In this document: positions 1 to 64,000 of the stretch, piece by piece
Layout of the letters: every line of letters begins with the position of its first letter
Numbering within the stretch: position 1 is the first letter of the stretch
Assembly (NCBI RefSeq): GCF_009937765.1
Contig: NZ_CP047089.1
Coordinates: forward strand, 1,052,272 to 1,116,271
DNA length: 64,000 nt
Origin: Bacillus pumilus
GTDB lineage: Bacteria > Bacillota > Bacilli > Bacillales > Bacillaceae
Direction: 5' to 3'
Made by a program: the position numbers and the translations under genes
The notes under the pieces: model-generated
The model's database searches: none
Seen by the model: the letters and a program-made list of their open reading frames with translations, nothing else
What the model was told of the DNA's origin: nothing

Positions 1-1
1 G

Positions 2-298
2 ATGCATTCGAAAGAAGAAATCACTCAACTTTTACGTGTGTCATCTCTCTCAATGCAAGCGCAGCAGGATCTCATTTATGACATGTTCTTAAAGAGTTTG
101 ACCTACACACCATTTACACAGCTTGCCAACTTAACGGGTCAGCCTTCTATGAGCGTCCCTGTTCATCTTACTGAGGCGGGCATGCCCTTAGGTGTACAGG
201 TCACAGCACCTAAGGGGAAAGAGGATTGGCTGCTTCGACTTGCAGCAGAAATGGAAACATCCTCGATTTGGAAAGGAACAAATCAACTTATACGTTGA
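2..298 (+). CDS. Amidase, C-terminal end (cut by window edge)
   Basis: About 98 codons of an open frame run in from the window edge. The stretch NLTGQPSMSVPVHL followed by GMPLGVQV is typical of the end of amidase-signature (AS, GatA/AmiE-like) hydrolases, where the last segment packs against the Ser-Ser-Lys core. The catalytic part lies outside the window, so substrate cannot be told. The Met at position 2 is probably internal rather than a start. The TetR gene begins 37 bp downstream, so the two may be co-transcribed. Confidence 0.7.
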   Translation: MHSKEEITQLLRVSSLSMQAQQDLIYDMFLKSLTYTPFTQLANLTGQPSMSVPVHLTEAGMPLGVQVTAPKGKEDWLLRLAAEMETSSIWKGTNQLIR

Positions 299-335
299 AA
301 CGACATTTGTCTATGGAGGGAAAGGAGTGTCACAC

Positions 336-899
336 GTGAGTACGAAGGATAGAATTATTCAAACGGCCGCACTTCTTTTGCGCAAACAGGGGTATCATGC
401 GACAGGATTGAATCAAATCATTAGAGAGAGCGGCACGCCTAAAGGATCTCTTTATTATTATTTTCCAAACGGAAAAGAAGAGCTAGCCATAGCAGCCGTT
501 GAATATATTAGTCAAAAGGTCATCAATCGAATTGAAGAAAGCTTTGCCTATTCGGACGATCCTTATCTCGCCATCGAGTGTTTTATGACAAACATCATCC
601 GAGGATTTACGGAGCAGGAAAATGAAAGAGGGATTCCGATTGTCTTACTGGCGGCAGAATCCAAGCCAGAACATACGCAGCTTCATACTGCATGTAAACA
701 AGAGATGATCCGCTGGCAAAAGCTTGTGAAAGAAAAGCTCATGAACAGCGGATATGAAGAAAACAAAGCGGATGAGTTGGCTTCTCTCCTTCATTCAATG
801 GTGATTGGGGGTCTATCGATGACCACAACACTCAAACAAACGACCCCGTTAGAACATGTGAAATGTTACCTTAGACACTTATTTATGCGAGATGAGTAA
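336..899 (+). CDS. yxaF: TetR-family regulator, LmrA/YxaF-like
   Basis: This is a 187-residue one-domain-plus-ligand-domain repressor. The start is GTG at 336, placed after a good Shine-Dalgarno (GGGAAAGGAG); a longer reading from 192 would run through the upstream amidase. Residues about 24-47 form the TetR helix-turn-helix, with the typical GSLYYYFPNGKEEL segment. The rest is helical and matches the LmrA/YxaF subgroup, which in B. subtilis represses the lmrAB drug-efflux genes and yxaG in response to flavonoids. The next gene is a yxaG homologue with an LmrA/YxaF-type box in its promoter (923-942), which supports the assignment. Choosing between YxaF and LmrA as orthologue is an inference from the neighbour. 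Confidence 0.85.
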   Translation: MSTKDRIIQTAALLLRKQGYHATGLNQIIRESGTPKGSLYYYFPNGKEELAIAAVEYISQKVINRIEESFAYSDDPYLAIECFMTNIIRGFTEQENERGIPIVLLAAESKPEHTQLHTACKQEMIRWQKLVKEKLMNSGYEENKADELASLLHSMVIGGLSMTTTLKQTTPLEHVKCYLRHLFMRDE

Positions 900-922
900 A
901 ATCTCTCGCATATTGTCTATCT

Positions 923-942
923 ATTATATCAATTGGTCTATA
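923..942 (+). promoter_or_regulatory. LmrA/YxaF-type operator over the yxaG promoter
   Basis: ATTATATCAATTGGTCTATA fits the B. subtilis LmrA/YxaF box as I recall it (AWTATAtagaNYGgTCTATA) at both conserved ends and at the central YGG. It overlaps the TATAAT -10-like hexamer at 941-946, just upstream of yxaG, so a bound repressor would block transcription. Confidence 0.7.
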
Positions 943-979
943 TAATAAAGATAGTCAATTCGTCATGAGGAGTGATGGG

Positions 980-2002
980 ATGTCGGAGCAACCGCAATCG
1001 ATCAAGCAATCCGAAGGTACCTCTTTTTATACCGTGTCTGGTTCAGGGAAACTGTATGGGCTGGAAAATCAGCTTGTTCATGTGCTGGCAGAAGCAAATC
1101 AAACGAATCAGCTGTTTGAGCTTGTCTTAATCACAGGTGGGAAAGGAGCTTATTTTCCACTTCACTGTCATGAGCACTTATTTGAAACCATATTTGTGCT
1201 GGAAGGAAAGCTTGAGGTGATCTTGGACGGTAAAAAATATATGGTCACAGCCTTCGATTATATTCATATCCCGCCCAAAACAATCCATGGCTACAGAATG
1301 CATAGTCACAAAACACGATTTATTTCATATACGTTGGGCGGAAAAATGACAGATGTCTATCAGCAAATTGGGAAAAAGCTTAAGCGGAACGAATGGCCGA
1401 TGACCGATCTTGCTTTCGATGCAGCTAGCTTTGAACAAGCTGAAAAAGAAAGCGATCTCATATTGATGCATGGTATCCGGCAGCTGTCCAATACAACAAA
1501 GCCCTCCGTTTTATTTCATAGTCTGCTCCCTCAGGCGGTGCAGCCTTACGTATTAGAGGCTGGTGAAGGGAAGCAATATATTGTGGATGGTCAGCTACAT
1601 GAGTTGATCGCAACAACAGAAACAACTGGAGGCGGGTTCACTCATTTTGTAATCGAAGGCGCGAAAGGAAAATATTTTCCCCCGCATTATCATCAAGTAC
1701 ATACAGAAGCACTCTATTGCGTTGAGGGAAAAATGAATCTTCAGTTGAACGGAGAGGATATATGCCTGATGCCAGGTGACTTTGCCTATATACCGCCGTA
1801 TACGGTTCACTCTTATGAATTTGTGTCTCATTCTAATAAATTTTTACTTTTGCTGCTCCCGGGAAAGATTGAGCAGTTGTATGAGCAGTTTGAAGAAGCG
1901 CAAAGCCCGAGTATATGTCCTTATTTTATTCAAGAAGGGAACTTGATGATCGATCGAGAGACTTCTTCTCAATATGATTTGGTCTTTATTGAAAAAGGAT
2001 AA
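980..2002 (+). CDS. yxaG: Quercetin 2,3-dioxygenase (bicupin)
   Basis: A 340-residue bicupin that opens the central ring of flavonols such as quercetin, releasing CO. Start ATG 980 is chosen over ATG 965 because GAGGAG at 966-971 is spaced correctly only for 980, and this gives nearly the B. subtilis YxaG length. The N-terminal cupin keeps the metal ligands H62, H64, E69 and H103; the C-terminal cupin keeps H236, H238, E243 and H277, so both metal sites are intact. It follows a YxaF/LmrA-type regulator and carries that family's operator, consistent with flavonoid induction. A hairpin terminator follows at 2035. Confidence 0.93.
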   Translation: MSEQPQSIKQSEGTSFYTVSGSGKLYGLENQLVHVLAEANQTNQLFELVLITGGKGAYFPLHCHEHLFETIFVLEGKLEVILDGKKYMVTAFDYIHIPPKTIHGYRMHSHKTRFISYTLGGKMTDVYQQIGKKLKRNEWPMTDLAFDAASFEQAEKESDLILMHGIRQLSNTTKPSVLFHSLLPQAVQPYVLEAGEGKQYIVDGQLHELIATTETTGGGFTHFVIEGAKGKYFPPHYHQVHTEALYCVEGKMNLQLNGEDICLMPGDFAYIPPYTVHSYEFVSHSNKFLLLLLPGKIEQLYEQFEEAQSPSICPYFIQEGNLMIDRETSSQYDLVFIEKG

Positions 2003-2034
2003 ATATGTAACGCGTTACACATGATTGAATAAAC

Positions 2035-2063
2035 GCCTGTCGAACCGATCGACGGGCTTTTTT
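2035..2063 (+). terminator. Rho-independent terminator after yxaG
   Basis: An 8-bp GC-rich stem (GCCTGTCG with CGACGGGC, one G-T pair) is followed by TTTTTT. Confidence 0.85.
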
Positions 2064-2151
2064 GTTTTTCAAGGATTCCTGATCTGATGCATGAACCGTC
2101 CATTTAAGGTGAAGCTATGTACAGATGATTTCGCTAAAGGAGGAAATGCGT

Positions 2152-3285
2152 GTGAGAGCTGTTACGTACCAAGGGAAAAATAGCATTGCAGTGAAGAAAG
2201 TAGATGCGCCATCGATTCAAGATCGGGAAGATGTGATCATCCGAATAACATCAACAGCCATTTGTGGATCTGATTTACATTTGTATCAGGGGAATTTCCC
2301 GCTTCCAATCGGCTATGTGATTGGGCATGAGCCAATGGGGATTGTGGAGGAAGTTGGCCCGGATGTTACGGCAGTAAAAAAGGGAGACCGTGTCGTTATT
2401 CCATTTACCGTTGCATGTGGGCAATGCCAATATTGTCATCACCACTTAGAAAGTCAATGCGACAACTCAAACCCGCACTACGATTCGGGTGGACTTTTTG
2501 GATATAGTGAGAAATATGGCAATTATCCTGGAGGACAGGCAGAATATTTACGCGTGCCTTTTGGCAATTACACTCCGTTTAAGATCCCAGATGATTGTGA
2601 GCTGGAGGATGAACAATTGTTGTTCTTATCGGATGTTCTTCCAACTGCCTACTGGAGTGTTGAGCATGCTGGTGTGAAAAAAGGTGATACGGTCATTGTG
2701 TTAGGCTGTGGACCTGTTGGACTAATGGCGCAGCAATTTGCATGGCAAAAAGGGGCAGAACGTGTGATTGCGGTCGATTACATTGATTACCGTCTGCGAC
2801 ATGCAAAACAGATGAGCGGTGTAGAAGTATTTGATTTTACAGAAGATCCCGACATGGGAGAAACGTTAAAGGAGCTGACCAAGGGCGGAGCCGATGTTGT
2901 AATCGACTGTGTGGGAATGGACGGGAAGAAGTCACCGCTTGAAAAAATTGAGCAGAAGCTCAAACTGCAAGGTGGAACAATCGGACCCATTCAAATTGCC
3001 ACAAAAGCCGTCCGCAAATGTGGAACGGTGCAGATGACGGGTGTGTACGGTGGCCTATATAACATGTTCCCATTAGGCGCCTTTTTCGCAAGAAACGTCA
3101 CCCTGAAAATGGGACAGGCTCCGGCGAGAGGCTACATGTCAAAGCTCTATCAAAAAGTGACAACTGGCGAAATTGATCCTAGAGCGATCATCACACATCA
3201 ATTGCCGTTAGATGATGCCGCTCATGCGTATCACATATTTAATGATAAGAAGGATGATTGTATAAAGGTCATTTTAAAGCCATAA
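2152..3285 (+). CDS. Zinc-dependent alcohol dehydrogenase (MDR family)
   Basis: A 377-residue medium-chain dehydrogenase resembling Bacillus formaldehyde/alcohol dehydrogenase-like proteins. The start is taken as GTG 2152, eight bases after AAAGGAGG; ATG 2146 is only two bases from it. Catalytic zinc ligands are visible as C38 and H59-E60 (GHEPMG). The structural zinc loop has C89, C92, C95 and C103. The Rossmann motif GCGPVG lies near residue 190. Length and the second Cys-rich loop fit the class III/formaldehyde dehydrogenase-like group, but the substrate is not determined by the sequence. It stands alone between two terminators. Confidence 0.85.
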   Translation: MRAVTYQGKNSIAVKKVDAPSIQDREDVIIRITSTAICGSDLHLYQGNFPLPIGYVIGHEPMGIVEEVGPDVTAVKKGDRVVIPFTVACGQCQYCHHHLESQCDNSNPHYDSGGLFGYSEKYGNYPGGQAEYLRVPFGNYTPFKIPDDCELEDEQLLFLSDVLPTAYWSVEHAGVKKGDTVIVLGCGPVGLMAQQFAWQKGAERVIAVDYIDYRLRHAKQMSGVEVFDFTEDPDMGETLKELTKGGADVVIDCVGMDGKKSPLEKIEQKLKLQGGTIGPIQIATKAVRKCGTVQMTGVYGGLYNMFPLGAFFARNVTLKMGQAPARGYMSKLYQKVTTGEIDPRAIITHQLPLDDAAHAYHIFNDKKDDCIKVILKP

Positions 3286-3318
3286 AAAAGAAGGCTTAGG
3301 TTTCTCCCTAAGCCTTTA
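3283..3318. terminator. Convergent terminator between adh and marR genes
   Basis: A perfect 10-bp stem (AAGGCTTAGG with CCTAAGCCTT) has an A-run on its left and a short T-run on its right, so it can serve both converging genes. Confidence 0.8.
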
Positions 3319-3745
3319 ATGTATGCTCGTCCATCATTTTTTCAATTAATTCAAAAAATGTTTTTTTATCTTCTTCTGAAAGGTGGTTGAACAGCTGATT
3401 GACAAGCAATTGGCGGTTGTCGATCATTTGTTTTGCAATTTGTTCACCAGATTCAGAGAGTTCAATCCATACAGTACGACGGTCATTATTATTTCGAGAG
3501 CGGATAATGAGCCCTTCATCTTCTAAGTGATTGAGAGCGGTTGTTGTTGCAGAGGGAGATAATGAAACTTCCTGTAGAATATTTTTCACAGTACATGATT
3601 GATGACGATAAATGATGCGTAAAATAAACCCTTTCACATTCGTGACGTTTTTCGGGATGTTCTCTTCATCTATTTGTTTCGTCGCTTTTAAATACTTTGT
3701 CAGCGCATGGTCTAATAAACTTGCCTCTAGCTCGAAATGTTGCAT
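3308..3745 (-). CDS. MarR-family transcriptional regulator
   Basis: A 145-residue winged-helix protein. Residues about 53-100 hold the MarR helix-turn-helix and wing, with SPSATTTALNHLEDEGLI and the wing motif NNNDRRTVWIELSESG. The flanking helices would form the dimer interface. The gene is divergent from an acyl-CoA ligase gene across 261 bp, an arrangement in which MarR proteins often repress the neighbour and sense its substrate. Phenolic acids or other carboxylates are possible ligands, but this is a guess. Confidence 0.85.
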   Translation of the reverse strand: MQHFELEASLLDHALTKYLKATKQIDEENIPKNVTNVKGFILRIIYRHQSCTVKNILQEVSLSPSATTTALNHLEDEGLIIRSRNNNDRRTVWIELSESGEQIAKQMIDNRQLLVNQLFNHLSEEDKKTFFELIEKMMDEHTLKA

Positions 3746-4006
3746 TCTCCATACCTCTTTTCCTATTGCATTTGCATTTCCCGATCAATTACTAGGTCTA
3801 TCTTATCATAATAGTTATCATCATTTAAACCAAAATGGAAAACGGCTATAAAATTACCTGTATTATCAATTAATATAAAGAACAATTCCAAAATGAAATG
3901 ATTTTACTTTCAGCTGGTTTTATTTTAGAATGTGAATGAGATAAAATCTGCCAACCCATTCACTGGAAATTGGCTATTGTAAATCAAACGTTTGGAGATG
4001 AAGATA

Positions 4007-5515
4007 TTGAATACATTACAGGCATTACTTAACGACAGAATGGAACGCTCTTCACAAATTGAAGCGGTAACTGGCGGGGGTGTGTCTTATACATTTGAAG
4101 AATATGCAAAGCGCATTGACCAGCTTGCTCACTACCTGAATCAAAAGGGGATTCGAAAAGGGGACCGTGTTTGCTTTATTTGCCAAAACCATCACCACTT
4201 TTCAACGATTATGCTGGCAGCCATCAAAGCAGGTGCAGTAGCAGTTCCGCTTAGCTGGCAGCTTACTTCCTTTGAGCTGGAAGGTATTTTGAAAAAAGCA
4301 GAACCAAAGGCTTTATTTTTTGACCGTGAATTCCGTGACATCATTGCGGCAGTGAATGTATCTTTAGAAGATTGCCTAATGGTGGAATCCGGTGTCAATG
4401 CGAAAACAACACAGCTGTTTGAAGACATTTTGGCATCAAATGATGGCAGTAACCTTGCTGAAGACGTATCAGAAGAGGATCTAGCGATGATTTTATTCAC
4501 CTCTGGAACAACAGGCAATCCAAAAGGATGTATGGTCGGACATGGGCGAATCTATCAATTTTTAACAAGACGGGGGAATCGAGGATTCGATCTGAAAGGA
4601 AAACGATACTTGGCGAGTCATCCGTTGTATCATATGAGTTCAATTAATCACCTGATTGCAGCTGCGATTGAAGGGTATACACTTGTCTTTTTACATGATG
4701 CTACACCGAAACGCATTTTAGAAACGATTGAGAAAGAAAGAATTACTTTCATGATGGCTTTCCCATCAGCTTACACGTACATGCTAGAAGAAATGAAACG
4801 CGGTTCGTACGATCTCTCATCTTTTGAGATTGCAATTTCTGGCGGTACGAAGGTGCCGGTACGCTTAATTAAAGATTACAAAGAAGTAGGCATTCAGATG
4901 ATGCATGGCTATGGAAGTACGGAAGCATGGGTTGTGAGTGCGTGGCATCCAGCGATGGGAGAGGATAAAATGGGTTCTGCGGGTAAAGTGGATCCAGATG
5001 TAGAAGTGAAAATCATGCACCCTGAGACAGACGAGACATTGCCAGCTGGAGAAATTGGTGAAGTCGTCATGAGAAGCCCATTTTATTTCTTAGGCTACTA
5101 TCATCAGCCTGACGCTACAGAGAAGGTACTCAAAGATGGCTGGTTCCATATGGGAGATGCAGGATATTTAGATGAAGACGGTTTTCTTTTCATCACAGGC
5201 AGATACAAAGATGTGATTCTTTACGGCGGGGATAATATCTATCCTGACCAAGTAGAAGAAGTCATTGATCAAATTCCAGGTGTAATTGAATCAGCTGTCA
5301 TTGGGGTACCGGACGAATTATTTGGTGAAGTGCCAAGTGCGTATATCGTAAAAGACGATTCCGTCGATTTTTGCGAAGAAGATGTGGTGAACTATTGCCA
5401 GGAACGTTTGGCAGATTACAAAGTGCCCTCCATTCATTTCACACAGGAGCTGCCAAAAAACAAGCTTGGTAAAATCATGAAGAAAGATTTACGTGAATTG
5501 GTTGTGAATGCGTAG
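4007..5515 (+). CDS. AMP-dependent acyl-CoA ligase
   Basis: A roughly 500-residue ANL-superfamily enzyme that activates a carboxylic acid with ATP and joins it to CoA. The phosphate-binding loop FTSGTTGNPKG, the A5 motif GYGST, the hinge region around GRYKD, and the C-terminal catalytic Lys in KNKLGKIMKK are all present. I chose TTG 4007 because GGAG at 3994-3997 is well spaced for it; ATG 3998 and TTG 3992 are too close. The acid is unknown; the closest groups are feruloyl/crotonobetaine/medium-chain ligases. It is divergent from a MarR gene and followed by an amino acid permease. Confidence 0.88.
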   Translation: MNTLQALLNDRMERSSQIEAVTGGGVSYTFEEYAKRIDQLAHYLNQKGIRKGDRVCFICQNHHHFSTIMLAAIKAGAVAVPLSWQLTSFELEGILKKAEPKALFFDREFRDIIAAVNVSLEDCLMVESGVNAKTTQLFEDILASNDGSNLAEDVSEEDLAMILFTSGTTGNPKGCMVGHGRIYQFLTRRGNRGFDLKGKRYLASHPLYHMSSINHLIAAAIEGYTLVFLHDATPKRILETIEKERITFMMAFPSAYTYMLEEMKRGSYDLSSFEIAISGGTKVPVRLIKDYKEVGIQMMHGYGSTEAWVVSAWHPAMGEDKMGSAGKVDPDVEVKIMHPETDETLPAGEIGEVVMRSPFYFLGYYHQPDATEKVLKDGWFHMGDAGYLDEDGFLFITGRYKDVILYGGDNIYPDQVEEVIDQIPGVIESAVIGVPDELFGEVPSAYIVKDDSVDFCEEDVVNYCQERLADYKVPSIHFTQELPKNKLGKIMKKDLRELVVNA

Positions 5516-5581
5516 TACCTATTCTGCTATAATGAAATTTGAGTGATTTTTTGTTTTTCTAACGTTTTGGAGGGAAAGGGT

Positions 5582-6964
5582 TTGCGACATATTCTTCGTA
5601 AGAAACACATTCACGACTTGTTAGAACAGAGCAGGCAGCAAAAGGTAAAGAAAACACTGGGCGGGCTCGATCTCACGCTCCTTGGTATAGGAGCAGTGAT
5701 CGGCACGGGGGTCATGGTGTTAACTGGAATTACAGCGGCTAAGGATGCAGGACCAGCTGTCATTTTCTCCTTTGCCATCGCAGCGATTGTGTGTAGTTTG
5801 GCAGCACTTTGCTATGCAGAAATGGCTTCAGCGCTTCCTGTATTCGGCAGTGCGTACATTTATTCATATACAACGATGGGGGAGCTGATCGGGCATCTAA
5901 TGGGATGGACGTTATTGTCCGTCTATATGTTGACTGCTTCGGCTGTCGCCAGTGGCTGGTCGAGCTATTTCAACAGCTTGCTTGAGGGGTTTGGAATTTC
6001 GATTCCCCATCAATTTTTAGCGGGGCCCGAACAAGGCGGATATATGAATCTGCCAGCCATTATTATTGCCTTACTGATTGCGTGGATCTTATCAAGAGGA
6101 ACGAAGGAAAGTAAAAAATTCAATAATATCATGGTGTTTGTGAAACTCGGTATTATTGTTCTTTTCATTGTAGTAGGCGGATTTTATGTACAGCCAGCCA
6201 ATTGGCAGCCGTTCATGCCGTTTGGTGCAGAAGGCGTTATTGCCGGTGCTGCTGCTGTATTTTTTGCCTTCTTAGGATTTGATGCGATTTCTGCTTCTGC
6301 GGAAGAGGTGAAAAATCCGCAGCGGAACCTGCCAATTGGCATTATTGGCTCGTTACTCATTTGCACGATCATTTACATTGTCGTTTGTTTGATTATGACA
6401 GGTATGGTGCACTATACAAAACTGAATGTCACAGAGGCTATGTCCTATGTCCTGCAAAGTGTACATCAAAATAGCGTAGCCGGTATTATTTCTGTCGGTG
6501 CGGTTATTGGATTGATGGCTGTGATTTTCGCCAATAATTATGCAGCAACTCGAATTGCCTATGCGATGGGACGAGACGGCCTTTTGCCTAAAGTGTTTTC
6601 GAAGACAAACAAAAGCGATACGCCGGTTGAAAGCATATGGATGATTGGCGGCATGACAGCTGTTATTTCAGGGTTTATTGATTTAAAGGACTTGTCCAAT
6701 TTAGCGAATATCGGTGCTTTATTGACGTTTGCGATGGTGAGTTTATCTGTGCTTATTTTGAGAAAGACACATCAGCAGCTTGAGAGGGGATTCCGGGTTC
6801 CTTTTGTGCCAGTCCTGCCGATTATTTCAATGGGCTGCTGCTTGTTCCTTATGCTCAATTTACCAGGCCGCACGTGGCTTTATTTTGGTGTTTGGCTGTT
6901 AATCGGTGTCGTCATGTACGCAGCGTATTCAAACAAACATAGTGAATTAGCGAAATCTTCATGA
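5582..6964 (+). CDS. APC-family amino acid permease, YfnA-like
   Basis: A 460-residue integral membrane protein with about 12 hydrophobic segments. The N-terminal motif GIGAVIGTGVMVLTG is the substrate-binding glycine-rich break of helix 1 in the cationic amino acid transporter branch. The middle segment with FFAFLGFDAISASAEEVKNP is diagnostic for that group. It is close in layout to B. subtilis YfnA. Start TTG 5582 follows GGAGGGAAAGGG; earlier codons read through the gap. A TATAAT sequence at 5528-5533 may be its own -10. A terminator follows. Confidence 0.85.
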   Translation: MRHILRKKHIHDLLEQSRQQKVKKTLGGLDLTLLGIGAVIGTGVMVLTGITAAKDAGPAVIFSFAIAAIVCSLAALCYAEMASALPVFGSAYIYSYTTMGELIGHLMGWTLLSVYMLTASAVASGWSSYFNSLLEGFGISIPHQFLAGPEQGGYMNLPAIIIALLIAWILSRGTKESKKFNNIMVFVKLGIIVLFIVVGGFYVQPANWQPFMPFGAEGVIAGAAAVFFAFLGFDAISASAEEVKNPQRNLPIGIIGSLLICTIIYIVVCLIMTGMVHYTKLNVTEAMSYVLQSVHQNSVAGIISVGAVIGLMAVIFANNYAATRIAYAMGRDGLLPKVFSKTNKSDTPVESIWMIGGMTAVISGFIDLKDLSNLANIGALLTFAMVSLSVLILRKTHQQLERGFRVPFVPVLPIISMGCCLFLMLNLPGRTWLYFGVWLLIGVVMYAAYSNKHSELAKSS

Positions 6965-6969
6965 GAAAA

Positions 6970-7003
6970 AGGTGCAAATCCGTTGACGATTTGTGCCTTT
7001 TTT
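6970..7003 (+). terminator. Terminator after the permease gene
   Basis: A 10-bp stem with two G-T pairs (GGTGCAAATC with GATTTGTGCC) is followed by TTTTTT. Confidence 0.75.
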
Positions 7004-7064
7004 CATACGATTTGGGATAAGCTATAAAAGAGAAGATGGACGGAACAAGAGGAGGATGAGGGAT

Positions 7065-7430
7065 ATGATTAGTGTTAGTCCTTATATTGTGGTAGACGAT
7101 GTGAAGGAATCTCTTCAATATTATCAAGGGATTTTTGGTGGTGATATTCATATTCTAAATGAACATCAAGATCGTGTGCTACATGCGGAACTGCACCTTG
7201 GAGAATCATTGCTTCACTTTTCAGGTACGTTTGGCCGCACACCAAAGCCCGAACATCTCAGATTGATTATGCAGTTTGACAATGAAGAAGAACTAAAGGC
7301 TGTGTATGAAGCGCTAGAAGCTGATGGAGATGTACTGGTTGAATTACAGGATACGTTCTTTGGGGCACTTCACGGACAAGTACAGGACCGCAAAAATGGG
7401 TTGATCTGGGTGCTGAATTATATGAAATGA
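7065..7430 (+). CDS. VOC-family protein, PhnB/glyoxalase-like
   Basis: A 121-residue vicinal-oxygen-chelate fold protein. It starts SVSPYIVVDDVKESLQYY and contains GDIHILNE, LHFSGTF, and the terminal DRKNGLIWVLNY typical of PhnB/YjdN proteins. Start ATG 7065 lies nine bases after AGAGGAGG; ATG 7056 is too close. The PhnB subgroup often lacks clear enzyme activity, so the function is unknown. The gene ends directly next to a terminator carrying the repeat element described below. Confidence 0.75.
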   Translation: MISVSPYIVVDDVKESLQYYQGIFGGDIHILNEHQDRVLHAELHLGESLLHFSGTFGRTPKPEHLRLIMQFDNEEELKAVYEALEADGDVLVELQDTFFGALHGQVQDRKNGLIWVLNYMK

Positions 7431-7435
7431 ACCAA

Positions 7436-7457
7436 GACCTTCACCTTCGTGAAGGTT
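7436..7457. repeat. Left 22-bp direct repeat flanking repeat element copy 1 (terminator hairpin)
   Basis: This 22-bp unit contains the self-complementary ACCTTCACCTTCGTGAAGGT region and recurs exactly at 7633-7654 on the other side of the element. Confidence 0.85.
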
Positions 7458-7632
7458 CAGCGTGTAGACAAACCCTCGCATTCGGTGTCAGTCCTGCGTG
7501 CTGGTGCTCACGAATGACAAATTCGCTCCGCGCCAGTACTCGTCCATTCTAGACTGCAAAGGTTTTCTATCACGCTGAAAAGAAAACAAAAGGCTAAAAT
7601 CGAGATCATTTTAGCCCTTTGTCACCAATCTG
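7458..7632 (+). repeat. Terminator-embedded repeat element, copy 1
   Basis: A 175-bp non-coding element. The last 174 bp align without gaps to 48215-48388 with about 15 differences by hand count. It is closed by the inverted pair TTCAGCGTG (7456-7464) and CACGCTGAA (7571-7579), and contains internal pairings such as CATTCG with CGAATG and CTGG with CCAG. It ends with a second hairpin (GGCTAAAAT with ATTTTAGCC, 7592-7615). It lies between two identical copies of a terminator-like hairpin after the VOC gene. Together with its flanks it fills the 7431-7739 gap. Confidence 0.85.
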
Positions 7633-7663
7633 GACCTTCACCTTCGTGAAGGTTTTTTTGGGA
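7633..7663 (+). terminator. Right flanking repeat and terminator
   Basis: The second copy of the 22-bp unit (7633-7654) runs into a T-tract (7653-7659), so this copy is the working terminator of the VOC gene. Confidence 0.75.
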
Positions 7664-7739
7664 GTGCTTTTATTTTCTGAAAAATGGAAAATATGCTATG
7701 TTGGAAGAATAAAAGAACAAGGAGAAAGGTGGCAAAGGG

Positions 7740-8600
7740 ATGGAGCAAATTGAATTTCAATCAATCCAAACAAACGGTGTAACACTTCACACAGCAATGG
7801 CTGGACCTGAGGATGGACCGCTGCTTATACTGCTGCACGGATTTCCTGAGTTCTGGTACGGCTGGAAGAACCAAATCATGCCCCTGGCCGAGGCAGGCTA
7901 TCGTGTCGTCGTTCCTGATCAAAGGGGCTACCATCTAAGTGATAAGCCAGAAGGAATCGAGTCCTACGTATTAGATCAATTGAGAGATGATATCGTAGGG
8001 CTGATTAAGACGCTTAGTGGGAATCAAAAGGCGATTGTAGGTGGTCATGATTGGGGCGGAGCAGTTGCTTGGCATTTAGCATCCACACGTTCTCAATATG
8101 TAGAGAAACTCATCATTGTCAACATGCCGCATCCGCGGGTGATGATGAAGGTTCTTCCGTTTTATCCACCACAGTGGAAGAAAAGCTCCTACATTGCTTT
8201 CTTTCAGCTTCCGAATGTGCCAGAGGTAGCACTCCAAGAAAATCACTTTCAAAAGCTGGATGAAGCCATTGGACTGACTGCAAGACCCCATTTGTTCACG
8301 AAGGAAGATGTATCAAGTTATAAACTGGCTTGGACGCAGCCAGGTGCCATGACCTCAATGCTGAATTGGTATCGTGCGATCAAAAAGGGAGGCTTTGAAA
8401 AGCCGATATCAAAGCGCATTTTAGTACCTGTACGCATGATCTGGGGGATGGAAGACAAGTATTTAAGTAGAAAGCTAGCGAAGGAAACGATGAAGATATG
8501 CCCTAATGGTCAACTGATTTTTGTCGATGATGCTTCTCATTGGATCAATCATGAAAAGCCAGAAGTAGTAAACAAACTCATCCTCGAATTTTTGAACTAA
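7740..8600 (+). CDS. yfhM: Alpha/beta hydrolase, epoxide hydrolase-like
   Basis: A 286-residue alpha/beta-fold hydrolase strongly resembling B. subtilis YfhM. The oxyanion motif HGFPEFWYGWKNQ is near residue 33. The nucleophile elbow GGHDWGG has Asp as the nucleophile, which marks the epoxide hydrolase/haloalkane dehalogenase branch rather than the Ser esterases. WGMEDKYL holds the acid, and the catalytic His is in DASHWINHEKP. RBS AGGAGAAAGG precedes ATG 7740. YfhM belongs to the sigma-B general stress group in B. subtilis; the physiological substrate is unknown. A strong terminator follows. Confidence 0.9.
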   Translation: MEQIEFQSIQTNGVTLHTAMAGPEDGPLLILLHGFPEFWYGWKNQIMPLAEAGYRVVVPDQRGYHLSDKPEGIESYVLDQLRDDIVGLIKTLSGNQKAIVGGHDWGGAVAWHLASTRSQYVEKLIIVNMPHPRVMMKVLPFYPPQWKKSSYIAFFQLPNVPEVALQENHFQKLDEAIGLTARPHLFTKEDVSSYKLAWTQPGAMTSMLNWYRAIKKGGFEKPISKRILVPVRMIWGMEDKYLSRKLAKETMKICPNGQLIFVDDASHWINHEKPEVVNKLILEFLN

Positions 8601-8603
8601 AGA

Positions 8604-8636
8604 AAAAAGCTCTGGTCAGAGGACCAGAGCTTTTGT
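8604..8636. terminator. Terminator between yfhM and glnT
   Basis: A perfect stem AAAAGCTCTGGTC with GACCAGAGCTTTT has an A-run and a T-run on its two sides and can serve both converging genes. Confidence 0.85.
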
Positions 8637-8639
8637 GAT

Positions 8640-10055
8640 TTACTCAATATGATTCTTTTTCAACGAAGCAGGTTCATCGTCCCAGCATTCAATGTTCTCA
8701 TTGTTTGGAACGGCATTTTTATAAAAGACTGGATCTTTCCCCTCTTTTTTCTGCCGTGAATAATCCTTTAATGCTGCAAAGGCGACTTTGGACAGCATGG
8801 TAATGGCAATAAGGTTAACGATGACCATTAAGCCCATAAACAGATCGGCAAGATTCCAAACAAAAGGAACACTTGCTACAGCACCGAATAAAACCATGGC
8901 AATGACCGCAATACGGTATCCAATCAACCAGGCTTTGCTTGATTTAAGGAACTCAATGTTCGTTTCACCATAGTAATAATTCCCGATCAGCGTACTAAAC
9001 GCAAATAAGAAAACCATAATGGCAAGAACACCAGAAGCCCAAGGACCGATGTGTTCACTCAAAGATGCTTGAGTAAGCTCAATACCTGTTAATTTTGTCG
9101 TTTTATATGCACTTGAGAAAAGAACGATAAAGGCAGTACTTGTACAAATAATCAGTGTATCAATTAAGACACCAAATGCTTGGATCAATCCTTGCTTTAC
9201 AGGGTGGCTCGTCACGGCAGCTGCAGCAGCGTTTGGTGCGCTACCCATCCCAGCTTCGTTTGAGAATAGACCCCGTTTGATCCCTTCCATAATGACGGCA
9301 CCCATGGTACCACCTGCAAACTGCTCAATACCGAATGCGTGTGAAATAATCGTTTGGATAACACCAGGCAGTTCAGTAATGTTTGTAATCATAACAAAAA
9401 GAGCAATACCAATATAAGCGACAGCTAAGAAGACCACAATGTATTCTGCCATCTTGGCAATCGTTTTGACCCCACCGAAAATGATGATACTAAATCCAAT
9501 GGCCATAATGACGCCTACGAGCAAACGATTTGTGCCAAATGAATTTTCAAAAGCAATGGTAATGGTGTTTGACTGTACAGCATTAAAGACAATACCGAAA
9601 GAAATGGTGATTAATACAGCAAACAAAATCCCCATCCAGCGTTTCTTTAAGCCTTTTTCAATATAGTAGGCCGGACCACCGCGAAAGCCTGATGCATCCT
9701 TTACTTTATATACTTGGGCAAGCGTGCTTTCAACAAAGCTTGACGCAGAACCAATAATGGCTAGGATCCACATCCAAAAAATAGCGCCAGGACCACCCAT
9801 GGCAATTGCGATCGCAATCCCAGTAATGTTCCCAGTTCCAACCCGAGCCGCCATACTAATAGCAAAGGCTTGGAACGGTGATACGCCAGATTTTTGTTTA
9901 TTTGTTCCTTCTTTCAGAACAATCACCATTTCCTTAAGCATACGCACTTGAAGGAAACGAGACCTGAATGTGAAATAAAGGCCGACAATAATTAATAGTG
10001 CAACAATAATATATGACCATAGAAAACCATTTGTTGTTGTTAATAAACCATTCAT
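8640..10055 (-). CDS. glnT: Glutamine/sodium symporter (AGCS family)
   Basis: A 471-residue sodium:amino acid symporter of the alanine/glycine:cation family with about 10-11 membrane helices. Family signatures include the GTGNITGIAIAIAMGGPGAIFWMW region near residue 73 and GLFSNEAGMGSAPNAAAAA. It lies 30 bp downstream of glsA on the same strand, as in the B. subtilis glsA-glnT (ybgJ-ybgH) operon, so it most likely imports glutamine for GlsA. The divergent glnK-glnL genes encode the expected glutamine-sensing regulator. Confidence 0.9.
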   Translation of the reverse strand: MNGLLTTTNGFLWSYIIVALLIIVGLYFTFRSRFLQVRMLKEMVIVLKEGTNKQKSGVSPFQAFAISMAARVGTGNITGIAIAIAMGGPGAIFWMWILAIIGSASSFVESTLAQVYKVKDASGFRGGPAYYIEKGLKKRWMGILFAVLITISFGIVFNAVQSNTITIAFENSFGTNRLLVGVIMAIGFSIIIFGGVKTIAKMAEYIVVFLAVAYIGIALFVMITNITELPGVIQTIISHAFGIEQFAGGTMGAVIMEGIKRGLFSNEAGMGSAPNAAAAAVTSHPVKQGLIQAFGVLIDTLIICTSTAFIVLFSSAYKTTKLTGIELTQASLSEHIGPWASGVLAIMVFLFAFSTLIGNYYYGETNIEFLKSSKAWLIGYRIAVIAMVLFGAVASVPFVWNLADLFMGLMVIVNLIAITMLSKVAFAALKDYSRQKKEGKDPVFYKNAVPNNENIECWDDEPASLKKNHIE

Positions 10056-10085
10056 AACATCACCTCTTCTAATTCATCCTATTTC

Positions 10086-11066
10086 TTAAAAAATACTGAG
10101 ATCCCACTCTTTGGCGAGCTTTTTCAGCATCATAACACCGGTAATACTATTACCACAATCGTCAATGGCGGGACCATAAATACCGATTCCACAGCCTGTC
10201 TGAAATGGGAATTCTCTTCTTGCGCTTGGCGGAACGCAAGCCATAATTCCTCCAGACACGCCACTTTTGGCTGGTACGCCTACGAAAGCAGCAAAATTAC
10301 CAGATGCATTATACATGCCGCATGTCAGCATCAATGCCTTTGTTAGTCTTGCGATATCTTTTGGGATGACTTGGACTTGTTTAAAGGGATGGTAGCCATC
10401 ACTTGAAATAATGAGTCCAATCAAGGCGATGTCCTCTGTTGTGACCTCGATGGAACATTGCTTTAGGTACACTTCTAATGTCTCTTCGACATCTGATTCT
10501 AAATAATTGGTTTCTTTTAAGTAATAAGCAAGAGCACGGTTACGGTGCGCAGTTGCCCATTCTGATTGATAAACCTCTTCATTAACAGATGGACGCTTTC
10601 CTATTAAGTTTTCGATTAAATCGAAAATATATGCTAGCTTTTCTGTAGAAGTCTTTCCGGGAAGGATGGAGGATACGGTAATAGCTCCAGCATTAATCAT
10701 TGGATTAAAGGGCTTCCCTGGTTTATGCATCTCAAGACGATAGATGGAATTAAATGCATCACCAGTTGGCTCTACATCTACCCGATCCAAGACGTAAGGA
10801 ACGCCTCTTCCTAAACAGGCAGCTATAAAGCTGATGACTTTTGAGATACTTTGCAGGGTAAAGGGAACGTCCCAATCACCATATCGTACAGATGATCCAT
10901 CTGGGCCTATCACGCTGATACCAAGTTGAGAGGAATTCACTTTTCCGAGTGCTGGAATGTAGCCAGCGTTTTGTCCATTTTTGTAATACGGACGAATTTC
11001 TTCTGCCCATTGATCAACAGAAGACTGGCATGCGTGTTGTGTATTATTAGAAATTACTGTTTTCAT
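10086..11066 (-). CDS. glsA: Glutaminase 1
   Basis: A 326-residue beta-lactamase-fold glutaminase (glutamine to glutamate plus ammonia). The catalytic S-x-x-K is visible in TLQSISKVISF, with NPMINAGAI, KSGVSGGI and the GNSITG end all typical of the family. Start ATG 11066 follows GGAGG; the upstream in-frame codons have no RBS. It leads the glsA-glnT operon. A catabolite-responsive element candidate (11268-11281) lies upstream. GlnL is the expected activator, but I could not find a convincing pair of TTTTGT repeats. Confidence 0.93.
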   Translation of the reverse strand: MKTVISNNTQHACQSSVDQWAEEIRPYYKNGQNAGYIPALGKVNSSQLGISVIGPDGSSVRYGDWDVPFTLQSISKVISFIAACLGRGVPYVLDRVDVEPTGDAFNSIYRLEMHKPGKPFNPMINAGAITVSSILPGKTSTEKLAYIFDLIENLIGKRPSVNEEVYQSEWATAHRNRALAYYLKETNYLESDVEETLEVYLKQCSIEVTTEDIALIGLIISSDGYHPFKQVQVIPKDIARLTKALMLTCGMYNASGNFAAFVGVPAKSGVSGGIMACVPPSARREFPFQTGCGIGIYGPAIDDCGNSITGVMMLKKLAKEWDLSIF

Positions 11067-11267
11067 ACGATTCCTCCAATCAAAAATCAAAAAGTACCCT
11101 ATTGAATTGGCGGATGACAAAAAATGCGATCAAATAGGCACGAAAACATGTTACACATCTTCAAAGAACTTGTCATGCGCTGCTTGTACCACTCCTTTAC
11201 ACCTAAATATATGTTCAAATGAAGGCTTTGGCGGTGAGAAAACAAAAAGGGTTTTTAGTGAAAATTA

Positions 11268-11281
11268 AGAAAACGCTTACA
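11268..11281. promoter_or_regulatory. Candidate cre site (CcpA) in the glsA/glnK interval
   Basis: AGAAAACGCTTACA matches the cre consensus TGWAARCGYTWNCW at 13 of 14 positions. It lies about 200 bp upstream of glsA and could link glutamine use to carbon status. Confidence 0.5.
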
Positions 11282-11380
11282 TATAGTTTCACTAAAATTA
11301 TTTATTCAATTTATCTTGGAAACTACACAATCTGACGAAAATCTACAGAAAAACTTACAAATAAAAATCGATTTGTCGAT

Positions 11381-11415
11381 GATTGTCTAAACAATTCCCA
11401 TTATTGTAGACAATC
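11381..11415. promoter_or_regulatory. Interrupted palindrome upstream of glnK
   Basis: Nested inverted repeats GATTGTC/GACAATC (outer) and ACAAT/ATTGT (inner) surround a 7-base centre. No T-tract follows, so an operator is more likely than a terminator. The remainder of the 517-bp gap 11067-11583 holds the cre candidate, the glnK promoter and no gene that I can support. Confidence 0.45.
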
Positions 11416-11519
11416 ACCAACATGCTGAATAGCTGAAAGGTCACCATGCCATCTCGGTGAATAGTCATAAAAAAGGATTTTGGGGAAATAAGCAGCTGTG
11501 AAAATTATTTTTTTGTACA

Positions 11520-11548
11520 TTGTGAAGAAAAGAGTCTCCTTGTATACT
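11520..11548 (+). promoter_or_regulatory. Sigma-A promoter of glnK
   Basis: TTGTGA (11520-11525) and TATACT (11543-11548) are separated by 17 bases, a near-consensus housekeeping promoter 35 bp before the glnK start. Confidence 0.6.
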
Positions 11549-11583
11549 GTGGCTATGCAAAAAGGGGAAGGGATGTCAGTCAT

Positions 11584-12870
11584 TTGAGTTTAAACCAGCT
11601 TGTTAAAAAAGACGCATTCATATTAATTTTCATGGTGGTGATTGTGCCGCTTGCAGGAGAACTGAAGTTTTATCCTGTGAATGAAACGTTCCGGATCAGC
11701 TTTGGCGCACCTGCGTTTTTCTTTTGTTTATTACTCTTAAGAAAATCTAGACCGTTCTTGCCCGGATTTTTAACAGGCGCAGCCATTGTGCTTTTTCGAG
11801 TAGGTTTAGATTTAATTCAGCATCATGCTGGTTTCGCCGCATCATTTTATCAGCAATTCCCAAGTTTCTTTTTCTATTTTACATATGCATTCCTGTTCTT
11901 TGCCGTCCGTACGGGACGTTTTAAACAGCGCTCTATTTTTATTGGCATCATTGGTCTAATAATTGAATTATTGGCTGATTTTGTCGAGCTGTTTGTACAA
12001 TATTTAGTATTTGATACGACGATGACGTTATCAAAGCTGAGTGATATGTTTCTCATTGCATTTGCTCACAGCTTTGTGGTGATCAGCTTTTTTAATATGA
12101 TGAAGCTGTATGAGGCACAATCTAGAGAGAAGCAAATCATGAAACAAAATGAGCATATGATGATGGTCATTTCTAATTTATATGAAGAAACGGTTCATTT
12201 AAAGAAAACGTTAAAACATACAGAGCATATTACGCAAGAATCATACAGGCTGTATCGTCTCCTTTATGAACACGAAGCAGGTAAGGAAGTGAGTCAAGAA
12301 CTGTTGAAGCTCGCAGGAGAAATCCATGAAGTGAAAAAGGACAATCAGCGTATTTATGCTGGGCTTTCTAAGCTGATTTCTAAGGAAAATATGCAAGACT
12401 ATATGAAGGCGGAAGAGCTCGTTCAAATTGTCCTCCGCATTCAAGAAAAGTATGCGCTCTCTCTAGGGAAAAACATCTCCTTTACATCTGATATAAGAGG
12501 CATTCATTTGCATGATTACCATGTGTTCATTTTCTTATCGCTCATTAATAATTTAATGGCAAATGCGGTTGAAGCCATAGAGGGTAACGGAATGATCTCA
12601 CTCGTATTGAAAGGAAGTCATGATAAAATAGAGATTCGGATTGAAGATGATGGCCCGGGGATTCCAGAAAAAATGAGAGACATAGTATTTGATCCAGGCT
12701 ATACTTCCAAATTTGATGCATATGGAACACCATCAACTGGGATTGGATTATCCTATGTGAAAGAGCTGGTTAAAGAGCTTGGCGGTCAAATTAAAATCGA
12801 ACAAAGAGAAACTAAAGGAACAGCTTTTCAGCTAATCCTTCCTATACAAAATTTAATACAGAGAGGGTGA
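11584..12870 (+). CDS. glnK: Sensor histidine kinase GlnK (glutamine sensing)
   Basis: A 428-residue membrane kinase. Residues about 10-180 hold six or so hydrophobic segments with almost no extracytoplasmic loops. A coiled linker follows, with a His in GEIHEVKKDNQRI as the likely phospho-acceptor region. The GHKL ATPase domain occupies about residues 310-425, with the N box NNLMANAVEAI, G1 DDGPGIPE and G2 STGIGLSYV. The start is TTG 11584, after a modest GGGGAAGGG. It is followed four bases later by its response regulator and lies divergent from glsA-glnT, exactly the B. subtilis ycbA-ycbB/glsA logic. Confidence 0.88.
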   Translation: MSLNQLVKKDAFILIFMVVIVPLAGELKFYPVNETFRISFGAPAFFFCLLLLRKSRPFLPGFLTGAAIVLFRVGLDLIQHHAGFAASFYQQFPSFFFYFTYAFLFFAVRTGRFKQRSIFIGIIGLIIELLADFVELFVQYLVFDTTMTLSKLSDMFLIAFAHSFVVISFFNMMKLYEAQSREKQIMKQNEHMMMVISNLYEETVHLKKTLKHTEHITQESYRLYRLLYEHEAGKEVSQELLKLAGEIHEVKKDNQRIYAGLSKLISKENMQDYMKAEELVQIVLRIQEKYALSLGKNISFTSDIRGIHLHDYHVFIFLSLINNLMANAVEAIEGNGMISLVLKGSHDKIEIRIEDDGPGIPEKMRDIVFDPGYTSKFDAYGTPSTGIGLSYVKELVKELGGQIKIEQRETKGTAFQLILPIQNLIQRG

Positions 12871-12874
12871 GTGT

Positions 12875-13816
12875 ATGCGATTTTTCATTGCAGATGATGA
12901 TCGTGCAATACGCTCGATTTTAGGCCAAATCATTGAGGATGAAGATTTGGGTGAGGTCGTGGATGAAGCCGATGACGGAGTTGGATTAGAGGCACATTCA
13001 TTGAACCTAAAAAAAATAGACATCCTTCTGATTGACCTTTTGATGCCTGCTAGAGATGGCATTCAAACCATACGTCATATTCACCCTGAATTCAAAGGCA
13101 AAATCATGATGATTTCCCAAGTAGAGGCGAAAGAGATGATGGCAGAAGCCTATGAATTAGGGATTGAATATTATATCCATAAGCCTGTCAATCGCATTGA
13201 AATCGTCAGTGTGATTCGAAAAGTCATCGAGCGGATCAAGCTGGAGAAATCGATTTATGATATTCAAGCGTCCCTTCGCCATGTGCTACCGCTAGAGCCT
13301 GTTATTTCTCATCATACGACGGGTACTGGTTTGAAGAAAAGGACGATGAAAGAGGCGGGTGAATTTCTTTTATCTGAACTAGGAATTGTTGGAGAGAGTG
13401 GATCTAAGGATTTACTAGAGATCCTGATCTACCTACATGAAACACAGTCAGCCAATTCTCATGAGGTCAATTTCCCGCCATTAAAGCAGCTCTTTATCAA
13501 AACGGCGGAGAGGAAGCTGGATCATGGGGCAACCGATGTCGAAGTGATGAGAGAAGTGAAAGCGGCAGAGCAGCGGATTAGACGCGCTATTCATCATTCC
13601 TTGAATCATTTTGCTTCACTAGGATTAACAGATTTCTCGAATCCTAAGTTTGAGCACTATGCGTCAAAGTTTTTTGACTTTACCGATGTCAGTCAAAGAA
13701 TGAAAGAAATGCAGAAGACCTCTCCATCCGCAGGATCAACGGGCAGAGTCAATACAAAGAAGTTTGTTCAAATTTTTTATTTTGAAGCAAAGCAGTTATT
13801 TGAGGGAATGAGCTGA
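12875..13816 (+). CDS. glnL: Response regulator GlnL
   Basis: A 313-residue regulator. The receiver domain (residues 1-120) shows the acidic pocket FIADDD, the phospho-acceptor Asp in LLIDLLMP and the conserved Lys in YIHKP. The C-terminal half is the YcbB-type DNA-binding domain, which includes EQRIRRAIHHSLNHFASLGL. It is translationally close to glnK (4-bp gap, RBS GAGGGTGAG). In B. subtilis, GlnL activates glsA-glnT when glutamine is present. Confidence 0.9.
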   Translation: MRFFIADDDRAIRSILGQIIEDEDLGEVVDEADDGVGLEAHSLNLKKIDILLIDLLMPARDGIQTIRHIHPEFKGKIMMISQVEAKEMMAEAYELGIEYYIHKPVNRIEIVSVIRKVIERIKLEKSIYDIQASLRHVLPLEPVISHHTTGTGLKKRTMKEAGEFLLSELGIVGESGSKDLLEILIYLHETQSANSHEVNFPPLKQLFIKTAERKLDHGATDVEVMREVKAAEQRIRRAIHHSLNHFASLGLTDFSNPKFEHYASKFFDFTDVSQRMKEMQKTSPSAGSTGRVNTKKFVQIFYFEAKQLFEGMS

Positions 13817-14007
13817 AGAAAATCTATTGGAATGATTGGAGAAAATAAACAGAAAAAGACCGCTATTTCTATGATCTTTCGTGATGTTTATGTATCTTTA
13901 TCATTTAACTGATGATTCTGATTTTTCTTTTTTCTTGAAAATAAAACTCTCTTGTGCAAACGTTTGTTAAAATAGTGAGGTTAGACTAGAATGTCGGAGG
14001 TTTTATT

Positions 14008-15093
14008 TTGGGAAAAATTAAACGAAATGCGCTCTGCCCATGCGGAAGCGGAAAAAAATATAAACATTGCTGTGGTCAAAAGTCAGGCGGAGAACAAACG
14101 TCTGAGCTTGTGTTTAAGGAAGCTGTACAAGTTCAAAAGGATTTAATGAATTATGCATTCTCTAAACATCAGAGAGCCATCAATCAATTCATTAATGAGT
14201 TTTCTTTTCTTGCAGATATGGATAAAGAAACGCAACAAATCTCGGTCTTTCATTTGAGTGTATGGGGCATCTTTTTCCGTCCATTAACGGACCAGAAAGA
14301 AACCATCTTCCAAGAATTCCTGACAAAGAAAGCGGAAGATATTACCCGTCCGAAAACAAAACAAGTGGTTCAATCATGGACAGACATGGAACCATCTTTG
14401 CTTTTATTAAATGAAAAAACGGACGAGTCTCTTTACTTTGAGAATATGGTGACAGCTGAAAAGGTTGAAGTAGATGTAAAACCGGATCAAACAGTGCTAC
14501 CTGAAAAGGGAAGTCTCGTGCTTGGATTCCCTGTTCAATTTGAAGAAAAAGCAGAGTTTTTCATTCAATATACAATGTTTGCGAAAGAGTTTACAGATAC
14601 GCTTCTTCTTCAAGTTCGTCAGCTTGTTGAAGCATATGAGGCAAATGGAGGAACGCGCAGCACATTTATGAGAGAATCATTCCCTGACGTGTTGGAGTGC
14701 ATGTTTGCAAAGCAAGAAGTAGAAGAATCAGAAACATCTGCTCAAACAGAAGGCGATACAGGTTTAACAGCAGATCGCATGGACTGGGCAAGTGACGTTC
14801 AACTGGAAACTGCTAAGCTGATTGAAGATGGAATGAAAGAACACGGGGACCAAAGCCTGACTGATGGCGCGTTAACTGTGTGGAAAGCCTATTGTGATCA
14901 GAAATCACCTGTGATCCGTAAAGCAGCATCATTTGCTGCGGGAATCGAATATTACATTCATTCACTTGCAAGCGATGCCCCGCTTTCTCAAGCGCAAATA
15001 GCGAAAAAGTATGGCATTAGTGCGTCTACTGTATCAAGCCGTTTTAAAGATATCGAAAAAGCGGTGAAAGAAGAACAAGAGGCGACGGTATAG
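14008..15093 (+). CDS. SEC-C motif protein with C-terminal HTH
   Basis: A 361-residue soluble protein of unknown function. The N terminus carries a complete SEC-C zinc motif (CPCGSGKKYKHCC, residues about 10-22), the same metal-binding tail found in SecA. The middle is acidic and poorly conserved. The last about 80 residues resemble a cyclin/TFIIB-type helical repeat ending in a helix-turn-helix (SQAQIAKKYGISASTVSSRF), so it may bind DNA or RNA. Start TTG 14008 sits seven bases after TCGGAGG. It is monocistronic with its own terminator. I do not recognise a named orthologue. Confidence 0.75.
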   Translation: MGKIKRNALCPCGSGKKYKHCCGQKSGGEQTSELVFKEAVQVQKDLMNYAFSKHQRAINQFINEFSFLADMDKETQQISVFHLSVWGIFFRPLTDQKETIFQEFLTKKAEDITRPKTKQVVQSWTDMEPSLLLLNEKTDESLYFENMVTAEKVEVDVKPDQTVLPEKGSLVLGFPVQFEEKAEFFIQYTMFAKEFTDTLLLQVRQLVEAYEANGGTRSTFMRESFPDVLECMFAKQEVEESETSAQTEGDTGLTADRMDWASDVQLETAKLIEDGMKEHGDQSLTDGALTVWKAYCDQKSPVIRKAASFAAGIEYYIHSLASDAPLSQAQIAKKYGISASTVSSRFKDIEKAVKEEQEATV

Positions 15094-15099
15094 CATAAG

Positions 15100-15138
15100 A
15101 AAAGACGCGGCACCTTCATAGGGCCAGCGTCTTTTTTT
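15100..15138 (+). terminator. Terminator after the SEC-C gene
   Basis: AAAGACGC pairs with GCGTCTTT around an 18-base loop that can extend the stem, followed by seven T residues. Confidence 0.75.
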
Positions 15139-15147
15139 AGTTCATGA

Positions 15148-15294
15148 TCATCTTGTTTTAATAAAACCACTCATGTACTGGGATGTATTGTAATCGTTGA
15201 GGTCAATTTTCCACTGACCATCCCCATTACGTTTCATTTTCACTTCGTATTCAGTCGGGCTGGAGACTGGGGGAAGCTTCTCGAATTCAGATGC
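15148..15294 (-). pseudogene. Detached C-terminal coding segment of the DUF5105-like lipoprotein
   Basis: Directly after the TAA stop of the lipoprotein gene the same frame stays open for 48 more codons. It encodes SEFEKLPP, then EYEVKMKRN and QWKIDLNDY, ending at TGA 15148-15150. This matches the C-terminal residues of the sister lipoprotein at 21817-22875 (EEFKKLGP, EVNMKKN, QWKLDLNDY). It is therefore former coding sequence cut off by a nonsense change. Confidence 0.8.
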
Positions 15295-16188
15295 TTACAA
15301 GTTTAAGCTTTTCTTATACAATTCTTCTTTAGAGCCGATCTTGCCGTTGTAAAACTCGTCTCTTTGTTTGTCTAGTTTGTCTTTTAAGTTAGTAGCATCA
15401 ATGCCTGTTACTTGAGCGACAACCTTCGCCTCGTCATTAGAGATGGTTTTTACACTTGTTTCTACTTTGGTTTTATCCTTCATGGTGTCTTGAATCCGTT
15501 TGTACATCGACAGAATATCACGGTCACTTACTTCATTGCCGTACATGCCGGCGGTTCTTTTGAAGTCTTTTACGAACATATCGTGGTATTTATTCACGAC
15601 ATCGGATTGATTGTCGCCCGTTAAATCTGCAAATTGATCGTTCTTTTTGTCAAACACAATGATATCCGTATAAGCGGATAGCGCTTTTGCAGGGTTATCC
15701 AGCTTTTTTGCTGTATCCAATATTTTGTTTCCATCTAGGCTGATTTCGATCGAATCACTGTTTTTCTTGATGCTGTCTTGGTACACGAACTGATATTTCT
15801 TCCCTTTGTCTACTAGGAAATAAAGAGCACCTGATTGTGATTTTCCTTTGTTCAATGAACCAAGGTCAAGACGGTCTTTACTGCCGTAAAATTTTAAATC
15901 AGATACTTTGGCATCGTCCTGATAAAGGGAGAAGTCAGAGCTATATAATGAGAGAGCTTTGTCGCCTTTGTTTGTAATCGTCAGGTTGACTTTTAGCACC
16001 AATTCATTGTCTCTTAGCGTAGTTGATGAGTCTTCTGGTAACGTATATTCGTAGCTATCGACTTTTACCTCTGCTGTTTTTGTTGATTTTTGATCAGCGT
16101 TGCTTGATTTTGCTGAGCTCTGGCAAGCTGCAGAGATGATCATCACGAATGAAATCATGAGGAGTGCGCTTATTTTTTTAAGATTCAC
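15295..16188 (-). CDS. Lipoprotein, YcdA/DUF5105-like, C-terminally truncated
   Basis: A 297-residue secreted lipoprotein. A basic N terminus and hydrophobic stretch end in the lipobox SAAC with Cys at residue 22. The body has an Ig-like DUF4352-type part (VDSYEYTLP, ELVLKVNLTITN, SDFSLYQDD) and a helical DUF5105 part. It is a paralogue of the gene at 21817-22875. Relative to that 352-residue copy it stops early: a TAA replaces the Tyr codon before the conserved C-terminal 48 residues. The loss may be tolerated or the gene may be decaying; a sequencing error is also possible. Function is unknown; B. subtilis YcdA has been linked to swarming. Confidence 0.8.
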   Translation of the reverse strand: MNLKKISALLMISFVMIISAACQSSAKSSNADQKSTKTAEVKVDSYEYTLPEDSSTTLRDNELVLKVNLTITNKGDKALSLYSSDFSLYQDDAKVSDLKFYGSKDRLDLGSLNKGKSQSGALYFLVDKGKKYQFVYQDSIKKNSDSIEISLDGNKILDTAKKLDNPAKALSAYTDIIVFDKKNDQFADLTGDNQSDVVNKYHDMFVKDFKRTAGMYGNEVSDRDILSMYKRIQDTMKDKTKVETSVKTISNDEAKVVAQVTGIDATNLKDKLDKQRDEFYNGKIGSKEELYKKSLNL

Positions 16189-16583
16189 AGTTAATGCTCC
16201 TTTGCTTTTCTTTCGTCATTTCATTCCCGCTATCTGACTATGAGAAAAGAAACAGATAGGATGGTATATTCGGGTGTTACAGGGAAAATCTCCTTATGAC
16301 GATTTGCACTTTTCATTCTATCGAAATTTAATCATGCTGAGGAATAGGTTTTAGTCCCTATCTTTGAAAGAAATTGACACAAAAATCATTAATGAAAGGA
16401 AATTTGTAAGTCTAATATACCAGTCAATAAGAATTAATTTGTAGATTTATTATCTGTTTTAAATGTTTTTTAGGTAAAAATCTTGAAATGAGGGTTTTGC
16501 TGCTTCAGAGAGCAGGATACTTGAATGTTGAAAAGGAATCGTGGGAAAATAAGGATGATTAAGCAGATAAGGGAGATGAGCTT
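16189..16583. other. Non-coding gap between lipoprotein and yccK genes
   Basis: A 395-bp AT-rich stretch with no supportable gene. It holds a TTGACA at 16374-16379 without a well-spaced -10, and a CTGCT/AGCAG inverted repeat near 16500-16515 close to a GTTTTG-15-GGATAC arrangement that weakly resembles a sigma-B promoter for yccK. Confidence 0.4.
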
Positions 16584-17513
16584 TTGAAAAAGGTAACGCT
16601 TGGACGAACTAATTTACAGGTGAATCCGATAGGGCTTGGTACGAATGCGGTGGGTGGACATAATTTGTTCCCGAACCTGAGTGAAGATGCCGGACGAGAG
16701 CTTGTGGAGACAGCTCTTGATCAAGGTGTCAATTTCTTAGATTCTGCTTTTATTTATGGGCTGGGCCGTTCAGAGGAATTGATTGGTGAGATTATTGCCA
16801 AAAGAGGCGGTAGAGAAAACCTTGTCCTTGCGACAAAAGGGGCTCATAAAGAAGTAAACGGACAAATTGAATTGGATAACAGCCGAGACTTTTTAAGAGA
16901 GCAGGTCGAAAATAGCCTGAAACGACTGAAAACAGATTATATTGATTTATACTATATGCATTTCCCGGACGGCCGGACGCCGCTGGAAGAAGTAGCAGGC
17001 ACATTAAAGGAATTGAAGGATGAAGGGAAAATCAGGGCGATTGGTGCATCTAACCTTGATTTTGAACAGCTTCAAGCCTTTAATCGAGATGGCTACTTAG
17101 ATGTGCTTCAGTCGGAATATTCTTTGCTGAAACGTGAGGCAGAAAAGGATCTTCTCCCTTACTGCGTCGAGCATCGTATTTCCTTTATTCCTTATTTCCC
17201 GTTGGCGTCAGGTTTGTTGACTGGTAAATTTACGAAGGATGCGACATTTGATGATATTCGAGCAAAAGATCCGCTTTTCCAAGGTGAGGCGTTCCTTCAA
17301 AATCTCGAAAAAGTAGACAAGCTAAAGGCAATTGCACAATCTAAGAACGCTGAAACGGCACACGTCGCACTCGCTTGGCTTCTAGCACAGGACGGCATCG
17401 ACGCCATTATTCCAGGTGCAAAACGAGCTGAGCAAGTTCAGCAAAACCTCAAAACAAACGACGTTCAATTAACAAAAGAAGAAATCAATCAAATTGACCA
17501 GATTTTCTCTTAA
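16584..17513 (+). CDS. yccK: Aldo/keto reductase YccK
   Basis: A 309-residue NADPH-dependent oxidoreductase of the TIM-barrel aldo/keto reductase family, very similar to B. subtilis YccK (310 residues) and related to IolS. Visible features are the N-terminal GLGTNAVGG, the catalytic Asp/Tyr region [15 protein letters not shown], the Lys in VLATKGAHK, the His region YYMHFPD, and the cofactor segment [10 protein letters not shown]. Start TTG 16584 lies eight bases after GGGAG. The physiological substrate is unknown. In B. subtilis it is also next to natAB. Confidence 0.9.
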
Positions 17514-17544
17514 TAAAAAAGGTGCTTAGCTGCACCTTTTTTTA
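17514..17544. terminator. Convergent terminator yccK/natK
   Basis: AAAAAAGGTGC pairs with GCACCTTTTTT around TTAGCT; A and T runs flank it so it can act in both directions. Confidence 0.85.
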
Positions 17545-18504
17545 TGTCGTGAGGGGGATTTTGATGACAAGTCGCAAATATGGAGAACGGTAAGTGAAAT
17601 CAAGAGTACCGTCTGCCTTTTTAACAAGCTGATGAATGATATACGTCCCCATTCCTTGATGATCGCCGCCTTTTGTCGAGCGTCCAAAGTTTTTGAACAA
17701 ATGGTCTAACACGTGTTTTTCCATTCCTTTTGTGCTGTTTTCACAATGGATTAAAAAGAGCCCGCTTCGAATAGAGGTCGCAATCGAGATGCTGCCCTCT
17801 TTCCCTGCTTGCTTCGCTTCAATCGCTGCGTCTAGAGCATTATCAAGCAAGTTTCCAGTAAAACTAACCTGATCCGCCTTAGAAAAAGGAAGCGATGAAA
17901 AAGGTGCTTGAAGGTCTAGAGAAAGGGCAATGTCCTCTTTTTCAGCCCGTTGAAAAAAGGAATGCAGAGTTGAGGCCAAATAGGCATTTTCTCCTTTCAT
18001 CCAAGGGAAATGTTTGACGTATTGCTGAATCAAATCCTTGATTTCATGCTCTTCGTTCGACGCGGAAAAGGCATTTAAATGTCTAGCTGTTTCATGATGT
18101 TTACTGCGCAGCTCAAGCAACAATTCATTGGTTCTTGATTCTGCGTTGATCAGCTCTTGAAGCCGCCCATTTAATCGTCTCTCCGTTTGCATCATCTTCA
18201 ATGAAAGGATATCTGCTGTCATGATGATCACAAAAACCAAAAGAGAGCTCCATCCATTTCCTTGCGTCAGAAAAAGGGAAAGACCTGCACAGGTAAAGAG
18301 CACAAAAGCACCCAACATTACATAACCACTTACATGAGGCAAAAACCTTTTGTATATGAAAAATGTATAAAGACCAATCACACAAAAAGTGAGGAGCCAC
18401 AGCACTCCTGATGATTGAGGCAGAAAAGCTTCAGCTACTGCATGAAACGCAAGACCTAGCCATATGAGAGCAAATATGCGGAATCCAAGATAGAAAGCGT
18501 TCAC
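17542..18504 (-). CDS. natK: Sensor histidine kinase NatK
   Basis: A 320-residue membrane kinase. Residues about 5-110 contain four or more hydrophobic helices; a coiled segment with the conserved His (SKHHETARHLNAF) follows; residues about 205-320 are a GHKL ATPase domain (LLDNALDAAIEA, HQGMGTYIIHQLV). It belongs to the AgrC/LytS-like class that partners with LytTR regulators, and is followed directly by natR. In B. subtilis NatK-NatR induce the NatAB sodium exporter. The order natR then natK, divergent from natAB, is conserved. Confidence 0.88.
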   Translation of the reverse strand: MNAFYLGFRIFALIWLGLAFHAVAEAFLPQSSGVLWLLTFCVIGLYTFFIYKRFLPHVSGYVMLGAFVLFTCAGLSLFLTQGNGWSSLLVFVIIMTADILSLKMMQTERRLNGRLQELINAESRTNELLLELRSKHHETARHLNAFSASNEEHEIKDLIQQYVKHFPWMKGENAYLASTLHSFFQRAEKEDIALSLDLQAPFSSLPFSKADQVSFTGNLLDNALDAAIEAKQAGKEGSISIATSIRSGLFLIHCENSTKGMEKHVLDHLFKNFGRSTKGGDHQGMGTYIIHQLVKKADGTLDFTYRSPYLRLVIKIPLTT

Positions 18505-18515
18505 GTTCGTTCTCC

Positions 18516-19217
18516 TTAAAAATAATATTTCTTAAAGTATTCTAATTGCTGCTTTGTCATCATGGCTTTTTTATCAGTACCTTCAAAAGACACGATAAAT
18601 GAATTTTTGGCATACGCCGAGAAGTTCTTAATGTAATGTATATTGATGATAAACGATCGGTGAGAGCGGATAAAATCTTTTTCAGCTAGATCGCCCTTTA
18701 ACTCGTTTAGTGTCTGATATGTCTGGATATCTCCTGTTGTTGTGACAATGGTGGTTGACCGGCCTGTTCGCTCAACAAAAATGACATCTTTCTTTTGCAG
18801 CACGTGAATATCTGACTGCTGCTTAATGAGAAGCCGTCCATGTATGCTTTTCTCCTGCTTGGTGGACATGTAGCGCTCTAAGGATTTGGCAATTCGATCA
18901 GCTTGGTAGGGCTTCATAATATAATCATGAACATTTAAATCAAACGCATGGACCGCATATCCGCTGTTTCCTGTCACAAAGACAACATCGACATTCAGTG
19001 CATGAGAGTGAATGAGATCCGCTAATTCATAACCGGACATTCCAGGCATTTCAATGTCTGCGAACAACAGATCAATATCTCCTTTTTTGACCTTCTCGTA
19101 TGCATCCTCTGCTGACTGCGTGACAAAGACAATCTCCACAGCCTCCATTCTGCCTACAATGGCATGCAGCTTTTCTAAATCTACTCGGTAATCGTCAACG
19201 AGACCTACTTTTATCAT
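18516..19217 (-). CDS. natR: LytTR-type response regulator NatR
   Basis: A 233-residue regulator. The receiver domain (residues 1-115) has the phospho-acceptor Asp in LLFADIEMPG and the conserved Lys in IMKPYQ. The C-terminal LytTR DNA-binding domain (about 135-233) has FVERTGRSTTIVTT and IRSHRSFIINIHYI. ATG 19217 is preferred because AGGTG is correctly spaced; GTG 19226 is the alternative. It should activate natAB through direct repeats in the intergenic region. Confidence 0.88.
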   Translation of the reverse strand: MIKVGLVDDYRVDLEKLHAIVGRMEAVEIVFVTQSAEDAYEKVKKGDIDLLFADIEMPGMSGYELADLIHSHALNVDVVFVTGNSGYAVHAFDLNVHDYIMKPYQADRIAKSLERYMSTKQEKSIHGRLLIKQQSDIHVLQKKDVIFVERTGRSTTIVTTTGDIQTYQTLNELKGDLAEKDFIRSHRSFIINIHYIKNFSAYAKNSFIVSFEGTDKKAMMTKQQLEYFKKYYF

Positions 19218-19307
19218 AAAAATCACCTATGACTCTTCTTATTATTTGTCTATTTTACCATTTGTTTTTTTAAAATAGATCATTTCAAGACAGAAAAAGG
19301 ACGTTTC

Positions 19308-19340
19308 GCGACATTTTTATGTCAAGCAAGCGTCATTTTT
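19308..19340 (+). promoter_or_regulatory. Direct repeats, candidate NatR binding site
   Basis: GCGACATTTTT (19308-19318) and GCGTCATTTTT (19330-19340) differ at one base and start 22 bp apart, two helical turns, which is the usual geometry of LytTR operators. They lie just upstream of natA. Confidence 0.6.
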
Positions 19341-19378
19341 TCTATCATAGACTTAGAAAGTTGAAAGGGGCGAATCAC

Positions 19379-20119
19379 ATGATTACTCTCAGCGATTGCA
19401 GTTGCTGGTTTAAAGATAAGAAAAAGGTCGTAAAAGCGATGAAGCATATGACATTCTCCGTGAAGGAAGGGGAAGTCGTTGGCATCCTAGGAGAAAATGG
19501 AGCAGGGAAAACCACCTTATTACGCGCCGTTGCCACATTATTAGAACCTACGCACGGATCAATCACTGTCGCAGGCTTTGATACAGTGAAAGAGTCAACA
19601 GAAGTGAAAAAGCGAATTGGTGTCTTGTTTGGCGGTGAGACGGGGCTTTACGATCGGTTGACGGCACGAGAAAACCTTGAATACTTTGGCAAATTGTATG
19701 GCTTAGATCAGCATGAAATCAAAGCAAGAATAGAGGATTTGGCAAAGCGTTTTGGGATGAGACAATACATGGATCGCAAGGTGAAAGGATTCTCAAGAGG
19801 AATGAAACAAAAAGTGGCGATTGCCAGAACCTTGATTCATGATCCTGACATTATTTTATTTGATGAGCCGACAACAGGCTTGGATATCACATCAAGTAAT
19901 ATTTTCAGAGACTTTATTCATCAACTCAAACAGCAAAATAAAACCATCCTTTTTTCAAGCCACATCATGGAAGAAGTCAGCCAGCTTTGTGACAGTGTGA
20001 TGATGATTCATCAAGGAGAGCTTGTATATAAAGGGACACTTCCAGAATTATATACACAGGAACAAAGTGATGACTTGAACTATATCTTTATGTCGAAGCT
20101 CGCTAGGGGGATTTCATAA
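19379..20119 (+). CDS. natA: Sodium efflux ABC transporter, ATPase NatA
   Basis: A 246-residue ABC ATPase. Walker A is GENGAGKTT (near residue 40), the signature is FSRGMKQKVAIAR, Walker B is IILFDEPTTGLD, and the switch His is in FSSHIMEEV. Start ATG 19379 is preceded by GAAAGGGG and gives the B. subtilis NatA length of 246. The stop overlaps the natB start (TAATG), so the two are translationally coupled. It powers electrogenic sodium extrusion through NatB. Confidence 0.92.
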   Translation: MITLSDCSCWFKDKKKVVKAMKHMTFSVKEGEVVGILGENGAGKTTLLRAVATLLEPTHGSITVAGFDTVKESTEVKKRIGVLFGGETGLYDRLTARENLEYFGKLYGLDQHEIKARIEDLAKRFGMRQYMDRKVKGFSRGMKQKVAIARTLIHDPDIILFDEPTTGLDITSSNIFRDFIHQLKQQNKTILFSSHIMEEVSQLCDSVMMIHQGELVYKGTLPELYTQEQSDDLNYIFMSKLARGIS

Positions 20120-21294
20120 TGTGGAAAACCGTATTTAAAAAAGAAATGACAGATGCGCTGAGGGATCGAAAAACGTTGCTCTTAACCGTGCTGATTCCTC
20201 TTTTGACGATGCTTGGACTGGTGTTCTTTTATGAAAGCATGATTGCAGATCCAGGGGATAAAGCCTATACAGTTGCCATCAATGAACAGCTTCCAGCCGA
20301 AATGAACCAAATGATCAAAGAGGTCAAAAACCTAAACCTTGAAACATTTGATGATCCGCAGCAAGCCGTCAAGGATGGGGAGGCAAATGCTTACCTAGAA
20401 ATGCCGAAAGAAGCAGGTGATATGCTTCAGCATCAAAAGCCATTCGCCATTAAAATTCATGGTTATACGACAGATGATAATTCGGTGATCACGGTTCAAA
20501 TGCTGCAATCATTGCTGGAACAATATCAAAACCAAGTAGTCGAGAAGCGTTTAGCAGCGGATCAAATCGATACGTCCGTTATTCATCCGTTTGAAGTGCA
20601 GTCCGTTGATGTAGAAGAAGGTGATGAAGGGGAAAACGGAGTGACCGCTATGCTGTTGTCGATTCTCCTTCCAATGATTTTGGTGACCTCCGTCATCTCA
20701 GGTGCTTTGCCAGCTGCGCTTGATATTGTAGCGGGTGAAAAAGACCGAAAATCCATTGAAGCGTTGTTCCTGACGCCTGCAAGCAGACTCCAAATTCTCA
20801 TCGGAAAATGGCTGGCTGTCTCCATGTTCGGGATTTTAAGTGGAATTGTAGCGATCGGCATGCTGCTTTTATCCACACTGCTCTTTACAGAAAAGCTAAA
20901 ACAAGCACTGAACTTTGGTGATCAAATGTGGAGCATTATCGCCGTCATGTTTGCGGCGCTCATCATCTTCTCCTTCATGGTATCGATGATTGAACTGCTA
21001 CTCAGTGTCGTTTCAAGCTCAGTAAAAGAAGCACAATCGTACATGTCCATGATCATTACATTAGGTGTGATCCCAATGTTCTTTACCATGAGAGCAGGTG
21101 CTACGCAGCTAGATACGTATTACTTTGCGGTCCCATTCCTTAATATTCACGCGCTTTGTAAGCAATTGATGTTTGGCATCATCGATCCGATGGCCGTCAC
21201 TCTAACACTCGGCTCCTCAGCTCTCGCAGTCGTCATCTTGTTTGTCATCGTGAGAAGCTTGTTTATGAAAGAAAAGTGGATGCTTGCAAAATAA
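20119..21294 (+). CDS. natB: Sodium efflux ABC transporter, permease NatB
   Basis: A 391-residue ABC-2 type membrane protein. One N-terminal helix (residues about 22-45) is followed by a large extracytoplasmic domain of about 140 residues, then five or six helices. The ABC-2 signature AGEKDRKSIEALFLTPASR lies between helices 2 and 3. Length and position match B. subtilis NatB. A terminator follows. Regulation is expected to be through NatK-NatR. Confidence 0.92.
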   Translation: MWKTVFKKEMTDALRDRKTLLLTVLIPLLTMLGLVFFYESMIADPGDKAYTVAINEQLPAEMNQMIKEVKNLNLETFDDPQQAVKDGEANAYLEMPKEAGDMLQHQKPFAIKIHGYTTDDNSVITVQMLQSLLEQYQNQVVEKRLAADQIDTSVIHPFEVQSVDVEEGDEGENGVTAMLLSILLPMILVTSVISGALPAALDIVAGEKDRKSIEALFLTPASRLQILIGKWLAVSMFGILSGIVAIGMLLLSTLLFTEKLKQALNFGDQMWSIIAVMFAALIIFSFMVSMIELLLSVVSSSVKEAQSYMSMIITLGVIPMFFTMRAGATQLDTYYFAVPFLNIHALCKQLMFGIIDPMAVTLTLGSSALAVVILFVIVRSLFMKEKWMLAK

Positions 21295-21301
21295 AGAAAG
21301 T

Positions 21302-21336
21302 AAAAACTTGTAGATTTTATCTGCAAGTTTTTTTAT
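21302..21336 (+). terminator. Terminator of natAB
   Basis: AAAACTTGTAGAT pairs with ATCTGCAAGTTTT (one G-T pair), followed by a T-tract. Confidence 0.8.
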
Positions 21337-21432
21337 ATCCAGAGATTTATTTAAAAGAGATTCACAATCGGGTGAAAGGAATGTCATAATGTTACATTAT
21401 TATCCTAATTTATTTAAAGAGGTGATTCGTTT

Positions 21433-21771
21433 ATGTTTGATCAAACAGAAGACGATGATGTGCTAGAGCTATGTAATATTTATGCTCAACAAACACACCA
21501 TTTTGAAGCGTTTATTTTGGGAAACAGGAAAGGATTATTGGAATTAAGAAAAGCGATAGATGAGGCATTAGAAACGGGTAGTTCCGTTGCACATTTATAT
21601 CCATCTGATTTTGAAGGATATGAAACGTATGTTGCTTTAGTAGACGATGAGCAAAAGTTTGAGAAATTAATGGATCCTTATGTAGAGGAATATGCACAAG
21701 AGGAGGATGCGGTTGATCCGGTTGAGGTGATAAAAGAGTATGGAGCTGTAAAAGGAAATCCTTCATCATAG
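21433..21771 (+). CDS. Small acidic protein of unknown function
   Basis: A 112-residue cytosolic protein, strongly acidic, with no signal peptide or membrane segment and no Cys other than one in ELCNIY. It starts MFDQTEDDDVLELCNIYAQQ and contains HFEAFILGNRKGLLELRKAI and a PSDFEGYETYVALVDD segment. The predicted alpha-beta character and acidity recall bacterial immunity proteins, but there is no toxin gene beside it and I do not recognise a family. RBS AAAGAGGTGA precedes ATG 21433. It has its own terminator, shared with ycdA. Confidence 0.7.
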   Translation: MFDQTEDDDVLELCNIYAQQTHHFEAFILGNRKGLLELRKAIDEALETGSSVAHLYPSDFEGYETYVALVDDEQKFEKLMDPYVEEYAQEEDAVDPVEVIKEYGAVKGNPSS

Positions 21772-21787
21772 ACCCGTAAACGATAAG

Positions 21788-21816
21788 AAAAAACCCCCGG
21801 CATCGGGGGTTTTTCA
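21788..21816. terminator. Bidirectional terminator
   Basis: ACCCCCG pairs with CGGGGGT around GCAT, with A and T runs on both sides; it separates the small acidic gene from ycdA. Confidence 0.9.
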
Positions 21817-22875
21817 TTAGTTCTTAATGAACTTTTCAACTAATGAGCTTGTTTTGTAATCGTTCAAATCAAGTTTCCATTGGTCGATGTCATTTTTCTT
21901 CATGTTGACTTCTACTGTTTCTTCAGAAGATGAAGGTCCTAATTTTTTGAACTCTTCTGGGTAGATCGAGAGTAAGTATTTTTGAGCTTCATCGTAAGAA
22001 GCTGAACGGTTTTTGCTGTAGAACTCAGTCGCTTTCTCTTTTAGACGATCGACAAGCGGGCTTGCATCAATTGGTGTAAGAGTTACAGTCACAACAGCTT
22101 TATCACCACTGATGGCTTTTGTTTTTGTTGAGACTTTTGATTTTTCAGCTAATGTTTCTTTTACAGCTTTTAAAAGCTTATCAAGGTTTTCGTCCTTTGC
22201 TGAGCTAGAAGAAATACCTGATGATGTGATGTAGCCTTGTTTGAATGATTTATCAAATTGGTTTACAACAGTTGATTTGTTATCACCTGTTAGTTTTTCG
22301 AACTCGTCGTTATTCTTACCAAAAATCATGACATCAATATAAGAAGAAAGGGCTTTTGCAGATGCTTGAAGTGTATCTGCTTTTTTCATTAAGTCTTTAC
22401 CTTTAATATCGAATTCTAGTGTTTTGTCATCTTTTTTAGAACCACTACCTGGCTCATTGTACACAAGCTGATAGTCTTTTTCTTTATCAACAACAAAGAA
22501 AAGACCGCCTTTTGATACTTTTCCTGCATTTAGAGAGCTAGAAGATAATACTTCGTTGTAATCATCTGGTGAGATCGTAGACACTTGTGAGTCATCTTGG
22601 TAAAGCGTGAAGTTGCTTTTATCAACATTTAGAGGCTCTTTGCTGATATTTTTTACAGATACGTTCACTTTTAGTACATACTGATCATCCTGTACAGATG
22701 TATCGTATTGAGGTGGTAATGTGTACTCAGCACTTTCTACCTTTACCTCTGCTGAATCAAGGGATTTTGTATCTTTTTCCTTTGCAGCTGACTTTTCTTT
22801 TCCACCACTACAAGCAGCAGCGACAACAGTGACACACAAGATTAGAAGAAACAGGGATAATTTCTTTTTAAACAT
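21817..22875 (-). CDS. ycdA: Lipoprotein YcdA (DUF5105-like)
   Basis: A 352-residue lipoprotein, full-length paralogue of the truncated copy at 15295-16188. The signal peptide ends at lipobox AAAC (Cys about 22) followed by SGGKEKS. Residues about 45-170 form a DUF4352-like Ig fold (VESAEYTLPPQYD, NFTLYQDDSQV). Residues about 180-350 are the helical DUF5105-type domain and end QWKLDLNDYKTSSLVEKF. B. subtilis YcdA has similar length and a similar neighbourhood (natAB-yccK-ycdA). The molecular role is unknown; an effect on swarming has been reported for YcdA. Confidence 0.85.
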   Translation of the reverse strand: MFKKKLSLFLLILCVTVVAAACSGGKEKSAAKEKDTKSLDSAEVKVESAEYTLPPQYDTSVQDDQYVLKVNVSVKNISKEPLNVDKSNFTLYQDDSQVSTISPDDYNEVLSSSSLNAGKVSKGGLFFVVDKEKDYQLVYNEPGSGSKKDDKTLEFDIKGKDLMKKADTLQASAKALSSYIDVMIFGKNNDEFEKLTGDNKSTVVNQFDKSFKQGYITSSGISSSSAKDENLDKLLKAVKETLAEKSKVSTKTKAISGDKAVVTVTLTPIDASPLVDRLKEKATEFYSKNRSASYDEAQKYLLSIYPEEFKKLGPSSSEETVEVNMKKNDIDQWKLDLNDYKTSSLVEKFIKN

Positions 22876-23413
22876 GACGTGTTTTCCTCCTCGGGTTTTA
22901 TGGTGAATTTCATTGGAAAGCTTTAGTTCATATCATTCTTTTTGCACAAAAAGAAAAATACTGTATGTTTTTTACTGTAGAATGAAGCGAAAGTACTGTC
23001 AATACTTCAGTGCGTTTCTAAGTTTGCACAGCTTCAAATAGTAAAAATGACACTAAGTTGAGAGGAGAAACTTGTAAATTACGATTTGATATCTCCTGTA
23101 AAAACTCAACATTTTATATTTTAAGGTTTTGAGTCGGATTGTTGAATAGGTTCAAATGACTGTTTTTGATGATGGTGTAGCAATTAGAAGGATTTTTATG
23201 ACTTGTAAATGAGTCTATAGTAATGAATATTTTTTCCTGTTATGCGCATGATTACTTGGTTTGTGTGTTGTTGCCAGAGAGACACATGTCCAGCAAAATA
23301 TTGAGGTATTTAGACAGGCTCCCGACACGGAAAGTGTCTTTTCCCTTCAAAATGGCAGTCATCTACACAGAAACCCTACATAAAATAAAAGAGAAACGAA
23401 TGGAGGTGGATGT
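22876..23413. other. Long non-coding gap ycdA/cwlJ
   Basis: A 538-bp gap without a supportable gene. It holds the ycdA leader, a small hairpin GACAC-GGAAA-GTGTC followed by TTTT (23324-23344), and GAATATT (23225-23231) 15 bases before CATGATTA, a weak sigma-E-like promoter that would fit mother-cell expression of cwlJ. Confidence 0.4.
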
Positions 23414-23842
23414 ATGGCAGTGGTAAGAGCGACAAGCTCTGATATTGATCTCATGGCCAGACTGCTGAGAGCAGAGGCAGAAGGTGAAGGGAAGCAAGGG
23501 ATGCTGCTCGTAGGAAATGTGGGCATCAACCGGTTGCGTGCCAACTGCTCTGACTTTAAAGGGCTGCGTACGATTCCACAAATGATTTATCAAGAGCATG
23601 CATTTGAAGCAGTCACGCACGGTTATTTTTATCAACGAGCACGAGAAACGGAAAAAACACTTGCGCGGAGGAATATTAACGGAGAACGATTTTGGCCAGC
23701 AAAATTCAGCCTTTGGTATTTTAAACCGCCTGGTAATTGTCCACCGACATGGTACAATCAGCCGTTTGTGGCAAGGTATAAGTCGCATTGCTTTTATCAG
23801 CCAACTGCTGAAACATGTGAAAATGTCTATAACACTTTTTAG
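23414..23842 (+). CDS. cwlJ: Spore cortex-lytic enzyme CwlJ
   Basis: A 142-residue member of the Hydrolase_2 (SleB/CwlJ) family that degrades spore cortex peptidoglycan during germination. It begins almost directly with the catalytic domain (DIDLMARLLRAEAEGEGKQG, where the first Glu of the AEAEGEG run is the likely catalytic acid) and ends with FYQPTAETCENVY, both typical. There is no signal peptide, as expected for CwlJ, which is made in the mother cell and held in the coat by GerQ. RBS GGAGGTGG precedes ATG 23414. gerQ is not adjacent, as in B. subtilis. Confidence 0.93.
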   Translation: MAVVRATSSDIDLMARLLRAEAEGEGKQGMLLVGNVGINRLRANCSDFKGLRTIPQMIYQEHAFEAVTHGYFYQRARETEKTLARRNINGERFWPAKFSLWYFKPPGNCPPTWYNQPFVARYKSHCFYQPTAETCENVYNTF

Positions 23843-23958
23843 CTTGATGAACAGCACAATCCTCGTAGTCAACGATTGCCGAGGGTTGTGTTTTTCTTTT
23901 TTTCAAAATGGGTAACCATTGTGTATCAACTAGATGAAGCACGTGATAGGAGGAAATA

Positions 23959-24741
23959 ATGATGTATCAAGATTTAAAAGGAAAAACAGCCATTGTCACA
24001 GGTTCTTCAAAAGGAATCGGACAAGCCATCGCATTACGATTTGGACAAGAGCAGATGAATGTGGTTGTGAACTATAAAGGTGATGAAGAGGGTGCTGAAG
24101 AAACGGTACAAGCCATTCAGCAGAATGGAGGTAGGGCGGTGAAAGTACATGCGGATGTCTCCAAAGTGGATGGAATTCAAGCCATCATGGATACAGCCCT
24201 GGAGCATTTCGGTACAGTCGATGTGTTCGTCAATAATTCAGGATTTAATGGTGAAGAAGCGATGCCGCATGAGATGACGCTCGAGCAATGGCAAAAAGTT
24301 ATTGATGTGAATATCACAGGCGCCTTTTTAGGGGCAAAGGCTGCAATCGCCTATATGATGGAGCATGACATCAAAGGGTCTATTTTAAATATATCCAGTG
24401 TCCATCAGGAAATACCGCGCCCGTTCAATGTTCACTATTCCACTTCCAAAGGCGGAATGAACATGATGACAAAAACGCTGGCTCTTGATTATGCGGAAGC
24501 AGGTATTCGGATCAATGCGATTGCACCAGGTACAATGGCGACCGAATCGAATGATGATTTGCAGGATGAACAGAAAAAACAAAAGCAGCTTGAAAAGATT
24601 CCGATGAGAGCATTTGGTGAACCGAAGGAGATTGGGTCCGCTGCTGCATTTCTCGTATCTAAGGAAGCTTCGTATATCACAGGCACCACTTTATTTGTGG
24701 ATGGAGGAATGACGCTTTACCCTTCTCAAATCAATGATTAA
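23959..24741 (+). CDS. ycdF: Glucose 1-dehydrogenase-like SDR YcdF
   Basis: A 260-residue short-chain dehydrogenase. The cofactor motif TGSSKGIG (residues about 15-22), NNSG, the catalytic Ser in ILNISSVHQ and the catalytic YSTSK are all intact, and the C terminus has the FVDGGMTLYPS end of Bacillus glucose dehydrogenases. It is expected to oxidise glucose to gluconolactone with NAD(P). GATAGGAGG precedes ATG 23959 (ATG 23962 is nearly equivalent). In B. subtilis ycdF also lies a little downstream of ycdA. Confidence 0.85.
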   Translation: MMYQDLKGKTAIVTGSSKGIGQAIALRFGQEQMNVVVNYKGDEEGAEETVQAIQQNGGRAVKVHADVSKVDGIQAIMDTALEHFGTVDVFVNNSGFNGEEAMPHEMTLEQWQKVIDVNITGAFLGAKAAIAYMMEHDIKGSILNISSVHQEIPRPFNVHYSTSKGGMNMMTKTLALDYAEAGIRINAIAPGTMATESNDDLQDEQKKQKQLEKIPMRAFGEPKEIGSAAAFLVSKEASYITGTTLFVDGGMTLYPSQIND

Positions 24742-24744
24742 TCC

Positions 24745-24782
24745 AAAAAACATCCGCCCAATCAGCCGGCGGATGTTTTTTG
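24745..24782. terminator. Convergent terminator ycdF/acyltransferase
   Basis: AAAAAACATCCGCC pairs with GGCGGATGTTTTTT, A-run left and T-run right. Confidence 0.9.
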
Positions 24783-25802
24783 TTCGTAGCGGTGTGCGGC
24801 TTTGGCTGGTTTGCCGAGCAGCATCGGGTACCTGCTTAGGAAGGAGATACATGGCACCATGAGCAGCAATGTCCCAATCGTGTAAAAGAGAGTCCAAGAG
24901 AGCTGCGCTGTATCTGCAATATCGATACCAAGTCCATAATAAACAAATGCTTTCATGATATCGATGCCGGCAAACTGCAAGACAAGAATGACAATGGAAT
25001 TTCGACCGAGATACGTCAAAATAGGGGACGTTTTGAATTTGAAACTTAAATAAATCACAGCAGCTGAACCGAGCAGTGCACATACATAGAAAAGAAAAAG
25101 ATCACCATAGTCATTCACACGCATATCAATCCGCGAATTAAAGCTTTGCATGTAAGCCGTCAGTACAAGCAGACCTGTACAAAGAAGAAGGGTTGGGTCT
25201 GTTTTTAATTCCACAAACCATTGCTTTGCCAAAAATCCGATTGAATAAAACACAACAGCCGTCAAGGCGACATTGGCATTCCACGGCAGACTTTGGTTTA
25301 AAAGCAAGGTAGAGGCAAATCCAGCGCCTCCGCAAAGGACGGTTAGTAAAATCAAAACGGCAGGTTTCCCTTTTGTCAGACGGTGCATAAAGAAAAAGAT
25401 CAATTCCACTAAAAAGAGCGTTGTTAAAAACCAGATGGCTGGGTTATGTGTGAGTCTAGCTTCATCTGCATTGGATATAAAAATACCTGTAAACGGAACG
25501 AAGGGGTCAATATCCGTTTGTCCCTTAAAGGCAAAAAAACGAGTAACGGTGAACCAGAAAACATACGTAATGATAGAGAAATAGAGATAGGGCAAGAGTA
25601 AGCTTTTGGCTTTCTTCTGAATAAATGACAGAGCAGGGCGTGAGGATGATCGAAACATCATGCCGGATAGTAAAAAGAAAAGAGGCATATGAAAAGAGTA
25701 AATGAATTGCTTGAACGAATCTGGAATGGGCACATGCGCCATGACCACGAGCAGAATACCGATTCCTTTAGCCGCATCGACCCAGTCGAGTCTCTTATTC
25801 AT
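24762..25802 (-). CDS. Membrane acyltransferase (acyltransferase 3 family)
   Basis: A 346-residue polytopic protein with about ten helices. The N-terminal RLDWVDAAKGIGILLVVMAH contains the family's catalytic His near residue 22, and SFHMPLFFLLSGMMF is the usual second motif. It belongs to the fucose 4-O-acetylase/OafA-like group that acetylates extracellular or envelope sugars. The target is unknown; no polysaccharide genes adjoin it. An inverted repeat (25841-25869) lies just upstream. The C terminus overlaps the convergent terminator. Confidence 0.8.
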   Translation of the reverse strand: MNKRLDWVDAAKGIGILLVVMAHVPIPDSFKQFIYSFHMPLFFLLSGMMFRSSSRPALSFIQKKAKSLLLPYLYFSIITYVFWFTVTRFFAFKGQTDIDPFVPFTGIFISNADEARLTHNPAIWFLTTLFLVELIFFFMHRLTKGKPAVLILLTVLCGGAGFASTLLLNQSLPWNANVALTAVVFYSIGFLAKQWFVELKTDPTLLLCTGLLVLTAYMQSFNSRIDMRVNDYGDLFLFYVCALLGSAAVIYLSFKFKTSPILTYLGRNSIVILVLQFAGIDIMKAFVYYGLGIDIADTAQLSWTLFYTIGTLLLMVPCISFLSRYPMLLGKPAKAAHRYEQKTSAG

Positions 25803-25840
25803 GGCCTGTCATCTCCTTCCTTCTAGCGTCGTAAACGGTT

Positions 25841-25869
25841 CTTTTATATGTACCTCTACTATATAAAAG
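25841..25869. promoter_or_regulatory. Overlapping inverted repeats upstream of the acyltransferase gene
   Basis: CTTTTATAT (25841-25849) pairs with ATATAAAAG (25861-25869), and GTACCT/AGGTAC overlap the same segment. It lies 39 bp before the start codon, within the expected promoter, so an operator is plausible. Confidence 0.4.
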
Positions 25870-25986
25870 GTACACCCTTTATGCGTTTACAGTTCGCTAA
25901 CGATTACAAGACACATTTGCGATCAGATGACAGGCGGAAGGATTTTGACATCTCTATGTTACATTTCCCATTTTTTATGACAATGT

Positions 25987-26013
25987 AAAAAAGAAGCCAA
26001 GGGGATTGGCTTC
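25987..26013 (-). terminator. Terminator of yceB
   Basis: GAAGCCAA pairs with TTGGCTTC around five bases; read on the minus strand it runs into T6. It overlaps the yceB stop codon. Confidence 0.75.
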
Positions 26014-27004
26014 AAAATAGTTCTGCGATTCGTTTGAAGGAACGCTGTTTTTCTATCGGATCAAATGAATTGTTGAGAATCATGATGTCATCCGTTTGAT
26101 AGCGGTCCATCAAGCGAAGTAATTGCTCTTTTACCGTTGCCTTTGAGCCGACGATCATCCGCTGGCGGTTTTGTAACACTTTTTTCTTTTCCTGCGAGGT
26201 GTAGTGATAGGTACTAGCCTCTTCTATAGAGGGGACGCGGCTGTCCAGTCCTTTTTCAACACGCAGCAGCCATAAATCTGTACTACTGGCGATCCGTTCG
26301 GCCTCTTCATCAGTTTCACCACAAATGACAAACACGGCAAACATAGCGTGCGGCTGAGTGGAAAAGACAGATGGAGAAAAGTGAGATCGATACGTCTCGA
26401 ATGCTTGTTTACCGCGTGCAGGGTGGATAAAGTGACCAAAAATATAGTTGATTCCAAGCTCTGCTGCTTGCATGGCGCTATTTTCTCCTAAACCAAGCAG
26501 CCAAACCGGCGGATGAGCATCAACAAGCGGAGAAGCTTTGACTCCTGCATGCGGGTGTCCAGAAGGCAGGCTGTCTGATAAGTAAAAGAGAAGATCCTTC
26601 AGCTGGCGGTCAAACTGAGATAGGTCTTTATGCACGCCGTCTGTCAAAGCCAGTCTCGTCCTTTCAATTCCGCCCGGAGATTTACCGACACCGATTTCAA
26701 TTCGTCCTGGATACAGAGCTTCAAGCTGCCGCGTGACCTCTGCTACTTTAAAGGGGCTGTACTGCGGAAGTAAAATGCCGCCAGACCCGGTACGTAAGGT
26801 CGATGTATGAGCGGCAATATGTGCCATTAATATTTCAGGTGCTGTACTAGCGAGCCCTCTTGTGCTGTGGTGTTCAGCAAACCAATAACGCTCATACCCA
26901 AGGGTTTCTGCAAGCTGAGCCAGCTGCGTTGTGTGAATCAATGGCTCTTGTGCTGTCTGACCTTTAGGAATGGCGACTTGATCTAATATATGAAGTGATG
27001 GCAT
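26012..27004 (-). CDS. yceB: Luciferase-like flavin monooxygenase YceB
   Basis: A 330-residue LLM-class TIM-barrel protein. Typical motifs are the early SxLDQ strand (SLHILDQVAIPKGQ), RYWFAEHHSTRG, GSGGILLPQYSPFKVAE, the segment IEIGVGKSPGG, and the C-terminal VGSKATVKEQL. These fit the MsnO8 subgroup without an assigned substrate. Four candidate starts lie together; ATG 27004 gives the best distance from AAAGGA. In B. subtilis yceB is also just upstream of yceC, here in the opposite direction. Confidence 0.85.
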   Translation of the reverse strand: MPSLHILDQVAIPKGQTAQEPLIHTTQLAQLAETLGYERYWFAEHHSTRGLASTAPEILMAHIAAHTSTLRTGSGGILLPQYSPFKVAEVTRQLEALYPGRIEIGVGKSPGGIERTRLALTDGVHKDLSQFDRQLKDLLFYLSDSLPSGHPHAGVKASPLVDAHPPVWLLGLGENSAMQAAELGINYIFGHFIHPARGKQAFETYRSHFSPSVFSTQPHAMFAVFVICGETDEEAERIASSTDLWLLRVEKGLDSRVPSIEEASTYHYTSQEKKKVLQNRQRMIVGSKATVKEQLLRLMDRYQTDDIMILNNSFDPIEKQRSFKRIAELF

Positions 27005-27176
27005 CATCAACATCCTTTCGATAATACGTTGGATACAAGTATAAAGAAATCAACGGATGGAAGGAAACGAAAGGGTTTATTCTTTGAGCTTATGCTTTAT
27101 CTTTTCTATTTCAACATATGAAACCACATTAATACGTTATTTATCAGTAAGAGCTATGGACAAGAATTTTCGACAA

Positions 27177-27192
27177 TGTTTCACATGAAACA
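27177..27192. promoter_or_regulatory. parS-like site
   Basis: TGTTTCACATGAAACA differs from the ParB/Spo0J target TGTTNCACGTGAAACA at one central base. The 7-bp arms are a perfect inverted repeat. It lies in the 403-bp intergenic region between yceB and yceC. Confidence 0.6.
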
Positions 27193-27253
27193 CTTCATTT
27201 ACGACATGAATCATTTTCAACATGGATCTTTCGTTAAAAAAATATCATCTGTT

Positions 27254-27282
27254 TGAAACCTATCTTGAACGTAGATCGTATA
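27254..27282 (+). promoter_or_regulatory. ECF sigma factor promoter of the yce operon
   Basis: TGAAAC (27254-27259) and CGTATA (27277-27282) are 17 bases apart, matching the SigW/SigM/SigX class. The B. subtilis yceCDEFGH operon is known to be driven by these envelope-stress sigma factors. The rest of the 27005-27416 gap holds the parS-like site and no gene. Confidence 0.7.
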
Positions 27283-27416
27283 TACTAGTAAATAGAAAAA
27301 AGAGTAAGAGGCTCCAAGGTCATTTCATGAATTTTGTCGAATTTTCATGTATGATGATTTTAATAGGGTCCATCGCTTAATAAATAGATTTTTATTATGC
27401 TGGAGGAGTGATTGAT

Positions 27417-28019
27417 TTGGCGATTACATTAGAAAAGGGTCAACGTATTGATTTAACAAAAGGCAAAGCAGGGCTAACGAATATTCTTGTTGGACTTGGC
27501 TGGGATCCTGTATCACAAGGCGGCGGATTTTTAGGAAAGCTGTTTGGTGGCGGAGGCGGCGCTGATATTGATTGTGACGCTTCAGTGCTCATGCTGAAAA
27601 ATGATAAGTTTGTTGAAAATAAAGATTTGATTTACTTTGGTAACTTGAAAAGCAAGTGCGGCAGTGTTGAGCATACAGGTGACAACCTGACAGGTGAAGG
27701 AGACGGAGATGATGAACAAGTCCTCGTCAACTTAAGCAAGGTGCCAGGCAATGTGAATAAATTGGTGTTTGTAGTGAACATCTATGATGCACTTAGAAGA
27801 AATCAACATTTTGGTATGATTCAAAATGCGTACATTCGCATTGTCGATCGTTCAAACAATCAAGAACTAGTGAAATATAATTTAAAAGATGAATATGCAG
27901 GGAAAACATCATTAATCGTTGGAGAGCTTTATCGCCACGAAAATGAATGGAAGTTTGTTGCTGTAGGAAATGGTACAAACGATGCGAAGCTTGCCGATAT
28001 TACGAGAAACTACATTTAA
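27417..28019 (+). CDS. yceC: TerD-domain stress protein YceC
   Basis: A 200-residue TerD/CABP1-type protein. It starts [15 protein letters not shown], has the calcium-binding segments ADIDCDAS and GEGDGDDEQ, and ends [15 protein letters not shown], all typical. Unlike its two neighbours it carries a glycine-rich insertion ([14 protein letters not shown]) before the first calcium motif. Start TTG 27417 lies eight bases after GGAGGAG. TerD proteins bind calcium and are part of tellurite/envelope stress defence; molecular action is unresolved. First gene of the operon. Confidence 0.92.
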
Positions 28020-28039
28020 TCAGAAGGGAGAGATTCCTA

Positions 28040-28621
28040 GTGGGAATTTCTTTAGCGAAAGGTCAAAAAATTGATTTAACAAAAACGAATCCAGGTTTAA
28101 CAAAAGTAGTCGTAGGTCTTGGCTGGGATGTAAACAAGTATGATGGCGGACATGACTTTGATCTAGACGCAAGCGTATTCCTTTTAGATGCAGCAGGGAA
28201 AGCAAACTCTCCATCTGACTTTGTTTTCTACAATCAAACGACTGGCGGTGGCGGAAGTATCGTACATACAGGCGATAACCGTACAGGTGAAGGAGACGGA
28301 GATGACGAGCAGGTCAATGTTGATCTTTCAACTGTACCAGCGAGTATTGAGAAAATCTCCTTCGTCATTACAATCCATGACGCAGAAGCACGCAGCCAAA
28401 ACTTTGGACAGGTTTCTAACGCTTACGTCCGTATTTTAAATGCAGCATCAAATGAAGAACTGATTCGCTACGATTTGGCAGAGGACTTCTCTATTGAGAC
28501 AGCGATTATTGTAGGTGAATTATACCGTCACGGCGGAGAATGGAAATTCTCAGCTGTCGGATCGGGCTATCAAGGCGGACTTGCCCGCATTGCAACGGAC
28601 TTCGGATTAGATATCGGGTAA
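28040..28621 (+). CDS. yceD: TerD-domain stress protein YceD
   Basis: A 193-residue TerD protein nearly collinear with B. subtilis YceD. Motifs: [29 protein letters not shown] (calcium ligands), [10 protein letters not shown] and [20 protein letters not shown]. The GTG start at 28040 follows AGAAGGGAGAG. It lies 20 bp after yceC and is close in sequence to yceE, indicating tandem duplication. Confidence 0.93.
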
Positions 28622-28662
28622 CAGCTCGTTTTATATTTTCAACGGACAGGAGAGATTCGAAT

Positions 28663-29241
28663 ATGGCGATTCAGCTATCAAAAGGACAACGTGTCGATTT
28701 AACAAAAACCAACCCAGGACTGACGAAAGTGATGATCGGTCTTGGGTGGGATACGAATAAATATTCAGGTGGAGCCGAATTTGATTTGGACGCTTCAGCA
28801 TTCTTAGTGGATGCAAACAATCGTTGTCAGCAAGACACAGACTTTGTTTTCTATAATAACCTTCAGCATCCAAGCGGCAGTGTCACTCATACAGGTGATA
28901 ACCGGACGGGTGAAGGAGATGGAGATGACGAGCAAATTCTCGTTGATTTCTCAAAAATTCCTGCTAACATTGATCGTATCGGAATTACAGTAACGATTCA
29001 TGATGCAGAGGCGCGCAGCCAGAATTTTGGACAAGTCTCAAATGCGTTTGTTCGTGTTGTAAATGAAGAGGGCGGGGAAGAATTGATTCGCTTTGATTTA
29101 GGGGAAGACTTCTCAATTGAAACAGCTGTTGTGGTATGTGAACTATACCGCCACGGAAGCGATTGGAAGTTTAACGCGATCGGAAGCGGATTCTCTGGCG
29201 GACTTGCAGCTCTTTGTCAAAATTATGGGTTAGAAGTATAA
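28663..29241 (+). CDS. yceE: TerD-domain stress protein YceE
   Basis: A 192-residue TerD protein, sister of YceD. It has [38 protein letters not shown] and the same [20 protein letters not shown] segment. Start ATG 28663 after ACAGGAGAG. Both calcium motifs are complete. The two copies differ mostly at surface positions, so they may form hetero-assemblies; this is inference. Confidence 0.93.
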
Positions 29242-29332
29242 ACGACGAGACATCAATCGATTCAAGAGGCGCTGCCAATGACTCATATGAGGGCCTTTTC
29301 CAAAGTGAGAAAGAAACAGCGATCAAGAATAA

Positions 29333-29352
29333 CAGCAGGCGAAAGCCTGCTG
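29333..29352 (+). other. GNRA-capped hairpin in the yceE-yceF spacer
   Basis: CAGCAGGC-GAAA-GCCTGCTG is a perfect 8-bp stem with a GAAA tetraloop in a 141-bp spacer inside the operon. No T-tract follows, so it is more likely an mRNA processing or stability element than a terminator. Confidence 0.6.
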
Positions 29353-29382
29353 ATGCTTCTACACTTATAGGAGGAAAACCAG

Positions 29383-30162
29383 TTGGACATTTTGAAACAT
29401 ATGTTGGACACCTATGCTTCGTTTTTTGATTGGCATATGTGGGCAGAGGTATTAACAAACCCTGTCTCTTGGGGGCTCATTGGGACCCTTGTTGTGCTTG
29501 AAGGATTGTTATCAGCAGATAACGCACTTGTATTAGCCGTCATGGTGAAACACTTACCAGAAAAGCAGCGTAAAAAGGCATTAACCTACGGATTAATTGG
29601 CGCTTATTTCTTCCGTTTTCTATTCATTGGCGTAGGGATGCTGCTGATTAAATTCTGGTGGATTAAGGTTCTCGGAGCTGCATATTTAGCATGGCTTGTC
29701 ATTAAGCACTTCTGGTTAGGTGACGGCGATGATGAAGCGAAGGAATTGAAAAAAGAAGGCTGGATGATTCGCGTATTTGGCGTGTTCTGGGCAACCGTTA
29801 TTTCTGTGGAAATTATGGACCTTGCCTTCTCGGTGGACAGTATTCTTGCGGCATTCGCTGTATCTGAGGAAGTATGGATTCTGCTTTTAGGCGGAATGCT
29901 TGGTATTCTCATGATGCGTACAGTGGCACAGTTATTCCTTGTCCTCATTGACCGTATTCCTGAGCTTGAGAATACCGCGTTTATTCTCATTGGGATTATT
30001 GCCATCAAAATGGGCTTAAGTGCTGCCCATATTGAAATTCCGCATCTTGCATTCTTTGCGATTATTATTCTAGCGTTTATCGGGACGTTTATTGTTCATA
30101 AAATCAATAAGAAGAAACATCAAGATGTGACAAACGAAGCTGCGGCTTCAAAAGAAGAATAG
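29383..30162 (+). CDS. yceF: TerC-family membrane protein YceF (manganese export)
   Basis: A 259-residue TerC/Alx protein with seven to eight helices. Conserved metal-site acids appear in LEGLLSADNALVLAVMV and in EIMDLAFSVDSILAAFAVS. B. subtilis YceF and its paralogue YkoY have been shown to affect manganese export/metalation of secreted proteins. Start TTG 29383, RBS TAGGAGGAAAA. It ends the first half of the operon; a strong terminator follows before the inserted module. Confidence 0.92.
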   Translation: MDILKHMLDTYASFFDWHMWAEVLTNPVSWGLIGTLVVLEGLLSADNALVLAVMVKHLPEKQRKKALTYGLIGAYFFRFLFIGVGMLLIKFWWIKVLGAAYLAWLVIKHFWLGDGDDEAKELKKEGWMIRVFGVFWATVISVEIMDLAFSVDSILAAFAVSEEVWILLLGGMLGILMMRTVAQLFLVLIDRIPELENTAFILIGIIAIKMGLSAAHIEIPHLAFFAIIILAFIGTFIVHKINKKKHQDVTNEAAASKEE

Positions 30163-30168
30163 GTGATC

Positions 30169-30207
30169 AAAAAGGAATGGAGTTGACTAGCGGCTCCATC
30201 CTTTTTT
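30169..30207 (+). terminator. Terminator after yceF
   Basis: AAAAAGGAATGGAG pairs with CTCCATCCTTTTTT (one mismatch) and a T-tract, so the downstream module depends on read-through or its own promoter. Confidence 0.85.
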
Positions 30208-30255
30208 GAATCATCAGGTTATTGATTTTCTCTAAACAACAGGAGGTGGCACAGC

Positions 30256-31446
30256 ATGCGGTATTTTCGATTTTTATCAGAGGCGATGCAGCACGATCTT
30301 TTTTTCAAGCGGCCGGGGGCGATGCATTCATTGACACCAAGGCACGTACTTGCGCATGCATTAGGTGCTACTTTGTATATGCCTGCGACAAGACAAGATA
30401 TAGCAGATATGCTGCTGTCGCAGAAATATGAAGCGCTTTGCTCTGTTGTCTTTTGCTTGGAGGATGCCATCGGTGATCAAGAAGTGGATATGGCCGAACA
30501 GAATCTAGTGGCACAACTGGCCAGTCTCAAAGAGAAAGTCACGCATGCTCCTGAAACGGCTGAACATTTGCCTCTTATATTTATTCGCGTTCGTTCGCCG
30601 AAACAGCTGCTCAAAATGGCAGACTTGCTCGGTTCCTCTCTTCAATTACTTACCGGTTTTGTGTTCCCGAAGTGCTCGGTTCATAATGCGAAAGATTATT
30701 TGGACAGTCTGAAACAGGCATCGGCCAAAACGCAGACAATCCTTTATGGGATGCCCATTTTGGAAACACCCGATTTACTAGAAAAAGAAACAAGATATAC
30801 GGTGTTGTCAGAGTTAAAGCAGATTTTGCTGAATGACGAGGAATATATTTTGAATATTCGCATTGGGGCAACGGATCTTTGTGGTTTGTACGGGATTCGC
30901 CGTGATCGTGACACGACCATATATGAAATTCATTTGATTGCTGACTTGATCACAGATATCATCAATTATTTTGGCCGTTCTTTTGTGATATCTGGGGCTG
31001 TGTGGGAGCATTTTGGTCCTGCGCGAAAGGAACAAAAGCCATTCATTCGGGCACTTTCTCATAAGAGTGGTGAATCGTCTTCATCTGAATTTGATGACGT
31101 ACAAGGTTTACTGAAGGAGACAAAACTCGATGTGGCTAACGGCATTCATGGGAAGACGGTTATTCATCCAACACATCTCAAGCCTGTTCAAAGCATGTAT
31201 GTTGTGACGAAGGAAGAGTATATGGATGCATTAAGCATTCTTGAACATGCAGACGGCACAATTGGCGTAATGAAGAGTACCTTCTCTAATAAAATGAATG
31301 AAACGAAGCCCCATTACAGATGGGCAGAGCACATTTTAATGAAGTCAGATATTTATGGGGTGTTTCATGAAAACAGAAACTATATCGACATACTCACAGA
31401 AGCAGAAGCCGCATACGCTGAGCATCTTGGAACATATGGAAGTTGA
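30256..31446 (+). CDS. HpcH/HpaI (CitE-like) aldolase/lyase, Ter-linked
   Basis: A 396-residue TIM-barrel protein of the HpcH/HpaI aldolase family related to citrate lyase beta. The acidic metal/CoA-site motif FCLEDAIGDQEVD is near residue 70, followed by FIRVRSP, GFVFPKC and the GKTVIHPTHLKP motif near residue 300. It is about 100 residues longer than CitE, as in the versions found in Ter-linked gene sets. RBS AACAGGAGGTGG. First gene of a four-gene module; predicted to take part in making a small metabolite (inference from the family's published genomic association). Confidence 0.8.
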   Translation: MRYFRFLSEAMQHDLFFKRPGAMHSLTPRHVLAHALGATLYMPATRQDIADMLLSQKYEALCSVVFCLEDAIGDQEVDMAEQNLVAQLASLKEKVTHAPETAEHLPLIFIRVRSPKQLLKMADLLGSSLQLLTGFVFPKCSVHNAKDYLDSLKQASAKTQTILYGMPILETPDLLEKETRYTVLSELKQILLNDEEYILNIRIGATDLCGLYGIRRDRDTTIYEIHLIADLITDIINYFGRSFVISGAVWEHFGPARKEQKPFIRALSHKSGESSSSEFDDVQGLLKETKLDVANGIHGKTVIHPTHLKPVQSMYVVTKEEYMDALSILEHADGTIGVMKSTFSNKMNETKPHYRWAEHILMKSDIYGVFHENRNYIDILTEAEAAYAEHLGTYGS

Positions 31447-32767
31447 GCTTGATCTCAAAGAAGGTGCGCTTCACCTAGAAAAAAAGCATCTTTTTGACAT
31501 GGCGGCAAGGGTGAACAAAAAAAGAGCCTTTTTATTTGTTAGTAAGGTGCTTGGCAAACACATTCCTGTTCATCCAGTCAAACCGCTCCTTGTCTCGGGT
31601 CTTTTAGCCATGGCGTATGCCAAAGAACAAACAGGCAAGACGTCTCCGCATCAAGACCTTTTAGTAGAAGCACTTAAGACAGATGACCACGCGGTATCAT
31701 CTAAAGCCTACGAAGCGCTCAAAAAAGAGAAACTTTCAGTAGGAAAACAGCCGATCGTGATCGGCTTTGCAGAAACAGCAACCGCTCTTGGACACGGTGT
31801 GTATGACGTCTTAGAAGGAGCATCTTACATTCATACGACACGTGAGCAGCTGCTGGATCTTGATCCTTCATTGGTCTTTGAAGAAGAGCATTCACATGCA
31901 ACGGATCAGCTTTGTTATGCAGACGTATCATTGCTTAGAACAGATCGTCCTATCGTGCTAGTAGATGATGAAGTCACGACAGGTCGTACGAATATCAATA
32001 TCATCCGGGATCTTCATGCAAAGCACCCGCGACATTCTTACACAATTCTTTCTATTTTAGACTGGAGGACAGAGGAGCACGAAAAAGCCATGTGTGAGCT
32101 TGAAAAGGAGCTTGGTATTCACATCACCTCATTGTCTTTATTAAAAGGGAAAATGGTCTTTCGGGGCAAAACGCTGGATGAACCAGCTTATTCGTATGAG
32201 ATTGCTGAGCAAAAGGATCTGCCAAATCTCTCTTTTCACTCTCTTCAATCTTTCTTTCAGCAAGTGCCGTATGCACGTTCTCATGCAACCAATTCGGCAG
32301 GTCATTCGCCATATATACATGAAACGGGTCGTTTTGGTTTAAACGCAGCAAATACGGCAGCCATCGACCAAGCAGCTGCAGAGGCTGGATTGAAACTGAA
32401 GAAAGAACGCAAAGGAAAGCAGACACTTTGTTTAGGAACAGGTGAGCTGATGTATATACCGATGAGAGTAGCTGCCCATATGGGAGAGGGCGTTCTCTTT
32501 CATTCAACGACGAGAAGCCCTATTCATCCAGTTGAAAAGGATGGATATGCTGTTCAAAATGGGTTCACTTTTGTGAGTCCAGAGGATGCTCGAATTCAGC
32601 ATTACGTGTACAACATACCAAAAGGTCAATATGATGATGTATTTCTCTTCTTTGAGAAAAGGGTCTCTCAGGAGGCATTGCTTCCGCTTGTTCATTTATT
32701 TGCTGAGCGGCATGTGAAGCATGTGCATATTGTGACTTTATCAGATGAGGTGAAGGTGAATGGCTAA
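31436..32767 (+). CDS. Phosphoribosyltransferase with TRSP domain
   Basis: A 443-residue two-domain protein. The N-terminal part is a type I phosphoribosyltransferase with the PRPP loop VLVDDEVTTGRTNINII near residue 180. The C-terminal part is a TRSP domain, with its naming motif visible in FHSTTRSPIHP. I chose ATG 31436, which overlaps the previous gene by 11 bp; ATG 31367 is possible but overlaps by 80 bp. It ends 8 bp inside the next gene. PRTase-TRSP proteins occur with HpcH, PELOTA and HAD genes in Ter-linked modules thought to build a nucleoside-like molecule. Confidence 0.8.
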   Translation: MEVELDLKEGALHLEKKHLFDMAARVNKKRAFLFVSKVLGKHIPVHPVKPLLVSGLLAMAYAKEQTGKTSPHQDLLVEALKTDDHAVSSKAYEALKKEKLSVGKQPIVIGFAETATALGHGVYDVLEGASYIHTTREQLLDLDPSLVFEEEHSHATDQLCYADVSLLRTDRPIVLVDDEVTTGRTNINIIRDLHAKHPRHSYTILSILDWRTEEHEKAMCELEKELGIHITSLSLLKGKMVFRGKTLDEPAYSYEIAEQKDLPNLSFHSLQSFFQQVPYARSHATNSAGHSPYIHETGRFGLNAANTAAIDQAAAEAGLKLKKERKGKQTLCLGTGELMYIPMRVAAHMGEGVLFHSTTRSPIHPVEKDGYAVQNGFTFVSPEDARIQHYVYNIPKGQYDDVFLFFEKRVSQEALLPLVHLFAERHVKHVHIVTLSDEVKVNG

Positions 32768-33869
32768 TGTGTATACAAAGATGGGAAGCTATCCAGAGCA
32801 GGATGTAACCTTCTTACTCAAAGATTTATCATCCATTGAGATGGAAAAAAGTACAGAGGAGCGGGAGCGTTCAATTCAGAGTGGTGCGCATTATTCAGAA
32901 ATGCTGCCGATTGAATATAAACCAACGGAATCTTATATGGATTTATTCTATGAATCTCTGAAAGAAAGTAAGGAGAAGGTAGCAGAAGCAGTAGCTGTTG
33001 TAGCAGAACAGATTGTGAAAAGGCGAGGCTTCCAAACGGTGCTTTGCAGTTTGGCTAGAGCGGGAACGCCGATCGGGGTGCTCATCAAACGATATATTCG
33101 AAAGACATATGGTCTTGAATTGCCTCATTACAGCATCTCAATTATTCGTGATCGAGGAATTGATGAGAATGCGCTGCATTATATGCTCAAGGAACATCCG
33201 GGCTATGAGATTGCCTTTATTGATGGATGGACCGGAAAAGGTGCGATTTCGAGAGAGCTCCAACAAGCGGTGATTGATTTTGAAAGAAAGTACGGTATTC
33301 GTCTTTCTAGTGAACTGGCTGTACTCGCTGATCCAGGCTATTGTACACAAGTCTACGGAACGAGAGAGGACTTTCTCATTCCTAGTGCTTGTCTGAATTC
33401 GACTGTATCTGGACTTGTTAGTCGGACGGTACTAAACAACCGCTGGATCAATGCCGATGATTTCCATGGGGCAAAATATTATGAAGAGTTGCTTGATGAG
33501 GATGTGTCCAATCTGTATGTGGATACAATTGAAGAAGCCTTTTCTAGCCTCGAACCAAATCTAAAAGAGAAAGCAGAGACCATCCTCACGCAAGGAATAC
33601 CTGCGGATTGGCGGGGGATGGCGTCGATTGAAGCGATCGGTCAGGAGTTTCAAATTGAAAACACTCATTTGATTAAACCGGGTGTTGGTGAGACGACCCG
33701 TGTGCTGCTGAGAAGAATTCCTTGGAAAATCTTAATTCAGCCTGGGTCTCAGGAAAAGCTAAAGCATATTTTGCTTCTGGCAGAGGACAGAGGCGTTCCT
33801 GTCATTGAATATGCCAATATGTCCTATACGTGCTGTGGACTTATTCGTCCGTTGGAGCAGACATCATGA
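32760..33869 (+). CDS. StiP/PELOTA-domain protein of the Ter-linked module
   Basis: A 369-residue protein matching the so-called cysteine protease StiP family: an N-terminal PRTase-like domain (VLCSLARAGTPIGVLIKRY, then AFIDGWTGKGAI) and a C-terminal PELOTA-type RNA-binding domain (KPGVGETTRVLLRRIPWKI). The protease label of the family is not evident from a clear catalytic pair, so I would not rely on it. It overlaps both neighbours by a few bases, indicating coupled translation. Confidence 0.78.
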   Translation: MANVYTKMGSYPEQDVTFLLKDLSSIEMEKSTEERERSIQSGAHYSEMLPIEYKPTESYMDLFYESLKESKEKVAEAVAVVAEQIVKRRGFQTVLCSLARAGTPIGVLIKRYIRKTYGLELPHYSISIIRDRGIDENALHYMLKEHPGYEIAFIDGWTGKGAISRELQQAVIDFERKYGIRLSSELAVLADPGYCTQVYGTREDFLIPSACLNSTVSGLVSRTVLNNRWINADDFHGAKYYEELLDEDVSNLYVDTIEEAFSSLEPNLKEKAETILTQGIPADWRGMASIEAIGQEFQIENTHLIKPGVGETTRVLLRRIPWKILIQPGSQEKLKHILLLAEDRGVPVIEYANMSYTCCGLIRPLEQTS

Positions 33870-34681
33870 AGACAAGTGCGTTTGCCAGTGATTTAGACCG
33901 GACGCTGATTTATTCACACCGAGTGTTAGATCACTATGAGTATGATGGAGATTATGATTTAGTTGAGATGCTGGATGAGCGCCCGCTTTCCTATATGTCG
34001 GTTGAAACGAAGAAGTCTTTGAAGATGATTCATCAGTTAGGCTGGTTCATTCCAGTGACGACAAGAACGACCGCTCAGTATGAACGGATCACCTTCTTTC
34101 AGCAAGAGCTCAAACCGGAGTATGCCGTCACGACAAATGGGGGCTGTATCCTTCATCACGGCAAGCCGCTTGAGGATTGGCAGGTCATTGTTGATGAGAG
34201 GCTCAAAGCGTGTATGTCAGTCAGAGAGATGCTAAGAGCCATCTCCGAACTGCCAGTTGCAGCATGGGTGAAGCGTACCCGGACAGCAGAGGGAAGATTT
34301 CTTTATTTGATTATGAAAGATGAGTATCTTTCTCGCATTCCACTTGCCGAATTGAAGCAGTGGGGCGAGGAGAGAGGCTGGCAGGTGTCTCTACAAGGGC
34401 GGAAGCTTTATTTTATTCCGGCACCGCTTAATAAGTGGGATGCTGTTGCTTTTCTAAAGGAACGGCTGGCGCTTGAATATGTATATGGAGCGGGTGATTC
34501 CCTCTTAGATGCAGGACTTATTCGACAGGCAGATATGGGCTTTGCCCCAAGGCATGGAGAAGTGCTCGACTTTGATCCGTTACTTGAGCCGACAGCAGCA
34601 TCTGGCATGGCAGCAGCAGATGAAATCACCGCTTGTGTCAAAAAGCAGATGACGACCGCAAAAAAGCCCTCGATTCGATAG
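33866..34681 (+). CDS. HAD-superfamily phosphatase, Ter-linked
   Basis: A 271-residue HAD hydrolase. The nucleophile motif is FASDLDRTLIYS (residues about 5-16), motif II is VTTRTTAQY, and the acidic motif IV is YGAGDSLLDAGLI. The cap is of the Cof/SPP type. Start ATG 33866 overlaps the previous stop as ATGA. It most likely removes a phosphate from the module's product. Last gene of the inserted module; 70 bp later yceG begins. Confidence 0.8.
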   Translation: MKTSAFASDLDRTLIYSHRVLDHYEYDGDYDLVEMLDERPLSYMSVETKKSLKMIHQLGWFIPVTTRTTAQYERITFFQQELKPEYAVTTNGGCILHHGKPLEDWQVIVDERLKACMSVREMLRAISELPVAAWVKRTRTAEGRFLYLIMKDEYLSRIPLAELKQWGEERGWQVSLQGRKLYFIPAPLNKWDAVAFLKERLALEYVYGAGDSLLDAGLIRQADMGFAPRHGEVLDFDPLLEPTAASGMAAADEITACVKKQMTTAKKPSIR

Positions 34682-34751
34682 CAGAAGTAGAAGGGTGAAT
34701 GATATGATAGTAGTAGCTTTCGAGAAAATATAGGAGAAAGGAAGGAGCGGC

Positions 34752-36368
34752 GTGAGTTATAAAGAAATCATTGTTAACCAAACACGGGCAGAGCAGGAAG
34801 CCTGGAAAAACGTGCTGAAAAAGCCGCTCCCTGAAAGAGATGGTTATGTAAAGGACGAGCATACATTGTCCTTGCCGCGTCTCGCCGCCCGGGTCCTTGG
34901 AACTCCGCATGATGCAACCGATTATTTTATTTATTTACATGAATTATATGAAACAGATGGCATTCATATTTTAAGTGAAACGCTCAATCGTCATATTGAG
35001 CCGGAGCATTTTCAAGCGCTTCAACGCATTCATTTGATTAACCAAGAAGAAAAGGGACTGTCCGTGAATCGCTTTGTGGCTTTCTTAGATGGTGAACAGC
35101 TGATTGTACGCCATCCAAACCCAGTGATGAACCGGCATATCCGTCTTTCATTGATCAAGGTGTTTGAGCATTTCAAGCAGCTGCATGAAGGCGGATTTCA
35201 GCATCCCGATTTCCGCCGTGTTTTGCTGGATGTCGTAAAGTTCTCAAATAATCATCTAGGTCCATGGCTGAAGGAAGTCAATATAGAAGAAAAAATGCCG
35301 GCTGTCATTTGGTATGGAGAGGCGAATAAAAGTCAGCTTTATTTTCTTTACTATGTCATGCTGATTGGCTGTGATGTTGTACTATTTCATCCAGAGGGCG
35401 AGGATTCGTTCCGCGAACTAGATCCAGAAGAAAAGCTGACTTTTATTGATCAGTATCCGGGGACTACGAAGCTGGAACCGTTCCCTACTGAAAAGCCTGA
35501 GAGGAAATCGACGGTGGCGTACCGCTCGACAAGAGAGCTTGAAGAGGTGCTCCATACGGAAGATTCAATGCTGTATAAGCCGTGGCAATTCAGAGATCAT
35601 ACTCCTCATTCTATTACGCTGAAGACAACGTATGATGAGTTGTTTTTGATTGCAAAGGAACGATCCTTTATTCGCCCTAATTTTCAAGCAGACCGCGACA
35701 CGATACAGATTCCAAATCTCTTTGCGAAAATGATGGGAGTCACACGAGACAAACGTGAATACTGGGATCGTATCCACACGTTAATGGAATGGAAAGAGAC
35801 GAAGACCATTCGCCATTTCCCTTTTACGAAAGAAGTGACATCGAATTATCAATTTCATTATCAGCACGCCCTTTCATCTGCTGGAGAGATTGATCCTGAA
35901 TTATTAATGAAAAGCAATGTGTGGCAATTTTCTCATCTATATGAGGGGACGCAGCGTGCGATAGCAGAGGCAATATCTCGAATCTGTCAGCATCCGAAGC
36001 TATTAAAGGAAGGCAATGAGACTGAATTAGATGTACGTATTTATTTATTCAAACAGGTACTGCATATTGGTCAGGAGCTCATTGAACTCATTCAAAACTT
36101 TGATTATGCGCAAACCGTACCGAAAGTGATTTTATATCATACGGAATATAATGGTGAGCTGACTCGTTCTGATGCGGCTGCCCTCATTTTCCTAAATGAA
36201 ATGGGTGTGGATCTCTTCGTGTATCATCCGGCGGGATACCAGTGTATCGAGCGGTATATAGATGACCAATTATTTGATACCCATTGGCTTGATGACATGG
36301 TCATGAACCAGGAGTTTAAAGAGCCGTCCATCGTTAGAAAATTATTTCAATCCATTAAAAACCGATAA
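34752..36368 (+). CDS. yceG: Toxic-anion resistance protein YceG
   Basis: A 538-residue protein matching B. subtilis YceG (about 537). Two related halves are visible: VIWYGEANKSQLYFLYYVML with DVVLFHPEGED near residue 190, and VILYHTEYNGELTRSDAAAL with DLFVYHPAGYQ near residue 460, so the protein is an internal duplication. No membrane segment. GTG start 34752 after GGAAAGGAG. Partner of YceH in resistance to tellurite and some envelope-active agents; mechanism unknown. Confidence 0.9.
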   Translation: MSYKEIIVNQTRAEQEAWKNVLKKPLPERDGYVKDEHTLSLPRLAARVLGTPHDATDYFIYLHELYETDGIHILSETLNRHIEPEHFQALQRIHLINQEEKGLSVNRFVAFLDGEQLIVRHPNPVMNRHIRLSLIKVFEHFKQLHEGGFQHPDFRRVLLDVVKFSNNHLGPWLKEVNIEEKMPAVIWYGEANKSQLYFLYYVMLIGCDVVLFHPEGEDSFRELDPEEKLTFIDQYPGTTKLEPFPTEKPERKSTVAYRSTRELEEVLHTEDSMLYKPWQFRDHTPHSITLKTTYDELFLIAKERSFIRPNFQADRDTIQIPNLFAKMMGVTRDKREYWDRIHTLMEWKETKTIRHFPFTKEVTSNYQFHYQHALSSAGEIDPELLMKSNVWQFSHLYEGTQRAIAEAISRICQHPKLLKEGNETELDVRIYLFKQVLHIGQELIELIQNFDYAQTVPKVILYHTEYNGELTRSDAAALIFLNEMGVDLFVYHPAGYQCIERYIDDQLFDTHWLDDMVMNQEFKEPSIVRKLFQSIKNR

Positions 36369-36382
36369 GGAGATCAAAACTT

Positions 36383-37477
36383 ATGACAAATACAAACGGA
36401 AATGACATCATTTCAATTGATAAAGAGGAAATCTCCATTGAGAAGGCAGACGATATTCGCGTTCAGCTTCGAAATGAACCAGAAGTGCAAAATATTGCTA
36501 GACAGATCGATGCGAAAAATCAGCTGGAGCTACTTGAATACGGAAAACAGCCGGCTGTAGAAATTTCTAAGTTCTCAGATCGTATTCTTTCAATGATGCG
36601 TTCAACAAGCGTGACTGATTCAGGGACGATGCTGACGCAGCTTGGAAAAATTATGGATCGTTTTGATAAAAATGATTTTGACGAGCCAAAGGGTGGCTTA
36701 CTGTCAAAAATCTTTAAGCGCGGCGGCAGCATGATTGAAAAGATTTTCAGTAAATATCAAACGCTCGGTGCAGAAATTGAAAAAATTAATGTGGAAATCA
36801 GTAAATATAAAGACGAAATGACCAAATCGACTGTGACGCTTGAAGAAATGTATGAGCATAACATTCAATACTATATGGAGCTTGAAAAGTATGTCGTTGC
36901 CGGTCAAATGAAAATCGAGGAATTAAAGCAATTGGTTCCTTCTTATGAAGAAAAAGCGGCTAGTGGAAACCAACTAGCACAAATGGAGCTTGATACACTT
37001 CGTAACGGTATTCAAGCATTGGAAGAGCGTGTATATGACCTTGATATGGCACGGATGGTAGCTCTTCAAACGGCACCGCAAATTCGTTTATTGCAGCGTG
37101 GGAATACGAAACTCATCGGTAAAATCAACTCAGCGTTCATCATCACGATACCTATCTTTAAAAATGGCATCATTCAAGCTGTGACAGCGAAAAGACAAAA
37201 GCTTGTGGCTGATTCAATGAGTGAGCTGGATAGAAGAACAAATGAGATGCTAAAACGAAATGCTGAAAACATTTCAAGCCAAAGCGTGGAGATTGCCAAA
37301 TTGTCTGGACGTCCAAGTATCGACATTGAAACAATTGAATCTTCCTTTAATACGATTGTACAAGGGATGAAAGAGACAAAGCAGATCGAAGAAGAAAACA
37401 AACGATTACGCGAAGATGGAACAAAACGTATGCTTGAGCTGCAAGATAATATTAAGCGAGCTGCACTAGAGTCCTAA
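36383..37477 (+). CDS. yceH: TelA-family protein YceH
   Basis: A 364-residue helical protein of the TelA/KlaA family, nearly the length of B. subtilis YceH. Long heptad-rich stretches dominate residues about 110-240 and 290-360. The conserved region VALQTAPQIRLLQRGNTKLI is near residue 225. It lacks membrane segments. It is 14 bp after yceG, with RBS AAGGAG, and ends at a terminator. TelA proteins are linked to tellurite, antibiotic and bacteriocin tolerance. Confidence 0.92.
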   Translation: MTNTNGNDIISIDKEEISIEKADDIRVQLRNEPEVQNIARQIDAKNQLELLEYGKQPAVEISKFSDRILSMMRSTSVTDSGTMLTQLGKIMDRFDKNDFDEPKGGLLSKIFKRGGSMIEKIFSKYQTLGAEIEKINVEISKYKDEMTKSTVTLEEMYEHNIQYYMELEKYVVAGQMKIEELKQLVPSYEEKAASGNQLAQMELDTLRNGIQALEERVYDLDMARMVALQTAPQIRLLQRGNTKLIGKINSAFIITIPIFKNGIIQAVTAKRQKLVADSMSELDRRTNEMLKRNAENISSQSVEIAKLSGRPSIDIETIESSFNTIVQGMKETKQIEEENKRLREDGTKRMLELQDNIKRAALES

Positions 37478-37484
37478 AAAAATA

Positions 37485-37519
37485 AGCTGTCTGTAACTAA
37501 GGTTGCAGGCAGTTTTTTT
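37485..37519 (+). terminator. Terminator of the yce locus
   Basis: CTGTCTGTAAC pairs with GGTTGCAGGCAG (G-T pairs), followed by TTTTTTT. Confidence 0.8.
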
Positions 37520-37601
37520 AATATTTTAATTAAAATTTGAATAAAAAAGGTTTCTACGTGACCATTTTCGGGTAAATCCTGTTCAGGGGAATGGTTCACC
37601 C

Positions 37602-37742
37602 ATGTTTGCAAAAGTCCGCTATGGTAAGGATTCGAGTCATTTTTTAGCACAATTAGGAATTTCCAGTAAAATATTGTCTGGTGAGAGGAAATACCCCGTA
37701 AAATATGTAGTTTATGAAGCATTCTATAGGATTTACGAGTAA
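37602..37742 (+). CDS. Possible 46-residue ORF or gene remnant
   Basis: ATG 37602 opens 46 codons reading MFAKVRYGKDSSHFLAQLG then SGERKYPVKYVVYEAFYRIY, protein-like in composition and reminiscent of a helix-turn-helix fragment. The frame extends open upstream to 37548 without a better start. No strong RBS is seen. It could be a decayed gene or chance. Confidence 0.25.
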   Translation: MFAKVRYGKDSSHFLAQLGISSKILSGERKYPVKYVVYEAFYRIYE

Positions 37743-37770
37743 TACGGCGTATAAACTCTAATCACCAGAC
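37676..37770 (+). promoter_or_regulatory. Nested inverted repeats upstream of opuA
   Basis: GTCTGGTGA (37676-37684) pairs with TCACCAGAC (37762-37770), and inside it AGTTTAT (37709-37715) pairs with ATAAACT (37751-37757). It lies in the 402-bp gap 37478-37879 before opuAA. A leader RNA or operator is possible; a clear opuA promoter was not identified. Confidence 0.35.
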
Positions 37771-37879
37771 CTCTTATATGGAATTCATACATATTGTGCA
37801 GAAATAAGCGAATTCTAAAGATTGTTCGCATCATAACGCTTATGTTACGGTTATTAAGATGCTAATTTGGAGGGAAAAT

Positions 37880-39145
37880 ATGAATTCTGAAGAGAGAAAT
37901 ATCAAAATCAAGATAAATAATGTATCTAAAATTTTCGGTAAAAATGCTAAAAAAGCATCTCAAATGCTTGAAAAAGGGAAAACAAAAAGAGAGATCCTAA
38001 AAGAGACCGGCGCAACAGTTGGTGTCAATCGAGCAAATTTTGATGTGTATGACGGCGAGATATTTGTCATCATGGGGCTATCAGGGAGCGGAAAGTCCAC
38101 ACTTGTGCGGCTGCTAAATAGGTTAATCGAACCAACCTCCGGCGAAATATATATTGATGGGGATATGATAACAAATATGTCAAAGGATCAATTGCGTGAA
38201 GTTAGACGTAAAAAGATCAGCATGGTCTTCCAAAACTTCGCATTGTTCCCGCACCGCACCATTCTTGAAAACACAGAGTATGGTCTTGAATTACAAGGTG
38301 TAGACAAAGAAGAGCGCCGCTCAAAAGCGCTTGAATCTTTAAAGCTTGTTGGACTAGAAGGCTTTGAAGAGCAATATCCAAACCAATTAAGTGGTGGGAT
38401 GCAGCAGCGTGTTGGATTGGCACGTGCATTAGCAAATGACCCTGACATCTTATTAATGGATGAAGCGTTCAGCGCACTCGATCCATTAATTCGTAAAGAC
38501 ATGCAGGATGAATTGCTTGAGCTTCATACATCTGTAGGGAAAACGATCATTTTCATTACCCATGATTTAGATGAGGCGCTTCGTATTGGCGACCGTATTG
38601 TGCTCATGAAGGACGGGAATATCGTTCAGATCGGAACACCAGAAGAAATATTGATGAACCCATCGAATGAATATGTTGAACGTTTCGTTGAAGATGTTGA
38701 CCTTTCTAAAGTATTAACCGCTGGTCATATTATGAAACGTGCAGAAACAATTCAGATCGACAAAGGGGCTCGTGTTGCGCTTACGCTCATGAAAAACCTT
38801 GGGATTTCGTCAATCTATGCAGTCGATAAGAAAAAGCATTTATTAGGTGTTATTTCTGCACAAGCAGCGAAAAAGGCGGCAGAAACGAATACGTCGCTAG
38901 AAACTGTTCTTGATAAAGAATTTACAACCGTATTGGAATCTACGTATTTGACAGAAATCTTTGATGCAGTGTCTGATGCGAACATTCCGATTGCCGTTGT
39001 TGATGAGAAAAACAGAATGAAGGGCATTGTGGTCAGAGGTGCATTAATTGGTGCGTTATCAGGTAATGATGAGTATATCAACATGTCTTCTAACAAGCTT
39101 GAGGAAATTAAAACACAAGAGCCTTCTGCACAGGAGGTAGAATAA
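37880..39145 (+). CDS. opuAA: Glycine betaine ABC importer, ATPase OpuAA
   Basis: A 421-residue ABC ATPase of the osmoregulated QAT family. Walker A is GLSGSGKST, signature LSGGMQQRVGLARAL, Walker B ILLMDEAFSALDP, switch FITHDLDEAL. Residues about 285-400 are a CBS-domain pair, the ionic-strength or c-di-AMP sensing module of OpuA. Start ATG 37880 follows TTTGGAGGG. First gene of opuAA-AB-AC, imported substrate glycine betaine (and proline betaine) for osmoprotection. Confidence 0.95.
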   Translation: MNSEERNIKIKINNVSKIFGKNAKKASQMLEKGKTKREILKETGATVGVNRANFDVYDGEIFVIMGLSGSGKSTLVRLLNRLIEPTSGEIYIDGDMITNMSKDQLREVRRKKISMVFQNFALFPHRTILENTEYGLELQGVDKEERRSKALESLKLVGLEGFEEQYPNQLSGGMQQRVGLARALANDPDILLMDEAFSALDPLIRKDMQDELLELHTSVGKTIIFITHDLDEALRIGDRIVLMKDGNIVQIGTPEEILMNPSNEYVERFVEDVDLSKVLTAGHIMKRAETIQIDKGARVALTLMKNLGISSIYAVDKKKHLLGVISAQAAKKAAETNTSLETVLDKEFTTVLESTYLTEIFDAVSDANIPIAVVDEKNRMKGIVVRGALIGALSGNDEYINMSSNKLEEIKTQEPSAQEVE

Positions 39146-39146
39146 G

Positions 39147-40882
<1,736 letters not shown>

Positions 40883-40924
40883 CCAATTATGATGGAGTTC
40901 CCTTATAATAGAAGGGAGCATATG

Positions 40925-40960
40925 AAAAAGCAGTCTGCTCAAAAAGCGGCTGCTTTTTTC
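40925..40960 (+). terminator. Terminator of opuA
   Basis: AAAAAGCAG pairs with CTGCTTTTTT around a partly paired loop. The following gene's frame is open through it, which would put the terminator inside a longer reading of that gene. Confidence 0.8.
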
Positions 40961-40984
40961 TTATATATAAGGAAGGTGAACGAG

Positions 40985-41746
40985 TTGTCGATGAGGGTTA
41001 AGCCGATCATGATTTTCCTGCATGGCGGAGGAGTAAGTAGCTGGATGTGGCAGGAACAGATACAAACATTCAAGGAAGCGTATGAATGCTATACGCCTGA
41101 TCTTATTGGTCACGGGACAAGAGCAGATGAACAGTCCTTTTCCATGCGAGAAAGTGCTCTTGAAGTCATCTCGTTGATCAAGGAGCATGCGCAAGGCCGT
41201 CAAGTGATACTCGTTGGCTTCTCTCTAGGAGCACAGATTGCCGTTGAGGTGTTATCAAAAGAACCTGATATCGTAGACATAGCCGTCATTAACAGCGCTC
41301 TTGTGAAGCCGCTGCCATGGCTTTACTTGATGGTGAGACCTCTTTTACCTCTTACGTATCCATTATTAAAGAAAGATTGGTTTATCGAGCTCCAAGCTGA
41401 AAAGATGGGGCTCCCAAAGGATGTACTCAATCACTATATGGCGGATTCAAAAAGTTTGCAGAAGAAAACCCTTCTGACGATGTTTCAAGAAAATCTTCAT
41501 TACAAGCTCCCAGACACGTTTCAACAAGCGAAGGCACGAATTCTTGTCACAGTGGGAGAAAAGGAGAAAGGCATTATGAAACGGTCAGCAAAGAAAATAA
41601 CGAATTCACATCCGCAGGCAGCAGGTGTGATGGTTCCGGCTATTGGACATACATTTACGTTTGAAAAGAAAGAACTGTTTATGGATATGGTTCAATGCTT
41701 TATAGAAGAACGTGCGTTACCAATGGAGTTAAAGGAAATCAAATAA
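40985..41746 (+). CDS. Alpha/beta hydrolase
   Basis: A 253-residue alpha/beta-fold hydrolase. The oxyanion region is FLHGGGVSSWMWQ, the nucleophile elbow is VGFSLGAQIA with Ser, and the catalytic His is in GHTFTFEK. Start TTG 40985 is eight bases after GGAAGG; upstream codons of the same frame lie in the opuA terminator and were rejected. Substrate unknown; the lid region is helical and basic. Confidence 0.78.
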   Translation: MSMRVKPIMIFLHGGGVSSWMWQEQIQTFKEAYECYTPDLIGHGTRADEQSFSMRESALEVISLIKEHAQGRQVILVGFSLGAQIAVEVLSKEPDIVDIAVINSALVKPLPWLYLMVRPLLPLTYPLLKKDWFIELQAEKMGLPKDVLNHYMADSKSLQKKTLLTMFQENLHYKLPDTFQQAKARILVTVGEKEKGIMKRSAKKITNSHPQAAGVMVPAIGHTFTFEKKELFMDMVQCFIEERALPMELKEIK

Positions 41747-41822
41747 GCGAAAAATAAAGACAGGCATAAAAGAGGCAGCCAGATCTTAGAACCTATATGA
41801 TAGAGGTATAAAACGCTTACAG

Positions 41823-41850
41823 ATGAGCTGCTGTCTGACTGATAGCTCAT
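41823..41850. promoter_or_regulatory. Inverted repeat upstream of the SDR gene
   Basis: ATGAGCT (41823-41829) pairs with AGCTCAT (41844-41850), ending 20 bp before the SDR start codon; operator or 5' hairpin. Confidence 0.35.
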
Positions 41851-41870
41851 GAGATATAGAAGGAGGAGCT

Positions 41871-42593
41871 ATGAGTAAAAACTATATCATATTCGGTGCA
41901 AGTCAAGGATTAGGGGATGCTTTTGTGAAGGGTCTTCCTTCAAGCGGAGATACAGTGTGGATTGTGTCACGAAGTGAACCGAGCAGTTTGAAATTAGATG
42001 ACGGTGTACATAGAATTTGGCTGAAAATTGATTTATCAAGCCAATCTCATATTCCACAGATGATCGAAGCATTGGGGAACAAAACCATTGATGTCCTCAT
42101 CTACAACGTCGGCTTATGGGAAAAACGAGGCTTTGAAGATGATTATTCATTTGATCATGATCAGCCAGAGGATATTGCTCATTTAATCAATGTGAATGTC
42201 ACCTCAACGATTACATACATCCAAGCACTGCTTCCGAACGTCAGAAAATCGGAGAATGGAAAAATCATCGTGGTTGGCTCAACTGCGGGGCTTGATCATA
42301 CAAACCTGCCACAAGTTTCTTTTGTCGCATCTAAGTTTGGTCTGCGCGGAATTGTGAATGCACTAAGAGAGCATGTGAGAAAAGATAAAATATCCGTTAC
42401 CTGTATCAATCCGGGTGAATTGGCAGCGGAGGTACCATATGAAGATGGAGCCGAGAAAGCGATCGCTCTGTATGATGAAACGAGAATTCCTGTACAGGAT
42501 ATTGTGGAGCTTGCGAGATGTGTGATTCATTTATCAAGGGTATCTTGTGTAAAAGAAATCAACGTCCCAGCCATGTCAGATTTGAATGCATAA
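41871..42593 (+). CDS. SDR-family protein lacking the catalytic Tyr
   Basis: A 240-residue short-chain dehydrogenase fold. The cofactor motif GASQGLG, the NNAG-equivalent YNVG, INVNVTS with the active-site Asn, and the Ser in VVGSTAGL are present. The YxxxK motif reads SFVASKFG: the catalytic Tyr is Phe (codon 42321-42323, about residue 151) while Lys is kept. It may bind NAD(P) without normal dehydrogenase activity, or use another residue. RBS GAAGGAGGAG. Monocistronic with its own terminator. Confidence 0.8.
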   Translation: MSKNYIIFGASQGLGDAFVKGLPSSGDTVWIVSRSEPSSLKLDDGVHRIWLKIDLSSQSHIPQMIEALGNKTIDVLIYNVGLWEKRGFEDDYSFDHDQPEDIAHLINVNVTSTITYIQALLPNVRKSENGKIIVVGSTAGLDHTNLPQVSFVASKFGLRGIVNALREHVRKDKISVTCINPGELAAEVPYEDGAEKAIALYDETRIPVQDIVELARCVIHLSRVSCVKEINVPAMSDLNA

Positions 42594-42602
42594 TATCAAG
42601 TA

Positions 42603-42634
42603 GACCACCCGCTAAAAAACGGGTGGTTTTTTAT
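42603..42634 (+). terminator. Terminator of the SDR gene
   Basis: ACCACCCG pairs with CGGGTGGT around an A-rich loop, then TTTTTT; it ends two bases before the amhX stop. Confidence 0.9.
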
Positions 42635-42635
42635 T

Positions 42636-43763
42636 TTATGATGAATGCTGCTGAAGGGTTTGATAAACAGCTTCAGTCAAAATCTCAATGCCAGTAAAAA
42701 TAGCAGAACGGTCGAATGTCATATATGGATGATGTAGACCAGGCTCTAGATCACAGCCTAAACCAAGCATCGTGGATTTGATATGCGGAAGCTTTGCAGC
42801 ATAAAAGTGAAAATCCTCTCCACCTGTCGTTACGAGCGGCGGATCGAGCTGCTCCTTGCCTAAAACCTTTTCAATGGCTTGAGACATCATCTGGACGGCT
42901 TCCTCATTCAAAGTTGCGGCAGGTAGACGATGATCTGTTGAAAGTGAAATGGAAGCGCCAAAGGCATCTGCTACAGAATGTACGGCTCTTTCAATTTCTT
43001 TTTCTAGTTCATCCATCACTTCATTTGTTTGTGCTCTGACATCTAATGTAAAAGAAGCTTTGCCAGGGATGATGTTTGAACTGCCTCCGCCAGCATGTAG
43101 GTTGGTCATTTTCACAGAATGTGCAACTCTTGGGTCGACATGGATATGCGCGAGTCTTTGCACGAGGGTAGAAGCCACTTCAATCACGTTGATCCCTAGA
43201 TGCGGGCGTGCACCGTGAGCTTCCTCACCAATAATTGTGCCGATGTAATGATTACTCGATCCATGCAAAATTGCAGGTGCGCAGCGTCCGTTTAATGTTT
43301 CTTGAATTGGGCGCACATGTACTCCGTATAAGTAATCTACGTCTGCTAGCACACCTTCTTCAATCATTTTCAACGCACCGCCGCCTTTTTCCTCAGCAGG
43401 CTGAAAAATGAACCGGATGGTGCCGTTTGGGAGCTCTTTTTCTTTTAATGCCATGAAGGTGCCGAGAGCCATTGTCATATGTGCATCGTGACCACATGAA
43501 TGATTGGCTTGAAACTCACCATCTACTTCCTGCCAAAGTGCATCAATATCGGCTCTCACCGCGACCACTGGTGAACCTTCTCCAATTTCACCGATCACTC
43601 CTGTACAGTCGTCAAATGTTCGAGTTTGACAGCCTATTTTCTTCAATAAGTCCTCAAGATAAGCCGTCGTATTCGTTTCTTCCCAGCTGATTTCAGGGTG
43701 AGCGTGCAGGTGTTCAAAGATGTCTTTCACCGTTTGCTGCATGTCGTTTGTCAAAGTTGTCAT
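42636..43763 (-). CDS. amhX: Amidohydrolase AmhX (peptidase M20)
   Basis: A 375-residue zinc amidohydrolase of the M20D aminoacylase/IAA-amino-acid hydrolase group. Motifs: [21 protein letters not shown], the metal-binding [23 protein letters not shown] with the general-base Glu, and the late GGEDFHFYA. Start ATG 43763 is preceded by GGAGG; the extra N-terminal codons were rejected. Divergent from ycgA as in the B. subtilis amhX-ycgA region. It likely releases amino acids from N-acyl conjugates. Confidence 0.88.
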
Positions 43764-43916
43764 GAATAGCCTCCTTGCTGACAGAAAATCTGTCAAAATA
43801 TTCTTTTAGTGAAATAATATTGATCTTAAATATCATCAGTGTTTATAATATAACACATCATTTGATTATTCTGAAAATTAAGTGAAATTCCGATCGGGAC
43901 AAAGGGGTTTTGACAC

Positions 43917-45347
43917 ATGAAAACAGCAGCAGTATCACCACCAGAGAAACAAAAAAGAAAACTTCAAATGCCGGATGCGTATGTTCTCTTATTTATCATT
44001 GCGCTCATTTGTACCATTGCTACGTATTTTGTGCCAGCAGGTGAATTTGACCGAAAGACATCAGGAGAGATTACAACAGCTGTTCCTGGCAGCTATCACC
44101 GCATTGATCAATCACCCGTAAGTCCAGTGGGCTTTTTTACAGCTATTCAGGAAGGGATGGTAGGGTCTTCTTCTATTATTTTTCTCATTTTATTTACTGG
44201 CGGAACCATTGCCATTTTGGAGAAAACAGGTGCCATTAACGGAATGATTCATCATGTCATCAGCAGATTTCAAACAAAGCAATTATTGTTTATTTGTATT
44301 GTAGGAGGATTATTTTCAGTGCTTGGAACGACCGGAATTGTCGTGAACTCTGTTATCGGATTTATTCCAATCGGGATCATTGTGGCAAGATCCTTGAAAT
44401 GGGATGCTGTAGCAGGAGCGGCGGTCATTTACATCGGCTGTTATGCCGGGTTTAACGCAACCATTTTGTCTCCATCCCCACTCGGGTTATCTCAGACGAT
44501 TGCAGAGCTACCGATTTTTTCTGGTATTGGCCTGCGTGTCATTATATATCTTTGCTTTCTTATATCTAGTATTGTGTACATCTATTTATATACAAGACGC
44601 CTCAAGATTAAAGAGAAGGGAAGTCTTCTGGGTGATCAATGGTTTCCTGCGAAGGGGCTTGGCGGATCTGATGCAGAATCTGTGGACAAGCCTGCATTTA
44701 CGGGCAGACATAAATTGATTTTAGCAGTGTGTGGATTGTCTCTTGGGGGCTTCTTATATGGCGCGCTTCAGCTTGGCTGGACCGATAAGGAAATGGCAGG
44801 AGTCTTCATTTTCATGGCGATTGCGGCTGGATTGCTTGGTGGATTAGCAGCCAATGATATTGCGAAAACGTTTATCGTCGGCTGTCAAAGCCTTGTTTAC
44901 GGCGCACTCATTGTCGGAATGGCACGCTGCATTTCTGTCATTTTGGAAAACGGTAAGCTGCTTGATACCGTGGTCAATGGCTTGGCGAGTATGCTGACAG
45001 GATTTAGTCCAATTGCTGGTGCGATTGGGATGTACATTGCGAGTGCACTTCTTCACTTTTTGATTTCATCAGGATCAGGAGAAGCTGTTGTCTTTATTCC
45101 AATTCTTGCGCCGCTAGCTGATTTAATGGGCATCACAAGACAGGTCGCTGTAGAAGCAGTTATGCTTGGCGAAGGGGTGGTTAACTGTATCAATCCGACG
45201 TCAGGCGTGTTGATGGCTGTGCTTGCTGCAAGTGGTATTCCTTATGTGAAGTGGCTGCGTTTTATGGTGCCGCTTGCACTCATTTGGTTTGTCATTGGCC
45301 TTGTCTTTATTTGTATCGGCGTGATGATCAACTGGGGACCTTATTAA
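43917..45347 (+). CDS. ycgA: YfcC-family membrane transporter YcgA
   Basis: A 476-residue membrane protein with about 12 helices, C4-dicarboxylate/arginine-ornithine (YfcC) anion permease family. It has the family start [19 protein letters not shown] then VPAGEFDR, and the late [20 protein letters not shown] and [16 protein letters not shown]. Substrate not proven; it may carry peptides or organic acids. Divergent from amhX, whose product could act on the imported compound (inference). Confidence 0.85.
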
Positions 45348-45354
45348 TATATAT

Positions 45355-45387
45355 AAAGCTGCTGAACATGGTTTGGCAGCTTTTTTC
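45355..45387 (+). terminator. Terminator of ycgA
   Basis: AAAGCTGC pairs with GGCAGCTTT around a 12-base loop, followed by TTTTTT. Confidence 0.8.
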
Positions 45388-45473
45388 TTGTGGAAATATG
45401 CATGGGGTCAGCGCTTTGAAAGTATAATAAGTATGTTCACAAATTCGCTACATATTTTTTTTGAGCAACCCCC

Positions 45474-45502
45474 TTGCAAAAGTTTGTGAAGTATTGCACA
45501 AT
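45474..45502 (+). promoter_or_regulatory. Sigma-A promoter of ldh
   Basis: TTGCAA (45474-45479) and CACAAT (45497-45502) are 17 bases apart. A Rex operator lies over the -10 region. Confidence 0.65.
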
Positions 45503-45524
45503 AAGAATGTGAAATACTTCACAT
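45484..45524. promoter_or_regulatory. Two Rex operators at ldh
   Basis: TTGTGAAGTATTGCACAA (45484-45501) and ATGTGAAATACTTCACAT (45507-45524) match TTGTGAANNNNTTCACAA with one and two mismatches; the second is a perfect palindrome. Their starts are 23 bp apart, covering the -10 and the transcription start. Rex would repress until NADH rises. Confidence 0.8.
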
Positions 45525-45562
45525 AAAAAAACAACCTAGTTTTACTCAGGAGGATGAGATAA

Positions 45563-46510
<948 letters not shown>

Positions 46511-46549
46511 TCAAAAGCAACCTATCTGAGCAGAAAAGGATGAATCACT

Positions 46550-48172
46550 ATGTGGCAGCAAATATACAATCCGTTTGGTAATGAGTTCGTGAGTGCATTG
46601 GTAGCCATGCTTCCAATTTTGTTTTTCCTACTTGCATTAACCGTTTTTAAGTTAAAAGGTGTTTTAGCCGCTTGTTTTACCTTAATCGTCAGTTTTGTTA
46701 CAGCGGTTTTCTTCTTCCATATGCCAATTGAAAAAGCATTATCTGCTGTGCTGTTCGGTATATCTAATGGGCTGTGGCCGATTGGATATATCGTCATCAT
46801 GGCGGTGTGGCTCTATAAAATAGCTGTGAAATCTGGTAAATTCGATGTTATTCGTTCTAGTATTGCAGGAATCTCTCAAGATCAACGTCTTCAGCTCTTA
46901 TTAATTGGTTTTAGTTTTAACGCATTTTTAGAGGGAGCCGCTGGGTTCGGTGTACCAATTGCGATTAGTGCCGCTCTCTTAACAGAGCTTGGGTTTAAAC
47001 CGCTGAAAGCTGCGATGCTTTGCTTAATTGCCAATGCTGCGTCTGGCGCATTTGGTGCTGTAGGTATCCCAGTCATTACAGGGGCGCAAATGGGCAATAT
47101 GACGCCACTTGCATTATCTCAAACCCTTGTGTTTACGATTCCGTTTATTTCATTCTGTATTCCGTTCCTCCTTATTCTCATTGTGGACGGATTCAAAGGG
47201 ATTAAAGAAACGCTCCCTGCCTTGCTTGTTGTGAGTGGAAGCTATGCCATTTTACAAGCTGTCACAATGGTGACAATGGGTCCTGAGCTTGCCAATATTA
47301 TTTCAGCTTTAGCAAGTATGGGAATTTTGGCTTTATTCCTTCGAAAATGGCAGCCGAAGCACATCTATCGTGAAGAAGGAGCACCAGCCGTTGAACAGAA
47401 ACAAACGTATCGCGGGGTTGAAGTGCTGAAAGCATGGTCTCCGTTCTATATTTTAACTGCTGTGATTACGGTATGGAGTCTGCCAGCATTTAAAGCGTTG
47501 TTTGCTGTAGGAGGCCCGCTCAACTGGACAACCATTTTAGTAAAAATGCCATTTTTGCATCAGCAAATTGTGAAATTACCACCAATTGCACAAACAGCAA
47601 CACCTATTGATGCGATCTTTAAAATTGATGTGATCAGTGCAACGGGTACGGCCATTCTGATTGCAGTGATGCTGACAGGTTTGTTTAGCAGACATATTAC
47701 ATTAAAAGAAGGCGCTGCCTGCTTAAAAGCATCAGTGAAAGAGCTTTGGGTACCAGTTCTCACCATTTGTTTTGTCATGGGCTTTGCCAACTTGGCGAAC
47801 TTCGCTGGTCTAAGTTCAGCCATTGGGCTTGCACTTGCCAAAACAGGCGATTTGTTCCCGCTTGTCAGCCCAGTGCTTGGCTGGATCGGGGTGTTTATTA
47901 CAGGATCTGTCGTGAGTAACAACGCATTATTCGGCAACCTTCAAGCAGTTACTGCTTCTCAAATCGGCTCACAGGCTGGTTTGTTAATCGGAGCAAATAC
48001 AACGGGCGGGGTCATGGCGAAATTAATTTCTCCACAATCTATCGCCATTGCTACAGCAGCAGTTGGAGAAACAGGTAAAGAATCTGAACTCTTCCAAAAG
48101 ACTGTGAAGTACAGCTTTATCCTGCTCGGCATAGTGTGTGTATGGACATTCATTCTTGCTCAATTTGTATAG
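46550..48172 (+). CDS. lctP: L-lactate permease LctP
   Basis: A 540-residue LctP/LldP-family transporter with 12 or more helices. Family signatures include [22 protein letters not shown], the [11 protein letters not shown] segment, and the [14 protein letters not shown] loop late in the protein. It moves lactate with protons; with Ldh it allows lactate release or uptake. Second gene of the ldh-lctP operon; its terminator carries repeat copy 2. Confidence 0.95.
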
Positions 48173-48185
48173 GTTGATAGACTAA

Positions 48186-48214
48186 AAAAGACTGAGACAG
48201 CTCTCAGTCTTTTT
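48186..48214 (+). terminator. Terminator hairpin of lctP (left of repeat copy 2)
   Basis: AAAAGACTGAG pairs with CTCAGTCTTTT around ACAGCT. The same stem with another loop recurs at 48389-48416. Confidence 0.85.
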
Positions 48215-48388
48215 AGCGTGTAGACAAACCCTCGCATTCGTTGTCAGTCCTGCGTGCTGGTGCTCACGAATGTCAAATTCGCTCCGCGCCAGTACTCGTC
48301 CTTCCTAGAATTCAAAGGTTTTCTATCACGCTGAAAAGAAGACAAAGAGCTAAAATGAACTCCATTTTAGCCCTTTGTCAACAATCTG
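48215..48388 (+). repeat. Terminator-embedded repeat element, copy 2
   Basis: A 174-bp non-coding repeat of the element at 7458-7632, same orientation, gap-free alignment with about 15 differences. The closing pair is TTTAGCGTG with CACGCTGAA (one G-T pair). The 3' hairpin keeps its stem (GCTAAAAT with ATTTTAGC) while the 7-base loop differs from copy 1. It lies between two hairpins with an identical stem. Confidence 0.85.
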
Positions 48389-48418
48389 AAAAGACTGAGA
48401 TTTCCTCAGTCTTTTTCT
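48389..48418. terminator. Terminator hairpin right of repeat copy 2
   Basis: AAAAGACTGAG pairs with CTCAGTCTTTT around ATTTC; a T-tract follows. It ends at the ntdR stop and could also serve that gene from the other strand. Confidence 0.8.
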
Positions 48419-49408
48419 TTATGTCGATTCCCTTGTCACGAGCTGGGTAGGCAGCTGGATATGTTCACGCTGTAATGGTTTTTGGTCTTGCAGGAGCTCG
48501 ATCATTTGCTGCACAGACCGCTGGCCTAGCTCTACGATCGGGATGTCAATTGTGGTGATCGTTGGAGCTGTTACCTCGCAAATGTCTTGATTGTCATAGC
48601 CGATCACCGCTAGATCCTTAGGAATGTGATAACCATATGAAATGGCTTGTTTAATGAGCCCAGCAGCGACTTGATCATTACCGGTGAAAATAGCATCAGG
48701 TGCATTTTTCATGTCGTGGATGATATCCATTAATCGAAAGCCGTCTTCAATGGTGAAGGCCTCACCGAACAACCAATCGTCATGCAGCGGCAAGCCGTGG
48801 GCTGAAAGAGCGTCGAGATAGCCCTGTTTCCTTTGTTTCTGCGCTTCACTGCTTTCTGTATCAAAGCAAAACCCGATCGATTTACGCCCCGACTGAATCA
48901 AGTAGTCAACTGCTTTATAGGCAGCTTCCCGCTCATCGTATCCAATAATCGGAATGTCTGCTGTTTGATGATATTCATTCGCCATGACAATAGGGCCGTT
49001 CGTTAAAAATGGCTCAATCTTTTCCCATGGATTTTCTAATGCCCCTAAAATGACTCCATCTACTTCTCTTCTTTTTAATAATTGAAGCCCTTCAAGCTCT
49101 AAAGATTCCTGATAAAACGTCTGAAGCACGATGGCTTTATAGCCTTGGTCCAATGCTTCTTTTGAGATGCCTTTAATTAATTGTGCAAAAAAAGGATGGT
49201 CCACAGCTGGGACAGACACAGCAATGGTTTTTGTCTGATGTGAACGTAGAGTGCGAGCTGCTGAACTCGGTGTATATTCCATTTCCTTCATCACCTGTAA
49301 TATGAGCTGGCGCTTTTCCTCTGACACATAAGGATGATGATTCAGCACTCTGGAAACGGTGGTCGTTGAAACCCCGCAGCGTTTGGCAATTTCATAAATT
49401 GTACACAT
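48419..49408 (-). CDS. ntdR: LacI-family regulator NtdR
   Basis: A 329-residue LacI/GalR protein, nearly the length of B. subtilis NtdR. The helix-turn-helix is TIYEIAKRCGVSTTTVSRVLNHHPYVS at the N terminus, the hinge helix follows, and the periplasmic-binding-like core ends TIDIPIVELGQRSVQQMIELL. Start ATG 49408 gives this N terminus; extra upstream codons lack an RBS. Divergent from ntdABC. In B. subtilis NtdR activates ntdABC-glcP in response to the product neotrehalosadiamine. Confidence 0.9.
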   Translation of the reverse strand: MCTIYEIAKRCGVSTTTVSRVLNHHPYVSEEKRQLILQVMKEMEYTPSSAARTLRSHQTKTIAVSVPAVDHPFFAQLIKGISKEALDQGYKAIVLQTFYQESLELEGLQLLKRREVDGVILGALENPWEKIEPFLTNGPIVMANEYHQTADIPIIGYDEREAAYKAVDYLIQSGRKSIGFCFDTESSEAQKQRKQGYLDALSAHGLPLHDDWLFGEAFTIEDGFRLMDIIHDMKNAPDAIFTGNDQVAAGLIKQAISYGYHIPKDLAVIGYDNQDICEVTAPTITTIDIPIVELGQRSVQQMIELLQDQKPLQREHIQLPTQLVTREST

Positions 49409-49517
49409 ATTAACAAATCCTTTACACAAAGTTATTGTTCTGAAATCGATAACATCATTTACAATGTGAAACAAGTTAAATATTAACTAATGGAATTGAT
49501 TAATTGGAGGGAATGGA

Positions 49518-50843
49518 ATGCAAATATTGACGAAGATATCAGGTAAAAGCAAGGATTATCTTCCTTTGCTGGATATGATCAATCAAGGTGTTCAAGTAAA
49601 GTCTGATTCAGTTGAGAAGCACCTAGCAAATGAAAAGCTGGTGACGTTCCTTGAGCAAGATATAGGACGCACAGGCTTGGAAAAAATTCTCTTCCATTAT
49701 AAACAAAATAAGGAAAAAAAGATACCGTTTCTACCAGTCGATAAACTGATTTCAGAGGATGAGATCGATGACATTATGCAGGTGCTGAAAGAAGTATTGA
49801 GCTCTGGCCGTTTTACTTCAGGACCATATATTCCGGCGTTTGAAAAGCAGCTCGCTGAGTATTTAGGGAAGAAATATGTTATTGCTACGTCAAGTGGAAC
49901 TGATGCCCTAATGATCAGCCTCATATCAGCAGGCGTCCATCCAGGAGAGGAAGTCATTTTGCCAGCAAATAGCTTTGCTGCAACAGAAAATGCAGTGCTT
50001 GCGATTGGGGCTGTTCCGGTCTATGCCGATATTGATCCAGATACTTACTGCATGGCACCGAGTGAAATAGAGAAGCATATCACAGATCAAACGGCATGCA
50101 TTCTTCCGGTTCATTTATATGGAAAACAAGCGGATATGAAGGCGATTTCGGCGATTGCGAAAAAGCATGGGCTGAAAATCATTGAAGATGGCTGTCAGGC
50201 GATCGGCAGCACCGGCCTTGGCGCATATGGAGATGGGCTTGTTCTTAGCTTTAATCCATACAAAAATCTTGGTGTTTGCGGCAAGGCGGGAGCCATCGCG
50301 ACAAATGATGAAGCTTTAGCAGAAAAATGTATGGAAATCAGCTATCACGGCTTTGAAGTAGGAAAGAAAAATGTCAAACGCAGTGACTATGGCTTTAATT
50401 CGAAAATTGATAATTTGCAGGCGGCGATTGGACTCGAACGCATGAAGTATTTAGGATTACAAAACTTTAAACGTTTCTACTTAGCAAAGCGCTACATTGA
50501 CCAGCTGCAAACGCTAGAGGATGAAGGATACTTGAAGCTTCCTAAGCTGACAGATGATCATGTATGGCATTTGTTCCCGATCAGGGTGCTGAAGGGAGAA
50601 CGAGATGAGCTTGCCGCGAAATTGCTGGAAATGGGCATAGAGACAGATGTGTATTACCCAATCCTATCGCATCAGCATCAAACAAATCTCGTTTCTCAAA
50701 AGTATAAACGGACGACACTGCCGCACACGGAAAAAGCAGCACAGCAATTACTTCACCTGCCGCTGTATCCAGGTATGCCGCTGCAAGATCAGGAGAAGGT
50801 CATCGAGGGGGTTCATCATGTTATCAAGTCTTCCATTCAATAA
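49518..50843 (+). CDS. ntdA: 3-oxo-glucose-6-phosphate aminotransferase NtdA
   Basis: A 441-residue PLP-dependent sugar aminotransferase (DegT/DnrJ/EryC1 fold), same length as B. subtilis NtdA. The N-terminal 70-residue extension is characteristic. The PLP Lys lies in SFNPYKNLGVCGKAGA and the phosphate-binding Ser-Gly in TSSGTDAL. It converts 3-oxo-glucose-6-phosphate and glutamate to kanosamine-6-phosphate. RBS TTGGAGG. Overlaps ntdB by 26 bp. Confidence 0.93.
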   Translation: MQILTKISGKSKDYLPLLDMINQGVQVKSDSVEKHLANEKLVTFLEQDIGRTGLEKILFHYKQNKEKKIPFLPVDKLISEDEIDDIMQVLKEVLSSGRFTSGPYIPAFEKQLAEYLGKKYVIATSSGTDALMISLISAGVHPGEEVILPANSFAATENAVLAIGAVPVYADIDPDTYCMAPSEIEKHITDQTACILPVHLYGKQADMKAISAIAKKHGLKIIEDGCQAIGSTGLGAYGDGLVLSFNPYKNLGVCGKAGAIATNDEALAEKCMEISYHGFEVGKKNVKRSDYGFNSKIDNLQAAIGLERMKYLGLQNFKRFYLAKRYIDQLQTLEDEGYLKLPKLTDDHVWHLFPIRVLKGERDELAAKLLEMGIETDVYYPILSHQHQTNLVSQKYKRTTLPHTEKAAQQLLHLPLYPGMPLQDQEKVIEGVHHVIKSSIQ

Positions 50844-51684
50844 AAAACTGCTAAATCAGCCAAAAAATCCAAAGTGGATCGTCTTCTGTGACTTTGATGA
50901 AACCTATTATTCTCACGAAATGACAGAGGAGCAGCGTGAGGATGTCAAGCGGCTGGAGACTTTTGTGGCAGAAAAGAGCGAAGCAGGACAGCTCATGCTT
51001 GGCTGGGTGACGGGAAGCAGCCTTGATTCTGTGACGAGCAAAATGGAAAAAGGCGGTTTTTATCAATTTCCGCATTTCATTGCATCGAACTTAGGGACTG
51101 AGATTGTGTATACATCAGATGCTCATTTTGGACAGCCAGATGCGGAGTGGATGAAGCGTCTGGATGCGCAAGGATTCTCAGATGAAAAAATTGAAGACAT
51201 CCTCGAAACCATACGTGAAAAGGGAATTCATCTCAGGCCGCAAACGCAGCTGGGCAGCTCAGGATATAAGAAGAATTTCTATTATCAGGAGCAGGATGAA
51301 CGGACAGATCTTCATCATCTATCATTCATCCAAACACTTGCCAAAGAGCGCGGGGTGGCGGTCAACATCAACAAATGCAATCCGCTTGCAGGAGACCCTG
51401 CGGATTGCTATGATGTCGATTTTTTACCAGTCGGCACAGGGAAGGATGAAATTGTCCGCTTTATGCTGAACCAATATGATTTATCGAAAGATCAGGGCTT
51501 TGCCTTTGGAGATAGTGGAAATGATTTGCGGATGCTTCAATCCGTCACGCACGGTTTCCTTGTCCAAAATGCGACGGCCGAAGCCAAGCGGCATCATCAT
51601 CAAATTTGTCATCATGGGTATGCAAAAGGAATCTATGAAACACTGAAAACAGTGATGTATAAACATGAGGAGGCACATTCATGA
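50818..51684 (+). CDS. ntdB: Kanosamine-6-phosphate phosphatase NtdB
   Basis: A 288-residue HAD phosphatase. Nucleophile motif VFCDFDETYYSHEM (with the Asp pair D-x-D) is near residue 22; motif II VTGSSL; motif IV FAFGDSGNDLRML. ATG 50818 with GAGGGGG upstream lies inside the end of ntdA; the stop overlaps ntdC as ATGA. It releases kanosamine from its 6-phosphate. Confidence 0.92.
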   Translation: MLSSLPFNKKLLNQPKNPKWIVFCDFDETYYSHEMTEEQREDVKRLETFVAEKSEAGQLMLGWVTGSSLDSVTSKMEKGGFYQFPHFIASNLGTEIVYTSDAHFGQPDAEWMKRLDAQGFSDEKIEDILETIREKGIHLRPQTQLGSSGYKKNFYYQEQDERTDLHHLSFIQTLAKERGVAVNINKCNPLAGDPADCYDVDFLPVGTGKDEIVRFMLNQYDLSKDQGFAFGDSGNDLRMLQSVTHGFLVQNATAEAKRHHHQICHHGYAKGIYETLKTVMYKHEEAHS

Positions 51685-52727
51685 AGAAAATTGGAATTGT
51701 TGGAGCAGGGAATATTGCAAAAGCACATGCAAGAGCATTATCAACGATCAAAGGTGCAGAGTTATCAGGTGTCTATGATTTACACGAGTCAGTTGCACAG
51801 GGATTCATAAAACAGTACGGCGGACGTGTGTATTCAAGTATCGAAACTTTAGCAGATGCATCCGATGGGTTGATCATTGCATCCCCGAATTTTTGTCACA
51901 AAGACCATGCCCTTCAGGCACTAAGAGCAGGACAGCCCATTTTATGTGAAAAGCCGATGGCTGTGTCGCTGAAGGAAGCGAAGGAAATGGTGCAGACAGC
52001 CAAACAGTTCCAGGTTCAAGCCAGTATGGGCTTTAACTATCGTTACTTATCCTTTGTGAATATTTTGAAGAACTTGATTGCAAATGGTGAATTAGGCCGG
52101 ATTTTGACGGTCAGGACTCATTTCAAGAAAAACAGTGCCCTCAGAAGAAAGACATTTTCATGGAGAGACAGCAGTGAGAGTCTTCGCACGAGCGGTGCAT
52201 TAGGGGATCTGGGCATTCATTTAATTGATATGCTGTGGTACTTATTTGGCAGTGAGATGAAGAAAGAATCACTTAATACCAAGATGCTGACGCATGTAAA
52301 GGAAAAAGAAGAGAAAAAGGTACAGGTCGATGATCATACCGAAATTTTCGGTCAGATGGAGAATCAAGTGTTCTTTCACTTGGTCACATCCAAAAGCACG
52401 CAGCCCGAGGAATGCGGATTCAGTGTAGAAGTCGTTGGACATGACAAGGTATTCAAATACCATACGAACATGAAAAACGAATATGAGATCAGCGATGGCT
52501 TGTGTTTGGAGCGCCATCAAATGCCGCAAACCTTGCTAACAGATCCGCCAAACGAATTTTATGGATGGTCTGATACGTTCCGTGATCAACTGATGCACTG
52601 GGTGAATACAGATCCATATCCATCTCATATGAAAGTCGCTGATTTTGTAGACGGGTATCGCGCACAGGCTGCGCTTAATACATGCTTCGAGAGGGAAGAG
52701 GCGGTCGAGTCTGCCCGAGCATATTAA
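51681..52727 (+). CDS. ntdC: Glucose-6-phosphate 3-dehydrogenase NtdC
   Basis: A 348-residue Gfo/Idh/MocA oxidoreductase. NAD motif GIVGAGNIAKAHA at the N terminus, CEKPMAVSLKEA near residue 92 with the catalytic Lys, and GALGDLGIHLIDML near residue 173 with the catalytic Asp/His. It oxidises C3 of glucose-6-phosphate, the first step to kanosamine. RBS AGGAGG. A hairpin with a T-tract follows before glcP. Confidence 0.93.
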   Translation: MKKIGIVGAGNIAKAHARALSTIKGAELSGVYDLHESVAQGFIKQYGGRVYSSIETLADASDGLIIASPNFCHKDHALQALRAGQPILCEKPMAVSLKEAKEMVQTAKQFQVQASMGFNYRYLSFVNILKNLIANGELGRILTVRTHFKKNSALRRKTFSWRDSSESLRTSGALGDLGIHLIDMLWYLFGSEMKKESLNTKMLTHVKEKEEKKVQVDDHTEIFGQMENQVFFHLVTSKSTQPEECGFSVEVVGHDKVFKYHTNMKNEYEISDGLCLERHQMPQTLLTDPPNEFYGWSDTFRDQLMHWVNTDPYPSHMKVADFVDGYRAQAALNTCFEREEAVESARAY

Positions 52728-52732
52728 AGAGG

Positions 52733-52766
52733 TGGAGCGGAGGATATCAAAACCCCGCTCCTTTTT
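52733..52766 (+). terminator. Intercistronic hairpin ntdC-glcP
   Basis: GGAGCGG pairs with CCGCTCC around a 14-base loop, followed by TTTTT. It could lower glcP expression relative to ntdABC. Confidence 0.75.
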
Positions 52767-52781
52767 AGAGGAAGTGAAAAG

Positions 52782-53969
52782 ATGAAAAAAGTATTTTATT
52801 TTGGCTGTGTCTTTTATTTTTTTATTGGGACCATTCATGTGTTTTTTGGCAGCTTAACTCCTTATTTACTGGCTAGTTACGATAAGGGTCCCGGGGAATT
52901 ATCTTCTTTAATCTTTTTTCAGTTTATTGGTTTTTTGACAGGGGTTCTGTTATCCCCCATCCTTGTGAGGAAAAAAGGCTATGGCGCTGTTCTGACTATG
53001 GGTCTTTTGCTGATGATCGGGTCACTTCTGCTTGGGCTTTTGGTGCCGGGCTGGTCAACTCTTGTGCTGGCAGGGTTTTTTCTTGGCAGTGGTGCAGGCA
53101 GTCTTGAGACAACAGCAGGAGCGTATGTGATTTCGATGGCAAACAGTGCGAAGCGAATCAGCATCATGGAGGTCTTCTTTGGATTAGGAGCGCTATTATT
53201 TCCACTTGTGATTTTACTGACTGTCAACGAACAGACGTGGCACTATGTGTTTTTATTTCAAGTTGGTACACTGACTTTCTTCCTTATGCTTTGGATTGCT
53301 TTTATGAACAAATTGCCTCGTGGACAGATGATTTCTCCTTCCAATGGGGTGAAAAAACCGTCCTTACTTGTTGATCGAAACAATCGAATCATTGTGGTGA
53401 TCATGATTTGCTTTGCCTTTTTCTACGCAGGGATTGAAACGAACTTTGCGAACTTTTTGCCGTCGATCATGCTGGAGAAGGGAGGAGACAATTGGGGTCT
53501 CTTTGCAGTCTCCACTTTCTGGACAGCCATTGTCATTGGTAGAACCGTGATTGCGAGAAAAGCAGATCATTTGCACCCGCTGCGTTTTTTAAAGCTAAGT
53601 TCAGCACTCATGATTCTGCTGCTCGTGATCTTTGCGCTGACAACACACATCACCGCTCAGCTGCTTCTCATCTTTTTCATCGGCCTGTGTGCAGCTGGTA
53701 TGTTCCCAATCGCACTGACTGCATCTGCATTAATGATTGAAAATGCCATCGACGAGGCCACGAGTTACTTTATTGCAGCCGCAAGTTTAGGCGGAGCCTG
53801 CTTGTCCTTCTTGATCGGCTTTAGTCTTGAATGGGCAGGAGCAGCAAGTGCCATCTTTGTTTTCGCCTTCTTAGCTGTTCTTTTATTTGCAGCTGCAATT
53901 CAAATGAATCGTGTGAAGAAAAAAGAAACCGTTCTCCCCAAGCAGTCGGCACTGAAAGCGGATCGATAA
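52782..53969 (+). CDS. glcP: Glucose/mannose:proton symporter GlcP
   Basis: A 395-residue major facilitator with 12 helices, same family and nearly the length of B. subtilis GlcP (about 401). Typical are IFFQFIGFLTGVLLSPIL, the SGAGSLETTAGAYV helix-4 motif and the FFAGIETNFANFLPS-like helix 7 region. It imports glucose, the precursor for the ntd pathway. RBS AGAGGAAGTG. Last gene of the ntdABC-glcP operon. Confidence 0.88.
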   Translation: MKKVFYFGCVFYFFIGTIHVFFGSLTPYLLASYDKGPGELSSLIFFQFIGFLTGVLLSPILVRKKGYGAVLTMGLLLMIGSLLLGLLVPGWSTLVLAGFFLGSGAGSLETTAGAYVISMANSAKRISIMEVFFGLGALLFPLVILLTVNEQTWHYVFLFQVGTLTFFLMLWIAFMNKLPRGQMISPSNGVKKPSLLVDRNNRIIVVIMICFAFFYAGIETNFANFLPSIMLEKGGDNWGLFAVSTFWTAIVIGRTVIARKADHLHPLRFLKLSSALMILLLVIFALTTHITAQLLLIFFIGLCAAGMFPIALTASALMIENAIDEATSYFIAAASLGGACLSFLIGFSLEWAGAASAIFVFAFLAVLLFAAAIQMNRVKKKETVLPKQSALKADR

Positions 53970-54079
53970 GCGAATCCGCTATTTCCTTGAATCCGCCTGA
54001 AAAGATGACAAGGACTTGTACTAAACCATAGAACGTTTGAATAATATGTACAAGTCAGCATCAAAAGGAGGACGTCTAT

Positions 54080-54709
54080 GTGGCGGTGTTTTTTGGTTAT
54101 ATCTTTTTAGGGTTGTCACTTTCAGCGCCTGTTGGGCCAGTCAATGCAGCCCAAATTGATAGAGGGATTAAAAGTGGCTTTTGGCATGCGTGGATTTTTG
54201 GTGTGGGGGCAATGGCTGCGGATATTGTCTATATGCTCCTCATTTATTTTGGTGTCGCCCAGCTTTTGACTGCACCTCTTGTGAAAACTTTTTTGTGGCT
54301 GTTTGGCTTTTTCGTTCTAACCTATACGGGGATTGAAAGTCTGCGTAAAATCAATTTGCAGGAGAGCCCAAAAAAGGATGGTGGAAACACGTCGATTGGT
54401 CAGTCGTTCATGACGGGGTTTTTCATTTCTCTTTCCAATCCGCTCAGTATTTTATTTTGGCTGGGCATCTACGGCAGTATTTTGGCCAATACGATCGAAA
54501 AGTATGGGGCATCTCAAATGCTGATGTACAGCATGGCTATTTTTATCGGCATGTTGGTCTGGGATTTCAGCATGGCGCTACTGGCTAGTTCGTTTAGACG
54601 ATATTTAAGTGAACGTGTCTTACACGGTTTATCCGTTCTTGCAGGCTTATCTTTACTTGGTTTCGGCGTTTATTTTGGGTATCAAGGGATCATGGCATTG
54701 ATTGGGTAG
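54080..54709 (+). CDS. ycgF: LysE-family exporter YcgF
   Basis: A 209-residue LysE/RhtB-type protein with six helices. The N-terminal FLGLSLSAPVGPVNAAQIDRG is the family motif, and SLSNPLSILFWLGI the second one. Start GTG 54080 is eight bases after AAAGGAGG. Probable amino acid exporter; substrate unknown. Same position relative to ycgG-ycgI-nadE as in B. subtilis. Confidence 0.88.
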   Translation: MAVFFGYIFLGLSLSAPVGPVNAAQIDRGIKSGFWHAWIFGVGAMAADIVYMLLIYFGVAQLLTAPLVKTFLWLFGFFVLTYTGIESLRKINLQESPKKDGGNTSIGQSFMTGFFISLSNPLSILFWLGIYGSILANTIEKYGASQMLMYSMAIFIGMLVWDFSMALLASSFRRYLSERVLHGLSVLAGLSLLGFGVYFGYQGIMALIG

Positions 54710-55046
54710 AAAAGCAGACTGACATGTCAGTTGTTCTGCGTAAGCACTGTGGATTGATTATGGACTGGTTGTGTTCATTAGCTACAAAGTCTATCTGTTT
54801 AGCTTTTGCTCAGCCTTCATTTATTGGGTGCTCGATTCTGTCTTTTTAATGAAGAACCGATCATAGGGAAGATACAAAAAACGTTCTATTAAAAGAAGCG
54901 GCATGGCGTGAAAGACACAGATACATGCTCCATTTGAATGAGAACTTCCACCTCTTGAATGCGCATGGAAAGTCGCTTAGGGACAGTCACCACAGCCTTT
55001 TTTTCTCATAGGCTATGGAGAAGACGCTAAAACGAGGTGGAAGGAA
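54710..55046. other. Non-coding gap ycgF/ycgG
   Basis: A 337-bp gap. Near its left end lies CTGACATGTCAG, a 12-bp perfect palindrome (54719-54730) inside a wider GCAG/CTGC pairing, without a T-tract. No gene or convincing promoter is seen. Confidence 0.45.
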
Positions 55047-55805
55047 ATGGCCCAGTTGTATGCAAAAAGTTGCCTTGATCAAAATCTACGATCACTAGAA
55101 GAATGGAAGCAGGATGCTTTTACGCTATTTGGAGAGATGGTAGGAGATGAGGCAGATACATTCCCTTGTGTCCCAGGAAGACAGGGATTTTTTCTCGATC
55201 ATTTACGCTATGGGTTTGTGGGTGATCCAAGAAAAGAGGAAGCTGTTGAAGAATTAGCGCAGCTGCTGAGAGAATATCAAAGCTGTGCGAAAGAAACGGG
55301 TCAATATGCTTCATTTATATGCTTTTTTGAAACACCGCAGGATTTAAAGGAAAGTTCACTTGAAGAGCTTGAGCAGCAGTTTTGGTCATTGCTTCAACGA
55401 CTGCACCAGAAAGATGAAGTGTCGTGGCCTGAGGATATTCCACTAGATACTCATCATCATGAGTGGGAGTATTGCTTTCACGGGGAAGCGTATTTTATTT
55501 TATGCTCCACACCGGCTCATAAGCTCAGAAAAAGCCGCCACTTTCCTTATGTCTTAATGGCATTTCAGCCTAGATGGGTGTTTGAGAAATTGAATGGATC
55601 GACCAAGTTTGGTCAAAAAATGAGCCAGCTCGTTCGCAAGCGGCTTAAAGCGTATGATGAGGTCGGGGTTCATCCATCATTAAAATGGTATGGTGATCCG
55701 ACTAATCATGAATGGAAGCAATACTTTCTCCCAGATGAAGAGGCGGAGAAACCTGCCTCCGCCAAATGTCCTTTTACTGCATTAAAAAACATGATGAAAT
55801 TATGA
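55047..55805 (+). CDS. ycgG: YqcI/YcgG family protein
   Basis: A 252-residue soluble protein of the YqcI/YcgG family. Landmarks are FPCVPGRQGFFLDHLRYGFV near residue 32, SFICFFETP, a His-rich stretch HHHEWEYCFHGEAYF near residue 140, and the terminal CPFTAL. The conserved Cys and His suggest metal or haem contact, but no function is established. RBS GAGGTGGAAGG. Ends with a 6-bp overlap on the convergent ycgH. Confidence 0.85.
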   Translation: MAQLYAKSCLDQNLRSLEEWKQDAFTLFGEMVGDEADTFPCVPGRQGFFLDHLRYGFVGDPRKEEAVEELAQLLREYQSCAKETGQYASFICFFETPQDLKESSLEELEQQFWSLLQRLHQKDEVSWPEDIPLDTHHHEWEYCFHGEAYFILCSTPAHKLRKSRHFPYVLMAFQPRWVFEKLNGSTKFGQKMSQLVRKRLKAYDEVGVHPSLKWYGDPTNHEWKQYFLPDEEAEKPASAKCPFTALKNMMKL

Positions 55806-57152
55806 TGCGGTCTGATCCTGCTGCTTCCACTTTTTCCTCATAAATAGCACCATGATGGCTATCACTGCAATGATCCCAAGGCTGATAAAAAAGCCGGGTC
55901 GTCCGCTTGCCTCTGTTAAAGTGCCTGAAATGGCGGCTCCAATCAAGAGAAGCGCAAGAAACATTTCGCACGTTTGGCGAGTGGATGGCTTTGATAGTTT
56001 TTTACTTGAGAACAGAATGAAGACCCACGTGTACAGAAGGGTAAGACCGGCTGCTGTTGTGAGATGCTCGTAGATGTGTTTGGACAAAAAGAGTGCAAGC
56101 AAAATCGACACAAATAATCCAGCAGCCGTTAAAATAATCGAAGGCCAACCGACATGAGATGGGTCTTTTTGTTTAAAACAAGCAGGTGCATCTTGATGCT
56201 CCGACATCGTGCCAAGTAGCGTCGTGACTGCATAGAGTGAGGCAACCAATGTCGAAAAGCCGGCAATAATGAAAATGCCATTAAAGATATGAAGAAAGAT
56301 CGATAAATGAAATGGATCTAATGATGTAATAAATGGACTACTGTTCTCATTAAAGGCTGTTACTGGGACAAGGAGGAGAGCAAGACCAATTGAGACGATA
56401 TAGATGACCGCTAGAATGATCAGCATGACCCGTCCGGATTTTGCTGCATCCTTCGGGTCTTTTAAATGAACCGCCATCAGCCCCATGACCTCAATTCCCC
56501 CAAATGCATAAAACGCATAAATCAATCCATTCCAAAGACCAAGTGCACCGAGCGGCATCCATTCGTGATCTTTGTTTGGCAGGTGCAAGGTCGGCTTATG
56601 ATCTGTCAGAATGCCGAATAACACCAGCACTGCAAGGATCATAAACAGAAAAATCGCCGCTGTCTTCAGTACCGCAAGGACATTTTCTGTCTTTTGAAAA
56701 GAAGAGAGCCCTATGATAATCACGAGCAGGGCAAGAGCAGAATAAATGGCAGAAAACACCCAGAGCGGCACAGATGGAAACCAGTGTCGTGTAAAAAGGG
56801 AAATCGCTGTTAACTGACTTCCTGTAATGAGCATTTCTGCGAACCAATACACCCAGCCATTGCTAAACCCTGCCCAGCGTCCATATGCTTTACGAGCATA
56901 GGAGCAAAACGACCCTTTATCAGGGTTATCAGCTGTCATCGCAGCCAAATGTTTAAAGACGAGATAGGTCCCAACCGCAGCAAGTAAAAAAGAGATGCAG
57001 ACGGAAAAACCGGACTTCGTAATGGCAATGCTGGAACCAAGGAAGAAACCAGTGCCAATCGTACAGCCGACTCCGATTAGAGAAAGCTGCCACCAAGATA
57101 AAGTTTGTTCTTCTTTCAATGCATGTGCAACACCTTTCTGTTTCAATGACAT
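55800..57152 (-). CDS. ycgH: Amino acid permease YcgH
   Basis: A 450-residue APC-superfamily permease with about 12 helices. SLIGVGCTIGTGFFLGSSIAI is the unwound helix 1 motif, and FYAFGGIEVMGLMAVHLKDPKDA the second signature. It is close to B. subtilis YcgH. Substrate unknown. The stop overlaps the end of ycgG, leaving no separate terminator. Confidence 0.85.
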   Translation of the reverse strand: MSLKQKGVAHALKEEQTLSWWQLSLIGVGCTIGTGFFLGSSIAITKSGFSVCISFLLAAVGTYLVFKHLAAMTADNPDKGSFCSYARKAYGRWAGFSNGWVYWFAEMLITGSQLTAISLFTRHWFPSVPLWVFSAIYSALALLVIIIGLSSFQKTENVLAVLKTAAIFLFMILAVLVLFGILTDHKPTLHLPNKDHEWMPLGALGLWNGLIYAFYAFGGIEVMGLMAVHLKDPKDAAKSGRVMLIILAVIYIVSIGLALLLVPVTAFNENSSPFITSLDPFHLSIFLHIFNGIFIIAGFSTLVASLYAVTTLLGTMSEHQDAPACFKQKDPSHVGWPSIILTAAGLFVSILLALFLSKHIYEHLTTAAGLTLLYTWVFILFSSKKLSKPSTRQTCEMFLALLLIGAAISGTLTEASGRPGFFISLGIIAVIAIMVLFMRKKWKQQDQTAS

Positions 57153-57231
57153 TAGCTTGTGACCGCCTCTTTTTTTTATACATGATCAAAAGGACGTTTT
57201 GGGCATACTGTCAAGGAAAGGAGTGCATGTG

Positions 57232-57828
57232 ATGAACGGAGAATATGTCATTTTACCAAAGGGCAGACTCGGCTTTCGTTTAGGAAAAGGCCAATGTATG
57301 CGGGTGGTTGATGTTGAAGGACAGCAAGTAGCAGATGTAATGGCCTATCATGAAAAGGATTTTTATGAAAAATTTGACCAAGGTGCGACAATGGACAGCC
57401 TATTTTCGTCAAAGGTAAAAAAAGGCGATAAGCTTTATTCTAACTTATACAAACCGATGTTTACGGTCATTGAAGACACAGTCGAATGCCATGATTTATA
57501 CATGCCCGCCTGCCGGCAAGAAATGTATCAGCTTTTATATGGACGGACGCATTTAGAGGTCATGCATACATGCTACGATAATTTGCGGAATGCCTTTGAA
57601 CCATTTGGGATTCCGAAGGAGGATATGTACTATCCTTTTAATGCCTTTATGAATACAGTCATTGATGAAAAAGGAAAGCTGTCTGTGGAGCTGCCAAAAT
57701 CTCTTCCCGGTGATTACATTCGTCTGCGAGCCGAAATGGACCTCATTGTGGCCGTATCCGCATGTCCTGCTGATATTGGAAAGTGTAATGGCGCAAGCTG
57801 TACATCGATACGGGTTGAAATTGATTGA
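57232..57828 (+). CDS. ycgI: DUF1989 (urea carboxylase-associated) protein YcgI
   Basis: A 198-residue cupin-like DUF1989 protein. The family signatures are the zinc-site Cys/His in DTVECHDLYMPAC, HTCYDNL, the NAFMNT segment, and the terminal ACPADIGKCNG. ATG 57232 lies eight bases after AAAGGAG. DUF1989 proteins accompany urea/allophanate and amino acid permease genes; here the divergent neighbour is a permease. Enzymatic role not established for this branch. Confidence 0.85.
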   Translation: MNGEYVILPKGRLGFRLGKGQCMRVVDVEGQQVADVMAYHEKDFYEKFDQGATMDSLFSSKVKKGDKLYSNLYKPMFTVIEDTVECHDLYMPACRQEMYQLLYGRTHLEVMHTCYDNLRNAFEPFGIPKEDMYYPFNAFMNTVIDEKGKLSVELPKSLPGDYIRLRAEMDLIVAVSACPADIGKCNGASCTSIRVEID

Positions 57829-57834
57829 AAAAGA

Positions 57835-57858
57835 AAAGGGCCAGTCCGTATAGACATG
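57835..57858 (+). terminator. Weak terminator after ycgI
   Basis: AAAGGGCCA can pair with TGGTCTTT (G-T pairs), followed by a short T-run. Confidence 0.5.
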
Positions 57859-57932
57859 GTCTTTTTCATTTGTGAATGTTTGATCATGAATGAAATAGGG
57901 GAACGTTTAACAAAATGTTCTTCCTGAAAACA

Positions 57933-57941
57933 TGATATAAT
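57933..57941 (+). promoter_or_regulatory. Extended -10 of nadE
   Basis: TGATATAAT combines the TGN extension with a perfect TATAAT, about 85 bp before nadE; the -35 is weak. Confidence 0.5.
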
Positions 57942-58026
57942 GGAGATTCAAAAAACGTTGTCAAATCAATGAATTCAGAGTAAAACCTGTTCTCTTCATG
58001 TAGAGGATGCTTAGGAGGAAAAGTGT

Positions 58027-58848
58027 ATGAGTTTGCAGAAAAAAATCAGCCAAGAGTTGCATGTGCAGCCCTCAATTGACCCGAAGCAGGAGATCGAAAA
58101 ACGGGTTGGATTTTTAAAGGACTACTTGAAAAAAACCGGTGCGAAAGGATTCGTCCTCGGCATTAGCGGCGGGCAGGATTCAACGCTCGCTGGCCGTCTT
58201 GCACAGCTCGCTGCATCTGAACTGCGTCAAGAAGGAAAAGAAGATGCCGTCTTTATTGCGGTGCGTCTCCCGCATGGCGTGCAGCAGGATGAAGATGATG
58301 CACAGCTCGCTTTATCATTTATTCAGCCGGACAAGTCGTGGAAATATGATATTGCGCCTGCCGTGACGGCATTCAGTGAACAATATCAAAAAGACACAGG
58401 CGGACCGTTGTCTGACTTTAATAAAGGGAATGTCAAAGCACGCATGAGAATGATCGCGCAATATGCTGTCGGAGGAGAAGAAGGATTACTTGTCATTGGT
58501 ACAGATCATGCAGCCGAAGCTGTCACTGGGTTCTTCACGAAGTATGGTGACGGCGGTGCAGACGTTCTCCCGCTCACAGGTCTGACGAAACGCCAAGGAC
58601 GGACACTGCTAGAAGCGCTGCAAGCACCAGAGCGCCTATACTTAAAGAAACCGACAGCCGATCTGCTTGATGACAAACCTCAGCAAACGGATGAAACAGA
58701 ACTAGGCATTACGTACAATGAAATTGATGATTACTTAGAAGGTAAGCCCGTGTCAGAACAAGCAGTAGAAGCGATTGAAAAGCGCTATGTTCAATCAGAG
58801 CATAAACGTCAAGTACCCGCTTCTATGTTTGATGACTGGTGGAAATAA
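58027..58848 (+). CDS. nadE: NAD synthetase
   Basis: A 273-residue ammonia-dependent NAD synthetase, making NAD from deamido-NAD, ATP and ammonia. The PP-loop is [15 protein letters not shown] near residue 46; [11 protein letters not shown] and [20 protein letters not shown] bind substrate; the C-terminal [14 protein letters not shown] is typical. There is no glutaminase domain. RBS TTAGGAGG. Conserved position before aroK; tmrB of B. subtilis is absent here. Confidence 0.96.
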
Positions 58849-58855
58849 GAAAGAG

Positions 58856-58882
58856 GCCTCTCCAGTGAAGGAGAGGTTTTTA
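58856..58882 (+). terminator. Terminator of nadE
   Basis: CCTCTCC pairs with GGAGAGG around AGTGAA, followed by TTTTT. Confidence 0.85.
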
Positions 58883-58982
58883 ACTGTATATTTTTAAGAT
58901 TGCCTATCTTTTCGCGCTCCATTTATCATATAATAGAAACATTATGTAGCATTCCTTGTCGTAAGGAGGACGTGTCACGATC

Positions 58983-59540
58983 ATGAAAATCAATAGAGAA
59001 ATCCCTGTAAGACAACGGAATATTGTTCTCATTGGCTTTATGGGTGTTGGGAAAACAACCATTGGGCAGCTGGTTGCTAAAAAGCTATATCGAGATTTTA
59101 TTGATGTCGATCAGGAGATTGAGAAAAAATACAACATGACGATTCCAGAGATGTTTCAGCAAAAAGGAGAAGCATTCTTCAGACAGGCTGAAAAGGATTA
59201 TATCGTCGATTTATGTGAACATACACAGCTAAAGATCGTCTCACTTGGAGGCGGTGCATTCAAACAGGAAGAAATCAAACGCGCCTGCTTGAAACATTGT
59301 ACGGTTCTTTTCCTTGACCTATCTTGGGAGAATTGGAAGCAGCGGCTTGATATTTTAATTGAAAATCGTCCTGTTCTTCACAACCGGACGCTTGATGAAA
59401 TGAAAGAGCTGTTTGAAGAACGCCGGGAGATTTATTCTCTTCATAACTCCAGAGTGGAAACAGATCATTTAGAGGCTGAGGAAGTTGCCAATTATATTGT
59501 GGACACACTCAAGCTTGGCTGGGATTTATATTCGAAATAA
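58983..59540 (+). CDS. aroK: Shikimate kinase
   Basis: A 185-residue P-loop kinase of the aromatic amino acid pathway. GFMGVGKTTIG is Walker A, FIDVDQEIE contains the shikimate-binding Asp, KGEAFFRQAE the substrate Arg, and VSLGGGAF the GGG motif. The lid Arg lies in IENRPVLH. ATG 58983 follows GTAAGGAGG. A TATAAT (58929-58934) is upstream. Parts of its promoter and 3' end recur at 63509-63638. Confidence 0.93.
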   Translation: MKINREIPVRQRNIVLIGFMGVGKTTIGQLVAKKLYRDFIDVDQEIEKKYNMTIPEMFQQKGEAFFRQAEKDYIVDLCEHTQLKIVSLGGGAFKQEEIKRACLKHCTVLFLDLSWENWKQRLDILIENRPVLHNRTLDEMKELFEERREIYSLHNSRVETDHLEAEEVANYIVDTLKLGWDLYSK

Positions 59541-59573
59541 AAAAAGTCTACCGTTGAGGGTAGACTTTTTTTA
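59541..59573 (+). terminator. Terminator of aroK
   Basis: AAAAAGTCTACC pairs with GGTAGACTTTTT around GTTGA, then a T-tract. Confidence 0.9.
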
Positions 59574-59813
59574 TTGATACCTTTTTCTTCGTAGATATGA
59601 TGATGTTTTGGCAGTAAAATTTATTTATCCTTTTTCTGGTGTGTGGTTGGTTGGAAAAAGTGATCATGCATCATCAATCAAATCATGATGATGAGGTTTA
59701 TTGGTTGATGTGACAAACAAAATATATCTCTCATTTTCTTTTTTGAAAAAATTAAATAGTACCTAAAATTCTATAATAGTATTTTGAATTATTATAATTT
59801 TTAAAAAATAAAG
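59574..59813. other. AT-rich non-coding region before the aldolase cassette
   Basis: Part of the 361-bp gap between aroK and the next gene. Very AT-rich, with a CATCATCA/TGATGATG inverted repeat near 59669-59697; no gene seen. Confidence 0.5.
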
Positions 59814-59843
59814 TTGACATCTTTCACATTATCATTCTATGAT
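59814..59843 (+). promoter_or_regulatory. Sigma-A promoter of the aldolase cassette
   Basis: TTGACA (59814-59819) and TATGAT (59838-59843) are 18 bases apart, a strong promoter. Confidence 0.75.
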
Positions 59844-59844
59844 A

Positions 59845-59875
59845 GTTTACGTAAACGCTTACCGTAAACGTTTAC
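59845..59875. promoter_or_regulatory. Tandem LacI-type operators
   Basis: GTTTACGTAAAC (59845-59856) and GTAAACGTTTAC (59864-59875) are perfect 12-bp palindromes, with GTAAACGCTTAC (59851-59862) between. They cover the expected transcription start, so the LacI-family product of 60927-61934 is the likely ligand-controlled repressor. Confidence 0.75.
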
Positions 59876-59901
59876 TATAACGAATGGGGAGGAATTTGTT
59901 T

Positions 59902-60849
59902 ATGAAAAATAAAGAAAAATGGAGCGGTGTATTCCCGGCTGTCTTAATTCCTTTTAAAGATGACTATTCAATTGATGAACCTGCTTTTCGTAAGCTTGTC
60001 CGTTGGGTGGCAGATCACAAAGGCATTAACGGGATCGTTGTCAATGGACATACTGGCGAGATTATGACTTTACTGCCACATGAACGAGCTGAAGCAGTGC
60101 GTATTGCAGCCGACGAATTAAAAGGGGAAGTACCTGTCATTTCCGGGGTTTCTGCTGAAGGGACAATTGAAGCAATCCAACATGCAAAAGCTGTTGAAGA
60201 AGCTGGTGGAGAAGGTATACTTCTCATGCCACCACATTCATGGCTAAGATTTGGTATGCAGCCTGAGTCACCTGTCCAATTCTTTAAAGATGTTGCAGAA
60301 GCGATTGATATTTCAATCATCGTTCATCAATATCCAACATGGACAAAAACCTCATATACAACCAGTCAATTACTAGAAATGTCTGAGATTGAGAACGTTG
60401 TTTCGTTTAAAATTGGTCAAAGAGACATGGCACAATACGAGGTCGATGTACGGGCATTGAAAAAACATGCACCAGATGTATCGTTACTCACATGTCATGA
60501 TGAATATTTATTACCAACATTGGTTCAAGGCATTGATGGAGCACTTGTAGGTTTCGGCTGTTTCGTGCCAGATTTGATCGCTGAACTTGTGAAATGTGTG
60601 GAAGAAAAAGACCTTGTAGCGGCCAATAAAGTTTACGATAGAATCTTTGAATTAAAGCATGCTGTGTATAAAATGGATGAACCTTCATCTACTTCTCATC
60701 TGCGCATGAAAGAAGCGATGTATCAGCGAGGTTTGATCAGTAGTTCGCTTGCTAGGAAGCCGGTATTACCTTTAACTGACGAGGAAAAAGAAGAAATTCG
60801 CCAAGGCCTTCAAAGTGTTGGTTTGCTTAAGGAAAACGTCGGTAGATAA
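59902..60849 (+). CDS. DapA-family aldolase/dehydratase
   Basis: A 315-residue TIM-barrel Schiff-base enzyme of the dihydrodipicolinate synthase/N-acetylneuraminate lyase family. NGHTGE replaces the usual NGTTGE; the catalytic Tyr is in IIVHQYPTW and the Schiff-base Lys in VVSFKIGQRD. ATG 59902 is used since GGGGAGGA overlaps ATG 59884. With a LacI regulator and sugar-type MFS transporter it more likely degrades a sugar acid (2-keto-3-deoxy type) than makes lysine. The exact substrate is open. Confidence 0.82.
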   Translation: MKNKEKWSGVFPAVLIPFKDDYSIDEPAFRKLVRWVADHKGINGIVVNGHTGEIMTLLPHERAEAVRIAADELKGEVPVISGVSAEGTIEAIQHAKAVEEAGGEGILLMPPHSWLRFGMQPESPVQFFKDVAEAIDISIIVHQYPTWTKTSYTTSQLLEMSEIENVVSFKIGQRDMAQYEVDVRALKKHAPDVSLLTCHDEYLLPTLVQGIDGALVGFGCFVPDLIAELVKCVEEKDLVAANKVYDRIFELKHAVYKMDEPSSTSHLRMKEAMYQRGLISSSLARKPVLPLTDEEKEEIRQGLQSVGLLKENVGR

Positions 60850-60926
60850 CAGACCTTTGATTTCATGATGAAGGTGAGTCAGGTTATAATAGTGTATAAA
60901 ACAACAGACTCCCGGAGGTATGAAAT

Positions 60927-61934
60927 GTGTCAGTAAGTATTAAAGATGTCGCATTGAAAGCTGGAGTGTCTATCGCCTCTGTTTCCCGAGTATTAAGTGG
61001 TAAACCAGGAGTAGGTGCTCAAACGGCTGAAAGAATCAAACAAGTGATTGATGAGTTAGACTATCGCCCTAATTTAGGAGCCAGAGGGCTCGTTAAAAGA
61101 AAGACTGGGAATATAGCGGTCGTGGTTCCGCGTGGTTCATATATTTTGAATAATCCATTTTTTTCGACGATTTTAGATGGTATAGCGAAAGAGTTAGATG
61201 AAACTGAATTCAATATGTTGATGTCATTTACATCTGTGCAGCAGCAGCGATTACTTGAAACACAAGCTGTAGATGGTGCCATTTTATTTTCTCCAAGAAA
61301 TGAAGAATTGAGCATGGATTGGTTAAAAAGTTTAGCTATTCCCATTATTGTGGTTGGAAGTTACTTAGAGGATTCTCCTTTCCCATGTGTCAGACCAGAT
61401 GATGAAGAAGGTGTGTGTCAATCTGTAACGGCCTTATTTGAGAAAGGTCATCGAACCATTGGGCTGGTCAATGGTCCAATGAGTTCGATGCATAGTGTGA
61501 GGTATTACAATGGATATGAGCGCACACTGAAACATTTAGGATTAACAATGAACAAAGAACTTGTATTTGAGCTAGATGAATTTGATGGGGGAAAAGTAGT
61601 AGAAGTGGTTTCTCAATTTCTTCAAGGAAACCAGCACATGACTGGAGTTGTTTGCTCTTCAGATTTTTTGGCGATGGGGGTCATGAAAGCTGCAGATCAT
61701 GCAAATGTGTCTATACCTCATGACTTGTCAGTCGTTGGTGCCGATGATGTGCCCATTGCAAGTTTTCTAACCCCTTCTTTATCTTCAGTTCATGTTGATT
61801 TAGTTGGGATGGGGAGAAAAGCTGTTTCTTTACTAACACAGGTATTAGATGGAGATCAGTTAGAGGAAATGGAGCATATCTTCCCTATGTACTATATAGA
61901 TCGGGGCACCACGGGAACGCCAAAAAAGAAATGA
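60927..61934 (+). CDS. LacI-family transcriptional regulator
   Basis: A 335-residue LacI/GalR protein. The helix-turn-helix SIKDVALKAGVSIASVSRVLSG starts at residue 3, and the core has the usual sugar-binding folds ending LSSVHVDLVGMGRKAVSLL. GTG 60927 is eight bases after GGAGG. It lies between the aldolase and transporter genes, and palindromes fitting a LacI protein cover the aldolase promoter, so it is the likely local repressor. Confidence 0.88.
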   Translation: MSVSIKDVALKAGVSIASVSRVLSGKPGVGAQTAERIKQVIDELDYRPNLGARGLVKRKTGNIAVVVPRGSYILNNPFFSTILDGIAKELDETEFNMLMSFTSVQQQRLLETQAVDGAILFSPRNEELSMDWLKSLAIPIIVVGSYLEDSPFPCVRPDDEEGVCQSVTALFEKGHRTIGLVNGPMSSMHSVRYYNGYERTLKHLGLTMNKELVFELDEFDGGKVVEVVSQFLQGNQHMTGVVCSSDFLAMGVMKAADHANVSIPHDLSVVGADDVPIASFLTPSLSSVHVDLVGMGRKAVSLLTQVLDGDQLEEMEHIFPMYYIDRGTTGTPKKK

Positions 61935-61984
61935 TAGATGCTGAAAACTCATATGAACGCTTTAGAATGTCTTTTGATTGTAAA

Positions 61985-61998
61985 TGTAAGCGATTTCT
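61985..61998. promoter_or_regulatory. cre-like or LacI-type operator before the MFS gene
   Basis: TGTAAGCGATTTCT matches the cre consensus at 13 of 14 positions; the regulator of the cassette could also use it. Confidence 0.45.
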
Positions 61999-62054
61999 TT
62001 AGCGCTCTTCAGCATGTACTTTTGCATCATTTCCTCTAATAAGGAGGAGATATC

Positions 62055-63431
62055 ATGACGTTAGAAGTCAGCGGAAATTCAAATTCTCATGATGGACAAG
62101 TTGTTGATAGAGCTTCACAACTATTGACGAGAATGGAAAGTGTACCTTTTTCTAGATGGCATTTAAAACCTCGTATCATTATGGGATCTGCCACCTTTTT
62201 TGATGCTTTTGATGCTCTGTCTTTAGCGTTTGTACTCCCAGTTCTCATCGGCATGTGGAGTTTATCACCTGCTCAAATTGGTCTTCTTATTGGGTCTGGT
62301 TATATAGGACAAGCGATTGGTGCCATTTTCTTTGGGTGGTTAGCAGAAAGGCGTGGCCGCGTTTTTAGTGCAAAGTGGACTGTACTCCTCATGTCCGTCA
62401 TGAGTATTGCATGTGTGTTTTCAGGTAATTTTATGGCACTGTTTATTTTTCGTTTTATACAAGGCATTGGGGTAGGAGGAGAGGTGCCGGTAGCAGCCTC
62501 ATATATCAATGAATTGTCCCGTGCTCAAGGGAGAGGCAGATTTTTTATGCTGTATGAGATGATTTTTCCTTTAGGTTTAATGATCTCAGCTCAAATCGGA
62601 GCATTTGTTGTACCTAGCTTTGGGTGGAAGTGGATGTTTTTGATTGGGGGCATCGGAGGACTCATCGTCTTTGTATTCTTTTTTATGTTACGTGAATCTC
62701 CAAGGTGGTTGATTTCGAAAGGCAGATTTGATGAAGCCGAAAGAATTATTGAAGAAATTGAAGCTAGTACTGACAAACGAATGCCTGTAGCAAAGCAAGT
62801 ATCTAGCAGTACTGAAAAGGGCGACTGGAAAGAGCTTTTTTCAACTTTCTACCGTAAAAGAACATTGATCGTATGGGGACTATGGTTTTCTGCCTACTTT
62901 GTATCGAATGGTTTAAATAACTGGTTACCAAGTCTTTATAATACGGTTTACAATTTGCCAGTTGGAGATTCATTAAGGGCAGCCTCTCTGACAAATATTT
63001 TACAGACCGTCGGTGTATTCGCTTGTGCATTTTTAATTGATAAAGTAGGACGAAAGCGCTGGGCAACCATTGCATTTATCGTAACAGGAGCTTTATTAAC
63101 TGCTTTATGGATCAGCGGAGCGAGTTCTCCAGAAAGTGTGATCTATTTAGGGTCTGCTGCTTACGGAATGATGGGGACGATTACAGTTCTTCTCTATTTA
63201 TATACACCTGAAATTTATCCAACACGTATGAGGGTAATTGGAACGGCATTTGCTACAGCTTGGCTTAGGCTGGCCTCAGCGATCGCTCCTATTATGATAG
63301 GCTTTATTTTAGAGGTAAGCGGTGTTTCAACTATTTTTATTCTTTTCGCAAGTGTGACTGTAGTGGGAGCAATTCTTGCTTTTAAAATGATCGAAACGCG
63401 CGAGAAAGTATTAGAGGATATTGCACCGTGA
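62055..63431 (+). CDS. MFS transporter, sugar/organic acid type
   Basis: A 458-residue major facilitator with 12 helices. The helix 2-3 loop GWLAERRGR, the GIGVGGEVPVAASYINE region of helix 4, ESPRWLISKGR after helix 6, and YTPEIYPTRMRVIGTA near the end are signatures of the sugar porter/AAHS-related subgroup. RBS AATAAGGAGGAG. Third gene of the cassette; it most likely imports the aldolase's substrate or precursor. Confidence 0.85.
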   Translation: MTLEVSGNSNSHDGQVVDRASQLLTRMESVPFSRWHLKPRIIMGSATFFDAFDALSLAFVLPVLIGMWSLSPAQIGLLIGSGYIGQAIGAIFFGWLAERRGRVFSAKWTVLLMSVMSIACVFSGNFMALFIFRFIQGIGVGGEVPVAASYINELSRAQGRGRFFMLYEMIFPLGLMISAQIGAFVVPSFGWKWMFLIGGIGGLIVFVFFFMLRESPRWLISKGRFDEAERIIEEIEASTDKRMPVAKQVSSSTEKGDWKELFSTFYRKRTLIVWGLWFSAYFVSNGLNNWLPSLYNTVYNLPVGDSLRAASLTNILQTVGVFACAFLIDKVGRKRWATIAFIVTGALLTALWISGASSPESVIYLGSAAYGMMGTITVLLYLYTPEIYPTRMRVIGTAFATAWLRLASAIAPIMIGFILEVSGVSTIFILFASVTVVGAILAFKMIETREKVLEDIAP

Positions 63432-63447
63432 TTGACGCACGCAGTGA

Positions 63448-63481
63448 AGAACTTATTCTAAAGAGGGTAGGTTCTTTTTTA
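63448..63481 (+). terminator. Terminator of the MFS gene
   Basis: AAGAACTTA pairs with TAGGTTCTT (G-T pair), followed by TTTTTT. Confidence 0.75.
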
Positions 63482-63508
63482 TTCAGAGGATCTACGTACA
63501 TTTTTTTG

Positions 63509-63638
63509 AAATGCCTAACCTATCTCCGTTCATGTATCATATAATAGAAACATGATCACGAACATGAAAAGCAATATCTGAGAGACAGTGAAGCTGTATA
63601 TTCGAAATAAAAAGTCTACCGATGAAGGTAGACTTTTT
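63509..63638 (+). pseudogene. aroK remnant (promoter plus both ends, interior deleted)
   Basis: TATCATATAATAGAAACAT (63535-63553) is identical to 58924-58942 in the aroK promoter. Then ATCACGAACATGAAAAGCAA resembles the aroK start, and TATATTCGAAATAA followed by the AGTCTACC/GGTAGACT hairpin repeats the last codons (YSK stop) and terminator of aroK. Nearly all of the coding region is missing. Confidence 0.8.
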
Positions 63639-63639
63639 C
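63608..63639. terminator. Terminator copy in the aroK remnant
   Basis: AAAAGTCTACC pairs with GGTAGACTTTT around GATGAA; it can also act for the convergent methyltransferase gene. Confidence 0.8.
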
Positions 63640-63646
63640 TATCAGT

Positions 63647-64000
63647 TTAATTCTTGATTCCTCGAATGAGTGCAGCTTTTAAGCAGAAAGAAATAGGGTG
63701 CTGCTGTGCATCGAATTGAAGCTGAAAGAGCTGCTTTGTATCAAGGGCTGCGGCTTGAAGATGGGTAACGATCTCCTCTTGAACATTCTCTGGTGTGCGT
63801 CCGCGTGTGATCCAGTCCTGATAATCAATTTGTAGATCCCAGTAACGAATCTCTTTTTGAGTCAGTTGGTTGGAAGCGAAAAGCTCTTCCCATTCTGATA
63901 AAGAGCTTTCTCGCACATGAGAAGGATCTCTGAGTCTATTTAGATGATTAATGAATGAATCCTGTACCGCATTCTCAGGTGCATAATGATCGACGAGCAG
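63647..64000 (-). CDS. ycgJ: SAM-dependent methyltransferase, C-terminal part (cut by window edge)
   Basis: The frame stays open from the stop at 63647 to the window end, about 117 codons. It contains LLLVDHYAPEN near the edge, then FINHLNRLRDPSHVRESSLSEW, typical of the C-terminal half of class I methyltransferases of the YcgJ/UbiE type. The SAM-binding half lies outside. Position after aroK matches B. subtilis ycgJ; the symbol rests on that and should be seen as probable. Confidence 0.7.
   Translation of the reverse strand: MLVDHYAPENAVQDSFINHLNRLRDPSHVRESSLSEWEELFASNQLTQKEIRYWDLQIDYQDWITRGRTPENVQEEIVTHLQAAALDTKQLFQLQFDAQQHPISFCLKAALIRGIKN

Follow-up and report, generated by a model that had tools for sequence, protein, structure and literature searches.

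Four overlapping genes on the same strand, at 30256-34681 of the window (the whole 64,000-nucleotide stretch of Bacillus pumilus DNA analyzed here), were identified by Pfam search as a C-C_Bond_Lyase, a PRTase_2 protein with a TRSP domain, a StiP protein with a PELOTA_1 domain and a HAD phosphatase, and we consider it probable that together they form a stress-inducible, four-enzyme nucleotide or nucleoside pathway with an RNA-linked step. The cassette belongs to an already described kind, the Ter-linked module predicted in 2012, which Anantharaman, Iyer and Aravind reportedly proposed as a biosynthetic module for a nucleoside-like metabolite. It has the matching Pfam families, is operonic and lies next to TerD, TerC and TelA, and differs in that its genome is without a detected ATP-grasp. 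The available portions of the literature searched held no report of the product's identity, and those of PMC11167607 and PMC9796965 had content unrelated to the module. The comparison with relatives adds the unit-like retention and loss of the genes, a dispensable ATP-grasp, and a StiP resembling a ribose-transferring RNA-binding protein, not a protease.

Layout of the cassette and its Ter flanks

The cassette sits between TerC (yceF) and YceG, with three TerD genes and one TerC gene upstream, and YceG followed by TelA downstream (Table 1). Given ATG starts at 31367 for the PRTase gene, 32760 for StiP and 33866 for HAD, the successive overlaps are 80, 8 and 4 nt. The original prediction had placed four overlapping genes between yceF and yceG, and all were found there on one strand; every domain family it had claimed was matched in Pfam, including TRSP and PELOTA_1, the two domains on whose presence it had staked the module. 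Its assignment to the module of 2012 agrees with both the Pfam families and the TerD/TerC/TelA neighbors.

Table 1. Features of the cassette and its flanks (window coordinates; E-values from Pfam searches)
Feature	Coordinates	Strand	Evidence and remarks
ECF-type promoter motif TGAAAC-N17-CGTA	27254..27280	+	upstream of first TerD, exact match
TerD-family gene 1 (yceC-like)	27408..28019	+	1.4e-74
TerD-family gene 2	28040..28621	+	2.7e-84; likely GTG start inside ORF 27947-28621
TerD-family gene 3	28663..29241	+	1.5e-87
TerC-family membrane protein (yceF/meeF-like)	29383..30162	+	3.1e-52
Terminator-like stem after TerC	30177..30199	+	
C-C_Bond_Lyase, TIM-barrel HpcH/CitE-like, 396 aa	30256..31446	+	PF15617 9.1e-125
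PRTase_2+TRSP, 466 aa	31367..32767	+	PF15609 3.5e-67 and PF12500 1e-45; ATG 31355 also open
StiP+PELOTA_1, 369 aa	32760..33869	+	PF11202 4.6e-110 and PF15608 2.6e-33
HAD-superfamily phosphatase, 271 aa	33866..34681	+	PF05116 (S6PP) 5.5e-6; GTG 33830 also open
YceG, two YceG_bac stretches	34752..36368	+	PF14266 3.7e-117
TelA-family protein (yceH-like)	36383..37477	+	PF05816 9e-108

The identical four genes occurred in conserved relative order in 76 of 79 named loci (the best-scoring 80 of at least 596, less one from another contig of an assembly already counted), a sample that leans to Bacillota and actinomycetes. Since the full set also kept its order in 19 of the 34 genus loci re-read, the arrangement is far beyond chance. 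TerD was present in all 63 wide loci, and PADLOC-DB 2.0.0 models gave no match at 0.001 for six proteins, namely those of the four module genes, YceG and TelA. The order on the E. coli IncHI2 plasmid (ATP-grasp, PRTase, HAD-like, StiP, lyase) differs from that of the cassette (lyase, PRTase, StiP, HAD, YceG, TelA), whereas the ter region of the Lactococcus plasmid pFI430 has the cassette order throughout, with no ATP-grasp in the stretch read. The latter region is plasmid-borne, carries three TerD genes and a DUF475 gene downstream, and encodes a StiP 52.9% identical to ours.

With regard to transcription, TGAAAC-N15-17-CGT preceded the first TerD gene in 20 of 34 genus loci and was missing in 14, while the interval between TerC and the next gene had an exact ECF-type motif in none of the 34. 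The exact promoter pattern with free spacing matched twice, against 0.29 expected, with one match inside the TerC gene. A search that allowed one mismatch but held the spacing at N16 was discarded, as its 10 matches were fewer than the 14.3 expected. A terminator after yceF had been thought to separate the module from TerD and TerC; the stem exists, but it probably does not act as such a boundary. An equivalent stem follows TerC in the five module-less relatives read for it, and yceC-yceH of B. subtilis is listed, in the available part of the source, as a single sigma-W/B/M unit (PMC3498285), which makes transcription through the stem probable.

Retention and loss of the module

YceG was found in all 44 genus genomes searched, with or without the module, and direct yceF-yceG adjacency was read in 12 module-less genus genomes. 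The adjacency of these genes in B. subtilis, as claimed in the original prediction, agrees with our control genome for that species, in which YceG matched and lyase, StiP and TRSP did not, although the adjacency itself was seen in the 12 other genomes. B. subtilis yceCDEFGH thus has the Ter core and YceG in common with the locus studied here and differs in the three unmatched families. On the genus tree (a FastTree phylogeny printed without support, lacking B. subtilis, with ancestral presence assigned by parsimony) the module is ancestral, deleted whole in two clades and trimmed to the lyase in a third. As the module appears ancestral, this tree points to the module-less state being a loss, and the earlier description of the cassette as 'embedded', which suggests insertion, is not supported. 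Module and flank trees differ somewhat in their deep order.

Among 398 Bacillota (one set for the lyase, TRSP and StiP searches, as judged from the listed genome handles), lyase, TRSP and StiP occurred together in 20 genomes, one of the three occurred in 2 others, and StiP was missing from 377. 'Module-bearing' refers here to these three genes, with HAD outside the definition. Lyase and StiP co-occurred with a Fisher p of 1.7e-31, a value that ignores relatedness, and one genome (G345) retains module parts despite their being split over ~1 Mb. These surveys show that relatives retain or lose the module almost as a block. Module-less species retain a Ter core, so that the module's connection with Ter function is not obligatory. 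Bacillus supplies naturally occurring genotypes that share a genomic frame, with the cassette complete, reduced to the lyase or absent (as it apparently is in B. subtilis), and these make the question of the Ter metabolite testable with one four-gene unit, without the ATP-grasp and extra genes of plasmid versions, in well-handled bacteria where that unit can be compared or deleted.

The original prediction was correct that the window lacks an ATP-grasp gene, but the gene does not merely lie elsewhere in the genome: a search with a Ter-specific alignment found no Ter-type ATP-grasp in any of the 44 genus genomes, that of the window included, the best score being 62 bits versus 293-578 for members at Ter loci. 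This alignment was built because PF15632 proved useless as a marker, matching 13 of 14 controls as well as frames of 1034 and 1077 aa, whose size suggests carbamoyl-phosphate synthase. YceG was rejected as a stand-in, both proteins being found in 5 of 63 wide loci and neither in 16. Given that only 6 of the 20 module-bearing Bacillota have it, the ATP-grasp is an accessory, non-defining component of the module.

Conserved active sites and a proposed pathway

Residue conservation was counted after leaving out matches below 60 bits or covering less than 75% of the model, and sequences at least 85% identical to one kept. In the lyase, E69, D70, R111, K139, E170, R202 and D207 are invariant in 87 non-redundant sequences, so that the metal-binding Glu and Asp of CitE/HpcH-type lyases are kept (E170 and D207, which we take to be the metal ligands). 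Curated matches to CitE, RipC and HpcH lyases are weak and confined to the C-terminal region, far under the equivalog cut-offs (31.5 versus 375 and 22.3 versus 443.4 bits). The lyase is found alone in three genomes of the genus and in G138 among the Bacillota, and in the genus clade with lyase alone it is under purifying selection (dN/dS); these cases show that it also works without the other module genes. G138 has a PEP_mutase-family gene ~1 Mb away, considered as a possible partner. Phage ME3 encodes PRTase, HAD and StiP without a nearby lyase which, together with the lyase-only genomes, leaves the position of the lyase in the pathway uncertain.

The PRPP loop of type I phosphoribosyltransferases carries paired acidic residues, and these are present in the PRTase_2 protein, whose loop reads VDDExTTG, with D200 in 95 and D201 and E202 in all 97 non-redundant sequences. 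In 20 of the 76 named loci a single frame encodes both PRTase-TRSP and StiP-PELOTA, and a model of one such fused protein (locus L151) reached a pLDDT of 93.7 and a pTM of 0.86. APRT, OPRT and PyrR were the top structural matches to the models of the fused protein and of StiP, placing a PRTase fold in the former (half unspecified) and, with moderate TM-scores, in StiP alone. The HAD protein scores 26.6 bits with PF05116 against a cut-off of 20.3, and D9, D11, T13, T65, K190 and D215 are invariant in 103 non-redundant sequences.

From these features we propose that the metal-dependent TIM-barrel lyase would make or trim a small building block of the 2-oxo- or hydroxy-acid type, and that PRTase_2, with its PRPP loop intact by conservation, may couple a base-like piece to ribose-5-phosphate. 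StiP, by its predicted fold and L7Ae-like RNA-binding tail, would act on or sense the nucleotide while contacting RNA, and the phosphatase would take off a phosphate to release the nucleoside. In some lineages only, the ATP-grasp ligase present there may attach a further group. The compound could then serve or signal to the TerD/TerC/TelA membrane stress system, and the cassette would probably be under the TerD ECF promoter through read-through. Counted for the pathway were the domains, the invariant catalytic residues (87, 97, 90 and 103 sequences), co-occurrence, fusion, PRTase-fold matches, purifying selection and TerD linkage; counted against it were the changed StiP loop, the moderate PyrR match, the weak L7Ae similarity, the lyase-only genomes, ME3, the optional Ter link and the 14 of 34 loci missing the ECF motif.

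StiP and alternative readings

The StiP model (pLDDT 92.7, pTM 0.92) looks like a second PRTase-fold protein, nearest to PyrR-type phosphoribosyltransferases. In a Foldseek comparison with the PDB, 18 of the 26 chains matched at E <= 0.001 were PyrR, an mRNA-binding PRTase-fold regulator, although these chains represent few distinct proteins and the matches are moderate, with a TM-score of 0.47-0.57 of target and an rmsd near 10 A in 17 of the 18. StiP differs from PyrR by its added L7Ae-like domain and by having D-G where the paired acidic residues would stand: the loop is altered to D-G-W-T-G-K-G, and D155-G156 is invariant in 90 of 90 non-redundant sequences. With a glycine at the second acidic position of this PRPP loop, StiP may not catalyze. 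For the C-terminal domain, 20 of 24 profile hits to PDB sequences were to the L7Ae group, all weak (E 0.1-1.3). The L7Ae RNA-contact motif is, we assume, of the type N-E-x-x-K; StiP has G310-E311-T-T-R314, with glycine for the asparagine and with E311 and R314 invariant in the 90 sequences. A model built on L7Ae has been published for an E. coli member, as the available part of that paper indicates (PMC5571608).

The same features allow a possible but unlikely reading of StiP-PELOTA as an RNA regulator akin to PyrR, or as an enzyme that exchanges ribosyl groups or bases on RNA; a kink-turn RNA would then sense the module's nucleotide or receive it, and no free nucleoside would be released. The PyrR and L7Ae matches, the invariant E311 and R314, and the fusion of StiP to a canonical PRTase all speak for this, against which must be set the large rmsd, the L7Ae E-values, the absence of any Rfam match anywhere in the window, and a phosphatase and lyase that suit a free metabolite better. 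A little less likely again, the two PRTase-fold proteins may be one machine making a ribosylated compound coupled to RNA, with StiP a PyrR-like kink-turn binder that senses the nucleotide via RNA or inserts it; if true, the Ter stress system would have an RNA-linked messenger.

Lower still we rate salvage or detoxification, in which the enzymes would degrade or repair stress-damaged nucleotides, with HAD as a clean-up phosphatase and the PRTase running in reverse. Combinations of HAD and PRTase are typical of salvage, and the promoter motif makes co-induction with envelope or metal stress genes likely, but a C-C lyase in fixed order with PRTases and an optional ATP-grasp ligase look synthetic, and the module is missing from most of the Bacillota sampled.

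It is very improbable that the Bacillus module is an inactive relic owing to ATP-grasp loss. Consistent with decay are the lack of this gene throughout the 44 genus genomes, the two module losses, and an ATP-grasp that, among the genomes tested, is commoner with the module (6/20) than without it (1/21; Fisher p 0.04, relatedness ignored). However, the catalytic residues are retained, 14 of 20 module-bearing Bacillota likewise have no ATP-grasp, and all four genes are under purifying selection in the pairs tested, with dN/dS of 0.06-0.24 (five pairs for PRTase, StiP and HAD) on stop-to-stop frames that include some non-coding 5' codons.

We take PRTase_1 to be an older name of PF11202. Hardly credible is the reading of StiP as a cysteine protease and of the module as a proteolytic stress switch, which follows the Pfam description of PF11202, the RefSeq product label on 37 of the 40 plasmid matches listed, and a cysteine at column C211 in 84 of 90 non-redundant sequences: the cysteine of this best column is missing in E. 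coli, Pseudomonas and phage members, no cysteine is invariant, the best 50 PDB structure matches include no cysteine protease, and the available part of a 2017 paper speaks against the label by assigning PRTase_1 and PELOTA_1 domains (PMC5571608). The modeled PyrR-like fold offers a concrete alternative to that label. StiP matched in 2,567 of 72,556 plasmid records and, among the viral contigs scanned, had no match with a single StiP sequence and three with the StiP alignment, one of which was taken as phage ME3.

Composition, conservation and expression of the module

The window (bases 1052272-1116271 of a one-contig genome of 3,774,609 bases) carries a chromosomal Ter locus in which three TerD genes, TerC, four module genes, YceG and TelA all lie on the + strand. 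The module is real, has all its parts and is under selection, and it belongs to the Ter-linked nucleoside-like biosynthetic kind predicted in 2012 by Anantharaman, Iyer and Aravind. The TRSP and PELOTA domains named in the original prediction were both recovered by domain search (PF12500 and PF15608), and the overlapping four-gene row it described was confirmed, with successive frames sharing 80, 8 and 4 nt. Across 98 loci with separate frames, the lyase stop lies downstream of the PRTase start in 92, counting open frames rather than start codons. Against NCBIfam, matches were weak and under the cut-off, to RipC and CitE for the lyase and to four HAD-type families for the phosphatase; PADLOC gave no match for the four module proteins, YceG or TelA.

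Features of the Ter locus and of a distant lyase locus, with Pfam matches and E-values
Feature	Position	Strand	Pfam match
ECF-type motif	27254-27280		
Terminator-like TerC stem	30177-30199		
Lyase		+	PF15617, 9.1e-125
PRTase protein		+	PF15609, 3.5e-67; PF12500, 1e-45
StiP protein		+	PF11202, 4.6e-110; PF15608, 2.6e-33
HAD phosphatase		+	PF05116, 5.5e-6
Lyase locus of genome G138	L224:847-10373		

Invariant residues include E69, D70, R111, K139, E170, R202 and D207 in the lyase (87 non-redundant sequences), E136, T137, T158, D201 and E202 in the PRTase (97), R100, G102, D155, G156, W157, G159, G161, D191, K306, E311, R314 and R319 in StiP (90), and D9, D11, T13, T65, K190 and D215 in the HAD phosphatase (103), which we take to be metal, PRPP, pyrophosphate and HAD-motif positions. 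Between full-module genomes (five pairs), PRTase, StiP and HAD gave dN/dS values of 0.06-0.24; the lyase gave 0.08-0.17 across all nine genome pairs. Judged from sequence, all four look like active enzymes.

An exact ECF-type motif precedes the first TerD gene; the pattern occurs twice in the window (0.29 expected from shuffling), the second time inside TerC. Of 34 genus loci, 20 carry the motif upstream of the first TerD, and none has it in the stretch separating TerC from the following gene. All seven loci of one module-less clade are among the 14 without it, which means that the pattern is overly strict or that these loci are controlled in another way. According to PMC3498285, B. subtilis yceC-yceH is a single sigma-W/B/M-dependent unit. 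For the stem after TerC (yceF), a partial stop is therefore more likely than a complete one; the terminator of the original prediction is present, and the separation of the module that it proposed is the less likely reading.

In PMC7824862, Ter is described as a set of sensors together with PRTases and HADs that make a signal, and phage ME3 is mentioned. PMC8115787 reports that terZ-F suffices for tellurite resistance in E. coli and calls the biosynthetic cluster's link to resistance unclear; PMC12054061, PMC12096827, PMC4633105 and PMC6813211 concern TerC, terZABCDE or yceGH. An identified module product was not found in the literature searched, with subscription journals mostly outside its coverage. 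We infer the module's chemistry, RNA role and trigger.

The four-gene core and the ATP-grasp partner

Among 398 Bacillota, the lyase (E <= 1e-20) was found in 21, StiP in 21, TRSP in 20 and all three in 20, the exceptions being G138, with the lyase only, and G231, with a weak StiP match (2.5e-22) only (lyase versus StiP, Fisher p 1.7e-31, uncorrected for relatedness). The single-contig genome G345 has lyase and TRSP protein at 0.31 Mb and StiP and HAD at 1.35 Mb, and these parts, about 1 Mb apart, were therefore retained though not neighbours. We read the best-scoring 80 of at least 596 loci, or 79 without L144 (a second contig of L142's assembly). All four genes are present in 76, and in each of these the relative order is lyase-PRTase-StiP-HAD; one has an ATP-grasp inserted after the lyase and before the PRTase. 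Loci L152, L195 and L220 have no lyase or PRTase within the stretch read, which for L220 starts at a contig end immediately before StiP. PRTase-TRSP and StiP-PELOTA form a single open frame, taken stop to stop, in 20 of the 76, namely six Bacillota (L151, L177, L185, L192, L204, L218) and fourteen actinomycetes; these natural fusions offer single-chain material useful in structure work.

The ATP-grasp was searched for with a model (A1) built from eight Ter-locus members (six Bacillota, E. coli and P. putida), on which Ter-locus members score 436-578 bits (model-building set) or 293-572 bits (later loci). No true Ter ATP-grasp was found in 44 genus genomes, where the best match reached 62 bits and matches fell mostly in carbamoyl-phosphate-synthase- or carboxylase-sized frames. 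True ATP-grasps occur in six of the 20 Bacillota bearing lyase, TRSP and StiP, each time at the locus, compared with a 205-bit relative in one (G045) of 21 other Bacillota searched (Fisher p 0.04). Wide flanks are available for 63 of the named loci, and 20 of these have the ATP-grasp. The core of the module thus consists of four genes, and the ATP-grasp, which the original prediction gave as often listed with it, is a lineage-specific, dispensable addition; this is a new point. YceG as a stand-in was rejected: the 63 wide loci comprise 5 with both, 15 with ATP-grasp only, 27 with YceG only and 16 with neither.

At L105, L106, L114, L151, L193 and other loci, several kinds of protein recur beside the module, named here by eye: one of about 235 aa, a P-type-ATPase-like one of about 820-930 aa, and others that are TerB-like or vWA-like.

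Module loss in the genus and the separable lyase

YceG is present in 44/44 genus genomes, the lyase in 32, and StiP and TRSP in an identical 29. Besides the window, 34 genus loci comprise 19 with the full module, 12 with TerC adjoining YceG and three with the lyase alone (G010, G012, G017). In a YceG+TelA tree rooted on G310, the 12 module-less genomes form two separate clades (5 and 7) nested among full-module genomes, and the lyase-only trio is one clade beside a full-module genome; the deep order of the module and flank trees is not identical. Adjacency of the flanking genes in B. subtilis had implied that the module was inserted between them; the genus tree, read by parsimony, instead favours loss in module-less species, a new reading, and two whole-module losses plus one trimming would be the simplest account. 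The TerC stem persists in the five module-less junctions examined, and a YceG ribosome-binding site was seen by eye in three.

In the lyase-only clade, about 25 starting codons of the PRTase, overlapping the lyase, are left and the remainder is gone. Lyase dN/dS among these three species is 0.12-0.17, and such selection after trimming indicates that the lyase, newly seen to be separable from the rest, has a use of its own. An HTH-like frame of about 73 codons, a possible local regulator, was noted by eye upstream of YceG in this clade (L073, L075, L080), with matching DNA at the same place in L087; the 70-nt gap before YceG in the window is too short for it.

The second lyase-only case, G138, is a distant one and has a full-length lyase (2.3e-114). 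Its neighbours are an ATP-grasp, MmgE/PrpD, an aldo/keto reductase, two fumarase-type subunits, a DegT aminotransferase and a phosphonopyruvate decarboxylase (TIGR03297, 411 bits against a cut-off of 312.5), and over 15 kb the Ter models gave no match except ATP-grasp at 28 bits. This cluster looks like small-acid or phosphonate-type biosynthesis, and its genes hint at oxo- or hydroxy-acids, not nucleosides, as the substrates of the lyase family. The reverse case is the jumbo Acinetobacter phage ME3 (L101), in which genes for PRTase, a HAD-like protein and StiP lie close to TerC/TerD-like genes, with no lyase within the 25 kb read.

Identity of StiP

StiP is called a cysteine protease in Pfam (PF11202) and in RefSeq product names, and 37 of 40 plasmid rows listed carry this label, which neither conservation nor predicted fold supports. 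No cysteine is invariant among 90 non-redundant sequences; the best column, C211 (84/90), is missing from E. coli, Pseudomonas and phage members. Nor did a cysteine protease appear among the best 50 PDB matches listed for the confident AlphaFold2 model of the window StiP (pLDDT 92.7, pTM 0.92). That model matched 26 chains at E <= 0.001. Of these, 18 are PyrR chains, which represent only a few different proteins; their TM-scores are 0.47-0.57 of the target, and the rmsd is near 10 A for all but 4p83_C (4.8 A). One more is HGPRT, and the other seven, to hydroxymethyltransferase, an aminotransferase and a putative sugar-binding protein, are low-probability with rmsd 16-22 A. In the viral library one match alone, to an uncharacterized protein, reaches E <= 0.001; PRTase-domain and eRF1 proteins come next at weaker E-values.

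A pyrophosphate-loop-like sequence, S-L-x-R-A-G-x-P-x-G, is retained in StiP, whose paired acids are replaced by a D-G-W-T-G-K-G loop. A profile search of the PELOTA part against PDB sequences gave L7Ae-group chains as 20 of 24 matches, all weak (E 0.1-1.3); PMC5571608 used L7Ae to model an E. coli StiP-family member and names Anantharaman and co-workers as the source of the PRTase link to Ter. By its predicted structure StiP is PyrR-like, and it is possibly RNA-binding; both points are new. For the AlphaFold2 model of the fused PRTase-StiP protein of L151 (pLDDT 93.7, pTM 0.86), the best matches were APRT, OPRT and PyrR, with the matched half not specified.
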